DNA of 57,567 nt, from NCBI GenBank assembly GCA_016213895.1, contig JACQZJ010000049.1, positions 1-57,567 on the forward strand, read 5' to 3'. Source of the DNA: Planctomycetota bacterium (GTDB taxonomy: Bacteria > Planctomycetota > B15-G4 > JADJEK01). The stretch's first letter is position 1, and every line of letters begins with the position of its first letter. Of the stretch, positions 1 through 57,567 are shown in pieces. The notes below the pieces were generated by a model that was given only the letters and a program-made list of their open reading frames with translations, was not told where the DNA came from and made no database searches. A program made the position numbers and the translations under genes.

Positions 1-1824
1 CGCGGCGATCATCATGAACGTGCCGACGGTGAGCAGGCCGAGGTTGGGGATCAACCGGCCGGAGCGCAGCTGGAAGGCCAGGAGGAGGAGCACCTGGGCC
101 GAGGCGCCGAACAGCCCTGCGGCAAAGGGCAGGGCCAGGGCGCGGCCGCGGGCGCTCGCACCGCAGGCGAGCAGGAGCGAACCGAGCGCGAAGAGCGCGG
201 CGAGGAACACGGCGCGCGCGTCGGCCCGCAGCAGGCGCGACAGCGCGGCCGCGAGCGGATCGTCCACCAGCCGCCCCTCGAGCGCGAGCGAAGCGAAGAC
301 CGCGGAGGGCCGCGCGTCGCTCGCGGGCGGCGGCAGGTCGCGCTCTTGCGGCTCCGCGGCCAGGGGATCGTACGGCGCGCCGCTCAAGGCCTCGCCGCGC
401 AGGCGCTCGACGACCTGCGGGTCGAGCAGGGCCGAGAGGTCGATGGAGTCGATGTCGAGCGCGCGGGCGCGTGCGCTCGCCCGCACCTCGCGCTGCGCCG
501 GGACGGCGGGCGCCGCGCCGCGCGCGGCCACCAGGTAGCAGGGGGAGGCGGTGAAGGCAACGTCGTCGAGCGCCTCGAGCGCGGCCGCGGCGAGCAGCCG
601 GTTGCGCGCGATCAGCTCGGCGATCGAGCCGGCGCCGCTCGCGTAGAGCGGCCCGACCGCGATCACGCCGCCCTCGGCCAGGGCTTGCTTGGCCATGGCG
701 AAGAATTCGACCGTGTAGGAGCGGCCGGCCGCGAGCGTGTCCGGCTCGCCGGCGTGCACGACGATGACGTCGAAGGGCTCGCGCGCGCGGCGGAGCAGGT
801 CGCGCGCGTCGCCCGGAATGACGTGCACGCGCGCGTCGCGAAACAACGCGCGCCCCTTCTCGTCCAGCCGCTCGCAGAGGAAGGCAAAGGTGCGCGCGTC
901 GTCCGGCGCCAAGACGACCTGCTCGGCGCCGAGGCGCAGCCATTCGTCGACGGCCGCCGGCCCGATCGCGCCGGCGACGAAGACGCGCGCCGCGCGCGCC
1001 GCGCGCAGGAAGGTGCAGGCCGCGAGGGCGCGCTCCGCCTCGTCCGTGCCCAGGCTCACCAGCAGGCGCCCGCCGCGGTAGATGGAGGTCTCCCCGCCGC
1101 GCTCGCGCGCGCTGAGCGCGCCGAAGGCCGAGAGGCCGTGCGCGACCGGGCGCGTGCCGGGAGCGACCGCGGCGTAGTAGCGCTCCTCAGAGAGGCGCTC
1201 CAGGCGCGAGGCGAAGAGCACGCCGAGGACGAAGAGGCCGGCGCCGAGGGCGGGCCAGCTCCTCTCCCCGGGCCGCGCCGCCCAGGCGTGCAGGGCGAGG
1301 TCGAGCGCGGCCGCGCCGCAGGCGAGCGCGAAGGGCTCGCAGGCGAGGAGCAGGCCGGGCGCGAGCAGCAGGCCGGCGAGCGCGAACCCGGCGGCCTCGA
1401 GCGCGAAGAGGCGCGGCGGATCGGCGCCGGCGGCCGCGAGCAGCGCGAAGCGCGCGCCGAAGAGCGCCGCGAGCGGCGCGGCGAAGAAGAGCGCCGCGAC
1501 GAGCAGGTCGCTCGGCCCGCCTTGCGCCGTCCCCGCCTCGCGCAGGACGCGGAGGAGAGCGAGGGCGGCCGGCAGGAGCACGCCGCAGGCGACGGCCAGG
1601 GCCCCTTCCGCCGCGCGCGCCAGGAGGCCCTGCCGCAGGCGGGCGCCCGCGGCCGCTCCCAGAGCCGTGCCCAGGAGCCAGGCGCCGAGGGCGCACGCGA
1701 TCGCCAGCTCGTTCGCGCCGAACACGGCGAGCAGCTCGCGCATGAGCAGGAGCTGCGCCACCTGGGAGGCGGCGCCGAGAGAGATGCCGAGCGCCGCCAG
1801 GCCCCGCCCGCGCGCCTCCGGCAT
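1..1824 (-). CDS. Membrane-embedded spermidine synthase-like protein (C-terminus cut by window edge)
   Basis: Reading from the ATG at 1824, the frame stays open for 608 codons to the left edge, so the C-terminus is missing. The first ~230 residues are strongly hydrophobic, with several likely membrane helices (for example around LAIACALGAWLLGTALGAA). A soluble Rossmann-like region follows; SIYRGGRLLVSL and the Asp in VHVIPGDARDLLRRA resemble the methyltransferase-fold core of polyamine aminopropyltransferases. More hydrophobic helices follow after about residue 540. This arrangement fits the integral-membrane spermidine synthase-like family, whose members are often not proven to make polyamines. 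The start lies 2 bases past the stop of the upstream radical SAM gene, so the two are probably co-transcribed. The fold assignment is moderately sure; substrate is unknown. Confidence 0.75.
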   Translation of the reverse strand, partial: MPEARGRGLAALGISLGAASQVAQLLLMRELLAVFGANELAIACALGAWLLGTALGAAAGARLRQGLLARAAEGALAVACGVLLPAALALLRVLREAGTAQGGPSDLLVAALFFAAPLAALFGARFALLAAAGADPPRLFALEAAGFALAGLLLAPGLLLACEPFALACGAAALDLALHAWAARPGERSWPALGAGLFVLGVLFASRLERLSEERYYAAVAPGTRPVAHGLSAFGALSARERGGETSIYRGGRLLVSLGTDEAERALAACTFLRAARAARVFVAGAIGPAAVDEWLRLGAEQVVLAPDDARTFAFLCERLDEKGRALFRDARVHVIPGDARDLLRRAREPFDVIVVHAGEPDTLAAGRSYTVEFFAMAKQALAEGGVIAVGPLYASGAGSIAELIARNRLLAAAALEALDDVAFTASPCYLVAARGAAPAVPAQREVRASARARALDIDSIDLSALLDPQVVERLRGEALSGAPYDPLAAEPQERDLPPPASDARPSAVFASLALEGRLVDDPLAAALSRLLRADARAVFLAALFALGSLLLACGASARGRALALPFAAGLFGASAQVLLLLAFQLRSGRLIPNLGLLTVGTFMMIAA

Positions 1825-1826
1825 CC

Positions 1827-2975
1827 CTACGCCCAGACTCCCGGCAGCGCGCTCGAGCAGTAGGGGCACGCGCCGTTCTTCAGCTGGTTCTCGAGCACGT
1901 CGAAGCCGAGCCGCTTGATCAGCACCTTGCCGCAGCGCGGGCAGTAGGTCTGGTTGGCGTCGTGCGGCGAGACGTTCAGGATGTACACGTGCTCGAGGCC
2001 CTCGTCGCGCGCGATCTCGCGGCACTGCTCGAGGGTCTTGACCGGCGTGGGCGGCAGGTCGCGCATGCGGTACTCGGGCGTGAAGCGCGCGAAGTGCAGG
2101 GGCGTCTTCACGCCCAGCTCGAGGCGGATCCAGTGGCACAATTTCTTGATCTCGGCCTGCGAGTCGTTGTACGAGGGCAGCACCAGGTTCACGATCTCCA
2201 GCCACGGCCCGGCGGCGCGGATCGCCTCGATGGCGCGCAGGATGGGCTTGAGCTGGCTGCCGCACACCTTGTCGTAGAACTTGTCGCTGAAGCCCTTCAA
2301 GGCCACGCAGAAGGCGTCGATGGTGCGGCACAGCTCCTTGACTGGCTCCACCTCGATGAAGGCCGCGGTCGCGCACACGTTCTTCACGCCCCGCTGGCGC
2401 GCCAGGGCGGAGACGTCGCGCACGTACTCGAAGAAGACCACCGGCTCGGTGTAGGTGTAGGCGATGGCGCGGATGTCCTTCTTCACTACCGCCTCGAGCG
2501 CGCGCTCCGGCGGGTAATCGTACGTCTTGAGGTCGTCCGGCTTGGACTGCGACTGCGCCCAGTTCTGGCAGTAGAGGCAGCGCAGGTTGCAGCCGCCGAA
2601 GGCGATGGACAGGGTCTGCTCGCCCGGCAGGAAGTGGTTGAGCGGCAGCTTCTCGACCGCGTCGACCGAGAGGGTGCACGGGTTGCTGTAGGCGTGGCAG
2701 AAGAGCTCGCCCTCGTGGTTGGTGCGCGTGCGGCAGAAGCAGGTCTGCCCCGCCTCGAGCACGCAGTCCAGCGGGCAGATGAAGCACTGCGTCTTCTCGC
2801 CCGGGAGCTTCTTCCAGAAGCGCGGATCGACCTCGATCGGCCCGGCGGCGCGGCCCTCGAGGGCGGCGAGCGCGCGCCCGGCCGGGCCGAGCAGGGCGAG
2901 GGCCGCCGAGGAGAGGCCGAGGCCGAGCAGGCCGCGGCGTCCCGGATCGGGCAGCTGGCGCGCGCGCCGGCTCAT
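1827..2975 (-). CDS. amrS: AmmeMemoRadiSam-type radical SAM enzyme with Tat signal
   Basis: The 382-residue protein starts with a twin-arginine type leader (PGRRGLLGLGLSSAALALLG, residues ~11-30), which suggests export in folded form or anchoring. A cysteine group (CFICPLDC at 64-71, then CFCRTR) precedes the radical SAM cluster motif C129-x3-C133-x2-C136 (GGCNLRCLYCQNW). The C-terminus carries a zinc-ribbon-like CPRC...CPYC pair. This layout is typical of the radical SAM partner in the AmmeMemoRadiSam group; the Memo and AMMECR1 partners are not in this window. The family's reaction is not firmly established. It lies 10 bases after the exported coiled-coil gene and 2 bases before the membrane aminopropyltransferase-like gene, so a three-gene operon is likely. 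Confidence 0.88.
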   Translation of the reverse strand: MSRRARQLPDPGRRGLLGLGLSSAALALLGPAGRALAALEGRAAGPIEVDPRFWKKLPGEKTQCFICPLDCVLEAGQTCFCRTRTNHEGELFCHAYSNPCTLSVDAVEKLPLNHFLPGEQTLSIAFGGCNLRCLYCQNWAQSQSKPDDLKTYDYPPERALEAVVKKDIRAIAYTYTEPVVFFEYVRDVSALARQRGVKNVCATAAFIEVEPVKELCRTIDAFCVALKGFSDKFYDKVCGSQLKPILRAIEAIRAAGPWLEIVNLVLPSYNDSQAEIKKLCHWIRLELGVKTPLHFARFTPEYRMRDLPPTPVKTLEQCREIARDEGLEHVYILNVSPHDANQTYCPRCGKVLIKRLGFDVLENQLKNGACPYCSSALPGVWA

Positions 2976-2985
2976 GGCCGCGGGC

Positions 2986-4845
2986 TCACCCGTCGATGGC
3001 GCACTTGCCGTCCTTGCAGCTCGGCGCCCCCTCGGTCGCGTCGAGGTCGGTGGTCGGCTCGGGCCGGAAGTTCTCGAGCTGCTCGAAGCGCGCCTCGAGC
3101 AGCGGGCGCATGGCGGGATCGAGCAGGAAGTCGCGCGTCTTGTCGCAGAGCACGACCTCGTCCCCGCCGCGCTCGTCCTGGAGCTCCTCGATCAGCGCCT
3201 CCTCGCGGTTCAGCTCGGCCAGCGCCGTGGCCAGCTCCTCCTGCTCGATGGCGAAGGTCGCGTCGTCCATGCAGCGCGCGCGCAGCGCCAGCTCGAGCGT
3301 CTTGCGCAGCGCCTCCTCGCGTTCGTCCCCGGGGAAGCGGCCGTGGTGCTGCTCGATGCGCTCGAGCAGCGCGTTAGCGATCTCCGGCGCCTGCTGCAGG
3401 AAGACGCGCACCGGGATCTTGCGCAGCTCCTTGAGGGCGCGCGCCTGCGGCTCGTGCGTGTTCGCCTGGCCGGCGCGCACCGGGTCCTTGAGGTTCTGCG
3501 GCGGGATGAGGCACGCCTTGTAGTCGATGAGCACCTGGCGTTGGGAGTCGGTGAGGAGCGCGGCCGCTTCCTGCGCCGGCGTCAGCTCCTGGCCGCGCGC
3601 CTTCTTGCGAGCGTGCCTGCCCGCGCCCTTCCTGGCCGTCTCCTTCATGCGTGCGTCCTGCGCCGCGTCCACGCAGTGGCGCAGGGCGGCGCGCGCGGGC
3701 TCGCGGCCGGCGCACAGGTCCTGGGCCACGGCCGCGAGCGCGCCCTCGAGGTCCGCGAGCGCCTCGGCGCACTCCATCTCGTCCTGGCGGCCGCGCGCGC
3801 CGTCCGGCGCGACCTCGAGCAAGGCGGCGATCTGCTCCTGGTCGAAGTGCATGCCGTTCATCAGGTTGACCAGGTTGATGTCGCGGCGCACGTCCTGGAC
3901 GAGCGCTGCCACCACCGGGTCGACCGCCTGGCCAGAGCACTTGGGCGGCCGCTCGCCCGCGCGCCGCGCCAGGACTCCGGCGAAGGCCGGCTCGGCGAGC
4001 AAGAGCCCGAGCGCGTCCGTGCCGCCGTGCTTCTGGCGCGCGATCTCGTGCAGCTCGGAGCGCGCGTCGCATTCACCCTTGCGGCTGCCGAGGCCGCTCT
4101 TCAGCTCGGCGAGCCGCTCCGCCGCCTCGGCGCGCGGCAGGCGGCGCAGGTCGCCGAGGTAGGAGCGCACCACCTCGCGCTCCTCGGGGGAGAGCACGCG
4201 GCGCCCGCCGGTGAGGCCGAGGTCGCGCAGGTCGCCGATCAGTTCGGGCAAGGACTCGTCGATGTCGCGGTCGGAGAGCTGGCCGAGGCGCTTGACGAAC
4301 TTCTTGGTCTCGCCGGTCGGCCGGGGCTCGGCCGCGAGCTCCTCCCTGAGCCAGGACTCCGGCCGCGGCGTCTGCTCGATCAGAAAGTCCTGCTGCGCGC
4401 TGAGCACCTCGTGGGCGCGCGCCGCGAGCACGTTGAGCTGCTCGAAGAAGCGCAGGCGCAGGTTCTTCTCGGCTTCGTTCGCCTGCGCCGTCTCCTGCTC
4501 CACCTGCGGGCTGAATCCGCGGTCCGCCTCTCCCTCCTTGAGGAAGGTGCTGAAGGCGGTCCACTGGCGCTCGATGACCGCCGCCAGCTCCTGCTCGTGG
4601 TCGGCACGCACCTTCTGCGCCTCGGCGGCGATGGCGAGCAGGGAGCGCGCCTGCTCCGCGTCGAGCGCCAGGCGGTCGACGGCGACGGCGGCCTGGATCG
4701 TGGCGTAGTGCTGGCGCACGCGCTCGGCGGTTTCGATCTCGCGCGTCCTCTGCGGCGTGGCGCGCGCGTCTGCCGGAACCGCGAGCGCCGCCGGCGAGAA
4801 GAGGAACGCGCAGGAGGAGAGGAGGAGGAGCTGCTCGAGCTTCAC
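2986..4845 (-). CDS. Exported, highly charged helical protein, unknown function
   Basis: I do not recognise a named family. I chose the GTG at 4845 because it begins a clear signal peptide (VKLEQLLLLSSCAFLFSPAALA) and has a GAGG about 8 bases upstream; an ATG at 4965 in the same frame would add 40 Arg/Ala-rich residues before the signal. The mature part is almost all charged helix with Ala/Glu/Arg heptad-like stretches (coiled-coil like). It also has scattered Cys residues, a segment LTPAQEAAALLTDSQRQVL reminiscent of LTxxQ periplasmic proteins, a conserved-looking CLIPPQNLKDPVRAG, and a C-terminal CKDGKC. It leads the operon with the radical SAM enzyme and could be its periplasmic substrate or scaffold; that is inference from position only. 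Confidence 0.7.
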   Translation of the reverse strand: MKLEQLLLLSSCAFLFSPAALAVPADARATPQRTREIETAERVRQHYATIQAAVAVDRLALDAEQARSLLAIAAEAQKVRADHEQELAAVIERQWTAFSTFLKEGEADRGFSPQVEQETAQANEAEKNLRLRFFEQLNVLAARAHEVLSAQQDFLIEQTPRPESWLREELAAEPRPTGETKKFVKRLGQLSDRDIDESLPELIGDLRDLGLTGGRRVLSPEEREVVRSYLGDLRRLPRAEAAERLAELKSGLGSRKGECDARSELHEIARQKHGGTDALGLLLAEPAFAGVLARRAGERPPKCSGQAVDPVVAALVQDVRRDINLVNLMNGMHFDQEQIAALLEVAPDGARGRQDEMECAEALADLEGALAAVAQDLCAGREPARAALRHCVDAAQDARMKETARKGAGRHARKKARGQELTPAQEAAALLTDSQRQVLIDYKACLIPPQNLKDPVRAGQANTHEPQARALKELRKIPVRVFLQQAPEIANALLERIEQHHGRFPGDEREEALRKTLELALRARCMDDATFAIEQEELATALAELNREEALIEELQDERGGDEVVLCDKTRDFLLDPAMRPLLEARFEQLENFRPEPTTDLDATEGAPSCKDGKCAIDG

Positions 4846-5118
4846 GATCGACCTCGACTCGCCCGGCCGGACGCCACGGATCAGGTCTTGACGCGCGGAA
4901 CCCGCGGCCGCGGCCGGCACGGCTCGGCGGGACGCCCGCGCCCCTCTCGGGTCTACTGATTCCATCGTACTTCAACCCGGCCCGCCAAGAGAAGTTGCGG
5001 GGCTTTCCTGGGCGGCCAGGTCTCCCGGCCGGGCGGCGCGCGGGGCGGAAGAGGGCGTCGCGGCGGGTGTGGGCCTGGTGCTAGACTCTGGGCCGGGGGT
5101 TTTGCACAGGAGTTCGCC

Positions 5119-6387
5119 ATGCGCCCTGCCCTCGCCGCCGCCGTCTGGTGCGTCCTCTCCCCCCTCGCCTGGTCCGACTCGCTCGATCCCGGCGACACCA
5201 AGGTCCTGAGCTTCAAGAAGAGCGTGCCGGCCGTGGGCGGAAGCACCCGGCCCTCGGTTTGCGGTAGCGGCCGCCGGGTCGTCTTCCTGTGCGACCGCCC
5301 GAACCTGACCAATCCGGCGGGGAACGGCAACGTGCAGGTCGTGCTCCTCGACCGCGAGACGGGCAACTACAGCCTGGCGTCCGTGAGCACTCTCGGCACA
5401 CAGGCGAACCAGGACTGCTACGCGCCCAGGATGGCGGCGGACGGCCGGCACGTCGTTTTCTACTCCGCTGCCTCGAACCTGACGGTTGGGGATACGCTGG
5501 GCCACCACGACGTCTTCCGGCACGACCGCAAGACCGGAAAGGCGCTCCGCGCCAGCCTGACGCACGACGAGAAGGAGCCGAATGCCGGCTGTATCCGCCC
5601 AAGCGTCTCGGAGAACGGCCGCTACATCGCCTTCGAGTCCACGGCCTCGAACCTCACCCCGGCCGGCGGCAACGGCTTCACGCAGATCTACGTGCGCGAC
5701 ATGAAGCTCGGCAGCACCGAGCTGGTCTCCGCGGGTTCGGGCAGCGTGCTGGGCAACGGCAACTCCACGTACGCCTCGATCTCCGCGGACGGCAAGCTGG
5801 TCGCGTTCCACTCCAACGCATCCAACCTCGGCGCGGCGAGCGGCACCCAGGTGTGGGTGCGCAACCGCAAGGCCGACAAGACCGAGCTGATCTCGCAAGG
5901 CCATGCCGGCGCGGCGCCGGAGAGCGGCAGCCATTACCCCTGGATCTCGGGGAATGGCCGTTTCGTGGCGTTCAGCTCCACGGCGGGCAATCTGACCGCG
6001 GAGGACAAGGGGCCGGCCACCGAGGACGTGTTCGTCTTCGACCGCAAGAAGGAGAAGATGCGGCAGTGGGTGATCAAGGCCGGAGGCGAGAAGCGGGACG
6101 CGGAGGTCCAGGGCATCTCGGCGAACGGCCGCTTCGTGCTGGCCAAGTCGGCGGAGGTCCTCCCCTTCGCCTGCCTCGTCAACGCCATGTGGCGCATGCA
6201 TCTTATCGACCGCGAGCAGGAGACGATCGAGCTCTGCTCGGTCAACTCCCAGGGCCAGCAGGCGAACGACACGGCCTTCGCTGGCGCGCTCTGCGCGAGC
6301 GGCAAGTACGCGGTGTTCGACTCAGAGGCCACGAATCTCGGCAACGACGAAGACTCGGCCCAGGATGTCTTCATCCATCGCAGGTGA
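5119..6387 (+). CDS. Exported TolB/PD40-like seven-repeat beta-propeller protein
   Basis: The ATG at 5119 has AGGAG about 7 bases upstream and is followed by a short signal peptide ending near AWS. The body has seven copies of a blade motif of the form S-x-D/N-G-R-x-V-x-F-x-S-x-A-S-N-L, about 50-60 residues apart. Examples are PRMAADGRHVVFYSAASNL, RPSVSENGRYIAFESTASNL and PWISGNGRFVAFSSTAGNL. This is the TolB/WD40-like PD40 pattern and would fold as a seven-bladed propeller. Length is 422 residues with no extra domain. It probably acts outside the cytoplasm as a binding scaffold; no catalytic motif is visible. It stands alone, divergent from the operon at 1-4845. Confidence 0.85.
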   Translation: MRPALAAAVWCVLSPLAWSDSLDPGDTKVLSFKKSVPAVGGSTRPSVCGSGRRVVFLCDRPNLTNPAGNGNVQVVLLDRETGNYSLASVSTLGTQANQDCYAPRMAADGRHVVFYSAASNLTVGDTLGHHDVFRHDRKTGKALRASLTHDEKEPNAGCIRPSVSENGRYIAFESTASNLTPAGGNGFTQIYVRDMKLGSTELVSAGSGSVLGNGNSTYASISADGKLVAFHSNASNLGAASGTQVWVRNRKADKTELISQGHAGAAPESGSHYPWISGNGRFVAFSSTAGNLTAEDKGPATEDVFVFDRKKEKMRQWVIKAGGEKRDAEVQGISANGRFVLAKSAEVLPFACLVNAMWRMHLIDREQETIELCSVNSQGQQANDTAFAGALCASGKYAVFDSEATNLGNDEDSAQDVFIHRR

Positions 6388-6390
6388 GGG

Positions 6391-6769
6391 GGCGTCCCGC
6401 AGCCCGCCGGTCGGCTGCGCGTCGTCATCGGGCTGGTCGTCGCCGCGGGATTCCTCGGCTGCTTGGCCACGGCCTGCGGTTTCCTGGGGAACCTCTGGTG
6501 GCGCTTCGACCATCCGGCCCATTCCCGGGTGCCGTACCTGGCCCTGCCGCTTCTCCAGGCTGCTGGAGGCGGCCGGCCAGCGGGACACGGCGCGGGGAAC
6601 GGGAGTGCAGGCGACCTGGCCGGCGACCCTGCCCCTGCTCCGGATTCCCATTGATCACTGCCTTTACTCTGAAGGCATCGCGGAGGAGGATCGGCGGATC
6701 GGGTCCGACGTGGGGTCCGATCACTTCCCCTTGATCGTGGACTTCCATCAGTCTGACGGGGACAAGTGA
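6391..6769 (+). pseudogene. Decayed endonuclease/exonuclease/phosphatase-family gene
   Basis: Two frames carry matching ends of one gene. The frame starting near 6391 encodes a membrane helix and WW motif (VIGLVVAAGFLGCLATACGF then NLWWRFDHPAHSRVPYL), a typical N-terminus of membrane-tethered phosphohydrolases of this superfamily. From about 6548 a different frame encodes a C-terminal region: FSRLLEAAGQRDTARG, VQATWP, then LLRIPIDHCLYS and DVGSDHFPLIVDF. The IDH and GSDHxP motifs are hallmark catalytic motifs. The central catalytic part, roughly 150-200 residues, is missing and the frame changes at the join. So this is an internally deleted, frameshifted remnant. Confidence 0.7.
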
Positions 6770-6828
6770 CGGGGTGCCGGCAGCCGGCGACCGCAAGGGT
6801 GCCCTGCGTCAATGACCAGGAGGCTCTG

Positions 6829-8196
6829 ATGAAGCGGCGCCTGTGCCGGATGCTGCGCCTCGTCTTCCCGTTTGCCGGCTTTGCGGTATTCGCGCCCGAC
6901 TGCGGCGCGGGCGGGCGGGAAGACCTCCTGCTGCTCGAGAACGTGCGCGTCTTCGCTCCGACAAGCGGCGCCTTCGGCGAGCCGCTCGACATCCTGATCC
7001 GGGAGGGGAGGATCGAGGCGCTGGGGGACCTCGAGCCGCCGCCGGAAGGCGCGGAGCGCCGGGACGCGGGCGGCCGCTACGCGATCGCCGGGCTCTGGGA
7101 CAGCCACGTCCACTTCTCCTTCCTGACCCTGCAGTCCGATGCCGCCGTCGCCTCGGTCCTCGAGGCCTTCCTCGGCAACGGCATCACCTGCGTTCGCGAC
7201 GTCGGCGGCCCTCTGGAAGTGATCGCCTCGCTGAGCCAGCGCGTCGCGAGGGGCGAGATCGCCGGGCCAACGATCCACTTCAGCGGGCCGCTGCTCAGCC
7301 AGCCTCCTCTGCTCGACATGCTCAAGAACGTGAACGAGATGCTGCCGGGGTCCGCTGCGACCGTGGAGTCGGTCGCCGACGTGGACGCCATGCTCGACCG
7401 CCTCGCCGAGCAGGGGGCGACGCTGACGAAGGCGATCGGCCGCTGGGATCCGGCGCTCTTCCGCTACTACCTCGACGCGGCCGAGGCGCGCTCGCTGCGC
7501 GTCGTCCTCGATCCGGGCGCGCCGCTCTTCCACCGGATTCCGGTCGACCTCGCCCTGGCCCTCGGCGTCCCGAGCATCGAACACGCCAAGGCGGCCTGGC
7601 CGGTGGTGCTGCGAGACGACCTGAAGCGGGAGCATGACGCGTTTCTGGCCGCGGGCGACGCAGCAGGTTCAGGGGAAGCGCTGATGCTGCGCATCATGTC
7701 GCTGGGCGAGGAATCGCTGTCGCCGGAACGGGTCGCGGCCCTTGCCGGCGACTGGGCGCACCGCGGCGCCTGCTTCTGTCCGACCCTGGTGGTGGCGGAG
7801 TCCTGGCTGCGCCAGCCGCTGTTCCCTCCTGCCGGCGGCGCGTCTTCCGAGGAGTGGGAGCGTGGCACGCGCGGCATGCGCGATGTGGGGGTGCGGCTCA
7901 CGCGCGAGCTGGCCGCCAGCGGCGTCCGGATCCTCGTCGGCCAGGACGGCGCGGATCCGGAAGGGACCCTGCTGGAAATGGAGCTGCTCGCGCAGGCCGG
8001 AGTGAGCCCGGTCGAGATCCTGCGCGGGGCGACCAGCTACCCCGCGGCGTGGCTGGGCCTCGACGAGCGCTGCGGGTCCCTGGAGCGCGGAAAGGCCGCG
8101 GACGTCGTCATCCTCGACCGGGACCCCCTCGAGCGCATCGAGAACATCCGCTCGGTCTGGCTCGTGGTGAGGAACGGCGCGGTGCTCTTCGACTGA
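6829..8196 (+). CDS. Exported amidohydrolase-family metal-dependent hydrolase
   Basis: The start at 6829 has a full AGGAGG 5 bases upstream and a signal peptide (MKRRLCRMLRLVFPFAGFAV). The 455-residue protein has the amidohydrolase layout. An N-terminal composite beta-sandwich leads to HxH (DSHVHF) with the usual VRDVGG. A Lys in TLTKAIGRW could be the carboxylated bridging residue. There is a His in SIEHAK and an Asp in LVGQDGADPEG. The C-terminus has the family closing motif GSLERGKAADVVILDRDPL. Where many relatives have another His (in a xHxG segment) this protein reads VVLDPGAPLFH, so one ligand may be replaced. Relatives are imidazolonepropionase/prolidase-like; substrate cannot be read from sequence. 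Confidence 0.88.
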   Translation: MKRRLCRMLRLVFPFAGFAVFAPDCGAGGREDLLLLENVRVFAPTSGAFGEPLDILIREGRIEALGDLEPPPEGAERRDAGGRYAIAGLWDSHVHFSFLTLQSDAAVASVLEAFLGNGITCVRDVGGPLEVIASLSQRVARGEIAGPTIHFSGPLLSQPPLLDMLKNVNEMLPGSAATVESVADVDAMLDRLAEQGATLTKAIGRWDPALFRYYLDAAEARSLRVVLDPGAPLFHRIPVDLALALGVPSIEHAKAAWPVVLRDDLKREHDAFLAAGDAAGSGEALMLRIMSLGEESLSPERVAALAGDWAHRGACFCPTLVVAESWLRQPLFPPAGGASSEEWERGTRGMRDVGVRLTRELAASGVRILVGQDGADPEGTLLEMELLAQAGVSPVEILRGATSYPAAWLGLDERCGSLERGKAADVVILDRDPLERIENIRSVWLVVRNGAVLFD

Positions 8197-8218
8197 AGAG
8201 GGCTGCTGTCCCGCCACG

Positions 8219-8446
8219 GTGATCGAGTCGACCTGCGACGCGTGCCGGCGCGGGGACGCGCTCCGCGAGCTGACGGCGGATTGGGCCTTCCGCGGGGACG
8301 TGAAGCTCGAGCGCGATCCGCGGGGAGCGGTCCACGTGTGCGAGGACGGCGTGCGGCTGGGGGAGGTGGCGCTCGAACCGGACGCGCTGCGCGTGAACTT
8401 GCGGCCGGACCTGCCGGCCGACATCAGGGAAAAGGCGTGGCAATGA
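8219..8446 (+). CDS. Small hypothetical protein (75 aa)
   Basis: A GTG at 8219 opens a 75-residue frame that ends 21 bases before the glycosyltransferase gene. The product has balanced composition and two Cys near its start (STCDACRRGDALRELTADWAF), followed by alternating hydrophobic strands. Third codon positions are strongly G/C, as in its neighbours, which supports coding. I do not recognise a family, and no signal peptide or membrane segment is visible. The start codon is weakly supported because no clear ribosome site precedes it. It may simply be the leader gene of the glycosyltransferase group. Confidence 0.45.
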   Translation: MIESTCDACRRGDALRELTADWAFRGDVKLERDPRGAVHVCEDGVRLGEVALEPDALRVNLRPDLPADIREKAWQ

Positions 8447-8467
8447 CAAGACGGTCCATCGGTTACC

Positions 8468-9481
8468 ATGCCCTGCGCCGGGGCGCCGACCCGGCAGGAG
8501 ATGTCGCGGGTGCCGGCCGTCTACTATCTCTGCTGCTGGACGGGCGAAAGCGGGGGCATCAAGGTCCTGTACGACCACGTGCGCCTGCTGCGCACGCTCG
8601 GGGTCGCGGCGCACCTGGCCTCCTACGGCGCGTTCGAGCGCGCCGGTTGGTTCGCGCACGATCCGCGGGACGTGCCGGGCTGCTCCGACCTGCTGCGCCG
8701 CTTGCTGCCCGAGGACGTCGTCGTCCTGCCCGAGTTCTGCATGCGGGACCGCGAGCTTGCGGGCGCGCGCTGCCGCCAGCTCGTCTTGGTGCAGAACACG
8801 AAGCTCGTCACGGGCGCCCTGGATGACTTGCGCTACGAGGGGCTGATCGCCAGCAGCCGGCCGCTGGCCGCGTGGGTGCGGGAGCGAGGACGTCCAGGCG
8901 GTCCGGTCCATCTCGTTCCCGGCATGCTCGAGGAGGAGTGGATCTTCCCGTCGCGCGCGCCGCCGGCGGGCCGCCTGCGCGTGCTCGTCATCGACCGCCT
9001 GGACAAGCACCAGGGCGAGCCGGAGCGCGTGTACGCGGAACTGCTGCGCCACGAGCGGCTGGCCGTGACCTACGTGCGGCCGCGCATGCCGCGCGACGCG
9101 TTCGTGCAGCTCTTCCGCCATCACGACGTCTACGTGCACCTCGGCTACCCGGAAGGCTTCCCGGTCTCGGTGCTCGAGGCCTTCGGCGCCGGCTGCCTGG
9201 TCGTGGGCTTCGCCGGCCTGGGCGGGCTCGAGTTCATGCGGGGCGGCAAGAACTGCTTCCTCGTCGCGGACGGGGACTGGGAGGCCGCGGCGCGCCGCGT
9301 GCTGGCGCTCGAGACCATGCCGCGCGCGGCCTGGGCCGCCATGCTCGCGGCCGCAAGGCGCACGGCGCGGCGCTGCGGCGAGGCCAGGACGCGGCGCGGC
9401 CTCGCGCGTCTGGCGCGGGCCCTGCGCCGCGCGCCCGGCCAGGCGTCCCCCTTCTCCTGGCTCACCCCATGGAAGGCCTGA
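8468..9481 (+). CDS. Glycosyltransferase, GT-B fold (family 4-like), first of pair
   Basis: This 337-residue protein shows the C-terminal nucleotide-sugar binding half of GT-B enzymes: HLGYPEGFPVSVLEAFGAG (the E-x7-E type motif) followed by LEFMRGGKNCFLVADGDW. The N-terminal half begins VYYLCCWTGESGGIKVLYDH, a loop with GG typical of acceptor-binding glycosyltransferases. No signal peptide is present, so it acts in the cytoplasm. An internal ATG at 8501 is an alternative start nearer the conserved sequence. It overlaps the next glycosyltransferase by 13 bases, and the SGNH hydrolase follows in turn. The group probably builds or modifies a surface glycan; the sugar cannot be read. Confidence 0.85.
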   Translation: MPCAGAPTRQEMSRVPAVYYLCCWTGESGGIKVLYDHVRLLRTLGVAAHLASYGAFERAGWFAHDPRDVPGCSDLLRRLLPEDVVVLPEFCMRDRELAGARCRQLVLVQNTKLVTGALDDLRYEGLIASSRPLAAWVRERGRPGGPVHLVPGMLEEEWIFPSRAPPAGRLRVLVIDRLDKHQGEPERVYAELLRHERLAVTYVRPRMPRDAFVQLFRHHDVYVHLGYPEGFPVSVLEAFGAGCLVVGFAGLGGLEFMRGGKNCFLVADGDWEAAARRVLALETMPRAAWAAMLAAARRTARRCGEARTRRGLARLARALRRAPGQASPFSWLTPWKA

Positions 9482-10506
9482 TCGCGCACCTCATGCGCGC
9501 TCCGATCATCGGTGGATCGGAGCTGGAGACGCTGGCCATCACGCGGACCTTCCGCCGCTTCCGCCAGCGCGTGGTCTTTCCGCGGCGCTGCGCCGGGCTC
9601 GGGCAGAGCATCCGCGAGCGCTTTCCGCCCGAAGTCGACGTGGACGCGGTCGCGGACGTGGAGGAGGAGCTGCGCCGCGCTCCGCCCGACCTGCTGCACA
9701 TCCAGTTCCCCTTCATCATCGAGCCCTCTCCGCGCGGGCTCGACTCGGTGCTCGAGCTGCGCCGCTTGCCCGCGCTTCCCGCGGTCTTCACCGTGCACGC
9801 CGCGGTCAACGTGCCGGTGCTCGAGGACCTGCACTACGTGTTTCACACCGAGGGCCTTTACCGGCGCTTCGCCGCGCGCATCCCGCCCGAGCGTGCGACC
9901 ATCTGCGGCAGCCTGGTCGAGCTGCCGGCGGCGCCCAGGGCCGAGAGGCCCGCCAGGGGCCGCGCCGTCATCCTCTGGGTGTCGCGGAACGAGGACGCCA
10001 AGTTCCATCCGGCGACGGGCGACATCTGCCGCGCGGTCCTCGCCGCCTGCAAGGACGCCGCATTTCGCTTCATCGGCCAGCCCGAGGAGGTCCTGCTGCC
10101 GCTCGACGAGCGCGTGAGCGTGATCCCGGCGCCGGCTTCCGACCTCGAGGCGGAATACCGGGGCGCCGACCTGTTCTGGGCCTTTCCCCATCCGCTGCTC
10201 GAGGAGACCTGGTGCCGCACCGTGACCGAGGCCATGGGCCACGGGCTGCCGGCGGTGGTCGCCGCTCACGGCGCCATGCGCGAGCAGCTCGAGCACGGCG
10301 TGCACGGTCTGGTGGCCGCGACCCCGGAGGCGTGCGCCGCCGCGCTGATCGAGCTGTGCCGGGACGGGGCGCGGCGCCTGCGCATGGGCGCAGCGGCCGC
10401 GCGCCGGGCGCGCGCCCTCCACGAGGAGACCGTGGCGCGCCTCGAGGAGATGTACGGCCGCCTGTTGCGGCGGAAGGAGCGGCATGCCGCGCGTCCAGGA
10501 GGGTGA
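9469..10506 (+). CDS. Glycosyltransferase, GT-B fold (family 4-like), second of pair
   Basis: The ATG at 9469 lies inside the end of the preceding glycosyltransferase, which suggests coupled translation. The protein (345 residues) starts MEGLIAHLMRAPIIGGSELE, with the GGSE loop typical of family 4 enzymes. It ends with the donor-binding region FPHPLLEETWCRTVTEAMGH, then GLPAVVAAHGAMREQLEHG. A longer frame upstream (from 8872) is only the shadow of the first gene. It differs clearly in sequence from its neighbour, so they are not a recent duplication. Its own stop lies 22 bases inside the SGNH hydrolase gene, so the three genes likely form one transcript for glycan assembly. Confidence 0.85.
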   Translation: MEGLIAHLMRAPIIGGSELETLAITRTFRRFRQRVVFPRRCAGLGQSIRERFPPEVDVDAVADVEEELRRAPPDLLHIQFPFIIEPSPRGLDSVLELRRLPALPAVFTVHAAVNVPVLEDLHYVFHTEGLYRRFAARIPPERATICGSLVELPAAPRAERPARGRAVILWVSRNEDAKFHPATGDICRAVLAACKDAAFRFIGQPEEVLLPLDERVSVIPAPASDLEAEYRGADLFWAFPHPLLEETWCRTVTEAMGHGLPAVVAAHGAMREQLEHGVHGLVAATPEACAAALIELCRDGARRLRMGAAAARRARALHEETVARLEEMYGRLLRRKERHAARPGG

Positions 10507-11113
10507 GCGCCTGCTCTTCATCGGCGACAGCATCACCGACTGCGTGCACGAGCAGGTCGCGCCGCCGCTCGGCGGCGGCTACGTGCAGATGGTGAGCTGC
10601 CTCTTCGCCGCGCGCCATCCCGAGCTGCGCCTCGCCTTCGAGAACCGCGGCGTGGGCGGCGAGACCATCCGCGACCTGGAGCGCCGCTGGGAACGGGACG
10701 TCCTTGCCGCGCGACCCGACTGGCTGTTCATCATGATCGGGGTGAACGACGTGCTCTACGCCCATTTGCCGGGCCTGCGCGAGCGCGCCGTGGACCTGGC
10801 CGAGTATCGCGCGGCCTACCGGCGGCTGCTGGCGCGCACGCGCGCCGCGACCAGCGCGCGCATCGTGCTCATGGAGCCCACTCCCCTCGAGGAAGACCCG
10901 CGCTCGCCGTCGCACGACCTCATGCGCGAGCGCTGCGCCGTGCTGCGCGAACTCGCAGTCGAGTACGGCTGCGGGCTCCTCGACACCTTCGAGCGCCTCT
11001 ACCGCATGATCACGCGCTTTCCCGGTCAGGGCTGGATGGATGACGTGCCGCATCCGAGCTTGAAGGGGCACGCCGTGGTCTGCCTCGCCGTGCTCGAGCA
11101 CCTGGGCTGGTGA
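10484..11113 (+). CDS. SGNH/GDSL-family hydrolase
   Basis: All four SGNH blocks are visible in this 209-residue protein: GDSIT with nucleophile Ser16, the Gly block NRGVGGET (about 55-61), Asn88 in IGVND, and the Asp/His pair D187-V-P-H190 in the last block. The family includes esterases, lipases and carbohydrate deacetylases. No signal peptide is present. It overlaps the upstream glycosyltransferase by 23 bases. A role removing or adding acyl groups on the glycan made by that pair is reasonable but inferred. The length is normal for a single-domain member. Confidence 0.9.
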   Translation: MPRVQEGERLLFIGDSITDCVHEQVAPPLGGGYVQMVSCLFAARHPELRLAFENRGVGGETIRDLERRWERDVLAARPDWLFIMIGVNDVLYAHLPGLRERAVDLAEYRAAYRRLLARTRAATSARIVLMEPTPLEEDPRSPSHDLMRERCAVLRELAVEYGCGLLDTFERLYRMITRFPGQGWMDDVPHPSLKGHAVVCLAVLEHLGW

Positions 11114-11130
11114 GGCGCCGCGCGGCGCGC

Positions 11131-11690
11131 TCAGCACTCGTCGCGGATGCGCTCGAGCAGCTCGCGCACGTGCACGCCGCGCCGCAGCAGGAACTTCGCG
11201 ATCGCGAGGCGGCCGTGGCGGCAGGCCAGGAAGAAGGCGCATTCCAGCATCTCGTCGGGATCGGCGAAGCTGTGGCCGAACACGTCGGTGTGCGGCTGCG
11301 CGTCCGGGCGCAGGCGGCCTCGGGCGTCGAACTCGCGCTCCACCAGGTCGAGCCGTCCGAGGGCCGCGGCCGCGATCAGGTTGTCCACGCGCGCGCCGCG
11401 CCGGGCGAGCAGCTCCGCGACCGCGGTGTGGCCGAAGCCGAGCGCGCCGTGGTCGAGAAGCGTCTCGGCGGCAGCCGCGCCACCTCGACGGCGTTCTCCG
11501 GGACGGTCTCGCGTTCGGGCTCGATCCCGTTGCCTGCCACGTAGTGGAGGAGGGTGGCGCCGTGGCTCTTCCGCGAGCGCGCGTGAACCAGCGCCGGGTC
11601 CGCGGCGAGCAGCCAGCGCAGCGCCTCCAGGTCGCCCGAGATCACGGCATCGACCGCTGCCTCGAAGCGCTCGGATCCTCCCGTGCCGCC
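11131..11690 (-). pseudogene. Frameshifted ankyrin-repeat gene
   Basis: Two minus-strand frames join into one ankyrin protein. The upstream part (from ~11690) reads SERFEAAVDAVISGDLEALRWLL then HGATLLHYVAGNGIE and ENAVEVAR. Near 11460 the sensible sequence moves to another frame: TLLDHGALGFGHTAVAELL, then NLIAAAALGRLDLV and FFLACRHGRLAIAKFLLRRG. Relatives normally have tens of residues between these two parts, so some sequence has been deleted as well as the frame shifted. No good start codon is seen for the upstream half. The gene is probably not functional. Confidence 0.65.
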
Positions 11691-11758
11691 GGGCGGTCTA
11701 CCTCTTGGAACCGGCGCCGCGCCATCCCTCTTTCCGCCGGACTTTCTCCGCCTGCCCG

Positions 11759-11787
11759 TTGAAGCCTGTTGCGCCGGTGTCTAGAAT
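11759..11787 (+). promoter_or_regulatory. Promoter of the initiator tRNA
   Basis: TTGAAG (11759-11764) and TAGAAT (11782-11787) are separated by exactly 17 bases. They match the sigma-70 type -35 and -10 hexamers at four and five of six positions. Transcription would start near 11794, about 20 bases before the mature tRNA 5' end, which leaves a short leader for RNase P to remove. Confidence 0.7.
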
Positions 11788-11813
11788 CACCCGCTCGGAC
11801 AGACAGCACACAC

Positions 11814-11889
11814 CGCGGGGTGGAGCAGCTGGCAGCTCGTCGGGCTCATAACCCGGAGGTCGTAGGTTCGAATCCTACCCCCGCTACCA
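11814..11889 (+). tRNA. Initiator tRNA-fMet (anticodon CAT)
   Basis: The 76-base cloverleaf begins CGCGGGG and has anticodon loop CTCATAA closed by three consecutive G-C pairs (GGG...CCC), the signature of initiator tRNAs. It also has the T-arm GGTTCGAATCC and a genome-encoded CCA. Position 1 C faces U at position 72, an unpaired end as in formyl-methionine initiators, where C-A is usual. The close match to the well-known bacterial initiator sequence, including GGAGCAG and AGCTCGTCGGGCTCATAACC, makes the call firm. The D-loop is one base shorter than in E. coli. Confidence 0.95.
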
Positions 11890-11895
11890 AACAAA

Positions 11896-11934
11896 CCAAA
11901 GGGAGGTCGCGCTTCGTGCCCGGCCTCCCTTTGG
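11896..11934 (+). terminator. Terminator hairpin after the tRNA
   Basis: CCAAAGGGAGG (11896-11906) and CCTCCCTTTGG (11924-11934) form a perfect 11-base-pair stem with a 17-base loop, 6 bases after the tRNA. The tail is CCTTCTC rather than a long T run. It could also act on transcripts from the hip operon arriving on the other strand. Confidence 0.7.
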
Positions 11935-12007
11935 CCTTCTCTGGCCCCTCGCGACGGCGAATCCGTGAGACGGAGAGTCCGGCGGCGGATACGTTCCATC
12001 GATGCGG

Positions 12008-12895
12008 CTATCGCAGGCGATCGAGCCGCTCGATGATGATCTGAGTCAGAGCAGCGCGCGGGCTGCCGCTCAACTGTGAGGCGGCGATCATCTCCATGAA
12101 CACTTCTCGCAGTGCGAGCAGGTCGGCGATCTTTCGTTCGCTATAGGTCCGGGCGATGCCCAGGTGATCGGCGAAGGCGACGAAGTCGGTGCGTCGCAGG
12201 TGGTTGCGCTTGCCGATGATCGTCAGTGCCAACTCATCTCGCTCCCCCGGGATTGCCAGTCGAGACGACACCAGGTCGTAGGCGGGGCTGAGCGCGATCG
12301 TGCCGTCTTCGCTGGTCAAGAGCGAGAAGTTCTTGCGATGGGCGTCGCCGTTGCCGATCGCGAAGTTGAAGATGGTCACTTCGAACAGCCGCTGGAGGTC
12401 GAGTGGCGCGAAGGAGCAGTGTTCGCGGATGGTCTGCGCGATCTGCTCGTGGCTGCCGGAGTATTTGTCGGGCCCGCCGAGGATCTGGTGCATGTCCTCG
12501 CAGGCGAGCTTCTCGACGCGTCGACCCTTCTTGAGCCGATCGAAGCGCTTCACCAGATACGCGGGCGCGCCATCGGCGAGGTCGATCAGCAGGTGCGGCG
12601 CCGTGCGCAGACCAAAGCGCCGGCCCATCGTCATGCATAGATACTCGTTCTGCGGCAACTCGGCGAAGTCTCGCGTCTGGGGCTTCAAGATGAACTGGCC
12701 CTCACGCGCGACGGGAATGAGTCGGTCGCCTTCGAGCCGCAACGACAGCTTTGGCTGAACGCCGGAGATGCTGAGCTTCCCGGCCATCTTCTGTGCTTCG
12801 AGGGCGATCTCGCTGGATGAGATGGCAATGGTGGGGCGTATCGGTTTGCCGAACATCGTGCGGAGCGCCTTGGAGTCGACCTCAATCGGGGGCAT
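12008..12895 (-). CDS. hipT: HipT-like serine/threonine kinase toxin
   Basis: This 295-residue protein is the kinase part of HipA without its N-terminal subdomain. Visible features are the loop KLSISGVQPKLSL with an SIS motif at Ser42-Ile-Ser44, the ATP-binding Lys in FILKP (K71), the catalytic loop GNGDAHRKN (D184, H186, N189) and the metal-binding Asp in SPAYD (D207). In the described HipBST systems the SIS serines are autophosphorylated and control toxicity, and the E. coli enzyme phosphorylates tryptophanyl-tRNA synthetase. The target here is unknown. Its ATG lies 14 bases inside the end of hipS, so it is the third gene of a coupled hipB-hipS-hipT operon. GC content is lower than in surrounding genes, which hints at transfer. 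Confidence 0.92.
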   Translation of the reverse strand: MPPIEVDSKALRTMFGKPIRPTIAISSSEIALEAQKMAGKLSISGVQPKLSLRLEGDRLIPVAREGQFILKPQTRDFAELPQNEYLCMTMGRRFGLRTAPHLLIDLADGAPAYLVKRFDRLKKGRRVEKLACEDMHQILGGPDKYSGSHEQIAQTIREHCSFAPLDLQRLFEVTIFNFAIGNGDAHRKNFSLLTSEDGTIALSPAYDLVSSRLAIPGERDELALTIIGKRNHLRRTDFVAFADHLGIARTYSERKIADLLALREVFMEMIAASQLSGSPRAALTQIIIERLDRLR

Positions 12896-13211
12896 CGGTC
12901 ACCTCCCGAAGACTCACTGCGCCGACGCAGTCCTCACAGGTGCGCAGCAGCAGACCGAACACGTCCTTCTCATCGACCTTGATGGTCGGGGCGACGATCC
13001 GCAGATACCAGCCCTCGGGCACGAGCCCGGCGAAGAAGGAAAAGAGCACGGGCGACTCGAACGGTTCGGTCTGGAGCGGCAGCGTCAGCGAGATCGCCTG
13101 TCCTCCATCGAGATAGGCACGGTCGTAGACGAACCTGTAGCCGCCGTGATCCAGTTCGGTCACTGTTCCTGCCAGGCGGTCTCGGCAGTAGACGCGGGCC
13201 TGACGGCTCAT
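12882..13211 (-). CDS. hipS: HipS-like antitoxin (HipA N-terminal subdomain 1 as separate protein)
   Basis: The 109-residue product matches the N-terminal subdomain 1 of HipA: GTVTELDHGGYRFVYD, then SLTLPLQTEP (the usual S-x-P-x-P element), FFAGLVPEG and DVFGLLLRTCEDCVGAV. In ordinary HipA this module is fused to the kinase; here it is a separate gene between hipB and the kinase, the arrangement of tripartite HipBST systems in which HipS neutralises the kinase. Its ATG overlaps the hipB stop in an ATGA, and its end overlaps the hipT start, so the three proteins are probably made in fixed ratio. Confidence 0.92.
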   Translation of the reverse strand: MSRQARVYCRDRLAGTVTELDHGGYRFVYDRAYLDGGQAISLTLPLQTEPFESPVLFSFFAGLVPEGWYLRIVAPTIKVDEKDVFGLLLRTCEDCVGAVSLREVTDAPD

Positions 13212-13426
13212 GGCTTCGGCCTCACTTGCAGTTCGTGACCCAGCAGGTCGAGCACCTGCTTCACCTTGTCCAGGCGAACGGTCGGCTTGCCCTGCTCCAG
13301 TTCGCGAACGAAACGCAGACCCACGCCGGCGCGCGCAGCCAGTTCAGGCTGGGTCAGCCCAGCGACCTTGCGAATCCTGGCAATCTCTGTTCCGATTCCC
13401 ACGGCGATAGCCCCGTTCGGGTACAT
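13208..13426 (-). CDS. hipB: HipB-like XRE-family DNA-binding protein
   Basis: The 72-residue protein is a single helix-turn-helix of the XRE/Cro type: GTEIARIRKVAGLTQPELAA then RAGVGLRFVRELEQGKPTVR. It lacks the longer C-terminal tail of E. coli HipB. As first gene of the operon it most likely represses its own promoter by binding the TACCC-N4-GGGTA palindromes near 13410, 13484 and 13557. The ATG at 13426 is the only sensible start. One operator lies inside codons 2-6, so bound repressor would also block the early coding region. Confidence 0.92.
   Translation of the reverse strand: MYPNGAIAVGIGTEIARIRKVAGLTQPELAARAGVGLRFVRELEQGKPTVRLDKVKQVLDLLGHELQVRPKP
13410..13423 (-). promoter_or_regulatory. 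hipO1: hip operator O1 (imperfect)
   Basis: The site reads GCCCCGTTCGGGTA on the plus strand: one perfect GGGTA half-site and one CCC half-site with the outer TA lost. It lies within the first codons of hipB, downstream of the predicted transcription start, so binding would be a roadblock. Confidence 0.55.
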
Positions 13427-13445
13427 TTACTCATGGCACGCCGGC

Positions 13446-13474
13446 ATCATCGGCGTAGGTAGCCTTGATGTCAA
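13446..13474 (-). promoter_or_regulatory. hipBST promoter
   Basis: On the minus strand a perfect TTGACA (13474-13469) is followed after 17 bases by GATGAT (13451-13446), four of six matches to the -10 consensus. Transcription would start near 13438, about 12 bases before the hipB ATG. Operator O2 sits just upstream of the -35 and O1 just downstream of the start. Confidence 0.5.
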
Positions 13475-13483
13475 CGTTCACAG

Positions 13484-13497
13484 TACCCTTTCGGGTA
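13484..13497. promoter_or_regulatory. hipO2: hip operator O2
   Basis: TACCCTTTCGGGTA is a perfect TACCC-N4-GGGTA inverted repeat lying 10 bases upstream of the predicted -35 hexamer. Its centre is 74 bases from that of O1 and 73 from that of O3. Confidence 0.7.
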
Positions 13498-13555
13498 TTT
13501 TTGTGAGGTGTACACCGACATCGTGGAACCACCGACGACGAATGCTGCAGAAGTC

Positions 13556-13571
13556 ATACCCGATCGGGTAT
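13556..13571. promoter_or_regulatory. hipO3: hip operator O3 (perfect 16-bp palindrome)
   Basis: ATACCCGATCGGGTAT is a fully symmetric 16-base palindrome containing the same TACCC/GGGTA half-sites. It is the best-formed of the three sites although farthest from the promoter. The surrounding ~150 bases hold no gene and are unusually AT-rich for this window. Confidence 0.7.
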
Positions 13572-13688
13572 ATTCAAGGTTGTTCCATTCTCATCGGCAT
13601 CGGTGCGAGAACGACTTCTAGGACCTCGGGCGTCCGGGCCGAGAAGTTGTCACTCCATTCGGCCGGGCACGACGGGGGTCATCCTGCG

Positions 13689-13980
13689 GTGGCGCCTGGG
13701 AGCCTCGACGCCGAGGCGTTCGAGAAGTCGGTACGCGCCCGGTACTTGGCCGAGGCGCAGGAGTTCCTCGCCAGCATGCGACCGAGCTGATGGTCGAGCG
13801 GCGCGTGCGAGGGGCTCGGAATCGCGGTCGCGGCGCGCGAGCTGCTCTGCTCGCTCACCGACGAGGAGGTCGCGCTCCTCGCCTGCAAGCTGCTGGCCCC
13901 CTCCGACAACACGCGGGGCCGCTGATCCCGCCTTCGCCGACATGCTGCGGCGCTTCATCGACGACGACGTGCAGCGATAG
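13689..13980 (+). pseudogene. Remnants of two genes, including a thioredoxin/HEAT-gene tail
   Basis: No intact gene is present, but three short coding-like pieces lie in different frames. 13689-13790 ends a frame reading SLDAEAFEKSVRARYLAEAQ then EFLASMRPS and stop, of unknown parentage. About 13809-13928 reads LTDEEVALLACKLLAPSDNT then RGR and stop. 13929-13980 reads FADMLRRFIDDDVQR and stop. The last two match the intact gene ending at 49858 (EEGIEILADKLKARSGNTRG and FANMLRRFIEDDVER). So a paralogue of that gene once stood here and has lost most of its length. Confidence 0.6.
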
Positions 13981-14035
13981 TTCTGGCGGCCGCGGCCAGC
14001 CACGAAGAACCGCCGCCTCGCCGTTGCAGCCGGCG

Positions 14036-14117
14036 GGGAAGTCGTTCCAATTGAGCGGGACTCCGGGCGGCTGCGCGCTTCTTGGGACGGATCGGGGGCA
14101 CGAGGTGGCGCCCGGCG
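14036..14117 (+). repeat. Duplicated upstream element, copy A
   Basis: This stretch aligns with 52982-53063, upstream of the metalloprotease gene. Shared blocks include GGGACTCCGGG / GGACTCCGGG and an identical GGGGGCACGAGGTGG just before a start codon in the context CGATGCTC. It probably once served as the leader of a metalloprotease paralogue. Confidence 0.6.
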
Positions 14118-14195
14118 ATGCTCGTTCTACTGTTCTCCTCTCTTCTCCTGCCGTCTCTTGCGCACGGCCAGGCCAGCGACTGGATGTGGACATGA
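14118..14195 (+). pseudogene. 25-codon leader: orphan signal-peptide start of a lost metalloprotease paralogue
   Basis: The frame MLVLLFSSLLLPSLAHGQAS then DWMWT and stop resembles the start of the intact metalloprotease at 53064 (MLQLLLVPLLLLPVEFGRAN then DWITM). It stops after 25 codons. Its TGA overlaps the ATG of the next gene in an ATGA, so even if it began as a remnant it could now couple translation of the cysteine-protease gene. Confidence 0.55.
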
Positions 14196-17100
14196 AGAGC
14201 GCCTGGATTCGGTTCGGCGGCGTGCTGGTGCTCGGGTATGGCATCTGGCTCTCTCTCGCCCGCGAAGCCCGCGCGGGGCTCGAGCCGCCGGAGATCCAGC
14301 TCGAGACGTCGGCGGACTGCAAGCTGCTCGGGCCTCATCTGGCGCAGGGCGTCGTCATCGACCTGACGGTGGCGTGGCGCGAGCCCGGATCGCTTCTCGA
14401 CACGGTCGGCATTGCCCGCGCGGCCCACGGCAGCGTGACGCTCGGCATCCTGCAAGATGGCGCTCTCGAGCTGTCCGTGTTCCTGCCGGATGCGGCAGGC
14501 GCGGAAGCGTCAGGGTGGTGCCGCATGCGTTCAGCGGCGCGGCTGGCGAAGGAGGAGCCGCGCCGGGTCACGGTGTTCCTGGGTCCGGCGGCGCAGCTCT
14601 ACGTCGACCGCGAGTACCAGGGCAAGCTCTCCGCGCCCGAGGTCTGGCCTGACCAGCAGATCTACCTCGGCGACTTCCCGGGAGACGCGGACCTCGACCC
14701 AGCCGGCGGAGCGCGGCGCGGCATGGTCGGCGGCGTGCGGCTCCACCACTTCGGGCAAGGAGACGACGACCTCCAGATCCTCACGCTCCACCGGCGCGTC
14801 GCGGCCCTGGACCAGAGTGACGGCCTGACCATCCGGCGGCTCGCGGAGCAGCAGGCGGCGCTCGCTCCGACGTCGGCGGAGGGCCTGCACGCCCGCGCCT
14901 ACGCGCATCTGCGCCTCGGCGCCCCGCGGCCGGCCATCGCCGATCTCGAGGCCTCCCTCGCTTTGAAGGACTCTCCCGCCGCGCGCCGCGACCTGGAACA
15001 CGCGCGCTCACTCCTCGAGCAGCAGGCGGCGGACGGCGCTCCGCGCGGAGGGTTCCTCGAGGCCGACCTGCCGCCGGCGCAGGAGGAGATGTCGGCCCTG
15101 CTCGATGGGAACGCCGGCAGCGTGCGCCTCGCGGACGGCGCCCAGCTCTCCTGGCCCGCGGGCGTGGTGCCCGCAGAGGGACTCGTTACGCTGCGCCGGC
15201 TGGAATCCGGCGCCGACCACGTCCTCTACCACATTCACGCTCCGCAGGACGCGCTCACCGGCCAGGCGGAGCTGGAGCTTCCCGTGCCCGGGGGCGCGGA
15301 CGAGCCGGGCGGCGTGCTCGTCCTCTACATGCGGGACATGGACGATCCGGGAACGCTGCTCGATACCTCCTGGCAGCCTGGCGACAGAACGGTCCGGGCG
15401 CGGGTCGATCACCTCTGCCTGGCCGTGCTCTGGTTTCTGCCGAAGGTGGTCGCGGGGGCCGGCGCGGTCCTCGAGACCGGGACGCAGATGCTCAACTCCG
15501 ACGCGCGCCTCCAGGAAGCCGTGGACCAGATGCTGCGTCCGGACCGGGAGCTGCCCGAAGGCGTCTCGCGCGAAGGAGTGAACCTGCACGTGCCGCGCTA
15601 CGACCAGGGCAACACCCTGCTCTGCTGGGCGGCTTCCCTGGCGATGCTCGTCAACGCGACGCGCGATCCAACCACGGCCCTGGAGAGGCCGTTCAAGCCG
15701 CAGGCCATCGCCGCGCTCGTCAAGGCCGAGCCCGACGACGGCCTGGGAGCGCCGCGCTACTGGGCTGCGCCCCTTTGCGAACCGTGGCCCGGCGTGGCCG
15801 AGGCCGCGGGAGCCGAGGTCGAGGTCCAGCGTTGGGCCTTCTACCCCAACTTGATTCGCTACGTGTTCCGGCGGCTCGAAGAGCGGCGGCCCGTCCAGCT
15901 CAGCATCGGCTCGCAGACCCACGACGTCGTGGTCGTCGGGTACGACCGAGAGGGGTTCCTGATCCAGGACCCGCGGGTCGAGGGCATCGGCAAGGGCCGC
16001 GTGGGATGGAGCGCCTTTTTCGGGCTGATCAAGGGCAACCTCCAAACCGCGACCGCGGTCTATACGGTCGTGTTCAGCAAGCCGGTCCAGGGCGCTCTGC
16101 CGCGCGCGACGCTCAACGCGCCGACCTGCGAGGAAGCGGGCAAGTACAACCAGAGCGGCTGCTACTTCACCTCTCCGGGGCAGAGCGGGCGCGATCCCGA
16201 GACGGAAGCATGCGGCTTCCAGTGGACGGGCAAGGCGCCGGGCGGCGTCCGCCTGGTGACCGGCGGCGGCCGGAAGATCGAGGTGCACGAGCTCGCGGTC
16301 TCGGGCCGGACGCTCCTGCACGCGAGCAACCTCGCGGTCGCGAACCCGAGCAACGGGGAGTTTCGCGGAACCATCCGCATATCGCTGCTCGTCGGCGGTC
16401 AGGATGCGCCGCGCCCGGTCACCGTCATGGAAGCGGTGGTTCCGGGCGAGCCCGTGTTTGGCACCAAGAGCTACTTCTCCGCCGGCTCCGGGCGCACGGC
16501 AAGAGTGTCGCTGCCGCAGGGCATCCCCCTGGCGCCGTTCCTGCGGGAGGAAGGACCGGGACCGTGCGCCTGCGTGCTCCGGTTGTCGCTCCACGAGGGA
16601 AACCAGGAGATCGACCGGTACGAGCTGCCGCTGACGCTCAGGCCGTTCCGCATCGACGCGCTGAAAAGTGAGTCGGGCGGAGGGGAGGGCGCGGTGCGCC
16701 TCACGGGAGCGGGGTTCGCGTACGGCGGCTACTCCGCTGCCGAGGGCGCCGCCGCGCCCGTGACGCTCTTCTGGCGCGGTCCTGCCCAGGCGGAGCGCGA
16801 GGTCCCCTGGCGGATCGAATCGGAGTCCGAGGCGGTCTTCGAGAGGCCTTCCTGGATGCAGGGCGGCGCGCTTTTCCTGCGCGCGGGCGACGGCCGCGAG
16901 AGCGACCTGTTCCCGCTGGGCGTGAGTCTCCTGGATGAGCCTTTCCCCCTCGGCTACCGCGAAGTGAAGCGCGTGGCCGAGGCCCAGGCCATTCCCGGTC
17001 TCGGCTGGAAATACACCATGCAGGTCCTGGAGCGGGAGGTCGACGTCGCCGGGAGCTTCCATCTCACCAGCAGCAATCCGTTCGGGACGGCGGGCGATCC

Positions 17101-17488
17101 GGCCGCGGCGAAGCGCACTCCTGCGGTCCTTCCGCACGGCTGCCAAGCAATAGTGACCCTCTGCCAGCTCGACCCTGCCTCCTGGAAGCGCTGGGGCAAG
17201 GACCCGACCGAGTTTGCTCCCGGCCTGACCGACTACGCCGGGCTCAGCTACGCGCCGGCCGAGGACCTGTACGTGAACGAGCCGAAGCTGGACGGCAGCG
17301 GCGAGCTCGGGGCGCGGCGTCTGCTCCGCATCGGCGATGCGACCCTCTACCTGAGCGTCTGCGTCACCGGGCCCCTGCGCGTGCAGTATCCCGAGGGCAT
17401 GAACGCCTTCACCACGGATGCGGCCGCACGGATCCGCCGCGCCGCGGACGATCTGGAGGCGCTGCTTCGCGCGCTCCAGGGCGGCTAG
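14192..17488 (+). CDS. Exported multidomain protein with LamG-like, TPR-like and papain-like protease domains
   Basis: The 1098-residue product starts with a signal peptide (VLVLGYGIWLSLAREARA). Residues ~30-200 look like a laminin-G/concanavalin beta-sandwich (YVDREYQGKL, VRLHHFGQGDDDL). Residues ~215-280 form a TPR-like pair (HARAYAHLRLGAPRPAIADL). Around 465-620 lies a papain-like cysteine protease module: the Cys in GNTLLCWAASLAML (Cys ~478), the His in QTHDVVVVGYD (His ~577) and an Asp in FLIQDPRVEG. The rest is beta-rich with an IPT/TIG-like piece (IDALKSESGGGEGAVRLTG). A longer frame back to 13790 is not credible because it crosses remnants. No strong ribosome site precedes 14192, but the 25-codon leader overlaps it. 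It probably processes peptides outside the cytoplasm; the target is unknown. Confidence 0.8.
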   Translation: MKSAWIRFGGVLVLGYGIWLSLAREARAGLEPPEIQLETSADCKLLGPHLAQGVVIDLTVAWREPGSLLDTVGIARAAHGSVTLGILQDGALELSVFLPDAAGAEASGWCRMRSAARLAKEEPRRVTVFLGPAAQLYVDREYQGKLSAPEVWPDQQIYLGDFPGDADLDPAGGARRGMVGGVRLHHFGQGDDDLQILTLHRRVAALDQSDGLTIRRLAEQQAALAPTSAEGLHARAYAHLRLGAPRPAIADLEASLALKDSPAARRDLEHARSLLEQQAADGAPRGGFLEADLPPAQEEMSALLDGNAGSVRLADGAQLSWPAGVVPAEGLVTLRRLESGADHVLYHIHAPQDALTGQAELELPVPGGADEPGGVLVLYMRDMDDPGTLLDTSWQPGDRTVRARVDHLCLAVLWFLPKVVAGAGAVLETGTQMLNSDARLQEAVDQMLRPDRELPEGVSREGVNLHVPRYDQGNTLLCWAASLAMLVNATRDPTTALERPFKPQAIAALVKAEPDDGLGAPRYWAAPLCEPWPGVAEAAGAEVEVQRWAFYPNLIRYVFRRLEERRPVQLSIGSQTHDVVVVGYDREGFLIQDPRVEGIGKGRVGWSAFFGLIKGNLQTATAVYTVVFSKPVQGALPRATLNAPTCEEAGKYNQSGCYFTSPGQSGRDPETEACGFQWTGKAPGGVRLVTGGGRKIEVHELAVSGRTLLHASNLAVANPSNGEFRGTIRISLLVGGQDAPRPVTVMEAVVPGEPVFGTKSYFSAGSGRTARVSLPQGIPLAPFLREEGPGPCACVLRLSLHEGNQEIDRYELPLTLRPFRIDALKSESGGGEGAVRLTGAGFAYGGYSAAEGAAAPVTLFWRGPAQAEREVPWRIESESEAVFERPSWMQGGALFLRAGDGRESDLFPLGVSLLDEPFPLGYREVKRVAEAQAIPGLGWKYTMQVLEREVDVAGSFHLTSSNPFGTAGDPAAAKRTPAVLPHGCQAIVTLCQLDPASWKRWGKDPTEFAPGLTDYAGLSYAPAEDLYVNEPKLDGSGELGARRLLRIGDATLYLSVCVTGPLRVQYPEGMNAFTTDAAARIRRAADDLEALLRALQGG

Positions 17489-17525
17489 TCGTCCGGCCGA
17501 CAGGTCAAGAACGGAGATACGTCCG

Positions 17526-18131
17526 ATGCCGAACGTTGCGGACCAGACCCCTGGCGATGTTCTCGATTGGACCATGCGCGTGCGGCTCGTGGGGGACCGG
17601 TTCTTCTTCTGGGACATGCTGCGCTGGGCGTTCCTCACCGGCCTGGCGGTGACGGTCCTGCTGGCCGTCGTCTTCGTCGCCGTGGGCAGAGCCGAGACTC
17701 TCCCCTTCCTGCTCGCGCACGTGTGGATCATCCTCGCCGGCGTCCTGGGCGCGTGCTTCCTCATCGCGCTCATCGTGTTCCGAAACCGCTACTTCGTGCG
17801 CTACCTGCTGGACGAGAAGGGCGTCTGCTGCGCGCTGGTGCACGACACCGCCAGCCTCGGTTCCGCGGCCGGCAAGATGGCCGTCGCGCTGGGCGTTCTG
17901 ACCCGCTCGCCGGCCGCGGCCGGCGCGGGTCTGCTTGCGGCCGCGGGCCAGGCGCACGCCCTCCGCTGGCAGGAGATCCGCAAGATCCGGGTCTACGACG
18001 GCCCGCGCGTCATCTCGCTCAGGAACTCCTGGCGCACGGTGTTCCGCCTGCACTGCGCGGACGCGGATTCGTACGCGCAGGTGAAGGCCCTGGTCGTCGC
18101 CCGCGTCTCGGCGGCGGGCGGCGCAGTGTGA
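17526..18131 (+). CDS. Membrane protein with two helices, unknown function
   Basis: The 201-residue protein has two adjacent membrane helices (AFLTGLAVTVLLAVVFVAVG and AHVWIILAGVLGACFLIAL). A cytoplasmic beta-rich tail with RVYDGPRVISLRNSWRTVFR resembles PH-like or YcxB-like membrane-associated domains. An Ala/Gly-rich segment (SLGSAAGKMAVALGVL) separates them. The ATG at 17526 has GGAG about 10 bases upstream. It starts 37 bases after the cysteine-protease gene and is likely co-transcribed. A role as a membrane partner or immunity-type protein for that protease is possible but only inferred from position. Confidence 0.75.
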   Translation: MPNVADQTPGDVLDWTMRVRLVGDRFFFWDMLRWAFLTGLAVTVLLAVVFVAVGRAETLPFLLAHVWIILAGVLGACFLIALIVFRNRYFVRYLLDEKGVCCALVHDTASLGSAAGKMAVALGVLTRSPAAAGAGLLAAAGQAHALRWQEIRKIRVYDGPRVISLRNSWRTVFRLHCADADSYAQVKALVVARVSAAGGAV

Positions 18132-18165
18132 GAAGGCCGTAGTCGAGCCGCGCGCGCCGTCCGCG

Positions 18166-19284
18166 TCAGAAGCGGTTGTCGACCTGGACCACTCCGGAAA
18201 CGGTGAGGAGGTCCAGGCTCTGGCCCTTGTTCTTCTTGGCGACGTTGCGGACCAGGAAGAAGTCCTGCCCGCTGCTGAGGTCGAAGCCGTTTCCCTTGCT
18301 CTGCACCGCGCGGTTCTGCATCAGGTGGCAGCGGTCGCAGCCGAAGGTGGAGAACCCGTCCCCCTTCGAGCTGGTGGCCAGGTTGTCCATGGCCAGGCCG
18401 TCGTCGGCCGAGGAGAAGAGCACGCCGCTCTGCTTGGCCTGGGAGGAGCGGTTCTCGAGCAGGCGGGCGAAGTCGCTGTTGAAGACCACGATCCCGTTGG
18501 CCCCGGCCATGAGAACCACGTTTCCCAGCACCAGCGTGTAGTCGGCGGACGAAACCGTGATTCCGGCCTGGCCCGGCCGCGTGATGCGGTTCCCTTGGAC
18601 GTGGTTGCGCGAGGCGCCGAACACGGAGATCCCGTCCCCCAGGCTGTCCTCGACCTTGTTCTCGATGAGGAGGTTGTCGGGCCCTCCGGAAATCGCGATC
18701 CCGCGGTTGCAGCCTTTCACGCGGTTGTTCCTCACCACGTTGAACGTGCCGCCGACGGTGACGCCGTCGTTCTGGCAGTCGGAGATGTCGTTCTTTTCCA
18801 CGACGCTGCGGCTGGTCGCGAGAGAGACGCCCTGAGCGGCCGCCCCGCGCAGCGAGTTCCTCTCAATGCGCACCGCCGAGCCGGTCGACGCCGCGATGCA
18901 CGCGGTGCCGGGGTTGACGATGGAGCACTTGCTCACCAGGACGTCCTGGGAGTCGGTGATGACGATGCCGGAGGAGGCGGCGTTCCTCACCTCCAGCCGC
19001 TCGAGGATGACGCCCGTACAGCTCTGCACGTCGATGCCGTTCCCGGGCCCGGACGGGACGATCTCGCACCCGGGCTTGCCGCGCAGCACCAGGCTGGTCT
19101 TGCCGGCGATCAGGACCGCGTCCCAGTGGCCCTTCGCCACCACGATCTCGTCCCCGGCACCGGCCGCGTCGACCGCGGCCTGGATGGTCGGTTGATCCTG
19201 CGGCACGCGGATGACCGCGGCGAGGCCCTGAGGTGCGAGGAGCGGCAGCAGGGCGAACGACAGCAGCGGAATGCGGGGGTGCAT
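18166..19284 (-). CDS. Exported NosD-type parallel beta-helix protein, paralogue A
   Basis: From the ATG at 19284 (preceded by GGAGG) the 372-residue product has a signal peptide (LLSFALLPLLAPQGLAA). The opening RVPQDQPTIQAAVDAAGAGD then EIVVAKGHW is typical of right-handed beta-helix proteins. It continues with more than ten coils of about 23 residues (NDGVTVGGTFNVVRNNRV, GDGISVFGASRNHVQGNRI). The fold binds or cleaves polysaccharides, or serves as surface scaffold; no lyase residues are evident. It is divergent from the giant gene at 19626. Close paralogues are at 25732 and, broken, at 47949. Confidence 0.88.
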   Translation of the reverse strand: MHPRIPLLSFALLPLLAPQGLAAVIRVPQDQPTIQAAVDAAGAGDEIVVAKGHWDAVLIAGKTSLVLRGKPGCEIVPSGPGNGIDVQSCTGVILERLEVRNAASSGIVITDSQDVLVSKCSIVNPGTACIAASTGSAVRIERNSLRGAAAQGVSLATSRSVVEKNDISDCQNDGVTVGGTFNVVRNNRVKGCNRGIAISGGPDNLLIENKVEDSLGDGISVFGASRNHVQGNRITRPGQAGITVSSADYTLVLGNVVLMAGANGIVVFNSDFARLLENRSSQAKQSGVLFSSADDGLAMDNLATSSKGDGFSTFGCDRCHLMQNRAVQSKGNGFDLSSGQDFFLVRNVAKKNKGQSLDLLTVSGVVQVDNRF

Positions 19285-19625
19285 GAGCGGCCTCCGGACT
19301 GAAGCGGGTCGCAAGGAAAGGGATCCTCGCCCATCGTACCCGGGAAGCAGGGGGAGTCAGGTCCGGCTCGCCGCCGCGAGGCCCGATTCTCCGGGAAAGG
19401 ACCGCGAGCGACCGCGCCAGTGGGCGTCTGGCCGTCCTCCTCGCGGTCTCCGCTGCACCGGGTGGTGCGCGCGGCGCGCCCCGAGCACGACGTTCGCGGA
19501 ACCGGCGCGTCCCGCTCTGGTCTCCTATGATTTGGTGATCCGCCGGGGCGGCGCGCCGTTTCCGGAGGGCATCGCCTCCGGCCGGCGGCGCCGGCCGGCA
19601 CAAAGGAACCCGCGAGGACATCGGC
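19285..19625 (+). promoter_or_regulatory. Intergenic region with promoter block shared with the second giant gene
   Basis: About 130 bases before the giant gene match the region before its paralogue at 38120. Conserved features are GGAACC at 19499-19504 followed after 16 bases by GTC, the pattern of ECF-type sigma promoters. Next to it is TATGAT at 19526-19531, then TGATCC and GGGCGGCGCGCCGTTTCCGG, and a final GGACATCGGC directly before the ATG. The rest of this 341-base gap shows no coding signal. Confidence 0.5.
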
Positions 19626-22022
19626 ATGCACGCCTCATCTCGTCGAATCGTGCTTCGGTTCGCTCTCGTCGCCCTCCTCGCCTGGCCTGCCGCGGCCTCC
19701 GCCCAGGGCGTCCCGATCGGCTTCGAGGAGGAGTTCGCCCTGTCCCCGGACCGCGCCGCGGTCCTCGAGCAGCTCATCCCCGGGACCGAGGAGTACTACT
19801 ACTACAACTGCCTGCACCGGCAGAACACGGGCGCGCTGGACCAGGTTCCTCCGCTGCTCGACCTGTGGATCCAGCGGCACGGGCGGGGCGCGCGCGTCGA
19901 GGAGATCGAGAACCGCCAGGCCCTGCTCGGCTTCGCGCGCGATCCGGCGGCCGCCTGCGAGTTCCTGATCCGACGCCTCGGACTGCGCTTCGAGCACCAG
20001 CGCCAGGCGAGCGGCGAGAAGCCCGACCTGCCCACGCGGCTCGACCCGCAGCTCGTCTCTTCCGCCGCGTTCGCCGCGCGCGCCCTGGCCCAGCACCCGG
20101 GCACGGTGGACGGCTTCCGCGACTCGGCCTTCGAGTCCCTGGCGGGGAGCGCCCTGGACGACGCCCTGCTCATGAGCCTGCTCAAGCGCGTGCGGCGGCC
20201 GGACCTGCCGAACCTCCCGGCCCTGGTGGTGCGGAATCTCGGCGACAAGAAGAGCGAGGGCTTCGGCTCCCTCGAAATCCACAAGAACCTGCTCCTGGAG
20301 CAGCTCGAGGAATGCGCGCGGCTCCGGCCGGCGCTCTTGCGCGAGAGCGCGTTCGTCGAGACGTACCTGCTCCGCCTGCGGCCGAGCGCCGACGTCCAGT
20401 GGCAACGGTCAGCCGAGGAGCGCGAGGCCTACTTGACGCGCCTGGAGGCCTTCGCCGCGCGCCTCGCCCCGGCCATGAACTCGCTCAAGGCGCACGTGCT
20501 CTACCACCGCCTGGCGCACGACCTCGGCCAGGGGAAGCTCGATCGGGAGCGCTTCCTCGCCTACCTGCGCCTGCCGCGCGAGACCGGCTACGTGAACCCG
20601 GACTTGCTGAAGCGTACGAGAGAGTCCGGCGACCTGGTGGACTGCGGGCGGGGCTTCCCCACGGACTTTCCGCCCATCGGCAATGACGAGCCGCTGGTGC
20701 GCGCCTGCTTGTCGCATTACTTCCAGAGCGAGGACTCGTACGAGCCGTACGCCGAGTTCGTGCGCGCGGACTACCTGGCGCCGCTCTTCGCCGAGACCAA
20801 GATCCTGGCCGGCAGCGGCGACATGGAGCGCTGGTACTCCCTGCTGGGCGATCCCGCCCGCTACGAGGCGCTGCGCGACCGCGTGGAGGTCGCGTTCCCG
20901 CCGGCGCAGAAGACCGCCTTCGCCGCGGACGAGCCCGTGTCCCTCGAGGTCGACCTGAAGAACGTGGGCACGCTGCTGGTCAAGGTGTTCGAGATCAACG
21001 CGCTCAACTACTACCTCGAGGAGAAGAAGGAGGTGGACGCGTCGATCAGCCTGGACGGCCTGGTCGCGAACGAGGAGAGCACGCACGTCACCGAGGAGAA
21101 CCCGTTCCGCCGCGTGCGCCGCACCTTCGCCTTCCCTTCGCTCGCGCAGCCGGGCGTGTACGTGGTCGAGTTCATCGGCAACGGCCTCTCCAGCCGCGCC
21201 GTGATCCGCAAGGGGCGCCTGCAGTACGTGGAGCGCCTGGGCGCGGCCGGCCAGGCGCTCTGCGTGCTCGACGAGGCGGGCCGCTTCCTGCCGGACGCGA
21301 CCATCCGCTGCGGCGGCCGCGAGTACCTGCCGGACGCAGACGGCGAGATCCGGCTGCCGTACTCGACCGATCCAGGCACGCGGCAGATCGTCCTTTGCCA
21401 CGGCCGCCTGGCCACCCTGGAAACGCTCGCCCACCAGGCCGAGGAGTACCGGCTCGAGGCCGCGACCTTCGTCGAGCGCGAGTCGCTGCTCCCGCGCCGC
21501 ACCGCGCGCGTGCTGGTGCGGCCCACGCTGCTCTTGAACGGCGAGGCCATCAGCCTCGAGCTGCTCGAGGAGCCGCTGCTCGCGATCGAGGCCACGGACG
21601 CGGACGGGGTGGCCTCGACCGCCGAGGTCCGCGACCTGAAGCTCTCGCGCGCGAGTGAGTTCGTGCACGAGATCCAGGTGCCGGAGCGGCTGGCCACGCT
21701 CTCCGTCTCGCTGCGGGGCAAGGTCAAGAGCCTGAGCCGCGGCGAGAGCGTGGACCTCGACTCCGGGCCGCGCACGTTCCAGTTGAACGGCATCGACCAG
21801 ACTGACCAGATCGCCTGCCCGCTGCTCGGCAGCACGGCCGAGGGGTACGTGCTCGACGTGCTCGGCAAGAACGGCGAGCCGATCGCGGATCATGCCGTGG
21901 AGCTGCCCTGCTGGAGCTCTGCGCCGGTGCACCGGCGCACGACGCCTCGAGCCACCTGTTCCTCGCGGACGGCTTCCTGGAGCTGCGCGACCTGGCGCCG
22001 GGCGACTACTCGCTCTGGCTGA
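19626..22022 (+). CDS. Giant exported protein, copy 1: N-terminal part of a disrupted gene
   Basis: This 798-codon frame begins with a signal peptide (FALVALLAWPAAASAQG). It matches the first ~760 residues of the intact 2096-residue paralogue at 38120: a helical region (LIPGTEEYYYYNCLHRQNTG), then beta-sandwich modules reminiscent of macroglobulin domains (LEVDLKNVGTLLVKVFE, PGVYVVEFIGNGLSSRAVI). At about 21899 sequence corresponding to bases 40399-40648 of the paralogue is missing. The remaining 41 codons are out of frame and the product ends early. If made, the protein would lack about 60% of its length. Confidence 0.75.
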   Translation: MHASSRRIVLRFALVALLAWPAAASAQGVPIGFEEEFALSPDRAAVLEQLIPGTEEYYYYNCLHRQNTGALDQVPPLLDLWIQRHGRGARVEEIENRQALLGFARDPAAACEFLIRRLGLRFEHQRQASGEKPDLPTRLDPQLVSSAAFAARALAQHPGTVDGFRDSAFESLAGSALDDALLMSLLKRVRRPDLPNLPALVVRNLGDKKSEGFGSLEIHKNLLLEQLEECARLRPALLRESAFVETYLLRLRPSADVQWQRSAEEREAYLTRLEAFAARLAPAMNSLKAHVLYHRLAHDLGQGKLDRERFLAYLRLPRETGYVNPDLLKRTRESGDLVDCGRGFPTDFPPIGNDEPLVRACLSHYFQSEDSYEPYAEFVRADYLAPLFAETKILAGSGDMERWYSLLGDPARYEALRDRVEVAFPPAQKTAFAADEPVSLEVDLKNVGTLLVKVFEINALNYYLEEKKEVDASISLDGLVANEESTHVTEENPFRRVRRTFAFPSLAQPGVYVVEFIGNGLSSRAVIRKGRLQYVERLGAAGQALCVLDEAGRFLPDATIRCGGREYLPDADGEIRLPYSTDPGTRQIVLCHGRLATLETLAHQAEEYRLEAATFVERESLLPRRTARVLVRPTLLLNGEAISLELLEEPLLAIEATDADGVASTAEVRDLKLSRASEFVHEIQVPERLATLSVSLRGKVKSLSRGESVDLDSGPRTFQLNGIDQTDQIACPLLGSTAEGYVLDVLGKNGEPIADHAVELPCWSSAPVHRRTTPRATCSSRTASWSCATWRRATTRSG

Positions 22023-22045
22023 AGGAGGCGGAGCGGCTGATCGAG

Positions 22046-25000
22046 GTGAAGGTCACGGCCGGCCGCACGGAAGGCGGGTGGGCTCTCGGCCGCGACCACC
22101 TGCTCGAGGCCGGAGGCTCCGATCCCCTGCACATCGTCGAGGTGCGGGTCGAGGGCGAGGATCTGCTGCTGCGCCTGAGGAACGCCTCGGCGGAGGCGCG
22201 CGTGCACGTGTTCACCACGCGCTACGTGCCGGCCTACGACCCCTTCGCCCGCCTGCGCGCGCCGCAGCAGCCGCTGCCCGATCAGGTTCCCGTGGCGCAC
22301 GCCGAGTCGTCGTATCACTCGGGCCGCGAGATCGGCGACGAGTACCGCTACATCCTCGAGCGCCGCCACGCGAAGAAGTTTCCCGGCAACATGCTGCGCC
22401 GGCCGGGGCTGCTGCTCAATCCCTGGGCGCTTGAAGAAACCGATGGAGCGATCGGCGAGGGCGGTGATTCTGGCGGCTCTGTGGTGGGCGTGGGAGGTGG
22501 AGCGGGCGGGCACGGGAGAGGGAAGTACGGCATTGCTGGTCGCCGGCGAGTGAGCGCCGGCAGCTTCCCCAACCTGGACTTCCTGTCCGAGCCCTGCGCC
22601 GTGCTGGCGAATCTCAGGACCGACGCCGGCGGCGTGCTGCGCGTGCCGCTCGCGAAGCTGGGCGACGGCCAGCAGGTGCACGCCGTGGCCGCGGACGGCG
22701 AGAGCACGGTGTACGCCTCGCTGGCGCTGCCCGAGAAGGCGCTCGCGGCCGCGGACCGGCGGCTGGCGCTCTCCCTCGATCCCGCGGCGCATCTCGCGGA
22801 GCGCCGCAGCATCGACTTCGTGGACGCGGGCGCGACCGCGGTGATCGAAGACGCGGCGAACGCGAGCGTCGAGACCTACGACTCGCTGGCGGCGGTGCAC
22901 CGGCTCTTCCTGGCGCTCTCCGGCAACCAGGAGCTGCTGCGTTTCGCTTTCGTGCTGCGCTGGCCGGAGCTCACTCCCGAGGAGAAGCGAGCGCTCTACT
23001 CGCAGCACGCCTGCCACGAGCTGCACTTCTTCATCCAGCAGAAGGACCCGCAGTTCTTCGCCGAGGTGGTGAAGCCCTATCTCGCCAATAAGGCGCACAA
23101 GACCTTCCTGGATCGCTGGCTCCTCGGCGAGGATCTGTCTTGCTTCCTCGATCCCTGGGCCTTCTCCCGCCTGAACGTGGTCGAGCAGATCCTCCTCAGC
23201 CGGCGCCTGGAGGGCGAGGCCGAGGCCGTGGCGCGGCACGTGCGCGACCTGGTGGATCTCGTGCCTGCCGACCCGGAGCAAGAGGCGCTCCGCTTCGCCA
23301 CGGCGCTCAAGAGCCTCGCGCTCGCACCGGAGCAGGAAGAGAGTCTCGGCAAGAAGCTCGAGGAGGCGCGCGCGGTGCTGGAGAAACCGGCCGCGCCCGC
23401 TCCTCGCGAGGACGCCCCGGCGGAGACCGCCGTCCTGCGCCGTAACCAGGCGGCCAAGGGCGGTCTCGAGGACGCCTTGGCCGCGCTCGAACCGGAGAAG
23501 GCGGAGGCGGACGGCGCGGACCGCAAGGAGCCGGCGAAGAGCAAACAAGACAAGGACGCGGAGCTGCGCGCCGACGCGCGCCGGCTCTACCGCGCGCCGG
23601 CGAAGACGCGCCGCTACGTGGAGCACAACTACTGGCGCCTGCGCCTCGAGCAGCAGGACGCCGGCCTGATCGCGGCCAACGCCTTCTGGCGCGATTTCGC
23701 CGAGGCCAAGGGCCGCCGGCCCTTCTGCTCGACGCGCTTCCCCGAGGCCGCGGGGAGTTTCGCCGAGATGATGTTCGCGCTCGCCGTGCTCGACCTGCCG
23801 TTCCAGGCGGGCGAGCACGCGGTCGCGTCCGCAGGCGGCCGCCTGTCGCTCGCGGCCGCGAGCCCGCTGCTGCTCGTGCGCCAGGAGATCGAGGAGGCCC
23901 AGCCTGCCGCGGAGAAGCCGCCGATCCTGCTCAGCCAGAACTTCTTCCGGCTGGACGATCGCTACGAGTTCGCGGGCAGCGAGCGGCGCGAAAAGTTCGT
24001 GACGGACGAGTTCCTGGCGGGCGTGGCCTACGGCTGCCAGGTGGTCTTGACCAACCCGACCTCGTCGCCGCGCAAGCTGGAGCTCTTGCTGCAGATCCCG
24101 CGGGGCGCCTTGCCGGTGCGAAACGGCTTCGTGACGCGCGGCGTGCCCGCGCGGATCGAGCCCTACGGCACGGCGACCTTCGAGTACGCCTTCTACTTCC
24201 CGGCGGCGGGCGACTACCGCCACTTCCCGGCGCACGCGAGCCTTGACGGCGAGCTGGTGGCGTGCGCCGAGCCGGCGGCCATGCACGTGGTGCTGGTGCC
24301 GAGCCGCGTGGACGCCACATCCTGGGAGCACGTCTCCCAGAGCGGCACGCCGGAGCAGGTGCTGGCCTACTTGGAGGCGCAGAACCTGGAGCGGCTCGAC
24401 CTGACGCGCGTGGCCTGGCGCATGCGCGAGCGCGCCGTGTTCGACGCGGTGCTGGCGCTCTTGCGGCGCCGGCACGTGTACCAGGACACGCTCTGGTCCT
24501 ACGGCCTGAAGCACGGCGACGAGTCCGCGGGGCGCGAGTACCTGCGCCACGCGGAGGCGTTCCTGGCGCGCTGCGGCCGCTGCCTGGACTCGCCGCTGGT
24601 CACCATCGACCCGATCGAGCGGCTGGCCTATCAGCACGTCGAGTACGAGCCGCTCTTCAACCCGCGCGCGCACCGCTTCGGCAAGCGCCGCGAGATCCTG
24701 AACCCGGACCTGGCGGGCCAGTACCGGGAGCTGCTCGACATCCTGGCCTGCCGGACGCGCCTGGACGACGCGGATTGGCTGAGCGTCACCTACTACCTGC
24801 TGCTGCAGGATAGGGTGGAGGAGGCGCTCGCGACCTGCGCCCGCGTGGACGCGGCGCGCCTGCCGATGGCGCTGCAGCACGACTACCTGCGCGCTTACCT
24901 GGACTTCTTCAGCGACGAGCACGCGCTGGCGCGCGATATCGCCGAGAGGTACGCGGACTACCCGGTGGAGCGCTGGCGGAACATGTTCCAGGACGTGCTG

Positions 25001-25663
25001 AACCAGCTCGACGAGGCGAAGGGCCAGCCGGCCGCGGCGGGCGAGGCGGAAGAGCGCGAGGGCGCGCAGGACGGGCTGGCGGCGCGCGAGCCCGCGCTCG
25101 AGCTGAAGGTCGAGGGGCAGAGGGTCAGCCTCTCGCACCAGAACGTCGCGAGCTGCGAGATCAACTACTACGCGATGGACATCGAGTTCCTCTTCTCCAC
25201 CAGCCCCTTTGTGCAGCAGGGTCTGGGCTCGTTCGCCTACATCCGGCCGAACCGCACGGACCGCGTGGCGCTCGCCGCCGGAGAGAGCGAGACGAGCCTC
25301 GGCCTGCCGGCGGAACTCCAGAACCAGAACGTGCTGGTCGAGGCGCGGGCCGGCGGCATCACGCGGCGGCAGGCCTACTTCGCCAATTCGCTGGCGGTGC
25401 AGATGATCGAGGCCTACGGCCAGCTCAAGGTCACGCGCGCCGGGAGCGGCGCGCCGCTCTCCAAGGTCTACGTCAAGGTCTACGCGCGCGGCGAGAACGG
25501 CGTGGTGCGCTTCCACAAGGACGGCTACACCGACCTCAGGGGGCGTTTCGATTACGCCTCGCTCTCGGGCGAGGGCGCGGGCGACGCCGCGCGCTACGCC
25601 CTGCTCGTCCTCTCCGAGCAGGACGGCGCGGTGATTCGCGAGGCCGCGCCGCCGGCGCAGTAG
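22046..25663 (+). CDS. Giant exported protein, copy 1: C-terminal part of a disrupted gene
   Basis: The 1205-codon frame continues the paralogue match in a new frame; the true similarity begins near 21906 (LFLADGFLELRDLAPGDYSL), upstream of the first ATG. It has no signal peptide of its own. Regions seen are helical repeats (RVEEALATCARVDAARLPMA), a Glu/Lys-rich linker, the Cys pair RCGRC, and C-terminal beta modules (EFLFSTSPFVQQGLGSFAYI, GQLKVTRAGSGAPLSKVYVK). Codon quality is still good over 3.6 kb, so the break looks recent or the piece is still used. Confidence 0.7.
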   Translation: MKVTAGRTEGGWALGRDHLLEAGGSDPLHIVEVRVEGEDLLLRLRNASAEARVHVFTTRYVPAYDPFARLRAPQQPLPDQVPVAHAESSYHSGREIGDEYRYILERRHAKKFPGNMLRRPGLLLNPWALEETDGAIGEGGDSGGSVVGVGGGAGGHGRGKYGIAGRRRVSAGSFPNLDFLSEPCAVLANLRTDAGGVLRVPLAKLGDGQQVHAVAADGESTVYASLALPEKALAAADRRLALSLDPAAHLAERRSIDFVDAGATAVIEDAANASVETYDSLAAVHRLFLALSGNQELLRFAFVLRWPELTPEEKRALYSQHACHELHFFIQQKDPQFFAEVVKPYLANKAHKTFLDRWLLGEDLSCFLDPWAFSRLNVVEQILLSRRLEGEAEAVARHVRDLVDLVPADPEQEALRFATALKSLALAPEQEESLGKKLEEARAVLEKPAAPAPREDAPAETAVLRRNQAAKGGLEDALAALEPEKAEADGADRKEPAKSKQDKDAELRADARRLYRAPAKTRRYVEHNYWRLRLEQQDAGLIAANAFWRDFAEAKGRRPFCSTRFPEAAGSFAEMMFALAVLDLPFQAGEHAVASAGGRLSLAAASPLLLVRQEIEEAQPAAEKPPILLSQNFFRLDDRYEFAGSERREKFVTDEFLAGVAYGCQVVLTNPTSSPRKLELLLQIPRGALPVRNGFVTRGVPARIEPYGTATFEYAFYFPAAGDYRHFPAHASLDGELVACAEPAAMHVVLVPSRVDATSWEHVSQSGTPEQVLAYLEAQNLERLDLTRVAWRMRERAVFDAVLALLRRRHVYQDTLWSYGLKHGDESAGREYLRHAEAFLARCGRCLDSPLVTIDPIERLAYQHVEYEPLFNPRAHRFGKRREILNPDLAGQYRELLDILACRTRLDDADWLSVTYYLLLQDRVEEALATCARVDAARLPMALQHDYLRAYLDFFSDEHALARDIAERYADYPVERWRNMFQDVLNQLDEAKGQPAAAGEAEEREGAQDGLAAREPALELKVEGQRVSLSHQNVASCEINYYAMDIEFLFSTSPFVQQGLGSFAYIRPNRTDRVALAAGESETSLGLPAELQNQNVLVEARAGGITRRQAYFANSLAVQMIEAYGQLKVTRAGSGAPLSKVYVKVYARGENGVVRFHKDGYTDLRGRFDYASLSGEGAGDAARYALLVLSEQDGAVIREAAPPAQ

Positions 25664-25731
25664 CGCGGGCGGCGACAGCGCCGAGCAGGCCGTCGCACGA
25701 GCCCGCGGGCCGCGCCCGGCCACGGCCCCGC

Positions 25732-26850
25732 TCAGAAACGATTGTCGACCAGGACGAGGCCACTGCCGCCCGAGACCACCAGGCTCAGGTTCTTGCACTT
25801 CCGCGCCGTGTTCCGCACCAGGACGGCGTCCTCCGCGTTGGTGAGGTAGAAGCCGTTTCTCTTGCTCCGCACGGCGCGGTTCTCCATCACGTGGCAACGG
25901 TTGCTCGACAGGAGGATGAGTCCTTCCTGCTTCGACTTGGCGGCGAGGTTGTCCATCACCAGGCCGTCGTGGGACGAGGACAGGGCAAACCCACACCAGT
26001 CCGCCCGCGACGAGCGGTTCCGCAGCAGGCGAGCGTAGTCGCTGCTGGTCACGAGGATCCCGTAGGCGCCGGCCTCGAGGATGACGTTGTCGACGAGCAG
26101 GGTGTTGGCGGCGTTGGAAACCTCGATTCCGTATCGGCCCGGCCTCGAGATGCGGTTCCCTTGCACGTGGTTGCGAGACGCAGTGGACACGACGATCCCG
26201 TCGCTTTGCGCCCTCTCCACCCTGTTTTCGAGGACCAGGTTGTCGGATCCTGCGGAGAGCGCGATCCCGCGAATGCACTCCTGCACGCGGTTGTTCCTCA
26301 GCACGTTGAAGGCGCCGGCCACGCTGATCCCGTCGCTCTGGCAGTCAGAAACGTCATTCCCTTGCACCAAGCTGCGGCTCGACGGGAGCGCGATGCCGTC
26401 GCCCGCCGCGCCGCGCACCGAGTTCTTCTCGATGCGGATGGCCGAGCCGGTCGAGGTCGCGATGCCCGCAAGCCCGGGATCGATGACCGAGCACCTGCTC
26501 ACCAGGACATCCTGAGAGCTGGAGATGAGGATGCCGAAGGAGGGCGCGTTCCGGACGGCAAGACGCTCCAGGATGATGCCGGTGCAGTTCTGCAGCTCGA
26601 TGCCGTTGCCGGCCGCGGATGGGATGATCACGCACCCGGGCTTTCCCCGGAGCACGAGGCCGCTCTTGCCGTTGATCAAGACGCTGTCCCAGTGGCCCTT
26701 TGCCACCACGATCTCGTCCCCCGCTCCGGCCGCGTTGACGGCCGCCTGGATCGTGGGCTGGTCCTGTGGCACGTGGATGATCGCGGCCGCGGCCGGCGTG
26801 GCGACGATGGCGAATACAGCGAGCGAGATGAGGGCGGCGCGGGCGAACAT
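25732..26850 (-). CDS. Exported NosD-type parallel beta-helix protein, paralogue B
   Basis: The ATG at 26850 follows GGAGG by 6 bases and starts a signal peptide (MFARAALISLAVFAIVATPA). The 372-residue product is the same length as paralogue A and shares its opening (HVPQDQPTIQAAVNAAGAGD), coil rhythm and closing VDNRF. Examples of coils are SDGISVAGAFNVLRNNRV and SDGIVVSTASRNHVQGNRI. The frame extends further upstream to 27234, but that part is non-coding in character. It is convergent with the giant gene copy 1, ending 68 bases away. As with paralogue A, a polysaccharide-binding or scaffold role is plausible. Confidence 0.88.
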   Translation of the reverse strand: MFARAALISLAVFAIVATPAAAAIIHVPQDQPTIQAAVNAAGAGDEIVVAKGHWDSVLINGKSGLVLRGKPGCVIIPSAAGNGIELQNCTGIILERLAVRNAPSFGILISSSQDVLVSRCSVIDPGLAGIATSTGSAIRIEKNSVRGAAGDGIALPSSRSLVQGNDVSDCQSDGISVAGAFNVLRNNRVQECIRGIALSAGSDNLVLENRVERAQSDGIVVSTASRNHVQGNRISRPGRYGIEVSNAANTLLVDNVILEAGAYGILVTSSDYARLLRNRSSRADWCGFALSSSHDGLVMDNLAAKSKQEGLILLSSNRCHVMENRAVRSKRNGFYLTNAEDAVLVRNTARKCKNLSLVVSGGSGLVLVDNRF

Positions 26851-26890
26851 GGGCGACCTCCGTGCGTCAGGCCCACACAAGGCGACGAAA

Positions 26891-27301
26891 TCAAGTGTAT
26901 CGTACCGGGGACCGGCCGCGGCGGCCGCCGCGACTTGCTGGCCGGCCGGGCACGTGGGCCTGCGCCGGCGTGTGGAGGGCGGGAAGTCCGCGGCGGATAG
27001 ACGCGCGGCCCTCCGGCGAGTCCTCGAACAGGCGCGCGAGGAGGTCTTGGAGCGTGCGGCGGCGGGTGGCAGCCGGATCGACCACATCGCGATAGGCGTA
27101 ACTGCGAGAGACTCTCTCGCGGGCCAGCCATCCCCTCGCCTCCATGCGGCGGAGCACGGCCAGCGCCGTGTTGTTCGTGGGCCGCTTCTCGCGCGGGAGG
27201 CGCTCGCGCGCCGCGTGGGAGGTGGCGGGGGCATCCCGCCACAGCACGTCGAGCAGCGCCAGCTCCAGCCGGCCGGGCGTGCGGAGGTGCGTGGCGGTCA
27301 T
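26891..27301 (-). pseudogene. BlaI/MecI/CopY-type repressor gene with frameshifted C-terminus
   Basis: Residues ~10-95 are a clear BlaI-type winged helix: LRTPGRLELALLDVLWRDAP, then NNTALAVLRRMEARGWLARE and RRRTLQDLLARLFEDSPEG. It closely resembles the intact repressor at 49881. After SPEG the sequence becomes Arg/Gly/Pro-rich (GRASIRRGLPALHTPAQAHV) instead of the helical dimerisation segment of the intact copy. This indicates a frameshift or deletion near 27015. No BlaR-type sensor gene is beside it. It could still make a DNA-binding fragment, but normal dimerisation looks lost. Confidence 0.65.
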
Positions 27302-27354
27302 TGCCCGCCGGGCCGCGACGGCCTCATTCCACGGCTTTCCCGGCCGCGAACGGT

Positions 27355-27450
27355 TAGCAGGCCGCTGAAGAAGTGCTCTGTCGCCGAGGCGAGCGTATCG
27401 CGGCCGAGAGGCACCGCCGCAGGCAGGATGACTTTTTCAACGGTCTGCTA
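27355..27450. repeat. 96-bp element with imperfect terminal inverted repeats (MITE-like)
   Basis: The left arm TAGCAGGCCGCTGAAGAAGT and the inverted right arm TAGCAGACCGTTGAAAAAGT agree at 17 of 20 positions, with about 56 bases between them. There is no gene inside. The right end supplies the TAG stop codon of the hydrogenase maturation protease. This looks like a small non-autonomous element or the ends of an excised insertion sequence. Confidence 0.6.
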
Positions 27451-28017
27451 GGCGTGCTGCTGTTCGCCTGCTTCGCCAGGCGGCAGCGGCTCTCCCTCGC
27501 CGGCGGCGAGCGCCGCGGCCGCGCGGCGCACGGCAGCCAGGAGGCGCGGCAGGGCGGAGCGGACCGCGGGAGAAAGCTCCAGGCCCGGCTCGATCGCGGC
27601 CGGTTCGACGCCGAGCACGACGATCCGGGGACGCCTCTCCGCCGGGAGCAGGGTCACGGCCCGGCGTAGATCCAGGTCATGCACGGAGTCCAGGGGCGCT
27701 CGGCCGGCAGAGCCGTCCGGCAGCACCTGGTACACCGTGCCGGGAGGCCCTCCCGCCTGGACGGCGTCGAGCGCCAGGACCACGGCGGCGCTTTCCAGAA
27801 GATGCAGCGCATCCAGGACCGCGGTGCCGATCTCCACGACCACGACGCCCGGGATGTCCTCGCAGAGGAGGGCGCGCGCGGCGTGGACTCCCACGCCGTC
27901 GTCGCGCAAGAGGACGTTGCCGAGGCCCGCGATCAGCAGGCGCCGGCGCGGCGTCAGGAGACCGCGAGGCAATCGCCGCCGCCCGGCCGCATGACGTGGA
28001 CCGCGCAGGCCAGACAC
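27448..28017 (-). CDS. NiFe-hydrogenase maturation protease (HyaD/HybD family)
   Basis: The 189-residue frame carries the family blocks: GLGNVLLRDDGVGVHAA, LALDAVQAG and SVHDLDLRRAV. The first acidic nickel ligand, usually Glu in DEGVG, is Asp here; the Asp of the second block and His of the third are present. Such proteases remove a short C-terminal tail from the hydrogenase large subunit after nickel insertion. The gene overlaps the large-subunit gene; a TTG at 27972 is an alternative start just before the core. The C-terminus (~50 residues, Ala/Glu-rich) is longer than usual and ends in the inverted-repeat element. Confidence 0.85.
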   Translation of the reverse strand: MSGLRGPRHAAGRRRLPRGLLTPRRRLLIAGLGNVLLRDDGVGVHAARALLCEDIPGVVVVEIGTAVLDALHLLESAAVVLALDAVQAGGPPGTVYQVLPDGSAGRAPLDSVHDLDLRRAVTLLPAERRPRIVVLGVEPAAIEPGLELSPAVRSALPRLLAAVRRAAAALAAGEGEPLPPGEAGEQQHA

Positions 28018-29408
28018 GGATCGAAGGAGTGCACCACGCGCAGCAGCTCGATGGGCTCGGTGACCGACTGCACGGTCGTTCCCAAGAGCGCCTGCTCGAT
28101 CGGCCCGCGCAGGCCGCCCGTATCCCTGGGAGACGCGTTCCAGCAGGTCGGCGTGACCACCTGATAATGCGCGATCTTCTTGTTCTGGATCTTGACCCAG
28201 TGCCCGAGGGCGCCGCGCGGCGCCTCGGTGAGGCCGAAGGCCTGGGCGGATTGCGGCAAGGCGTGCTTCTTGAAGACTGGCTGATCCGGGTCGAGCTTCT
28301 TGAGCCAGGTCTTCATGGCCTGAGCGACCTTCAGCGCCTCGAGCGCGCGCGCCATGTGGCGGTCCAGCACCGAGATGCCGTTGTGGTAGTCTCCGTTCAC
28401 CGTCATGCGCGCGAGCGGTCCCACCTCGTACGGCAGCCCGTCGTAACGCGGCGCCTTCAACCAGGAGTAGGCTCCGCTCTTCGGATACTGCGCGTCGGTC
28501 TTCCCCGAAGCGGGGTTCAGTCCATTGGCGCCTTGGTCGTACCAGGAGCAGGTGACGTCCTCCGTGATTGCGCCAATGTCCACGGGCAGGACGGCGTCGC
28601 TGCCGTTCTCGATGCGGCCGCGCTTCAAGAGCAGCTCCTGGCCCTTGGCGTCGAGGTCGAAGACGCCGTAGGCCAGCAGGTTGCCCGGGCCCCGGCCGAC
28701 GGAGAAGTAGTCGCCATAGTGATCGCCGAGCAGCACGACGTCGGGGATCCAGACGTCCTGGATGAAGGCGATGAGGTCCTTCAGGCGGGTTTTCGCTTGC
28801 TTGATGTCGCCCGAGTTCGGGTGGTGCGTGAAGCCGCCGGGAACGTAGGCGGGCGGCATGGGCAGCCGCCCGCCGAAGATGGCGCCCGCCTCATGCGCGA
28901 CGCGCCGCATCTCGAGGGCGGCCAGGTAATGCTGGACCAGCGTTTGCGTCTTGGAGGCGCCGAGCCGCAGGTCCGTCTTCCAGCTCGGCTCCCAGGGGGG
29001 CAGGCCCGGACCCGCGACGTAGTCGAGCAGCGCCAAGTGGTAGAAGTGCAGCACGTGGCTGGCGATGAAGTTGGCGCCGAGCACGAAGTTGCGCATGATG
29101 CGGCCGTTCGCCGGCGGCGTGACGCTCGAGGCCGCATCGAGCGCCTTGACCGCGGCCAGTCCGTGGGAGACCGGACACACGCCGCAGATGCGCTGCGTCA
29201 GCGGCACCGCGTCCCAGGGGTGGCGGTTCTCGAGGATCTTCTCGAAGCCGCGAAACAGGGTGCCGGTCGACCAGGCGTCGACGACTTGCAGCGTGCCGCC
29301 GACGTCGTCGACCTGGACCTGGATTTTCAGGTGCCCCTCGATGCGCGTGACCGGATCGAGGGTGATGACGGACGGAGCGAACGTGTAGGTGCTGGACGAA
29401 GCGCTCAT
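27954..29408 (-). CDS. NiFe-hydrogenase large (catalytic) subunit
   Basis: The 484-residue protein has both nickel-binding motifs: RICGVC (C75, C78) and DPCLACAVH (C465, C468) close to the C-terminus. A 13-residue tail follows the final His, which is the substrate for the maturation protease encoded next. RIEGH near residue 22 is the conserved proton-transfer Glu region. It has no signal of its own and would be exported with the Tat-signalled small subunit as a folded pair. It catalyses reversible oxidation of hydrogen; the high conservation suggests an uptake-type enzyme. Confidence 0.95.
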   Translation of the reverse strand: MSASSSTYTFAPSVITLDPVTRIEGHLKIQVQVDDVGGTLQVVDAWSTGTLFRGFEKILENRHPWDAVPLTQRICGVCPVSHGLAAVKALDAASSVTPPANGRIMRNFVLGANFIASHVLHFYHLALLDYVAGPGLPPWEPSWKTDLRLGASKTQTLVQHYLAALEMRRVAHEAGAIFGGRLPMPPAYVPGGFTHHPNSGDIKQAKTRLKDLIAFIQDVWIPDVVLLGDHYGDYFSVGRGPGNLLAYGVFDLDAKGQELLLKRGRIENGSDAVLPVDIGAITEDVTCSWYDQGANGLNPASGKTDAQYPKSGAYSWLKAPRYDGLPYEVGPLARMTVNGDYHNGISVLDRHMARALEALKVAQAMKTWLKKLDPDQPVFKKHALPQSAQAFGLTEAPRGALGHWVKIQNKKIAHYQVVTPTCWNASPRDTGGLRGPIEQALLGTTVQSVTEPIELLRVVHSFDPCLACAVHVMRPGGGDCLAVS

Positions 29409-29431
29409 GTTCGATGCCTCCGGGTCCGGGA

Positions 29432-30349
29432 CTAGTCGTCCCCGTCCTCCCCTTCTTCATGGAAGAAGGGCTCGGTTCCGGGGAATCCCGGATTGGTGCA
29501 CCCCTGGCAGGGGGCGTCCGCGCCGATGCACCAGTTGGCCTTGTCGTTGAATTTCACCTTCGGACAGTTGCCCTTGGTCTGAGACCAGGGGCCGCGACAG
29601 CCCAGCTCCTCCAGGCAGCCGCCGTGCTCGCCGAAACTCTCGGCCTCCTCGTCTTTCTCCTTGCGCGGGCACTGGTCGTGCACGCGTTTGGCATAGAGCT
29701 CCGTAGGCCGGCCGAAGGAATCGAGCGGGATCTGCGCGCCCGCGACCAGCTTGGCGATGGTCCACACCATCCAGTCGGGGTGCGGCGGGCAGCCCGCCAC
29801 GTTGATGGTCGGTAGGCCAGTGAGCTGCTTGACGCTCTGCACCGCCGTGGGATTGGGCGGCGCCGCTGGAATGCCGCCGTAGGCGCTGCATTGCCCGACG
29901 CAGACGATGGCGGCCGCGGCCTGCGCGTGCGTGGTCACGGCCTGCTGGAACGTGACGTCGGCGCCGTTCTCGCTCCAGGCCCAGCAGGCGTTGCCAGCAA
30001 ACGCGGTGGGTATGCCGCCTTCCACCACCAGGATGTGCCCGGGCGCCAGGGAGGCGGCCGCCGCGGCGGCGACCGCGGTGTCCCCCGCGGCCGCCATGAG
30101 CGTCGGGTGGTAGGCGAGGTTGATGACGTTGATGAGCACGTCGGCCGCGTCATGCGGTGTGGTGCTCGCCACGTGGTTCAGGAAGGACACCGAGCAACCG
30201 GAGCAGCTCGATCCCTGCAGCCACAAGACCGTGGGTCCGCCGCCGTTCAGGAGCGCCTTGGCCAGCGCCCTGACCTCGGCGGCCGAGATGCCGAGGGCGG
30301 CGGCCGAAGCGGTGCAGTACTTCAGGAAGTCGCGTCGCGTGACCGACAT
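29432..30349 (-). CDS. NiFe-hydrogenase small (iron-sulfur) subunit with Tat signal
   Basis: The protein (305 residues) begins with SVTRRDFLKYCTASAAALG, a classical twin-arginine signal. Ligands for three iron-sulfur clusters are visible: GSSCSGCSVS, GQCSAYGG and AGCPPHPDW for the proximal cluster, HDQCP, GGCLEELGCRGP and KGNCP for the distal, and WCIGADAPCQGCTNPGFPG for the medial. The C-terminus is acidic and has no membrane anchor, so the enzyme is soluble or docks by an unseen partner. A GGAGG lies 7 bases before the ATG. It is the first gene of the hydrogenase operon; no cytochrome b subunit or hyp genes are nearby. Confidence 0.95.
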   Translation of the reverse strand: MSVTRRDFLKYCTASAAALGISAAEVRALAKALLNGGGPTVLWLQGSSCSGCSVSFLNHVASTTPHDAADVLINVINLAYHPTLMAAAGDTAVAAAAAASLAPGHILVVEGGIPTAFAGNACWAWSENGADVTFQQAVTTHAQAAAAIVCVGQCSAYGGIPAAPPNPTAVQSVKQLTGLPTINVAGCPPHPDWMVWTIAKLVAGAQIPLDSFGRPTELYAKRVHDQCPRKEKDEEAESFGEHGGCLEELGCRGPWSQTKGNCPKVKFNDKANWCIGADAPCQGCTNPGFPGTEPFFHEEGEDGDD

Positions 30350-30582
30350 GTCGTTGCCTCCGGAGAAGCCGTTCCTCGGAGATCGTGCCGTTCCCGGCTG
30401 GCAAGGTGGGGAGGTTAGCCAGCGGGCAGCCGGTGGGAGGAAACTCGGCGCCTGCCTGCGGTGGGGGGATCAGGCAGCAAGAGAATCCTAGCCACAACCG
30501 GGCGGCGTGTAACCATCGCGTGCTTTCGGTCGTCCGGACCTCGCGCCGTCCGTTTCAGCGGCGCGACAACGCGCTGCGGCCG

Positions 30583-31992
30583 CTACTGGCCGGTGAACGC
30601 GCGTTGGTAGTAGCCCCAGTCGCGCAGGTCGAAGTCGCCGTCCTGGTCGATGTCCGCGACCGCGCCGTCCTGATCGGGAGTCAAGGCCGGCGCTCCCGGC
30701 GCCTCGGCGGGTCCGTTGAACCACCCGTAGTAGTTGAGGAAGAACCAGTCGAACTCGTCCACGTCGTTGTCGTTCTCGAAGTCGAACTCGGCGCGGCCGA
30801 GCGACGCGAGGAAGCCGACCAGGAGGCCCTTGTCCGTGGCGCTGAAAGCGTTGTAGCCCGCGCGCGCGAGGGCCGCCTCGCCGTCGTGATGCTGGATCGC
30901 GGAGTCGACGTCCTGGGCGAACGTCCCGCCGGTGGCCCGACCGTCGTGGAGAAACGCCTCGCGCTGCGACATCCCCCAGAGGGCCCGGGTCATCATCTCA
31001 GGCGCCAGCGACGCGTTGCCGAACTGGTCGCCGAGCGTCCCCATGTCGTGCAGCAGGTAGTCCCCGTAGGGCTTGATCGCCTGATTGGCAAGAGCGGCCG
31101 AGGCCGCGGCGCCGGTGGTGAAGGACGGGACGTGGCAGGAGGCGCAGCCGACGGCGTTGAAGAGCGCCTCGCCCGTCATGCCCGACCGCGGCGTCTGGGG
31201 CGGCGGCGCCAGGAAGCTCATGAAGTCGGCGAAGCGGTCGATGCGGTCGAAGCCGAAGGCGTCGGGCCCGTCCTCCGGGTCCGCGACCGTGTCGCACAGG
31301 CTCAGGAGCGAGGTGTTGCCGTTCGGTGCGCTGTCCTGGGTGAGGAAGCGGTTGGTCAACCCTACCTCGTTCCGCGACGGGCCCGCCGACCAGCTCATCA
31401 CCGTGGGCAGATCCGCCTTCCAGCCGTACTTGCCGACCATGGGCGGGCCGGAGGGGTTCTCGATCGCCTGCACCAACCTGGCGATGCCGCTCACCCCGGG
31501 CGGGGGGAACTGTTCGAGGTAGAACAGGTCCTGCTCGTCGATGGCCTCGACCAGGCCCACCCCGAAGCAGATCGGCGTGGTCCGCAGAAAGACGAGGTCG
31601 GCCTCCGGCGGCACGAACTCCCGGCAGGGCTCGCTGAGCGCCTGGGATTGCAGCAGCGGGCCGCCGAGAGCGGCGAGGTCGTCGAAGACCGGCGTCGTCC
31701 TGGCGAACATGGTCACGGTCCTGGTGCTGGCGCCGCCGATGGTCGGGGAGCCGTGGCAGGCCGCGCAGCTCTTGTCGTTGAAGATCGGACCGAGGCCGTC
31801 CGCCGTGGACAGAGGAGTGTTGAACATGGCTTGCCCGGCGAAAAAGCGCGCCCGCTCGGACGGGGTCAGGCCAGGGAGCGGCTCTCCCATCCTCGGCTGG
31901 ATCTGGACCTGACCGCGGGCCCCGCCCGCCAGGACCAGCAGAACGCCGCCCATCCACAGCCGTTGGATCGTCGCTCTTTTCGTTGCCATCAC
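30583..31992 (-). CDS. Exported di-heme cytochrome (DHOR/DUF1111-like) with dockerin-like C-terminus
   Basis: The 469-residue protein has a signal peptide (LWMGGVLLVLAGGARGQ) and two c-type heme motifs, CAACH (76-80) and CASCH (283-287). The surrounding sequence (GLGPIFNDKSCAACHGSP, LHDMGTLGDQFG, LWGMSQREAFLHDGRA) fits the di-heme oxidoreductase family once called thiol oxidoreductases. The last ~70 residues are a different module: two calcium-loop motifs (ENDNDVDEFDW and DIDQDGDFDLRDW), as in dockerin-type domains of planctomycetes. It sits next to the hydrogenase operon on the same strand but 233 bases away, so any electron-transfer link is inference. Confidence 0.88.
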   Translation of the reverse strand: MMATKRATIQRLWMGGVLLVLAGGARGQVQIQPRMGEPLPGLTPSERARFFAGQAMFNTPLSTADGLGPIFNDKSCAACHGSPTIGGASTRTVTMFARTTPVFDDLAALGGPLLQSQALSEPCREFVPPEADLVFLRTTPICFGVGLVEAIDEQDLFYLEQFPPPGVSGIARLVQAIENPSGPPMVGKYGWKADLPTVMSWSAGPSRNEVGLTNRFLTQDSAPNGNTSLLSLCDTVADPEDGPDAFGFDRIDRFADFMSFLAPPPQTPRSGMTGEALFNAVGCASCHVPSFTTGAAASAALANQAIKPYGDYLLHDMGTLGDQFGNASLAPEMMTRALWGMSQREAFLHDGRATGGTFAQDVDSAIQHHDGEAALARAGYNAFSATDKGLLVGFLASLGRAEFDFENDNDVDEFDWFFLNYYGWFNGPAEAPGAPALTPDQDGAVADIDQDGDFDLRDWGYYQRAFTGQ

Positions 31993-32028
31993 GGCCCTCC
32001 CGGCCTCAGCGGTTCCTGGCGCACTGCA

Positions 32029-33936
32029 TCACGGATAGAACGAGATCTTGACCGCGTTGGAGAGCGCGGCGCCCTGGGGCTGGCTGGCGTCCACCACGGC
32101 GATCTGGAGGACGACGTCGATGGGCCCGGAACCGCCGGCCACCGGGAAGACCATCTGCCCGGCGGGATCGGTGAACAGGACCACGGGCGGTATCACGAGG
32201 GGCAGCGGCACGAGCATGCCGCCCACGAACGGGGCCGGGTTGGCGAAGAGCGACACGAAGATCCAGGCTGGCGCGCTCGGTTTCGCGTTCTGCAGCAGGA
32301 AGGTGGCGCTGTTGCCGGTCCAGAGCGGCTGGCCGCAAACGGACAGCGTCGCGCTGCCCGGGCCCTGGTAGCCCAGGTCCTGAGCGCACGTCACCGGATC
32401 GGTCTGGTTGATCCAGACGTTCGTTCCCGCCCCGCGGCTGATGAGCAGGTCCAGGTCGTTGTCATTGTCGAGGTCGAGGATGCCCAGATCGTGCGTGCCC
32501 GTGAGGTCGCCCTCGTAGAGACCCTTGGCGCCCAGCCAGCCGCCGCTGCCGGACGTCTGGCGCTCGTGACGCAGCGTGATCTGGCTGCCCGGCGCGCCGC
32601 CGAGGTTGTGGTAGATGTGCAGGCGCCGGCTGTAGCCGGGGATGTCCACGTCCACGTCGCAATGGAGCGTGTCCTTCCAGCCGTCACCGTCGAGGTCGGC
32701 GATGAAGTTCTCGCTGGCGAAGCCGTCGTCGCCACCGGTGAGAAACTCGTAGGTGTTGCCGCCGCTGCCGCCGCTGAACTGCACGCGGCCGAGGGGATCG
32801 GTTGCGAGGTTGAAGCGGTAGCGGTCCAGGCCGTCGTCGCTGGTGATGATGTCCGGGCGGCCGTCGTTGTTCAGGTCGCCCACGGCGATGTGGTAGGGCG
32901 AGCTGCTGCCGTTGTCCGTGTCGTCGAAGATGTTGAAGAAGCCCTCGTTGGCCGGGTTGTTGTACGCCACGGCCACGTACTGGGGCGACTGCAGGGCCGT
33001 GTCCTTGACGATGTCCAGGGTGCCGTCGAGGTTCAGGTCGACGATCTCTGCCGCCATGCTGAAAGCGGAGGCCAGCATGGTCGCGGTCATGCGCAGCTGG
33101 CTCTCGTCCACGAAGTACCCCGGCTGGATCGCACCCCTGTTGATGAGGAGGCGATCGTTGAGGTCCTTGTCAGTGGGCTCCGCCGGGCCGCCGGCCCCGC
33201 CGCTGTCGTAGTCCCCGAAGTAGAGGTCCGGATAGCCGTCTCCCGTGACGTCGCCCGCGGCCACGGCGCAGAAGCGCGGGTTCTCCGGGTTGCCGGTGAT
33301 GTACTGGTAGAGCTGCGGAATGCGGGCGTCCTGGTGGAAGAGGCCCAGCCAGTTGCCGCTCAGGTCCTTGCCGCGGTTCATGTAGACGCGAGGATGGCCG
33401 ATGGACTTGGGCAACCCGTCGCTCAAGGTCGTGGCCGTCACCACGTCCAGCCACCCGTCCAGGTCGACGTCGACGATCACCGCGTCGCGGTCGTTCGTGA
33501 GCGCGAGGAAGCCCTGGTCGCCGGGGATGTCGGAGGATGACGCGTACTGGGCGGTGCGATCGACCAGAATGCCCTTCTCGTTCATGAGGAGCATGTTGGT
33601 GCGCCGGCCGGTGCTGGTGAAGGGCTGCTTGCGCACCACGACCAGGTCGTCCCAGCCGTCCTGGTTCAGGTCGCCTACGGCGAAGTCCGTCTCGATGCCA
33701 AGGAACTCGCTCCCGGCCGTGTCTCCGGGCAGCGACGTGGTCATGTTGGAGATGGCCGTCGGGCTCGGTCCGAGGTGGCTGTTGTCCTTGACGAACTCCA
33801 CCCACTGGTTGTTGAACTGGGCGAGGGCGGCGCCCTGGAGGGCCGCGAGAGACAGGGCGAACGCTGCGAAGCGAGAACTGCGCGGCGCGCCCCGGGAGAG
33901 GGGAGTGGCGTTCTGCCGATGATTGCGAGTTGTCAT
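32029..33936 (-). CDS. Exported FG-GAP/VCBS-repeat protein
   Basis: The start at 33936 precedes a signal peptide (FAAFALSLAALQGAALAQ). The 635-residue product contains at least seven calcium-binding FG-GAP/VCBS repeats: FAVGDLNQDGWDDLVVVRK, VDVDLDGWLDVVTAT, AAGDVTGDGYPDLYFGDYD, VDLNLDGTLDIVKD, AVGDLNNDGRPDIITSDD, ADLDGDGWKDTL and LDLDNDNDLDLLIS. These form an integrin-like propeller. The final ~110 residues (from SATLSVCGQPLWTG to ALSNAVKISFYP) are a beta domain also found at the end of the next gene. A longer frame upstream, to 35694, is a shadow. It is probably a surface or secreted structural protein. Confidence 0.88.
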   Translation of the reverse strand: MTTRNHRQNATPLSRGAPRSSRFAAFALSLAALQGAALAQFNNQWVEFVKDNSHLGPSPTAISNMTTSLPGDTAGSEFLGIETDFAVGDLNQDGWDDLVVVRKQPFTSTGRRTNMLLMNEKGILVDRTAQYASSSDIPGDQGFLALTNDRDAVIVDVDLDGWLDVVTATTLSDGLPKSIGHPRVYMNRGKDLSGNWLGLFHQDARIPQLYQYITGNPENPRFCAVAAGDVTGDGYPDLYFGDYDSGGAGGPAEPTDKDLNDRLLINRGAIQPGYFVDESQLRMTATMLASAFSMAAEIVDLNLDGTLDIVKDTALQSPQYVAVAYNNPANEGFFNIFDDTDNGSSSPYHIAVGDLNNDGRPDIITSDDGLDRYRFNLATDPLGRVQFSGGSGGNTYEFLTGGDDGFASENFIADLDGDGWKDTLHCDVDVDIPGYSRRLHIYHNLGGAPGSQITLRHERQTSGSGGWLGAKGLYEGDLTGTHDLGILDLDNDNDLDLLISRGAGTNVWINQTDPVTCAQDLGYQGPGSATLSVCGQPLWTGNSATFLLQNAKPSAPAWIFVSLFANPAPFVGGMLVPLPLVIPPVVLFTDPAGQMVFPVAGGSGPIDVVLQIAVVDASQPQGAALSNAVKISFYP

Positions 33937-33965
33937 GGGAAGGGTCTTTCTCTTCCTCTGCGTCC

Positions 33966-34949
33966 TCACGGCGTCAAGGTCACCGTGACGGCGTTGCTGG
34001 TGAAGTCGATCGGCGCCTCCAGCACGTAGGCATGGGAGATGGTCAGTCCGACGAGGCCCGACCCGAGGCCGGAGGGCACCGTGAGAGTCGCGGTCGCGTG
34101 TCCCAGACCGTCCAGGGACGAGCGGTTCTGGGTGTAGGGCGTCGCGTTGTTCGGAATCTGGATGGTGTAGAGGAGCCAGGCGTCGACATTGAGAGGCAGG
34201 ACCAGGCCGCCGCCGATGGCGAGCCCAGGGCTTGCGCCGCTCAGCGAACCGAGCAGCCAGTAGGGCCGGCCGGCGTTCGCCGCTCCGGCGTTCAACGAGA
34301 GCGTCACCGTTCCGCCCGTGGCCACGGAGACCGCGGCCACGTCCTCGGAAAGCGAGATGACCTCGATCACCAGGTTGGTGACGGCGCCCGCATTGGCCGC
34401 ATCCACCGCCCAGAAGGGGCTTCCGGTCTGTCCCTGGCGGATGACGTTGGCGAAGGGCTCCACGACCGAGAGGGTGTAGGTGCCGTACTGCAGGGGCGCG
34501 GTCAGCGTCCCGGTCACGAGCACCGCGGGCGCGCCCTGCTGCGCCACCTGCGTGATGACGCTGCCCGTGGGAAAGGGCGCGAACTGGTTCTTGATCGTGT
34601 TCTGCGCCCCGCCCACCTGCGCGAGCAGGTCCTGGACGGGCGTGCCGCCGAAGCCGGCGGGGTTGTCGATGCCCGCGGGCCTGGCGAAGTTCGTCATCGG
34701 CGGCATCATGGGCGCGGCGGCCGCCTGCAGGCTCCCGCCGTCGAAGGCGAGGTCGAAGACGAACATGGCCATGCCGTCGCTCAGGGAGTCGCTCAACTCG
34801 CCCACGACCTGATACGTGACCACGTCGCCGGGTCCGACCACGATCGAGTTCAGTCCGTTGCTCCGGACGCTCAGGTTCAGGTCCGTTGCCGAAGCGCTCG
34901 CGGAGATGCAGAGGAGCAAGGGAAGGGCAAGGAGTGAGAGACGCGCCAT
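33966..34949 (-). CDS. Exported cohesin-like/beta-sandwich protein with shared C-terminal domain
   Basis: The ATG has an excellent AGGAGGTGA site 4 bases upstream and a signal peptide (LSLLALPLLLCISASASA). Residues ~20-180 have alternating strands (GDVVTYQVVGELSDSLSDGM, FVFDLAFDGGS) that recall cohesin-like or planctomycete exported beta-sandwich domains. The C-terminal ~120 residues (GRPYWLLGSLSGASPGLAIG, LPLNVDAWLLYTI, FTSNAVTVTLTP) are a domain shared with the FG-GAP gene downstream and with the remnant at 47634. It is 327 residues long with no catalytic motif. It lies 29 bases upstream of the FG-GAP gene and is probably co-transcribed with it. Confidence 0.82.
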   Translation of the reverse strand: MARLSLLALPLLLCISASASATDLNLSVRSNGLNSIVVGPGDVVTYQVVGELSDSLSDGMAMFVFDLAFDGGSLQAAAAPMMPPMTNFARPAGIDNPAGFGGTPVQDLLAQVGGAQNTIKNQFAPFPTGSVITQVAQQGAPAVLVTGTLTAPLQYGTYTLSVVEPFANVIRQGQTGSPFWAVDAANAGAVTNLVIEVISLSEDVAAVSVATGGTVTLSLNAGAANAGRPYWLLGSLSGASPGLAIGGGLVLPLNVDAWLLYTIQIPNNATPYTQNRSSLDGLGHATATLTVPSGLGSGLVGLTISHAYVLEAPIDFTSNAVTVTLTP

Positions 34950-35119
34950 TCGTCACCTCCTGGGAGGGATCGTCCGCGTGGCCTTCGGTCCCGCCTCGAA
35001 AGGCGGGCCGCCCGCTGTTCTGCAAGCGCCGCGGGAACGACAGCGCGTGAATAGCTCTGCGGTCAGGCTCGTCCAGGTGCGAATCCGAGGATTCCTGGCG
35101 GTCTATGCCGGAGCGATCC

Positions 35120-36310
35120 TCACTCTCGCCGCGGCGGCAGTGCTCCGCCGCCTGCGGCCAGCGCCTCGTAAAAGCGGGCCTCCGCCTGCAGGCCGCGTTC
35201 CTGGCAGGCGGCCGCCAGGCCGCGCAGATCGCGCGGCATTCCGGAGAACCAGCGACCGGGGAAGGCTCCCCGCTCCGCGCCGGGAGGCGGGTTCTTGCCG
35301 TAGCGCTCCGCGTCCGCGAGAAGCTGGTCCGGCGCGACCGGGCCCAGGTAGACGATCTGCAGCCGCAAGTCGCAATCGACGAGGAAGCTCGCCGGCACCA
35401 CGTCAGCGGGCCGTGCCAGCACGTGCTCGAGGACGACACGCAGGAACTCGATCTCGCCCGCTTGCGGGAGCCGCGGCGCGAACGACAGGTCGCCTCGTCC
35501 GGCCGCGATCCGGCTGGCGAAGAGCGCCTGGACCTCCGGCCACTCGGCGCTGCCGTCCAGGCAGAGAGGCACGCAGGCCAGCCCTGCCGCGCGCAGGTCC
35601 TGGTCGCGCGCCGCCAGCTCGCCGAGCTCCTCCACGCATGGCGCGCAAGTGCGAGACCAGAGGTTGATGAGCGCCGGCGCTGCCCGGCCTCCAATCACCC
35701 GAGGCAGCGGCAGCGGCGTTCTCAGGACGACTCGTGCGCTGCCGGGGGATGGGGGCGCGGTGTTCGGCGCAACCGGAAGCACGGCGCTCCGCGCCGGCAC
35801 GAGCCGCGCCTCGGGAACGCCCTGCGTCAGCTCGTAGCTTCGGTTTGGCTCGAGACCCTGGAACTCCTCGGCCTCGCCTCCCGGCCAGCAGACCCGCACG
35901 CGCTCGATCTTCTCGGCCCGGCCCAGTCCGAAGTGCAGGGTCTTGCTCGACTGTGCGAGGTAGCCCTCGCCCGCAGCGAGCTGGTGCACGAGACACCGGC
36001 CGCCCGCGAAGACCTCGACCATTGCCCCGACGGCGTCACGGTTGCACCGCTGTCCGATCAGCCGCAAGGAAAGGAAGCGCTGGCCGCCGTCCTCGTCGTT
36101 CCTCATGAAGCGCAGCAGCGGGCCGGTGCGGTTCTTGAGGAAGAGGTCCAGGTCGCCGTCGCCGTCCCAGTCGCTGAGCGCCGCCGCCCGGCCGTCGTCC
36201 AGAAAGTCCAGGCCGGAGATCGCCGACACGTCGGCGAAGCGGCCGTCGCCGAGGTTCAAGTAGGCGCAGTTCCGCTCGCGGCCGCTCCAGGAGTTGCCGC
36301 TGTCCATCAA
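35120..36310 (-). CDS. ASPIC/UnbV and thioredoxin-like part of a gene interrupted by one TGA
   Basis: Codons here continue, in the same frame, the gene starting at 37852. The region between the TGA at 36401 and the TTG at 36310 is also coding in character (SFFWRRVASRSPADEAERRG). The 396-residue part carries one more VCBS repeat (LSDWDGDGDLDLFLKNRTG) and an ASPIC/UnbV domain (NRDAVGAMVEVFAGGR, AGEGYLAQSSKTLHFGLG). It ends in a thioredoxin-like domain with a CxxC motif (LINLWSRTCAPCVEELGEL). It has no signal or proper ribosome site of its own, so independent expression is doubtful. It is either the C-terminal 60% of a recoded protein or the silent half of a nonsense mutant. Confidence 0.75.
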   Translation of the reverse strand: MMDSGNSWSGRERNCAYLNLGDGRFADVSAISGLDFLDDGRAAALSDWDGDGDLDLFLKNRTGPLLRFMRNDEDGGQRFLSLRLIGQRCNRDAVGAMVEVFAGGRCLVHQLAAGEGYLAQSSKTLHFGLGRAEKIERVRVCWPGGEAEEFQGLEPNRSYELTQGVPEARLVPARSAVLPVAPNTAPPSPGSARVVLRTPLPLPRVIGGRAAPALINLWSRTCAPCVEELGELAARDQDLRAAGLACVPLCLDGSAEWPEVQALFASRIAAGRGDLSFAPRLPQAGEIEFLRVVLEHVLARPADVVPASFLVDCDLRLQIVYLGPVAPDQLLADAERYGKNPPPGAERGAFPGRWFSGMPRDLRGLAAACQERGLQAEARFYEALAAGGGALPPRRE

Positions 36311-36363
36311 GCGCGTGAGGGCCGCCCAGCCGTTCTCGTAGCCGCGGCGCTCCGCTTCGTCTG

Positions 36364-36392
36364 CCGGTGAGCGCGACGCAACGCGCCGCCAG
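36364..36392 (-). promoter_or_regulatory. RNA hairpin just after the in-frame TGA (SECIS-like candidate)
   Basis: Eight bases after the TGA the mRNA can form CUGG/CCGG (with one G-U), an internal loop, a G-U pair, and a GCGCG/CGCGC stem closed by the loop UUGCGU. Position and a G-containing apical loop are like bacterial selenocysteine insertion elements. In DNA this GC-rich, such hairpins also arise by chance. Confidence 0.35.
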
Positions 36393-36400
36393 AAGAAGCT

Positions 36401-37852
36401 TCAGAGGTCGTCCTTCAGCTCGTTGGTGAGGAAGCCGTTCGGCACGACCATGTCCGGGAAGCCGTCGTTCTCGAAGTCCGCGAAGATCGCTCCAAAGGCC
36501 CAGCGTCCCATGCGGATGCCGGCGGCGTCGCTCACGTCCGCGAACGTCCCGTCGCCGTCGTTCCGGAGCAGCGTGTTGCCGAGGGCGTGCTGCTGGATCT
36601 CCCGGCGCGCGGCCTCTTCTCCAGCCTTGAAGCGCGGCTTCGGCGGCCCGTTCTGCGCGTCGTGGAAGGGATCGGGCAGGCTCTCGCCGTAGCGCGTCTT
36701 GACGTAGCGGCAGGCGTAGATGTCCAGGTCGCCGTCCAGGTCGTAGTCGGCCGCGGCGAGCGAGTAGAAGCTGGGAGAGGTCGCGGCCCGGAGCGCGTGC
36801 GCCGGCGCGAAGGTCCCGGTCCCGTCGTTGGCGGAGACCACGAGCAGAGGTCCCATGGCGCAGGCCAGGTCCTGGTCGCCGTCGTTGTCATAGTCGAAGA
36901 GCAGGACACCCTTGGTGTCGTCGAGCCACGCCACTCCCGCCTCGAGCGCGCGCTCGCTCGCCGTGGCGTCCGGGTTCTGCACATAAAGCCGGTTCGGGAT
37001 CCCCGTGCCGGTGGCGACATACAGGTCATCCAGGCCGTCGCCGTTCACGTCCCCGACGGCCAGGCCGTTGTGCCCGAGGTAGTTCCACTCGCCGAGAGCG
37101 TCGGAGCGTCCGAACCAGTACTCCCCGCCCCGGAGCATCAGGTCCGCGAACAGGCCGTCATCCGCGAACACGGCGCTGGTGCACTCCGTGAACTGCGGCC
37201 CCCGGGACACGATCTCGTCGAAGTCGACCAGCGCGATCCCGGCGATGAGCGGATGGTCGGGATCGTCCGTCTCGGCCCACGCGACCCACCAGCGGCCGTT
37301 CTGCTGCAGGGACCGCCCGGGCGCGGCGCCGAAAGCCTGGTAGAGGACCAAGGTGCGGAAGCGGCCCTCCCCGGCCCGCTCGACCCGGTAGATCTTGAAG
37401 GCGATCGCCAGGGGCGCTCCTGGCGGGAAGGGGGCGAGGAGGTCCGCGAAGGCTTGCGCCGGGTCGAGCGCCGGCTCCTCCCGAGCCGCCGGCGGCGCGC
37501 TCCACCTCGTGACCGAGAACCTGCCGGCGGCGAACCGCTCTTCCCCTGGCCGGCGCAGGGGCGGCAGGAGGGAGTCCGGAGCGAAGAAGCGCGCGGCGGC
37601 CGCGAGCGCGGCCGCGTCGCGCCGCTCCAGGACCCGGGCCAGCTCCTTCAGCTCATGGTCGGCGTGCTTGTACTGGATCTCCGTTTCCCAGTCGTCGTCG
37701 AGCGGGCTGTTCTTCCCCATCAGCTCCTCGATCTCCTGCTGGCGCGAGGGCGCTCGCCCCTCTTCCTGCGACCAGCACCGGGACGGGACGGTCCAGGTCA
37801 CGGACGCGGCCGTCACGGCAAGAACGAAGGAGAGAGGGGTCGACCGGCTCAT
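36401..37852 (-). CDS. Exported VCBS-repeat protein, N-terminal part up to an in-frame TGA
   Basis: From the ATG at 37852 the protein has a signal peptide (LSFVLAVTAASVTWTVPSRC) and a region of ~200 residues of unknown fold. VCBS/FG-GAP repeats follow (VGDVNGDGLDDLYVATG, LFDYDNDGDQDLACAMG, AADYDLDGDLDIYACRY, FADFENDGFPDMVVPNG). The frame ends at TGA after NGFLTNELKDDL (codon 484), in the middle of what is otherwise a continuous 910-codon gene. The sequence directly after, SFFWRRV, is the natural continuation of this CRTAC1/ASPIC-type family. The gene is divergent from the giant gene at 38120. Confidence 0.8.
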   Translation of the reverse strand: MSRSTPLSFVLAVTAASVTWTVPSRCWSQEEGRAPSRQQEIEELMGKNSPLDDDWETEIQYKHADHELKELARVLERRDAAALAAAARFFAPDSLLPPLRRPGEERFAAGRFSVTRWSAPPAAREEPALDPAQAFADLLAPFPPGAPLAIAFKIYRVERAGEGRFRTLVLYQAFGAAPGRSLQQNGRWWVAWAETDDPDHPLIAGIALVDFDEIVSRGPQFTECTSAVFADDGLFADLMLRGGEYWFGRSDALGEWNYLGHNGLAVGDVNGDGLDDLYVATGTGIPNRLYVQNPDATASERALEAGVAWLDDTKGVLLFDYDNDGDQDLACAMGPLLVVSANDGTGTFAPAHALRAATSPSFYSLAAADYDLDGDLDIYACRYVKTRYGESLPDPFHDAQNGPPKPRFKAGEEAARREIQQHALGNTLLRNDGDGTFADVSDAAGIRMGRWAFGAIFADFENDGFPDMVVPNGFLTNELKDDL

Positions 37853-37982
37853 GGGTGGATCCGCGAGACGCCAGCCCTGGCACGGGAAGGGGAGCGGCGG
37901 GCCGAGAACCGCGCCACTCGAGAATAGCCCAGGGACCGGAGTCGCCAAGGCGCGGCGCGGCCGAAGGCGAGAAGAGCGCGGC

Positions 37983-38119
37983 ATTCTCGGAACCGGCGGA
38001 ATCGAGCCCGGTCCCGTATGATCTCGTGATCCACACGGGCGGCGCGCCGTTTCCGGAGAGGGCCGCCTCTCCCGGGACGGCGGACGCCGGCTGGCTTCAG
38101 AACCCGCAAGGACATCGGC
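37983..38119 (+). promoter_or_regulatory. Promoter block shared with the first giant gene
   Basis: GGAACC (37989-37994) is followed after 16 bases by GTC, as in ECF sigma-factor promoters, and then TATGAT (38017-38022). The blocks TGATCC, GGGCGGCGCGCCGTTTCCGG and GGACATCGGC before the ATG match those in front of 19626. Conservation of the block beyond the coding region suggests it is functional. Confidence 0.5.
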
Positions 38120-41100
38120 ATGCGCGCTTCAACTCGTCGACTCGTGCACGGGATCGTCTTCCTCGCGCCCCTCGCCTGCGCGTCAACGGCGGCCGCTCAG
38201 GGCGTGCCGATCGGCTTCGAGGAGGAGTTCGCCCTGTCAGAAGACCGGGCGGCGACCCTCGAGCGCCTCATCCCGGGAACCGAGGAGTACTACTACTACA
38301 ATTGCCTCCACCGCCAGAACACGGGCGCGCTGGACCAGGTGCCGGACCTGCTCGGCCTGTGGATCGAGCGGCACGGGCGGACCGCCGGCGTCGAGGAGAT
38401 CGAGAACCGCCAGGCGCTCCTCAACTTCGCCCGGGATCCGGCGGCCACGTACGAGTTCCTCATCCGCCGCCTCGGCCTGCGCTTCGACCACCAGCGCCAG
38501 GTGAGCGGCGAGAAGCCGGACCTGCCCACGCGGCTCGACCCCGCCCTCCTGTCGCCTGCGGTGCTCACGGCGCGCGCCCAGGCAAAGCACCCTGGCTCCC
38601 TGGACGGCTTCAACGCCTCGGCCTTCGAGTTCCTGGCAGGGAGCGAGCTGGACGACGCCTTGCTCATGAGCCTGCTCCGGCGCCTCGAGCGCCCGGACCT
38701 GCCGAACCTCCCGGCCCTGGTCGCGCGGAACCTCGCGGACAAGAAGAGCGAGGGCTTCGGGTCCCTCGACATCCACAAGAAGCTCTTGCTCGAACAGCTC
38801 GAGGAGTGCCTGCGCCTGCGGCCCTCCCTGCTGCGCGAGGGCGCGTTCGTCGAGACGTACTTGCGCCGCCTGCTGCCGAGCGCCGACGTGCAGTGGCAGC
38901 GCTCCCCGGAGGAGCGCGCGGCCTACCTGGCGCGCCTCGAGACCTTCGTCGCGCGGCTCGCGCCGGCCTTCAACTCGCTGAAGGCGCACGTGCTCTACCA
39001 CCGCCTGGTGCTCGACCTTGGCCAGGGCCAGCTCGACAAGCAACGCTTCCTGGCCTACCTGCGCCTGCCGCGCCAGGCCGGCTACGTGAACCCGGACTTC
39101 TTGAAGCGGACCAGCCGCTCCGACGACCTGGTGGACTGCGGCCGGGGCTTCCCCACGGACCTTCTGCCCATCGGCGACGACGAGCCGCTGGTGCGTGCCT
39201 GCCTGTCGCACTTCTTCCAGAACGAGGACTCGTACGAGCCCTACGCCGAGTACGTGCGCGAGGACTATCTGGCGCCGCTCTTCGCCGAGACCAAGATCCT
39301 CGCCGGCAGCGGCGACATGGAGCGCTGGTACTCGCTGCTCGGCGATCCGGCCCGCTACGAGGCGCTCAGGGACCGGGTGGAGATCGAGTTCCCGCCCACG
39401 CAGAAGACCGCCTTCGTCGCCGGCGAGCCGGTCTCGCTCGAGGTCGACCTGAAGAACGTGGGCACGCTGCTCGTCAAGGTCTTCGAGATCAGCGCGCTCA
39501 ACTACCACCTCGAGGAGGGGAAGGAGGTCGACGCGTCGATCAACCTGGACGGCCTGGTCGCGAACGAGGAGCAGAGCCACGCCATCGAGGAGAACCCGCT
39601 CAGGCGCGTGCGCCGCACGTTCGACTTCCCGGGCCTCGACCAGCCGGGCGTGTACGTGGTCGAGTTCATCGGCAACGGCCTGTCGAGCCGCGCTGTCATC
39701 CGCAAGGGACGCCTGCAGTACCTGGAGCGGCAGAGCGCGGCCGGCCAGGCGCTGCGCGTGCTCGACGAGGCGGGCAACCACCTGCGGGACGCCTCCATCC
39801 GCTTCGGCGGCCACGAGTACCTGCCCGACGAGGACGGCGAGATCCTGCTGCCCTACTCGACCGACCCGGGCACGCGGCAGATCATCCTGTGCCACGGCCG
39901 CCTCGCCACGCTGGAGCCGTTCGAACACCTCGGGGAGGAGTACCGGCTCGATGCCGCGGTCTTCGTCGAGCGCGAGTCGCTCTTGCCGCGCCGCGGCGCG
40001 CGCATCGTGGTGCGGCCGGCGCTCTTGCTCAACGGCGAGGCGGTCAGCCTCGATCTGCTCGAGGAGCCGATCCTGACGATCACGGCTTCGGACTCGGACG
40101 GCGTGTCCACGACCACGGAGGTCAGGGACCTGAAGCTGTCGCGCGCGAGCGAGTTCGTGCACGAGATCCAGGTGCCGGAGAGGCTCGCCACGCTCTCTGT
40201 CTCCCTGCGCGGCAAGGTCAAGAACCTGAGCCGTGGAGAGACCGTGGACCTCGACTCTGGGCCGAGCGCGGTCCCGCTGAACGGCATTGACAGGACCGAC
40301 CAGATCGGGTGCCCGCTCCTCGGCCTGACTGCCGAGGGATACGTGCTCGACGTGCTCGGCAAGAACGGCGAGCCGATCGCGGACCACGCCGTGGAGCTCC
40401 GCTTCTCGCACCGCGACTACGCCGATCCGGTGACCGTGACCCTGAAGACCGACGCGCGCGGCCGCATCGTGCTCGGTCGCCTCGAGGGCATCACCGCGGT
40501 TCACGCCTCGGGACTGCCGGAAGGGAGCAGCGGCTGGCCGCTGCGCAACGCGGCGCGGAGCTACCCCTCGTGCGTCCAGGGCGAGGCGGGCCAGACGCTC
40601 CGCGTGCCGTACCAGGGCGCGGCGCAGGCGCTGAGCCGCTCCGTCGCGTCCCTGCTGGAAGTGCGCGGCGGCGCCTACGCTCACGACGCCTTCGACCATC
40701 TCTTCTTGCAGGACGGTTTCCTCGAACTGCGCGACCTGGCGCCGGGCGACTACTCCCTGCTGCTCAAGGAGGCGGACCGGACGATCGCGGTGAAGGTGAC
40801 CGCCGGCCGGACGGAAGGCGGGTGGGCGCTCGGCCGCGACCGCCGGCTCGAGACCGGAGGCTCGGACCTGCTGCACATCGCTGAGACCCGGGTGGATGGC
40901 GAGAGCCTGCTCGTGCGCCTCGCCAACGCCTCGGCGGAAGCCCGCGTGCACGTGTTCGCCACGCGCTTCCTGCCGGCTTTCGACCCCTTCTTCAGCCTGG
41001 TCTCGCCGGCGCGGCCGCTGCCCGCGGAGGCCTGGGTGGAGCACGCGGACTCCTCGTACCACTCGGGCCGGGAGATCGGCGACGAGTACCGCTACATCCT

Positions 41101-44100
41101 CGAGCGCCGCTACGCGAAGAAGTTCCCCGGCAACATGCTGCGTCGGCCCGGGCCCGGGCTTTTGCTGAATCCCTGGGCGCTCGAGGAGACCGAGGGCGCG
41201 ATCGGCGAGGGCGGCGGCGCGACCGGCGGCTTCGGCGGGGCGCCGGGCGCGAGGAGGCGGGGCCGCGCGGACGGAGCGGGCCGCGCGGGCGCGGCGCCGG
41301 CGGCCGCGGGCGTCTTCCCCAACCTGGACTTCCTGCCGCAGCCGTCCGCGGTGCTCGTCAACCTCAAGGCCGGCGCCGATGGTGTGGTGCGCGTGCCGCT
41401 CGCCGACCTTGGTCTGGGCCAGCAGGTGCACGTCATCGCCGTGGACAAGGAGAGCACGGTCTGCACTTCGCTCACGCTGCCAGAGAAGAGTCTCGAGCCC
41501 GCGGATCAGCGCCTGGCCGTTGCCCTCGATCCGGCGCGGCACCTGGTGGAGCAGAGGAGCATCGACTTCGTGGACAAGGGCGCGAGCGCGGTGATCGAGG
41601 ACGTCGCGACCGCGAGCGTGGAGAACTACGACTCCCTGGCCAAGGTGCACCGGCTCTTCCTGACGCTTTCCGGAAACCAGGACCTGGCGCGCTTCGCCTT
41701 CGTGCTGCGCTGGCCGGAGCTCTCGCCCGAGGAGAAGCGCGAGCTCTACTCGCAGCACGCCTGCCACGAGCTGCACTTCTTCATCCAGCAGAAGGACCCG
41801 GAGTTCTTCGCCGCCGTCATCCGGCCGTATCTCGCGAACAAGGCGCGAAAGACCTTCCTCGACCGCTGGCTCCTGGGCGAGGACCTCTCGGCATACCTCG
41901 AGCCGTGGGCCTTCTCGCGGCTGAACGTGGTGGAGCGCATCCTCCTCAGCCAGCGCCTCGAGGGCGAGGCCGAGGCCGTGGCGCGCCACGTGCGCGACCT
42001 CCTGGACTTGGTGCCGCCCAATCCGGAGCTGGAGTTCTTCCGCTTCGCGTCGGCCTTGAGGAGCCGCTCTCTCGAGCAGGAGCCGGGCCTCGGCAAGGAG
42101 CTCGCCGACATCCGCGAGCTGCTCAAGAAGGCGGATGAGCCGGCCGCTGCTCCGAGCGGTCCGGGGGCGCCCGGCGGGTTCGTGCGCCGCAAGGCCAAGG
42201 ACGAGGAGGCCGAGGTCGCCGAGGACTCGCTCGAGATGGATGAGGTCGCGGCCGACAAGGCCCCGGCTCGCCCCGAGGCGGAGAAGAGCCTGGAGGCCAA
42301 GGATGCGAAGCTGCGCTCCGAGGTGCGCCGGCTCTACCGCGCGCCCTTGAAGACGCGCCGCTACGTGGAGCACAACTACTGGCACCTGCCGATCGCACAG
42401 CAGGACGGTGGCCTGATCAGCGCCAACGCCTTCTGGCGCGACTACGCCGAGGCCAAGGGCCAGAGGCCGTTCCTTTCGACGCGCTTCCCCGAGGCCGCGG
42501 GCAGCTTCGCCGAGATGATGCTCGCGCTTGCCGTGCTCGACCTGCCGTTCACCGCGGGCGAGCACGCGATCACGGCGGACGGCAGCCGCCTCTCGCTCGC
42601 TGCCGCGACCCCGCTGCTCCTGGTCAGGAAGGAGATCGAGGAGGCCCAGCCTGCCGAGGAGAAGGTCCCGCTCCTCCTCAGCCAGAACTTCTTCCGTCTG
42701 GACGACCGCTACCGCTTCGAGGGCAGCGAACGGCGCGACAACTTCGTCACGGACGAGTTCCTGGCCGGAGTCGCCTACGGCTGCCAGGTGGTGCTGACCA
42801 ACCCGACCTCGTCGCCGCGGAAGCTCGAGCTCCTGCTGCAGATCCCGCAGGGCGCCATCCCGGTGCAGAACGGCTTCGTGACGCGCGGCCTGCCCGCGCA
42901 GATCGAACCCTACGGCACGGCGACCTTCGAGTACTCCTTCTACTTCCCCACGGCGGGCCAGTTCCCCCACTACCCGGCGCACGCCAGCCGGGAGGGCGAG
43001 CTGGTCGCCTTCGCCGCGCCGGCCAGCATGAACGTGGTGCTGGCGCTGAGCCGCGTGGACACCACGTCCTGGGAGCACGTCTCGCAGAGCGGCGCGTCCG
43101 AGCAGGTGCTCGCCTACCTGCAGGCCGAGAACCTCGAGCGCACCGATCTGGCGCGCATCGCCTGGCGCATGCGCGAGCGCTCCTTCTTCGAGGCGGTGAT
43201 GGCGCTCCTGCGGGGCCGGCACGTGTACCACGACACGCTCTGGTCGTACGGCCTCAAGCACGCCGAGGCGTCCGCGACGCGCGAGTTCCTGCGGCACGCC
43301 GATCACTTCGTCGCGCGCTGCGGCCGCTGCCTGGAGTCGCCGCTGCTCGCGATCGACCCGATCGAGCGGCTGGCCTACCAGCACGTCGAGTATGAGCCGC
43401 TCTACAACCCGCGCGCCCACCGCTTCGGCAAGCGGCGCGAGATCCTGAACCCGGACCTGGCGCGCCAGTACCTCGCGCTGCTCGACATCCTCGCCTACCG
43501 GCCGCGCCTCGACGACGCGGACTGGATGAGCGTCACCTACTACCTGCTGCTGCAGGACCGCGTCGAGGAGGCGGAGCGGAGCTTCGCCAAGGTGAACGCC
43601 GCCGGGCTGCCCACGGCGCTGCAGTACGACTACCTGCGCGCCTACCTGGACTTCTTCAGCGACGGGCACGCGCTCGCGCGCGGCATCGCCGAGAGGTACG
43701 CCAAGCACCCGGTGGAGCGCTGGCGGGCCCTGTTCCAGGACGTCTTGAACCAGCTCGACGAGGCGGCCGGGAAGTCGGCAGCCACGAGCGACGTCGAGGA
43801 CCGCACGCAGGTCCAGGGCGAACTCGCGGCGCGCGAGCCCTCGCTCGAGCTCAAGGTCGAGGCGCAGAACGTCGCGCTTTCCCACCGGAACGTCGCGAGC
43901 TGCGAGATCAGCTATTACGAGATGGACATCGAGTTCCTCTTCTCCACCAGCCCCTTCGTGCAGCAGGGCCTGGGCTCATTCGCCTTCATCCGGCCCAATC
44001 GCACGGACCGCGTGGCGCTCGCGGAGGGGCAGAGCGAGACGTCCTTCGCTCTTCCCGAGGACTTCCGCAGCAAGAACGTCCTGGTCGAGGCGCGCGCCGG

Positions 44101-44410
44101 CGGCATCACGCGGCGCCAGGCGTACTTCGCCAACTCGCTCGTGGTGCAGATGATCGAGGGCTACGGCCAGTTGAAGGTCACGCGCGCCGGGAGCGGGGCG
44201 CCGCTCTCCAAGGTGTACGTCAAGGTCTTCGCCCGCACGGACGGCGGCGCGGTGCGCTTCCACAAGGACGGCTACACCGACCTCAGGGGCCTCTTCGACT
44301 ACGCCTCGCTTTCGGGCGAGGGAGCGGGCGACGCTGAGCGCTACGCGATTCTCATCCTCTCCGAGGAGGACGGCGCCGTCATCCGCGAGGCCGCGCCGCC
44401 AGCGGAGTAG
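38120..44410 (+). CDS. Giant exported protein (2096 aa), intact copy 2
   Basis: The protein starts with a signal peptide (GIVFLAPLACASTAAAQG). Residues ~30-390 are helical (EEYYYYNCLHRQNTGALDQV). Residues ~420-700 are beta modules resembling macroglobulin MG domains (LEVDLKNVGTLLVKVFEISA, PGVYVVEFIGNGLSSRAVI). A long alternating region follows, with a Gly/Ala/Arg-rich linker near 1045 and a charged linker near 1350. After that come TPR-like helices with RCGRC, and a beta-rich C-terminus (EFLFSTSPFVQQGLGSFAFI, GQLKVTRAGSGAPLSKVYVK). There is no thioester motif (GCGEQ-like), so it is not a classical alpha-2-macroglobulin. I do not recognise a named family. It is a duplicate of the gene at 19626-25663 including its promoter block. 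An overlapping 1882-codon antisense frame is a shadow. Confidence 0.85.
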   Translation: MRASTRRLVHGIVFLAPLACASTAAAQGVPIGFEEEFALSEDRAATLERLIPGTEEYYYYNCLHRQNTGALDQVPDLLGLWIERHGRTAGVEEIENRQALLNFARDPAATYEFLIRRLGLRFDHQRQVSGEKPDLPTRLDPALLSPAVLTARAQAKHPGSLDGFNASAFEFLAGSELDDALLMSLLRRLERPDLPNLPALVARNLADKKSEGFGSLDIHKKLLLEQLEECLRLRPSLLREGAFVETYLRRLLPSADVQWQRSPEERAAYLARLETFVARLAPAFNSLKAHVLYHRLVLDLGQGQLDKQRFLAYLRLPRQAGYVNPDFLKRTSRSDDLVDCGRGFPTDLLPIGDDEPLVRACLSHFFQNEDSYEPYAEYVREDYLAPLFAETKILAGSGDMERWYSLLGDPARYEALRDRVEIEFPPTQKTAFVAGEPVSLEVDLKNVGTLLVKVFEISALNYHLEEGKEVDASINLDGLVANEEQSHAIEENPLRRVRRTFDFPGLDQPGVYVVEFIGNGLSSRAVIRKGRLQYLERQSAAGQALRVLDEAGNHLRDASIRFGGHEYLPDEDGEILLPYSTDPGTRQIILCHGRLATLEPFEHLGEEYRLDAAVFVERESLLPRRGARIVVRPALLLNGEAVSLDLLEEPILTITASDSDGVSTTTEVRDLKLSRASEFVHEIQVPERLATLSVSLRGKVKNLSRGETVDLDSGPSAVPLNGIDRTDQIGCPLLGLTAEGYVLDVLGKNGEPIADHAVELRFSHRDYADPVTVTLKTDARGRIVLGRLEGITAVHASGLPEGSSGWPLRNAARSYPSCVQGEAGQTLRVPYQGAAQALSRSVASLLEVRGGAYAHDAFDHLFLQDGFLELRDLAPGDYSLLLKEADRTIAVKVTAGRTEGGWALGRDRRLETGGSDLLHIAETRVDGESLLVRLANASAEARVHVFATRFLPAFDPFFSLVSPARPLPAEAWVEHADSSYHSGREIGDEYRYILERRYAKKFPGNMLRRPGPGLLLNPWALEETEGAIGEGGGATGGFGGAPGARRRGRADGAGRAGAAPAAAGVFPNLDFLPQPSAVLVNLKAGADGVVRVPLADLGLGQQVHVIAVDKESTVCTSLTLPEKSLEPADQRLAVALDPARHLVEQRSIDFVDKGASAVIEDVATASVENYDSLAKVHRLFLTLSGNQDLARFAFVLRWPELSPEEKRELYSQHACHELHFFIQQKDPEFFAAVIRPYLANKARKTFLDRWLLGEDLSAYLEPWAFSRLNVVERILLSQRLEGEAEAVARHVRDLLDLVPPNPELEFFRFASALRSRSLEQEPGLGKELADIRELLKKADEPAAAPSGPGAPGGFVRRKAKDEEAEVAEDSLEMDEVAADKAPARPEAEKSLEAKDAKLRSEVRRLYRAPLKTRRYVEHNYWHLPIAQQDGGLISANAFWRDYAEAKGQRPFLSTRFPEAAGSFAEMMLALAVLDLPFTAGEHAITADGSRLSLAAATPLLLVRKEIEEAQPAEEKVPLLLSQNFFRLDDRYRFEGSERRDNFVTDEFLAGVAYGCQVVLTNPTSSPRKLELLLQIPQGAIPVQNGFVTRGLPAQIEPYGTATFEYSFYFPTAGQFPHYPAHASREGELVAFAAPASMNVVLALSRVDTTSWEHVSQSGASEQVLAYLQAENLERTDLARIAWRMRERSFFEAVMALLRGRHVYHDTLWSYGLKHAEASATREFLRHADHFVARCGRCLESPLLAIDPIERLAYQHVEYEPLYNPRAHRFGKRREILNPDLARQYLALLDILAYRPRLDDADWMSVTYYLLLQDRVEEAERSFAKVNAAGLPTALQYDYLRAYLDFFSDGHALARGIAERYAKHPVERWRALFQDVLNQLDEAAGKSAATSDVEDRTQVQGELAAREPSLELKVEAQNVALSHRNVASCEISYYEMDIEFLFSTSPFVQQGLGSFAFIRPNRTDRVALAEGQSETSFALPEDFRSKNVLVEARAGGITRRQAYFANSLVVQMIEGYGQLKVTRAGSGAPLSKVYVKVFARTDGGAVRFHKDGYTDLRGLFDYASLSGEGAGDAERYAILILSEEDGAVIREAAPPAE

Positions 44411-44748
44411 CGGCGCCGCTTGCGACGCCCCGCGCGGTCAAACGAAGACCGGCTCGCGCCGGCCCGCCCGGCCGCTTCCCGCCGGGACCGGGAGCGGGCG
44501 GAACTGTGGGTCTCCACGATGGGTTCCCTGTCCTTTGCGCAGATGTCCGCGCGCCGCCCGCCGTCCTGCGACCGACAAGGCCTTGGCGAGGCCACGGGCG
44601 CTTCGCCCGTGCAATGCTGAGCTAGTCCCAGGACCGTGTCTCTTCGCGGCGATCGGCATTCCCCCGCCGCGGTGGGGCGCCCCCTCGTCGTGGAACGCGC
44701 ATGAATCGTGGGGTTCTGCTTGGCTTCCGAATCGCCCGCGGCTAATAT
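44411..44748. other. Gene-free spacer before the transposase
   Basis: This 338-base gap shows no convincing gene on either strand. It contains the hairpin at 44593-44611. On the plus strand, TTGGCT (44721-44726) lies 17 bases before TAATAT (44744-44749), a possible promoter for the transposase that would start transcription almost at its ATG. Confidence 0.4.
44593..44611. repeat. REP-like perfect hairpin near the transposase
   Basis: CACGGGCGCTTCGCCCGTG is a perfect 8-base-pair stem with a 3-base loop, 150 bases upstream of a REP-associated type transposase. Such transposases act on short imperfect palindromes. I saw no second copy in this window, so the call is tentative. Confidence 0.45.
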
Positions 44749-45468
44749 GTGCCCAATAACATGAACAGGAAGCGACGACCGATCCCGACCCAGCAACGGT
44801 TCGCCTTCGCCCGGCGCGGCGGCCGGCGGCCCGGCGCCGGGCGCAAGCCCAAGGGGGAACGGGCCGGGGTCTCGCACAAGACGCGCGAGGCGCTCGCGGC
44901 GCGCTTCCCCGTGCACGTGACCGTGCGGTTCGAGCAGGGCCTGCCGCGGCTGCGCGACGCGAAGACCAACTGTGTGCTGAAGGGCGCGTTCGCGGCCGGG
45001 TGCGACCGCTTCGGCTTTCGGCTCGCGCACTACTCGGTGCAGACGAACCACGTGCACCTGATCTGCGAGGGAAAGGACCGCGAGGCGCTGGCGAAGGGCA
45101 TGCAGGGGCTGTTGATCCGGGTGGCCAAGGCGCTGAACCGGCTCTGGGAGCGGCACGGACGGGTGTTCGCCGACCGCTACTACGCCCGCATTCTGAGGAC
45201 GCCACGCGAGGTGAGAAGCGCGCTGTGCTACGTCTTGAACAACGCGCGGCGGCACGCGGTGCGGCTGGGGAGGGCGCTCCTTGATCCCTTCGCGAGCGGA
45301 TTCTGGTTCGTCGGCTGGAAGGAGACCGCGGGTCGGCTGCCCCGGGGCCTGAGCGACACGGACGGTGACCGTCCCCTGGCGCGAGCGAGAACCTGGCTGC
45401 TGGAACTCGGCTGGCGGAAGCGCGGCCTGATCAGCATGCGCGAGGTCCCGGCCGCCGGGGCTCTTTGA
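44749..45468 (+). CDS. REP-associated (IS200-like) tyrosine transposase
   Basis: The 239-residue protein is a single-domain Y1 transposase of the RayT type. The metal-binding HUH motif is NHVHLI, the catalytic Tyr lies in VFADRYYARIL, and LRTPREVRSALCYVLNNARR is the conserved C-terminal block. The N-terminus is Arg/Lys/Gly-rich (GGRRPGAGRKPKG), likely a DNA-binding extension. The listed start is GTG at 44749; an ATG at 44761 is equally possible. There are no terminal inverted repeats or flanking partner gene (tnpB), consistent with the domesticated REP-linked group rather than a full insertion sequence. It may have contributed to rearrangement in the decayed region downstream. Confidence 0.88.
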   Translation: MPNNMNRKRRPIPTQQRFAFARRGGRRPGAGRKPKGERAGVSHKTREALAARFPVHVTVRFEQGLPRLRDAKTNCVLKGAFAAGCDRFGFRLAHYSVQTNHVHLICEGKDREALAKGMQGLLIRVAKALNRLWERHGRVFADRYYARILRTPREVRSALCYVLNNARRHAVRLGRALLDPFASGFWFVGWKETAGRLPRGLSDTDGDRPLARARTWLLELGWRKRGLISMREVPAAGAL

Positions 45469-45733
45469 CGCTCAAACCGTGAGAGGCAAGATCCCGTCCG
45501 CTCGCCTTGGGCCGAGTACCCCGAACGCGCGCCCGCGACGAGCCGCGTTCGCGGAACCTGTCCCGCCGCTCAAGACCTTCGGCGCGGCTCGGCGCGTCGC
45601 CGACCGCCGTCCTGCGCGCAGGAGCCCGACCCCTCGCCCACCTCTGCTGCGGGGTTCGGCTCCCGGAGCTGCAGCTCCTTCAGGGGAAGTCCTCCAAGCT
45701 CAAGCAATCCGCCTGAAAGCCGTGAATTCCAGA

Positions 45734-45758
45734 TGAGCCTCTCCTGCGGAGAGGCTCA
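45734..45758. terminator. Hairpin at the end of the beta-helix pseudogene
   Basis: TGAGCCTCTCC and GGAGAGGCTCA make a perfect 11-base-pair stem with a TGC loop, overlapping the stop codon of the minus-strand pseudogene at 45756. It lacks a T run on either side but fits a bidirectional terminator between convergent units. Confidence 0.5.
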
Positions 45759-47125
45759 CTCGAGTTCCGGAACGGCGGGCACGACGTGCGTGCCGTCGCT
45801 GCTCGAGTTGGCGCTGAAGCTGGAGGTCGTGCCGTCGTTCGCGAAGTCGATGCGGCTCTTCTTGGCCGTGTTGCCGCTCATGATCATGTTGCTGCCGGAA
45901 AGCTGAAAACCGTCGCCCGAGCAGCCTTTGGCCTCGTTCCCGGAGACCGTGTGGCTGTTGCCCGCGATGCGCAGGCCGTCCCGGTTCTGGCCCCCGCAGC
46001 CCTCCACGGCGTTGTCCTGGATCGTAAAGAACGAGCAGTCGGAGGAGACCAGGATGCCGTGGGATCCGCCTCCCTTGACGGTGTTCCTCCTGAGCACGCC
46101 TCCGGCGACCGCCGTTCCACCCACGGAGATTCCCTCGCTGTTGCCGAACACCTCGTTGCACACGTTGTCGATGATGCGGGGCAGCAGGCCGTCGTAGTGG
46201 ATGGCGTCGCCCGAGACGCGGCGGATGCGGTTATCGCGCACCGTGTTGTCGTCTCCGTCGATGTTGACGCCGTAGTTGAGGATGTCCTGGAGGTCGTTGT
46301 CCTCGACCGCGCTCGAGTTCCCCGACACGAAGATCCCGTAGTTGCTGATGTAGCGCAGGTCGTTGTCGCGCACCAGGGCGTTGCTGCCATCGACGTAGAT
46401 TTCCCAGTTGCTGTTGTTGGAGACCTTGTTGTTCAGGACGTCGGCGCCGTCGCCCTCGATGTAGATGCCCCAGTTGCGGTAGCACCAGTTGCCGACGTGG
46501 GTCGCCTTGCAGTCCTCGATCGCTCCGTCGGTGCCGTCGTTCTCGACCGCGCTGTCGTGCACGAAGTCGAACGCGCACTTCCGCACGCGGGCCGCGTTGT
46601 CCGTGACCAGGACGGCATCGTTGCCGCAGTGCTTGACCGTCACCTGCGTGATCAGGGCGCTGTCTCCGTCCACGCCCACGCAGCGGCCGAAGGTGCCCCA
46701 CGAGCGGCACTGGGCGATGAGCGCGTTGTGAGCGTTCTCGGCGTAGACGTCCGCGGTCTCGTTGGCCGTGAAGTCGCACCCCTTCACCGTCAGGGCCGCC
46801 TGCTTGCCGTGGATGCCGTAGCCGAAGAGAGCGCCGCCGTTGTTCAGCGCGGTCTTGATGAAGACGCCCAGGATGGTCACGTCGTAGGAGTCGACCAGAA
46901 TGCCCGGGCCGGCGCCCGCGCCGCCCGGAGGCCTGGCGTCGATCGTCACCTTCCCGAACGGCCCGATCGTGAACCCGCTCTGCCGGCCGGGACGTTGACG
47001 TTCTCCTGGCAGACGCCCTCCTTGGCGACAGAAATCGCCGCCTGCGCGGAGCCCACAAGCGCGAGGGCGGCCGATAGCGCCGCGAGGCCTCGGGTGGTGC
47101 GGCCGAGCGTCTTCTGGATCTGCAT
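45756..47125 (-). pseudogene. Frameshifted exported beta-helix protein, second family
   Basis: The ATG at 47125 (ribosome site AGGGAG directly before it) starts a signal peptide (LAALSAALALVGSAQAA) and reads ISVAKEGVCQENVNVPAG. Just after this, near 46985, the frame breaks: the protein continues sensibly only in another frame from SGFTIGPFGKVTIDARPPGG. The remaining ~400 residues are good beta-helix coils (GIYIEGDGADVLNNKVSNNS, GVNIDGDDNTVRDNRIRR) ending VPAVPELE. Some residues appear missing at the join. The repeat differs from the NosD-like trio elsewhere, so this is a separate family. The rest of the gene is undamaged, so the break is probably recent. Confidence 0.7.
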
Positions 47126-47234
47126 CTCCCTGTCCTCCCGTGCTGTGCGCGAGGCCCGGGCGGACGCACGCCTTGCGCGCGCGGCCGCGGGTTGATTGGT
47201 TCCAGGCCAGGCGGATGGTATCCTCTTCACCACG

Positions 47235-47618
47235 ATGACGATCGAGTTCCACCTCATCTGGAAGGACCAGTGCGACGCGGCGCGCGCGATCAAGGAACAG
47301 TACGGCGTGCAGCAGGCGCTTGGCTACCTGCTGGGCGAGAAGCTGGTGAACTTCGTGCGCGCGGCCGCATCGCGGCCCGAGTTCGCGGCTGAGCTTCCGA
47401 ACTTCGTGGCGGAGATCGGGGACATCTTCGAGCCCCACGAAGTGCTGGGCTACCTCGACTCCGTCAAGCGAATCGGCGCGCTCGGACATGTCTGCTCGGA
47501 CGAGGAGCACGAGTTCCTGCGCGAGCACGGCGCCATCGAGGAGAGCCCCGTCACCGGAGCCGAGGACATCCTCATCATGGCGGCGATCAGGAAGATGCTC
47601 GTTCCGGAAGCGGAGTGA
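47235..47618 (+). CDS. Small conserved-looking cytoplasmic protein (127 aa)
   Basis: From the ATG at 47235 the product reads MTIEFHLIWKDQCDAARAIK, then GVQQALGYLLGEKLVNFVRA, GDIFEPHEVLGYLDSVKRIG and a short tail. It is helical, well-balanced and typical of a real small protein. I recall similar small hypothetical proteins but cannot name a family or function. A TTG 13 codons upstream extends the frame, but ATG is the better start. It is divergent from the beta-helix pseudogene, with about 110 bases between them. No signal peptide or membrane segment is seen. Confidence 0.65.
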   Translation: MTIEFHLIWKDQCDAARAIKEQYGVQQALGYLLGEKLVNFVRAAASRPEFAAELPNFVAEIGDIFEPHEVLGYLDSVKRIGALGHVCSDEEHEFLREHGAIEESPVTGAEDILIMAAIRKMLVPEAE

Positions 47619-47633
47619 CCGCGAGGACGCGCT

Positions 47634-47941
47634 CACTGGTGACGCCACCCCGGGCGGCTCGATCCAGGTGAAGCAGTTCGGCCCGCCGGGTGCCGCGCCA
47701 ATCGGCGTCCTCGCCTCTTTCTCGATCGTGACGCCACCCCTCTCCATCGGCTACGGCGACTGGTATCTCGGCGCTCCCCTGTTCGGACCCTGGGTCCTGC
47801 CGGCCATCCCGGCGTCCGGGATGATCGTTCTGCTGGCCACCCTGCCGCGCTCGCCGCCCGGCCCCTACAGCGTCTTCGTCCAGGCCGCCGGCCGAGCGCC
47901 CCTCTCCTTGACCAACCTGTGCGAGATCGAGGTGGAGAGAC
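47634..47941 (+). pseudogene. Orphan C-terminal beta domain of a lost exported protein
   Basis: With no start or signal, this ~100-codon stretch encodes TPGGSIQVKQFGPPGAAPIG, then WVLPAIPASGMIVLLATLP, GPYSVFVQAAG and LSLTNLCEIEVE. It has the same plan as the C-terminal domains of the genes at 32029 and 33966. The body of its parent gene is absent. It meets the broken beta-helix gene tail to tail. Confidence 0.6.
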
Positions 47942-47948
47942 CGGACTG

Positions 47949-48420
47949 CTACGGCCCGGCGTCGAAGTGGTTGTCCACCAGCAAGATCCCGGTGGCGGCG
48001 AAGATGCGCAGGCCCTGGCCCTTGCTCTTCTTGGCCGTGTTCCGCATCAGGACATGATCCTGCCCGCTGGAGAAATCGAACCCGTCCCCCTTGCTGTGCA
48101 TGGCGCGGTTTGCCATGAGGTGGCAGCGTTCGCTCGCGAAGAAGGCGATGCCATCCGACTTGGAGTTCGTGGCGAGATTGTCCGCGAGCAGACCGTCGTC
48201 CGCCGAGCTGAAGTAGATCCCGTTCTGTGCGGCCTGCGAGGAGCGGTTCCTCAGCAGGCGGACCAGGTCACTGGAGAACACGACGATTCCGTGGGTGCCG
48301 GCCTTGACCGCCGGCTGGATCGTGGGCTGGTCCCCTGGCACGTGAATGACCGCGGCGGCGGCGGGCGCGGCGGCGAGGGCGAAGAGAGCGAGCGAGAGCG
48401 CGCGAGCGCGGGCGACCTCC
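47949..48420 (-). pseudogene. NosD-type beta-helix paralogue C with lost start and internal deletion
   Basis: The ribosome-site block GGAGGTCGCCC of paralogue B is present at 48420-48410, but the ATG and second codon that should follow are missing. The signal region (LSLALFALAAAPAAA) and VIHVPGDQPTIQPAVKAGTH follow. Then the sequence jumps straight to GIVVFSSDLVRLLRNRSSQA, equivalent to residue ~270 of paralogue A. About 210 residues are gone in frame. The last ~130 residues match A and B to the end (LLVDNHFDAGP). It is almost certainly untranslated. Confidence 0.75.
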
Positions 48421-48601
48421 GTGCCAAGTCGGGATGGAAGCGGACGCGAACCGGTGCATCGTACACGGAAGGTGCGGGCGCCGGGGAGGCCCGCGCCAGA
48501 TGCGATCCGGGAGACTCCCCGAAGAAAAGCCGCCATGAACCGTGCCGGCCGCCGTATAGGCTGGCGACGCGAAGACCCTTTTTCCTCGTGGGAATCGAAC
48601 C

Positions 48602-49858
48602 GTGCTGCACCTGATCCTGCTCTCACTGCTCCTGGCGCCCGGAGAGGGCGTTTCCTGGGAACGCGACTACAAGGCCGCCTTCGAGAAGGCGGTCGAGCGC
48701 AACGTTCCCGTCTTCCTCGCGTTCAACATGGATGGCGAGGGGGCGAACGACAGCACCGCGCGCAGCATCTACCAGGATCCTGAGTTCGTGGAGCGCAGCC
48801 GCGACTTCGTCTGCCTCATCGCGAGTTCCGCGAAGCACGAGGCGCGCGCCGAAACCGTGGACGGTGCCGAGCGGCAGGTCTGCGCCCGCTTCGGCTCGGT
48901 GACCTGCGAGGAGCACCTGAAGGTCGAGATCCGCGCCAGCGAGGAGTTCATCGGCCGGGACACCGTCATCGCCCCCCAGCACCTGCTGATCACCCCTTCG
49001 CGCCGCCTGTTGGCGCGCAAGGCCTACCAGGCCTCGAAGGACGACCTGTTCAAGATGATGACGCTGGCCGAGAAGGAGCTGGCCCGCCTGGCCGGCAATG
49101 AGGACCAGGTCGAGGCAGCGCGCCTGCGGGAGCTGAAGGAGCTGGCGCTCGAGCGCAACTCCGAGCGGCGCGGCGCCGCCATCGTCGAGCTCGGGCGCAT
49201 GTCGAACCTCGAGGCGCACGAGATGCTGTTCTCGCTCACGGACGCAGAGAACATGGACGCCACGCGGATGGAGGCCATCGACGCCCTCGCGGTGAAGGGC
49301 AACTACGACGCTCTGCCCGTGCTCAGCGCGCTCCTCAAGGACAAGAGCAGCATGATCGTCAAGCACGCCATCGTGGCCCTGGAGAAGCTCGAGCTGCCGA
49401 TCGCCGTGCCGGACCTGATGAAGCTGTGGAAGAAGAACTCGAAGTCGACGATCGCCAAGGAGATCCCGCGCGCCATCGCACGCTGCGCGCCGGACGATCC
49501 CGAGGTCAGGGAGAGCATCTACAAGGCGGCGAAGGCGTCCCAGGACAGCGCGGTCGAGGAGAGCGCCATCGTCGCCATGGCCGCCCTCAAGCTCGACGAG
49601 GAGGGGATCGAGATCCTCGCCGACAAGCTGAAGGCCCGCTCGGGCAACACGCGCGGGCTGGCCACCTGGGCGCTGGGCAGCTCCAAGCTGAAGGAGGCCG
49701 CTCCGATCCTGGAGAAGGCCAAGGAGTCGGAGACCAACGCCAACGTGCGCGAGTGCATGGAGGCGGCCCTCAGGAACCTGCAGATCGAGAGCGGCCCGGA
49801 CGACCCGGACTTCGCCAACATGCTGCGGCGCTTCATCGAGGACGACGTGGAGCGGTAG
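48602..49858 (+). CDS. Exported thioredoxin-fold plus HEAT-repeat protein
   Basis: A GTG start gives a signal peptide (MLHLILLSLLLAPGEG) and 418 residues. Residues ~17-130 look like a thioredoxin-fold module (WERDYKAAFEKAVERNVPVF then LAFNMDGEGAND) in which the redox CxxC is replaced, so it is probably non-catalytic. From ~165 onward there are HEAT-like helical repeats (RGAAIVELGRMSNLEAHEML, ALPVLSALLKDKSSMIVKHA, GLATWALGSSKLKEAAPIL). It ends FANMLRRFIEDDVER. A degraded paralogue of its end is at 13809-13980. It is convergent with the BlaI-like gene, 22 bases away. It likely acts as a protein-binding scaffold. Confidence 0.8.
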   Translation: MLHLILLSLLLAPGEGVSWERDYKAAFEKAVERNVPVFLAFNMDGEGANDSTARSIYQDPEFVERSRDFVCLIASSAKHEARAETVDGAERQVCARFGSVTCEEHLKVEIRASEEFIGRDTVIAPQHLLITPSRRLLARKAYQASKDDLFKMMTLAEKELARLAGNEDQVEAARLRELKELALERNSERRGAAIVELGRMSNLEAHEMLFSLTDAENMDATRMEAIDALAVKGNYDALPVLSALLKDKSSMIVKHAIVALEKLELPIAVPDLMKLWKKNSKSTIAKEIPRAIARCAPDDPEVRESIYKAAKASQDSAVEESAIVAMAALKLDEEGIEILADKLKARSGNTRGLATWALGSSKLKEAAPILEKAKESETNANVRECMEAALRNLQIESGPDDPDFANMLRRFIEDDVER

Positions 49859-49880
49859 CTTCGGGCCGGCGGGGCCGCGC

Positions 49881-50273
49881 TCAGGAACGGTTCTTCGCCG
49901 GCGCTTCCCTCCTCGTCGCGAGCAGAGCCTCGATCCTCTCCAGCTCTTTCGCCGTGAGCCGGCGATCGGAAACGAGCTGAGCGACCAGTTCCTCTGGCGA
50001 GTCGTCGAACAGGCGCGCGAGCAGGTCCTTGAGCGTGCGGCGGCGGATGGAATCGCGATCCACGGCGGCGAGATAGACGTGGCTGCGCGAGACCTTCTCC
50101 CTGGTAAGCCACCCCTTCGCCTCCATGCGCCGCAGAACCGTGAGCACTGTGCTCGAGGTCGGCTTCTTCCTGCCGTGGAGGCGCTCCCGCGCCTGCTGCG
50201 CCGTGGCGGGGCCGTCCCGCCACAGGACCTCGAGCAGGGCCAGCTCCAAGCGGCCGGGGGCATGCACGGGCAT
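49881..50273 (-). CDS. BlaI/MecI/CopY-type transcriptional repressor
   Basis: The 130-residue protein has the full family layout: winged helix (PGRLELALLEVLWRDGPATA, STVLTVLRRMEAKGWLTRE, SRSHVYLAAVDRDSIRRRTL) and a helical dimerisation tail (LVSDRRLTAKELERIEALL). The ATG at 50273 is 5 bases after the stop of the BlaR-like gene. The order is therefore sensor then repressor, the reverse of staphylococcal blaR1-blaI by strand position but on one transcript. It probably binds the ACTAC-N4-GTAGT palindrome at 52854-52869. Cleavage site residues cannot be assigned. The truncated relative at 26891 is a close paralogue. Confidence 0.9.
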   Translation of the reverse strand: MPVHAPGRLELALLEVLWRDGPATAQQARERLHGRKKPTSSTVLTVLRRMEAKGWLTREKVSRSHVYLAAVDRDSIRRRTLKDLLARLFDDSPEELVAQLVSDRRLTAKELERIEALLATRREAPAKNRS

Positions 50274-50278
50274 TGCGG

Positions 50279-52798
50279 TCAATCTCCGGAGACGCGCGAG
50301 AAGAACCCGACGCTCACCTGGCTCGTCGCCTTCCACTGCCCCATCTCGACCTCGATGCTCCATTCGCCGGGCGTGCCCGACCCGAGCGCCTTGGCCTCGA
50401 CACGAACGCTCCTCCCGTCCTCCAGGATCACGAAGCCCTCTCCCTCCACGAGCCGCACGCCATTCACGCTCACCTTCAGGGCCTTGCGATCGATCGGCGC
50501 CGGGAACTGATACGTCTGCAGGGCGACGCCGTCGACCCAGAGCTGGACCAGGTCCCTGTCATGGTCGAGCGTTCGGCCCTCGACTAGCACGACGCGCTGC
50601 GTCTCGTTGTCGAACAGGAAGTCCTCACCGCGCGTCCACTCGATGGTCTCGCCCTCCCCCTGCCGAGGCTTCACGGTCAGCTTCCAGGCGTTGCCCTGAA
50701 CTGGCGACTGCGGCACGAAGACGCGCGGATCGCCGGTGGACCAGAGGGGCGTGGACTCGAGGTGCTGGCCGCCGGGGCCGAGCACGGGGCGGCGAAGCGG
50801 CGGCCCGGGATTGCCCAGGATCTCGGGACCGCGCGGGTTGCTGCCGTGGCTGAAAACCGTCACGCCATGCGCCGAGGCTACCTGGTAGCGCAGGAAGTAG
50901 AGGGCGTCCGGGCCGCAGTCCTCGGACCTCTTGAACGAGATCGTGCCAATCGCCGCGTCCACGTCGTAGTCGACGCCGCGTTCGGCGACCTTCTCGCCGA
51001 TGACCACCTGGACCGACTCGGGTACGAGCCCGGCGATCGTCCAGGTCCACGGTACCGCCCGCTGGCCGTACGCGGTGACAATCTCCTGCGCGGCGTCGAC
51101 CGGCACGCGCATCTCCAGCAGGCCGTCCTCCGCGTGATAGGCGAAGTGGGTCTTAAGGTCGAGCCTGCGCGGTTCCGTGGCCGCTGTCCCGGGCTTCGGC
51201 ATGTCGGCGATCGTCACGGCCTCCACCGTGGAGAGGCCGACTCCCAGCCGGAAGAAGCCCGGCCGGTCGCTGGCAACGAGCGCCGCTCTGGTGAGGTTCG
51301 CCAGCTCCGGAGGGAGTCTGGGCCTCTTCGGTCCTTCGCCAGCGAAGCCCATGAAACTCGTGAAGATGCCCGGCCTGTCCTCATAGGACAGGGTGAAGCG
51401 CCGGCCGGTCCAGGCCTCGTCGAAGCGCAGCAGGCGCACGGTCCGGGTCTTCACGTCCACGGTGAAGTCCTTGCCGAGGACGAGCGCCTCGTCCCCGAGG
51501 GTGATCCGCACCCGGTTGGAGCAGAGCTGCGATACGTTGAAGACCCAGGGAACCGCGCGTTCGCCGTGAGCCTCAAGAGCCCGCGCGTTCTCGATGGGCA
51601 CGCGGACCTCGAGGATCTCCGCGTCAGGGTGGTAGGTCCAGTCCGCGGAGGGGATCTCCTTCCCGTCGAGTTCGACCCTGGACACGCTGGTCAGCCCAAA
51701 GGAGAGGCGGAAGCGCCCCGGCTCCCCGGTCTCGACGGCAGAGGTGGAGATCTCGTCCGCCGGTTCGGCCGCCGCCGCTCGCTCGAGGAGGAGCAGGGAG
51801 GCCGCGCCGGCGAGGAGCACACCCGCGCCGGCGGCGAACAGAAAGGGATGTCGCGAGGTCTTGAACCTGGCGTGGGAAAGCAGCATCTCGATTCTCCTTT
51901 TCAGCATGGAGGCGCCTTCTCCCAGGGGCGCGACTGACCGAATCAGGCGATGGCCCGCCAGGAGGCCGCGCCGCGCCGCGGCGACCAGCACGCTGGCGTA
52001 ATCTTCGGGACGGCCGAGGGCGCGCACGACCGCCAGGTCCACCGCCCTCTCGCGCTCGAAGGCGGCCTGGCGGAGGACCAGGTGGGTGAGCGGCTGGAAC
52101 CAGAACACCGTGCGCGTGACGCGGCCGAGGAAGTGCAGCAGCAGGTCGTGGCGGCAATGGTGGAGGATCTCGTGGGCGAGGGTCGCCTCGACCTCGGCGC
52201 CGGCTTCGATGTTGGCCGGCACCAGGATGAGCGGACGGAGGATGCCGGCGGCGAAGGGGCCGGGGACGTCGCTCGCGGAGAGCAGCCGGATCCCGCGCCG
52301 CACCCCGAGCGTTCGGCTCAGCTCGCGGAAGCGAGCGAGCAGGTCAACGCGCTCGGCCGGCCGTGCCTCAGCGAGGACTCGGGCGAGGCGGCGGCGCCGC
52401 CGCAGGTCGCGAAGCGCGAAGAGGAAGACGCCGGCGATCCACGCAGCGAGGAGGAACGGCGCGGGATCACGGTCGGCCTTGGGTTCGACCCGCTCGCCGA
52501 GCCACTTGCCGGGAGCGTTCCAGCTCTCGCTCAGGGCGGCGATCCCGACCGCGAGGCCTCGGTGCGGCGCGGCAACGGAGCTGGCGGGGGCTCTGGGTCG
52601 CGGCAATGAGGAGATGGGCACGCGGAGCGTCGCGGTGAGCCAGAGGAACGGAAGCAGGAGCAGCGAGGCCAGGAGCGTGGCGTGGCAGTGAGCAGGACAG
52701 CGGCGCAGGAGGCTCGCGCGAAGCAGCAAGGCGACGGCGAGGAGCAGCGTCGAGCGCCACAAAAACGGGCCGAGGGCATCGATCGAGAGGAGCGGCAT
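50279..52798 (-). CDS. BlaR1-like M56 membrane metalloprotease with unusual tandem sensor domains
   Basis: The start at 52798 has GGAGG 5 bases upstream; an ATG 4 codons earlier overlaps that site. The N-terminal ~330 residues are BlaR1/MecR1-like: hydrophobic helices, the zinc motif HEILHH (H209, E210, H213), FERERAVDLAVV with a likely third ligand, and a last helix (PFLFAAGAGVLLAGAASLLL). Classical BlaR1 then has a penicillin-binding domain with SxxK and KTG motifs; none is present. Instead there are ~480 residues of beta-rich sequence. Two repeat units each contain FRLxxGLxxVxxV, EVRVPI/EMRVPV, RAVPWVFNVSQL/RAVPWTWTIAGL and a following RITLGDEALVLGKDFTVD-type segment; a third, divergent unit follows. 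The signal sensed is unknown. Confidence 0.88.
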   Translation of the reverse strand: MPLLSIDALGPFLWRSTLLLAVALLLRASLLRRCPAHCHATLLASLLLLPFLWLTATLRVPISSLPRPRAPASSVAAPHRGLAVGIAALSESWNAPGKWLGERVEPKADRDPAPFLLAAWIAGVFLFALRDLRRRRRLARVLAEARPAERVDLLARFRELSRTLGVRRGIRLLSASDVPGPFAAGILRPLILVPANIEAGAEVEATLAHEILHHCRHDLLLHFLGRVTRTVFWFQPLTHLVLRQAAFERERAVDLAVVRALGRPEDYASVLVAAARRGLLAGHRLIRSVAPLGEGASMLKRRIEMLLSHARFKTSRHPFLFAAGAGVLLAGAASLLLLERAAAAEPADEISTSAVETGEPGRFRLSFGLTSVSRVELDGKEIPSADWTYHPDAEILEVRVPIENARALEAHGERAVPWVFNVSQLCSNRVRITLGDEALVLGKDFTVDVKTRTVRLLRFDEAWTGRRFTLSYEDRPGIFTSFMGFAGEGPKRPRLPPELANLTRAALVASDRPGFFRLGVGLSTVEAVTIADMPKPGTAATEPRRLDLKTHFAYHAEDGLLEMRVPVDAAQEIVTAYGQRAVPWTWTIAGLVPESVQVVIGEKVAERGVDYDVDAAIGTISFKRSEDCGPDALYFLRYQVASAHGVTVFSHGSNPRGPEILGNPGPPLRRPVLGPGGQHLESTPLWSTGDPRVFVPQSPVQGNAWKLTVKPRQGEGETIEWTRGEDFLFDNETQRVVLVEGRTLDHDRDLVQLWVDGVALQTYQFPAPIDRKALKVSVNGVRLVEGEGFVILEDGRSVRVEAKALGSGTPGEWSIEVEMGQWKATSQVSVGFFSRVSGD

Positions 52799-52853
52799 CG
52801 CAGCCTCCATCCGACCGTGACGGCATCACTCTACCCATTCGCCCAGGCCGAAC

Positions 52854-52869
52854 AACTACGTGTGTAGTT
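52854..52869. promoter_or_regulatory. BlaI-type operator palindrome
   Basis: AACTACGTGTGTAGTT is a perfect palindrome around a 4-base centre. Its core ACTAC-N4-GTAGT is the classical BlaI/MecI operator pattern. It lies 55 bases upstream of the BlaR-like start and 194 bases before the divergent metalloprotease, so the repressor could control both. On the minus strand, TTGTTC and TAGAGT separated by 16 bases, just after the palindrome, could be the promoter. Confidence 0.75.
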
Positions 52870-52981
52870 TTTTTCCTGCTGCGCCGGGAACGCGTGTGGG
52901 TGGAAGCGAGGCCCGCAGGGCGTCGCGCCCGCGATGTACTGTCCATGCGCATGGAATCCCCGCCCGGCCATTGCGGCGGGC

Positions 52982-53063
52982 TGGGAACTCTCTCCAATGC
53001 TGCAGGACTCCGGGTCGCCGCGTGCTTCCGGGATGGACTGGGGGCACGAGGTGGTGCCTCACG
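52982..53063 (+). repeat. Duplicated upstream element, copy B
   Basis: This is the leader of the metalloprotease gene and aligns with 14036-14117. The identical block GGGGGCACGAGGTGG is followed by the start codon in the same CGATGCTC context. GAGGTGG, 12 bases before the ATG, may serve as ribosome site. Confidence 0.6.
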
Positions 53064-55526
53064 ATGCTCCAACTCCTTCTTGTTCCTCTCCTCCTGCTGC
53101 CGGTCGAGTTCGGCAGAGCCAACGACTGGATCACGATGGGCGAGGACTGCCGGCTGATCGCCGCCGGGGACGTGGACGGCGACGGCTGCGCCGACGTGGT
53201 CACGGTGAACGGCAACCGCGACCTGTGCCTCGCGGCGTCGGTCCACGGCTGGAAGTCGGCGCCGTGGGCGGTGCTCGCCTCCGCGGTGCCGGAGGGCGAG
53301 GAAGCGCTCGCCTGCGGGGACTTCGTCCCAGAGGCGCCCGGGGACGAGGTCGCGGTCATCTACCCGGACCACGTCGACGTGCGTTTCGACTACCGGGACG
53401 GCCGGCTTCTCGGGGTGCGGTTGCTGGACGAGGGCGCCTCCGGCGAGCCGTTCGCTCGCACGCAGCCGCCGCTTTCTCCCGCCCTCCCGCCGCCTGCCTA
53501 CGAGCCCGAGGCCCTGGTCCTCGACAGCTGCCTTGGGGACGTCTCGGGAGACGGCGCCGCGGACACCCTGACGCTCTACACGTGCACGCGTCCCTATCCG
53601 CACCGGGTTGTGCGCGTCGCGCCGGGCCTGGCCGCGGGAGCGGCGGACGGGGACGGCGACGGGCTGGCCGACGTCGAGGAGGCGGAGTTTGGCACGGATC
53701 CCCGCGACCGGGACAGCGATGGCGACGGGCTCCTGGACGGCTGGGAGGTGAAGGGGCTGCCGCGCGGTGTCCCGCTCGGCGAGCGCATCGGCCTGTTCCA
53801 GTCGGGCGCGCCGGACGCGGACGCGCGGCTCTCTCCGCTGCGCCAGGACGTGATCGTCCTGGTCAGCCCCTTCGAGGGCGTGGATCCGGCGGCCCTTGCC
53901 GCCGAGATCCCGGCGATTCGCCAGCTCTATGCGGAGCTTCACGCGGTGAATCCCGACGGCTCGAGCGGCGTCGCCGTGCATTTTCGGATCGACCCCTGCG
54001 CCATCCCCAAGGCGGATCACACCCGCTTCTGGGGGGACCTCGGCAACGAGCGGCTCGCGCCGCGGGAGCGCGGGCTGCTGCACTGGATGCAGGTCACGCC
54101 GTGGGGCGGGGGGCAGTCCAGCGAAACCGGCGACATGGGCGGCGCCGGCTTCGCGCACGACGTCTTCGCCCACGAGTTCGGCCATCAGTTGTCGCTGTCG
54201 CACACCGGCGATTCGGCGCCAGCCTGGTGTCCGCTCTACACCTCGCTCATGTCCTACGCGTTTTCCTACGGCTTCGACGGCGATCACGCGGCGATCCACT
54301 TCTCGGACGGCCGCTTCCGGGACACGGCGCTGGAGGAGCGCGCGCTCGTGGAGCGTCTGCCGTACCCCTACGAGCAGGTGCGCTACCTGGCGAACGCGCC
54401 GTTCCGCTTCCCCCTCGAGGATGCGGGGGACGGCACCACGAAGATTGACTGGAACCATGATGGCTGGTTCGCGGAGGGCACGGTCGAGGCCGACGTCAAC
54501 TACGGCGGCTCGACCTACTGCGGCATCCGACGCGAGCACGAGGCGATCGGCTCGGCCCCTTGCCTCGCCTACGTGGGGGATGCCTGCTTGCTGCTGGCCG
54601 CGGACCGGACCAGGGATCACCTGTGGCTGAAGACGTACCTCGGGGACGAGAAGTGGTCGGAGAAGCGCGCACTCCCGAACTCGGGAACCGAGCGCGACCC
54701 GGTGCTGGTCGGCGGCAGGGACTTCGGCCTCGTGTTCCACCATCACCTCTACGGTTGGCGGGTCACCCGCTGCGACGCTGGATCCCTCGGCGAGCCCGTG
54801 CCCATCTCTGACCTGCCCGCGCTCGAGCTGAACGCGTGCCGCGTGGGGGAGCGGGTGCTTCTCGTCTCGCGCGGCGACACGAACGAGCTGGAGGCGCGCT
54901 GGCTCACCTTCGCTGCCGGCGACTGCTCGAAACCGGCAGTCTCGGCTCCCATCCTGCTGGAAACGCGTTCGCTGGTCGTGCCGGGGCTCTGCGTCGACCC
55001 CACGGACGGCCGGGTCGTGCTTGTCACCTCCATGAACAACTCGCGCGGCGTCCCATTCTGCATGCGCGTGACCTGGATCAATGTCGCCGGCGACGGCTTG
55101 TGGGAACAGGAGACGCTGTGGACGCGCGGCGAGGCCTCCGGAAACGGCTGCTGCTCGCGGCCGGTGGTCGCGTTCAATCCCGCCGGTCAGCTCAACATCT
55201 TCCACCAGGGCGGCCCGGACGCGACGGGGCAGATGATCGCCTACCGTACCTCGCGCGTCGGCAACAAGGCGCTCGACGAAGGCTGGCTCACCTGCATGCT
55301 CTATGACGTGTGGACGCGCTCCCGCGTGCCCGTCGGCTTCGCCAGCGGCCCGCAGGGGGCGATCTTCGCCTACCGCTGGGACGCGGGCGGAGAGCACATC
55401 AACTGGCTGGCCACCGCCCACGACGGCTTCGGGATCGACCGCGAGCCGATGCGCGACTTCGACGACGGCGAGAAGATCTCGAAGTGGGGGATCCGCCACT
55501 CTATCTTGACGATGCGGAAGGAGTGA
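53064..55526 (+). CDS. Exported metzincin-type zinc metalloprotease with calcium-loop segment
   Basis: The 820-residue protein has a signal peptide (MLQLLLVPLLLLPVEFGRA) and a VCBS-like loop near the start (AAGDVDGDGCADVVTVNG). A thrombospondin-3-like calcium stretch follows (GDGDGLADVEEAEFGTDPRD, then DSDGDGLLDGWEV). The zinc motif is HEFGHQLSLSH (H370, E371, H374, H380), with a Met-turn further on (TSLMSYAF); these define metzincins. The last ~330 residues are beta-propeller-like. The ATG at 53064 is chosen over the longer frame because it begins the signal peptide. It is divergent from the BlaR-like gene with the operator between them, so its expression may depend on that sensor. A decayed copy of its start is at 14118. 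Confidence 0.88.
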   Translation: MLQLLLVPLLLLPVEFGRANDWITMGEDCRLIAAGDVDGDGCADVVTVNGNRDLCLAASVHGWKSAPWAVLASAVPEGEEALACGDFVPEAPGDEVAVIYPDHVDVRFDYRDGRLLGVRLLDEGASGEPFARTQPPLSPALPPPAYEPEALVLDSCLGDVSGDGAADTLTLYTCTRPYPHRVVRVAPGLAAGAADGDGDGLADVEEAEFGTDPRDRDSDGDGLLDGWEVKGLPRGVPLGERIGLFQSGAPDADARLSPLRQDVIVLVSPFEGVDPAALAAEIPAIRQLYAELHAVNPDGSSGVAVHFRIDPCAIPKADHTRFWGDLGNERLAPRERGLLHWMQVTPWGGGQSSETGDMGGAGFAHDVFAHEFGHQLSLSHTGDSAPAWCPLYTSLMSYAFSYGFDGDHAAIHFSDGRFRDTALEERALVERLPYPYEQVRYLANAPFRFPLEDAGDGTTKIDWNHDGWFAEGTVEADVNYGGSTYCGIRREHEAIGSAPCLAYVGDACLLLAADRTRDHLWLKTYLGDEKWSEKRALPNSGTERDPVLVGGRDFGLVFHHHLYGWRVTRCDAGSLGEPVPISDLPALELNACRVGERVLLVSRGDTNELEARWLTFAAGDCSKPAVSAPILLETRSLVVPGLCVDPTDGRVVLVTSMNNSRGVPFCMRVTWINVAGDGLWEQETLWTRGEASGNGCCSRPVVAFNPAGQLNIFHQGGPDATGQMIAYRTSRVGNKALDEGWLTCMLYDVWTRSRVPVGFASGPQGAIFAYRWDAGGEHINWLATAHDGFGIDREPMRDFDDGEKISKWGIRHSILTMRKE

Positions 55527-55617
55527 AGGGAGCGTATGCGCCGCCGCACTCCTTCCCGGGCTCGCGACCGCGGCCTATTGGGTCTTGGGTAGAGAGTCCC
55601 TTGCGAAACGGTGCGTC

Positions 55618-56799
55618 ATGAAGTTGTCGTTCGGTCTCCTCCTGCTGCTGGCGCTCTGTTTCCTCCTCGGCGACGCGGCCAGGGCCTGCTCGGCCTTCCT
55701 CGTGCAGCGAGACGGCCTGGTCCTGGCCGGCAACAACGAGGACTACTGGGACCCGGACACGAAGGTGTGGTTCGTGCCGGGCGACGGGAAGACGTACGGC
55801 CGGGTCTGCTTCGGCTTCGGCAACGGCTTTCCGCAGGGCGGCCTGAACGAGCGGGGGCTCTTCTTCGACGGCTTCGCCACCGCGCCGCTCGAGGCGTCCG
55901 GGTCGAACGACAAGCCTCCTTACCCGGGGAACCTCATCGACGTAGCGCTCGCGGAGTGCGCCACGGTCGCCGAGGTGATCGCCCTGCTCGAGCGCTACAA
56001 CCTCGGGTTCCTCGACAGCGCCATGCTGATGTTCGGCGACCAGAGCGGCGACGCGGTGATCGTCGAGCGGGACAGCTTCGTGAGGAAGGAGGGGCGCTAC
56101 CAGGTGGTGACCAACTTCCACCAGTCGCAGTGCGATCCATCCAAGTACACCTGTCCGCGCTACAGGCTCGCCGACCGCATGCTGAAGGAGAGCAAGGACG
56201 TGTCGGTCGAGCGCTGCCGCCGCATCCTCGCCGCGGTCCATGCCGAGGGGGGCGCGCCGACCCAGTACTCCATGATCTATGACCTGACCCACGGGATCGT
56301 GCGCCTCTACCACTTCCACAACTTCGAGAACGAGGTGGTCATCGATCTCGCCGAAGAATTGAAGAAGGGGGCTCATGCAATGGACCTGCCCTCGCTCTTC
56401 CCGGAGACCTGGGCCTTCACCGCGTTCAAGATGCAAAAGCAGCAGGAGGTCGAGAAGGCCGTGGCCGCGCGGCGCGCGCAGGACATCGATCCGGCGACCT
56501 ACGAGGACTACGTGGGCCGCTACGAGCTGGTGGTGGCGAGCGCCGGCCGCTGGATCATCGCGATCAGCCGCGAGGGGGACCGTCTTCTGTGCCGTTTCCG
56601 CGACGGAGAGCCCGTCGAGATCCTGCCCGAGGCCAAGGACGTCTTCTTCCACGCCGGCCTCGACGGCTCGACCACCTTCCGTTTCGAGCGCTCGGCCGAG
56701 GGACAGGTCATCCGCCTGAAGGCCGCGAACGAGCTGCGCACCTACACGGCCGAGCGGCTCTCCGGCGAAGCGCCGGCGGGCGAGCCCCGCGAGTTGTGA
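55618..56799 (+). CDS. Exported Ntn-hydrolase acylase (choloylglycine hydrolase/penicillin acylase-like)
   Basis: A signal peptide (MKLSFGLLLLLALCFLLGDA) ends so that Cys24 of ACSAFLVQRDG becomes the N-terminal nucleophile, the hallmark of this family. AGNNEDYW and the later VTNFHQS and CPRYRLADRM are further family-type blocks. The last ~110 residues (from DPATYEDYVGRYEL) are an extra beta domain like those trailing some serine beta-lactamase-like proteins. The enzyme would hydrolyse amide bonds outside the cytoplasm; substrates of relatives include bile-acid conjugates, penicillin V and acyl-homoserine lactones. It lies 91 bases after the metalloprotease and may belong to the same unit as the BlaR-like sensor locus. 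That link is inferred. Confidence 0.85.
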   Translation: MKLSFGLLLLLALCFLLGDAARACSAFLVQRDGLVLAGNNEDYWDPDTKVWFVPGDGKTYGRVCFGFGNGFPQGGLNERGLFFDGFATAPLEASGSNDKPPYPGNLIDVALAECATVAEVIALLERYNLGFLDSAMLMFGDQSGDAVIVERDSFVRKEGRYQVVTNFHQSQCDPSKYTCPRYRLADRMLKESKDVSVERCRRILAAVHAEGGAPTQYSMIYDLTHGIVRLYHFHNFENEVVIDLAEELKKGAHAMDLPSLFPETWAFTAFKMQKQQEVEKAVAARRAQDIDPATYEDYVGRYELVVASAGRWIIAISREGDRLLCRFRDGEPVEILPEAKDVFFHAGLDGSTTFRFERSAEGQVIRLKAANELRTYTAERLSGEAPAGEPREL

Positions 56800-56877
56800 T
56801 CGTGAAGTCGGGCAGCGTGGCCTGACGTTCTCTCATCGCGTCCGCCCGCCTGGGCTGTCCGTCGCGGCCGTGGCCCG

Positions 56878-57567
56878 TCACGCCTCGAGCACCTCGCCGA
56901 AGCCGAGGATCGCGACCGGGCCGAGGGGCATCGCGAGACGGTAGGCGGCGGCGAGCTGCGCGGCGTCCTCCACCGACTCGTCCGGAACCACGAAGGCGCC
57001 AAGGCGCGCGCCGCGCGAGAGGTGGAGGAGACTCCCTCCGCCGTGCTTGGCGACGCGCGTGTCGATCTCGAAGGCGACGACGGGCAGAAGGGGGCCGGCG
57101 GGCGGATCGGGCCAGAGCGCGCCGAAGTCCGGATCCGCGGCCGCGAACAGGTCATGCGCGCCTTTCAGGTCGGCGGCGACCGCGGCCGACCAGACCACGT
57201 CCAGCCGCTGGGCGGTGTACGCCTGGTCCGCGCGCGTCCACGCGCGCCGCGCGCCCTCTCCCAGCTCGTGCCCGGCGAGGCCGAGATGCACCGCGCAGTC
57301 GCTGTCCGCGGCGATCTTGCCGGCGCCGATCGCCCGCTGGCGCGCGGCGAAGACGCGGCGCGGCAGCTCGGGCTCTGCGTCGCACTCGACGTGGAACCCC
57401 AGTTCGTTGCCCCGACGCACCAGCTGGTCGCGGACCAAGGCGGCATCCTCGCGGCTGCCGCCGCGGTTCGTGACGCGGGCCGCGCCAGGCCGCGCCGGGC
57501 CGCCGCCCGGCGCAGGCCGGCGCGCGACGTTCTCGGGGAGAAGCGAGGCGTCGATCACGGCCAGGGG
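56878..57567 (-). CDS. Unrecognised protein, N-terminus cut by window edge
   Basis: The frame is open for 229 codons from the right edge to the stop at 56878; a GTG at 57558 is in frame, but PLAV before it suggests the gene continues outside. The visible part contains NELGFHVECDAEPELPRRVF, HLGLAGHELGEGARRAWTRA, RLDVVWSAAVAADLKG and PVVAFEIDTRVAKHGGGSLL. The pattern D-V-V-W followed by V-A-F-E-I-D recalls PD-(D/E)xK nuclease cores, but the usual Lys is Asp here, so I do not assign a function. It is convergent with the acylase gene. Confidence 0.55.
   Translation of the reverse strand, partial: PLAVIDASLLPENVARRPAPGGGPARPGAARVTNRGGSREDAALVRDQLVRRGNELGFHVECDAEPELPRRVFAARQRAIGAGKIAADSDCAVHLGLAGHELGEGARRAWTRADQAYTAQRLDVVWSAAVAADLKGAHDLFAAADPDFGALWPDPPAGPLLPVVAFEIDTRVAKHGGGSLLHLSRGARLGAFVVPDESVEDAAQLAAAYRLAMPLGPVAILGFGEVLEA

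Follow-up and report, generated by a model that had tools for sequence, protein, structure and literature searches.

A probable selenoprotein family on a CRTAC1-like beta-propeller scaffold in Planctomycetota and Acidobacteriota

The window analyzed in this study, a stretch of 57,567 nucleotides from a Planctomycetota bacterium, contains a 910-codon reading frame with a single interruption, a TGA at codon 484. This locus raises the question of whether the TGA is decoded as selenocysteine (Sec) or is a fresh nonsense mutation, the two readings put forward in an earlier note on this DNA. The codon was confirmed at positions 36403-36401, with the frame otherwise open and continuing through the C-terminus. 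The coordinates assigned to the gene in the earlier note were found to be correct, whereas its strand had to be corrected to the minus strand (Table 1). Based on the comparisons described below, we conclude that the gene very probably encodes a selenoprotein in which UGA-484 is read as Sec.

Table 1. Features of the probable selenoprotein gene, with positions in the window.
Feature	Position	Strand	Basis
Probable selenoprotein gene, 910 codons, single in-frame TGA	35120..37852	-	frame read and translation
CRTAC1-like FG-GAP/VCBS beta-propeller carrying calcium-type Dx[DN]xDG motifs	35873..37195 (approximate)	-	Pfam, PDB sequence match, model
Insertion in the beta-propeller bearing the putative Sec, two predicted helices, Sec at N-terminus of the first	36293..36427	-	predicted model, low confidence
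Putative Sec codon TGA, residue 484, motif NGFLTNELKDDL-U-SFFWRRVASRSP	36401..36403	-	conserved alignment column
Putative bSECIS hairpin, 6-bp stem GCGGCG/CGUCGC, loop CGUUG	36373..36389	-	covariation, published bSECIS constraints
ASPIC/UnbV domain PF07593	35834..36034	-	Pfam
Thioredoxin-like (ResA/TlpA-type) C-terminal domain	35318..35695 (approximate)	-	alignment, model
CAPC redox motif (residues 736-739) in the thioredoxin-like domain	35636..35647	-	alignment, translation

The N-terminus of the protein carries a hydrophobic segment that resembles a signal sequence as judged by eye (MSRSTPLSFVLAVTAASVTW...). FG-GAP repeats and the ASPIC/UnbV domain (PF07593, E=1.3e-18) were both identified by Pfam above the curated cut-off, which places the protein in the CRTAC1/ASPIC-UnbV FG-GAP family and bears out the VCBS and ASPIC/UnbV assignment made in the earlier note. 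The best PDB match is murine CRTAC1 (PDB ID: 9ETN), at 1e-12 by sequence and 3e-20 by fold, and covers the propeller and ASPIC part. The C-terminal CxxC-thioredoxin domain, also proposed earlier, contains the motif LINLWSRTCAPCVEE. Its Pfam score in the 910-residue protein itself is below threshold, but the domain is supported by the alignment, by a predicted model that matches the ResA/TlpA-type thiol-disulfide oxidoreductases, and by AhpC-TSA and Redoxin matches in homologues. Both the thioredoxin fold and the CxxC of the TlpA/ResA type are present. The predicted model is weak around the Sec position (pLDDT about 50). Elsewhere in the window, another frame with an FG-GAP repeat lies downstream of this gene at 32029-33540 on the minus strand, with no ASPIC match in the part tested, and an IS200-like Y1 transposase (PF01797, just above cut-off) is located at 44749-45468 on the plus strand.

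The TGA was found to be a conserved feature of the family. A six-frame search of 148 relatives gave one TGA in most of the good matches. The family profile (A2) was then applied to 392 Planctomycetota genomes, 109 of which contain the family. Out of the 150 best family rows in this phylum, 127 contain a TGA inside the match (126 of them exactly one) and the remaining 23 contain no stop, whereas TAA or TAG was not found inside the match in any of them. The TGA falls in one column in about one hundred aligned copies, within the motif D(L/T)U-SFFWRQVV or, in its wider form across the aligned copies, D(L/T/Y)-U-(S/T)-x-x-W; an in-frame UGA at a single column in homologues is what is looked for in a selenoprotein. 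Together, the share of TGA among the top matches, the lack of TAA and TAG and the single alignment column rule out chance. The TGA-bearing homologues range down to 30-40% identity and belong to two phyla, as the family was also found in 53 of 297 Acidobacteriota genomes with the TGA at the same site. The residues following the TGA (SFFWRRV), regarded in the earlier note as the expected family continuation, were observed to be conserved together with the propeller blade that precedes it. At E<=1e-12, three genomes (G123, G152 and G174) each gave between 7 and 10 family matches, which suggests large expansions.

A hairpin downstream of the TGA had also been noticed earlier, with a 5-bp stem and a 6-base loop. 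The hairpin itself was confirmed but its register was not; the earlier register (GCGCG-uugcgu-CGCGC) is possible in this gene, but the register that covaries in the family is GCGGCG-CGUUG-CGUCGC, with a 6-bp stem and a 5-nt loop. This hairpin begins 12 nt past the TGA with a distance of 17 nt from the UGA to the apical loop, carries GU at loop positions 2 and 3, and in its minimal form has a folding energy of -10.2 kcal/mol. In the SECIS element of Escherichia coli fdhF, the hairpin begins about 11 nt after the UGA and has a GGUC-type apical loop; compared to it, the stem found here is shorter and simpler. All of the values for the hairpin of the present gene lie within the published bSECIS limits, namely a loop of 3-9 nt, a stem of 4-16 bp, a G within the first two loop positions, a UGA-loop distance of 16-37 nt and an MFE of <= -7.5 kcal/mol (PMC13188914).

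Most copies share the consensus of a TGA, an 11-nt linker and GCGnCn-nGUnn-nGnCGC, that is, a 6-bp stem and a 5-nt loop containing GU. All six pairs are formed in 63 of 77 TGA copies compared to none of the 23 copies with a sense codon, and synonymous recoding of the same proteins produced all six pairs in only 3.4% (maximum 10%, 500 trials). When the register was left free, the hairpin was found in 76 of 80 TGA copies and 2 of 22 sense copies, and in Acidobacteriota, with the register fixed, in 19 of 25 and 1 of 17 respectively. In an alignment limited to 66 copies in the canonical register, 98.1% of the cells pair, and changes on both sides occur at four of the six pairs (16-30, 18-28, 19-27 and 20-26), amounting to 38 cells compared to 10 in shuffles. 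Judged from this pattern of substitution, the hairpin after the UGA is under compensatory selection and very probably acts as a SECIS element.

The search for sel genes suggested in the earlier note gave selA, selB, selD and tRNA-Sec (selC), all present in the genome. The tRNA-Sec, with anticodon TCA, adjoins selA and selB on contig C97, and one selD copy is of the Sec type with its own catalytic Sec. Two copies each of tRNA-Sec, selA, selB and selD were observed in this genome (G000; contigs C97, C214, C64, C82 and C88), with the Sec-codon selD adjoining selA on C64. This apparently doubled Sec-decoding set may have arisen by genuine duplication or by transfer, or the bin may be mixed; two tRNA-Sec occur in just 5 of the 227 tRNA-Sec-positive Planctomycetota genomes.

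The presence of the TGA was also found to follow that of tRNA-Sec across genomes. Only tRNA-Sec matches at E<=1e-10 were counted; ARAGORN and the control genomes showed those scoring 30-51 bits to be tRNA-Ser cross-hits, and these were discarded. In Planctomycetota, tRNA-Sec is present in 66 of 71 genomes with a strong TGA copy compared to 161 of 321 others (p=9e-13, uncorrected for kinship); the corresponding figures for Acidobacteriota are 33 of 37 TGA genomes and 6 of the 16 whose copies all carry a sense codon (p=2e-4, likewise uncorrected). tRNA-Sec was also present in each of the six named genomes that have TGA loci, of which two belong to Acidobacteriota. Three genomes (G042, G288 and G342) have a TGA copy and no tRNA-Sec, but are probably incomplete bins since selA is present. 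In two further genomes with a TGA copy (G013 and G177, drafts 84% and 77% complete), neither tRNA-Sec nor selA was found, which counts against the Sec reading.

The copies with a sense codon at the Sec site carry Glu, Asn, Arg, Ala, Gly, Ser, Gln, Asp or His. Cysteine was found only in three divergent short copies of the DYC type (L304-L306) from two Acidobacteriota genomes, one of which (G674) has tRNA-Sec. A complete absence of Cys homologues holds in Planctomycetota but is broken by these Acidobacteriota copies, and the Sec/Cys pairing known from selenoproteins is provided by the three copies alone, with most sense copies carrying other residues. Such mostly non-Cys replacements are unusual for a selenoprotein and count against the Sec reading. 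Varied non-Cys residues, which the earlier note would have held against Sec, are seen in a minority of copies, and these mostly also lack the hairpin and the CxxC. As both are lost with few exceptions, the non-Cys sense copies look like lineages that have abandoned the Sec function.

Of the long copies, 76 of the 80 with Sec retain the CxxC, whereas just one of the 19 sense-codon copies does (p=5e-15, with no correction for kinship); the wider CxxC tally of 122 rows includes two misaligned short sense rows (L037_1221 and L139_1371) that are outside this comparison. The thioredoxin-like domain is still recognizable in the aligned Planctomycetota sense copies, for example as WSSEVPGSE in place of WASWCxPC. 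Exceptions were observed in both directions: four long TGA copies are without the CxxC and short Sec copies are without the thioredoxin-like domain, while an Acidobacteriota copy with Asn (L298) is the sole long sense copy with a CxxC (WMAGCRACQKD) and possibly represents a recent loss of Sec. On a tree built without the Sec site column and leaving out L037_1221, Sec was lost at least five times. In independent pairs on this tree the CxxC changed in the same direction in 3.7 of 4 and never in the opposite one; the corrected sign test gives p=0.125, with the 4-5 pairs being too few for significance.

Several other explanations of the UGA were considered. A fresh nonsense mutation, a pseudogene or an assembly error would also show up as a lone in-frame stop in a single draft genome, but the same TGA column in about one hundred homologues of two phyla and the lack of TAA and TAG in the 150 best matches refute the fresh mutation suggested earlier and leave this explanation a negligible probability. 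Equally improbable is that the UGA is a true stop followed by a separate gene with its own start. ORF finders do cut the gene in this manner, into ORFs of 527 and 396 aa, but the two halves form one continuous protein in the sense orthologues, and the conservation of the residues after the UGA along with the propeller blade before it also speaks against two proteins.

The open and conserved frame past the UGA would be equally expected from programmed readthrough, or from insertion of Trp, Gly or Cys by a near-cognate tRNA, in either case without Sec. We consider this very unlikely, as the hairpin falls within the bSECIS limits and shows selection only in the UGA copies, the UGA copies track tRNA-Sec, and the genome has a complete Sec machinery with a Sec-type selD. 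A slightly less remote, though still unlikely, explanation accepts Sec at the UGA but gives it a mainly regulatory role, in which selenium would switch between a truncated propeller of 483 residues and the full protein and the Sec residue itself would be non-catalytic. The chemically varied sense residues imply that the site tolerates many side chains, and truncation would delete both the ASPIC and thioredoxin domains, which might suit such a switch. On the other hand, the D-x-U-S-x-x-W motif is conserved, rare Cys copies occur, and the sense copies have lost the CxxC as well, a sign that the residue itself takes part in a redox partnership.

From its sequence features, the protein is best viewed as a selenoprotein built on a CRTAC1-like beta-propeller, with a thioredoxin domain as its internal reductant. 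In the proposed mechanism, SelB and tRNA-Sec would decode UGA-484 as directed by the downstream hairpin, and the protein would be exported, as its signal-like N-terminus suggests. In the low-confidence model, the propeller insertion has a short helix with the Sec at its N-terminus, where the residue may serve as the catalytic nucleophile of an extracytoplasmic redox reaction on a peroxide or another oxidized substrate. The fused TlpA/ResA-type CxxC domain would then reduce the oxidized Sec, so that the protein would carry its own reductant, and the short Sec copies without this domain would need a separate one. That the Sec works in such a catalytic partnership with the CxxC domain appears probable, chiefly because the two are lost jointly.

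The family shares the beta-propeller, the Dx[DN]xDG motifs and the C-terminal ASPIC domain with the CRTAC1/ASPIC-UnbV FG-GAP proteins as seen in the crystal structure 9ETN, but adds the helical insertion with the putative Sec and, in most cases, the fused thioredoxin-like domain. The CxxC domain resembles that of the TlpA/ResA thiol:disulfide oxidoreductases, with fold matches to both ResA and TlpA. Here it is fused to a propeller protein and the Sec lies outside of it, whereas in the catalogued UGC-type TlpA selenoprotein the Sec is found inside the TlpA-type domain itself (PMC13188914). The combination of Sec with a thiol/disulfide reductant, a UGA with a bSECIS and selABCD is also found in glycine reductase and in the SaoT-type and peroxiredoxin-like selenoproteins (PMC13188914), but in the present family the Sec is located in a propeller insertion outside any UxxC or CxxU motif, and hardly any Cys counterparts exist.

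No FG-GAP, VCBS, ASPIC or CRTAC1 protein appears among the 119 prokaryotic selenoprotein families catalogued in May 2026 (PMC13188914), NCBIfam (June 2026) has no model for the family and gives just a weak TlpA match, and no description of a UnbV, CRTAC1, FG-GAP or VCBS selenoprotein was found in the openly licensed literature. Judged against these three sources, this is a selenoprotein family that is apparently new and built on a known scaffold, in agreement with the remark in the earlier note that an ASPIC/VCBS selenoprotein would be new. According to the authors of deep-Sep, Cys homologues now seem to exist for every known selenoprotein, and their filter would discard selenoproteins that have none (PMC12013277). 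The near absence of Cys homologues may be the reason why this family has been overlooked so far, and it makes the family an almost clean exception to the abundant Cys counterparts expected of selenoproteins (PMC12013277, PMC13188914). The question of what only Sec can do thereby becomes directly testable, since a single scaffold exists with Sec, with Cys and with other sense residues to compare.

The family is large and conserved; genomes of these environmentally abundant phyla contain as many as ten or so related copies, and standard ORF calling splits each of its genes in two. Lineages that lose Sec appear to drop the CxxC rather than adopt Cys, which suggests a reaction that only selenium supports. 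We consider it fairly likely that these proteins form a new class of exported selenoenzymes built on a beta-propeller, one that is widespread and present in multiple copies in Planctomycetota and Acidobacteriota and whose Sec cannot be functionally replaced by Cys. If true, a whole class of selenoenzymes has escaped the gene finders that rely on Cys/Sec pairs, and some of the ASPIC/CRTAC1-type proteins, whose function is otherwise obscure, would receive their first redox reading.

Follow-up and report, generated by a model that had tools for sequence, protein, structure and literature searches.

The window, that is, the whole stretch of 57,567 nucleotides of planctomycetotal DNA that was analysed, carries a minus-strand gene pair for a BlaR1-like protease and a BlaI-type repressor, a candidate operator, and a divergent gene for a secreted protein:

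49881 to 50273, minus strand: BlaI/MecI-family repressor, 130 aa (Pfam PF03965, Penicillinase_R, E 8e-29)
50279 to 52810, minus strand: BlaR1-like membrane metalloprotease of family M56, its sensor built of tandem beta units; translation probably starts at 52798
50336 to 50755, minus strand: sensor unit 3, residues 686–825, divergent, related to units 1 and 2 by way of a domain encoded on contig C97 of the source genome (G000)
50861 to 51286, minus strand: sensor unit 2, residues 509–650
51353 to 51730, minus strand: sensor unit 1, residues 361–486, placed by alignment and modelled as all beta
51785 to 51841, minus strand: last transmembrane-like segment, residues 324–342, directly N-terminal to the sensor and with the highest hydropathy of four (2.23)
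52828 to 52855, minus strand: candidate promoter TTGTTC-16-TAGAGT, its -35 box overlapping the operator edge; the sister species (G001) has the same two boxes unchanged
52855 to 52868, no strand assigned: candidate operator palindrome ACTACGTGTGTAGT, within a 16-bp dyad AACTAC-N4-GTAGTT at 52854–52869
53064 to 55526, plus strand: divergent secreted metzincin-like protein with HEFGHQLSLSH, FG-GAP and TSP3-like motifs, a possible second operator target

The protease reading frame encodes 843 aa counted from the first ATG and 839 aa from the ATG at 52798 (residue 5), the latter being favoured as the start by alignment to the sister species and by a GGAGG, resembling a Shine-Dalgarno sequence, that is conserved there. 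An initial reading made from the sequence alone had recognized a zinc protease by its HEILHH motif. The motif occupies residues 213–218 within an M56 domain at residues 65–310 (Pfam PF05569, E 3e-24, above cut-off), and the HExxH and E-xxx-D gluzincin motifs together with the family profile place the protein in M56. Across the 27 M56 proteins compared from the phylum, H213, E214, H217, D222, E254, D258 and R306 are invariant; Y271 is not among the residues listed as such. In the alignment with Staphylococcus aureus BlaR1, H213ExxH217, D222, E254xxxD258, Y271 and R306 correspond to H201ExxH, D210, E242xxxD246, Y261 and R294, the catalytic residues of that enzyme having been named by a cryo-EM study (PMC9834060). 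Since all of them are conserved, the protease is very probably active. Hydropathy indicated four transmembrane-like segments (residues 12–30, 44–62, 115–133 and 324–342). NCBIfam blaR1_generic gave 70.9 bits against a cut-off of 400, and phmmer against the PDB matched BlaR1 very weakly (E 0.86), the Pfam match being strong.

The repressor gene lies downstream in the same orientation, with five bases (50274–50278) between the protease stop codon and the blaI ATG, as initially described. PF03965 covers residues 7–119 of the product and residues 10–118 match MecI (1sd6, E 1.4e-7), as BlaI structures do over the same span; a winged-helix profile and a dimerisation region thus assign it to the BlaI/MecI family. 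The position aligned to the S. aureus BlaI cleavage site (Asn101-Phe102) reads VAQ-L, and cleavage of the repressor is predicted there, near residues 99–100. In the protease, the alignment shows no conservation of Phe284, at which BlaR1 cleaves itself, and the loop near that site (51880–51950) reads VAP-L. A P1' Leu common to the two would parallel the shared Phe of S. aureus, which is suggestive only. Two further BlaI-like genes were noticed. One, at 26891–27301 on the minus strand of the window, is closely similar to the repressor gene at its N-terminus, is apparently frameshifted after about residue 96 and is followed by a NosD/beta-helix ORF; it looks like a decayed duplicate. The other, elsewhere in the source genome (C59, 66093–66515), has no M56 partner nearby, adjoins ORFs that by eye are folE- and queD-like, and is divergent from an SGNH-type hydrolase-like ORF.

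C-terminal to residue 310, no Pfam family scored above cut-off in the protease. This part is mostly filled (residues 361–825) by three units of about 130 residues, in agreement with the two clear repeats and third, divergent unit first described. Units 1 and 2 align with a score of 157, compared with 27.7±4.6 for shuffles. Unit 3 shows no direct similarity to unit 1 or 2 (P 0.14 and 0.88). However, a domain of a secreted protein encoded on contig C97 of the source genome scores 108 with unit 3 and 55 with each of units 1 and 2 (shuffled control about 28±4.5), and because this bridging domain matches all three, the units are taken to be homologous. No SxxK or KTG motif was found after residue 340 and Pfam detected no transpeptidase domain in the protein, so that the SxxK, SxN and KTG domain of the BlaR1/MecR1 receptor is lacking, as the sequence-only reading had noted. 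The only cysteines of the sensor are C430 and C632, both conserved in the sister species. Between the two species, the sensor (dN/dS about 0.40, NG86) and the protease (about 0.28) are both under purifying selection.

The fold of the sensor was approached by prediction. An AlphaFold model of unit 1 built from an eight-row unit alignment (pLDDT 88.5, pTM 0.76) has eleven strands of at least three residues and no helix of at least four. A degenerate penicillin-binding fold had been named at the outset as the finding that would overturn the assignment; the all-beta, helix-free model argues against it for unit 1, the unit modelled, with units 2 and 3 covered by homology. The modelled unit has no penicillin-binding fold, and the picture of a non-penicillin, tandem all-beta sensor on a BlaR1-type protease is upheld. 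For the entire sensor, an AlphaFold model from two sequences reached a pLDDT of 43.6; parts of unit 3 apart, it could not be used.

Searches for relatives of the unit returned weak matches. The sensor sequence found nothing in the PDB at E below 1, and the eight-row unit profile matched PDB entries only weakly, beta domains of the surface proteins SprA and Sgo0707 aligning with the second half of the unit over 44–62 profile positions only (hmmsearch E 0.0057 and 0.012). In Foldseek of the unit 1 model against the PDB no row reached E 0.001; the top rows, at E 0.014, were the N-terminal part of TSP4, a tailspike of phage CBA120, and the Ig-domain matches were judged to reflect a common beta-sandwich arrangement. 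In a viral library, the best rows had E 5.8e-4 to 1e-2, and the named entries among the first 50 were mostly tailspikes or tail fibres (E 5.8e-4 to 0.04). With VIA, unit residues 4–122 were placed on residues 199–335 of the TSP4 chain with Z 5.9 and an rmsd of 11.6 over both halves, a pattern expected if two half-domains were oriented differently. Between the two halves no sequence homology was detected (hhalign gave a probability of 2%, and hmmsearch scores did not exceed those of shuffled sequences); the two-half reading is a structural one. The XD2/XD3 beta-jellyrolls of TSP4 and T4 gp10 mediate protein–protein assembly (PMC8825819). Like the sensor unit as modelled, XD2 and XD3 of TSP4 (PDB 7rej/7rfo) are all-beta domains of about 60 residues in tandem; unlike in a close relative, TM-scores are 0.3–0.4, identity is 11–18% and the biological setting is different. 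Given these low scores and a Z under 8, the likeness is a lead, not membership.

Because the nearest, albeit weak, structural matches are assembly domains, the signal tilts towards a protein partner. The sequence-only reading had proposed a ligand- or polymer-binding sensor, which was a guess and did not gain from the structural comparison. Such a sensor would bind a soluble ligand or a cell-wall or extracellular polysaccharide through its beta units, and the divergent secreted protein would be induced for degradation or uptake. Repeated beta modules often bind polymers, and a secreted protease-like gene does lie divergent from the operator, in a conserved place. Against this, Pfam found no carbohydrate-binding family in the protease, the nearest matches are those assembly domains, and the spacing from operator to divergent gene is not conserved. 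We consider this alternative rather unlikely.

The sensor had been described as a replacement for the penicillin sensor, a wording that implies derivation and did not stand up to comparison within the phylum. A BlaI homolog lies within about 1.5 kb at 24 of 28 M56 loci, and no penicillin-binding domain was found in 27 M56 proteins among the matches listed, which covered 25 of the 27 families (the other two rank below E 0.0035). M56–BlaI pairs without such a domain are therefore the rule in the phylum. The studied locus shares with these pairs (28 loci) a protease, a repressor and the absence of a penicillin-binding domain. It differs in gene order, blaI mostly coming first elsewhere and the protease here, and in its sensor unit, the others carrying a variety of C-terminal parts, among them HEAT, CarboxypepD_reg and Big_1. 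The search for the repeat in other M56 proteins, proposed at the outset, thus came back empty for the other pairs of the phylum: over 392 phylum genomes and 14 class genomes scored in full, the unit profile was convincing only in two members of the genus, and a scan of genome contigs for the sensor found one locus only, in the sister metagenome-assembled genome. A 29-residue match in another genome (G140, E 0.0045) was regarded as chance.

Outside the M56 sensor, the unit was found again only in a secreted protein resembling thioredoxin, in both species. In the source genome this protein (L033; C97, 4231–6117, plus strand) combines a sensor-type beta unit with a DUF2092-like and a thioredoxin domain; its counterpart in the sister species (L034) lies on the minus strand of contig C190. 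In both species the reading frame continues past an in-frame TGA at the UxxC position (WRCG-UGA-PACREETG...) for roughly another 110 codons. In each genome a tRNA-Sec gene shares the contig, with SelA beside it in the source genome, and in each the UGA is followed by a hairpin, GGAGAC-AGGGA-GUCUCC, whose energy is no better than that of shuffles. The protein is a probable selenoprotein of atypical architecture, and either a candidate partner of the sensor or a lead to a shared ligand.

This distribution raises the alternative that the sensor reads the redox or protein-folding state of the envelope, through C430 and C632 or through docking of the selenocysteine protein. The recurrence of the unit only in a protein with the WRCG-UGA-PAC thioredoxin motif, the encoded tRNA-Sec and SelA, and the retention of both cysteines in the sister species fit such a role. 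Yet two proteins may share a module without interacting, the cysteines occupy non-equivalent places in units 1 and 2, and two species that are 79% identical lend little weight to cysteine conservation; moreover, the genome-wide scan for perfect operators found none near the thioredoxin-like gene. We therefore hold the redox alternative to be improbable. A broader version, in which the unit, three times on the protease and once on the thioredoxin-like protein, is a genus-specific envelope module and the switch reads redox or assembly state by module docking, is highly speculative and would have very little chance of being correct.

The perfect ACTAC-N4-GTAGT palindrome reported at the outset lies 56 bp upstream of the likely protease start codon and has no second match in the window, also when one mismatch is allowed (0.04 expected). 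This dyad, which we take to resemble the known Bla/Mec dyad, makes the site a candidate BlaI operator upstream of M56-blaI, judged by its sequence. The source genome (5.5 Mb) has two perfect palindromes (C27 and C200) and so does the sister genome (C97 and C426); the reversed palindrome gave no match genome-wide. By our own estimate, assuming 65% G+C, about 1.8 per genome are expected at random, so the count by itself is unremarkable. What is remarkable is that all four lie at BlaI–M56 pairs. When the 16-bp dyad was permitted a single mismatch, the source genome yielded one extra site (C35), no more than the reversed control, and this site has no counterpart in the sister genome. Identical arms also occur at two further M56 loci of the phylum (L006 and L023). 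In the intergenic alignment with the sister species, the arms and the 56-bp distance are identical and the N4 spacer differs. The candidate promoter is weak by consensus (7 of 12 matches) and was not picked up by the promoter scan.

The divergent metzincin-like protein has weak Pfam reprolysin and matrixin matches, all below cut-off, and the sister species has a counterpart, 88% identical, at the corresponding place. Its distance from the operator is 195 bp in one species and 160 bp in the other. Since spacing is kept towards the protease start but not towards the divergent gene, the output with the best support from these alignments is autoregulation of M56-blaI; control of the secreted protein is possible. 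Cross-talk with the second BlaI–M56 pair of the source genome (C200, 300–2206) appears plausible from its identical operator arms. That pair also has an imperfect tandem operator copy alongside and is divergent from a secreted-looking 494-aa ORF, which by eye resembles a secretin domain. Apart from the divergent neighbours, perfect sites genome-wide revealed no effector gene, and the switch itself may therefore be the whole output. Downstream of the divergent protease gene, an Ntn-hydrolase-like ORF (55618–56799, plus strand; CBAH below cut-off, fused to DUF3471) was rejected as a conserved target, having no match on the sister contig, which ends about 3 kb past the protease gene.

From the gene anatomy, the catalytic residues, the repressor family, the operator with its rarity and the all-beta unit, we infer that the locus is likely a BlaR1-type switch of regulated proteolysis, its input probably being something other than a beta-lactam. 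The M56 protein would sit in the membrane, its zinc site facing the cytosol and its tandem beta-jellyroll-like units, about 500 residues, lying outside. These units would be engaged or released by a partner in the periplasm or at the surface, most likely a protein and otherwise a ligand, and the protease, thereby activated, would cleave the co-transcribed repressor. Its loss would free the operator beside the M56-blaI promoter and lead to self-induction, and the switch may also act on the second BlaI–M56 locus and on the divergent secreted protease. Few M56–BlaI pairs without a penicillin sensor have a known signal anywhere, and such pairs are common in this phylum; with one operator type, two perfect sites per genome and a modelled sensor unit, the locus offers a clean test case.

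S. aureus BlaR1–BlaI is one of the closest known systems (PMC9834060; PDB 8exs, 8exp). The two share the catalytic equivalents listed above, four transmembrane-like segments with a C-terminal sensor after the last, a BlaI-family partner and a dyad operator. Here, however, three all-beta units stand where BlaR1 has its penicillin-binding sensor, the autocleavage Phe is not conserved, and no beta-lactamase or PBP2a gene was found beside the operator. An indirect beta-lactam response, e.g., one relayed by fragments of peptidoglycan or by an accessory penicillin-binding protein, would suit the repressor family and operator type, and the Mycobacterium tuberculosis BlaR1 homolog has no sensor domain, its beta-lactam detection being open (PMC9834060). 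Such a response seems very unlikely for a protein without a penicillin-binding domain and with no beta-lactamase among the neighbours examined, the divergent cluster offering only the weak CBAH-like Ntn hydrolase. A published pair with an input other than a beta-lactam is cyanobacterial PetP–PetR, in which a BlaR1-family protease acts on a BlaI-family repressor in response to copper, PetRP controlling plastocyanin and cytochrome c6 (PMC7896320). In view of such published precedents and of the many pairs in the phylum, the studied system is a variant of an already known design, an M56–BlaI pair with a probably non-beta-lactam input, and its sensor unit is the unusual part.
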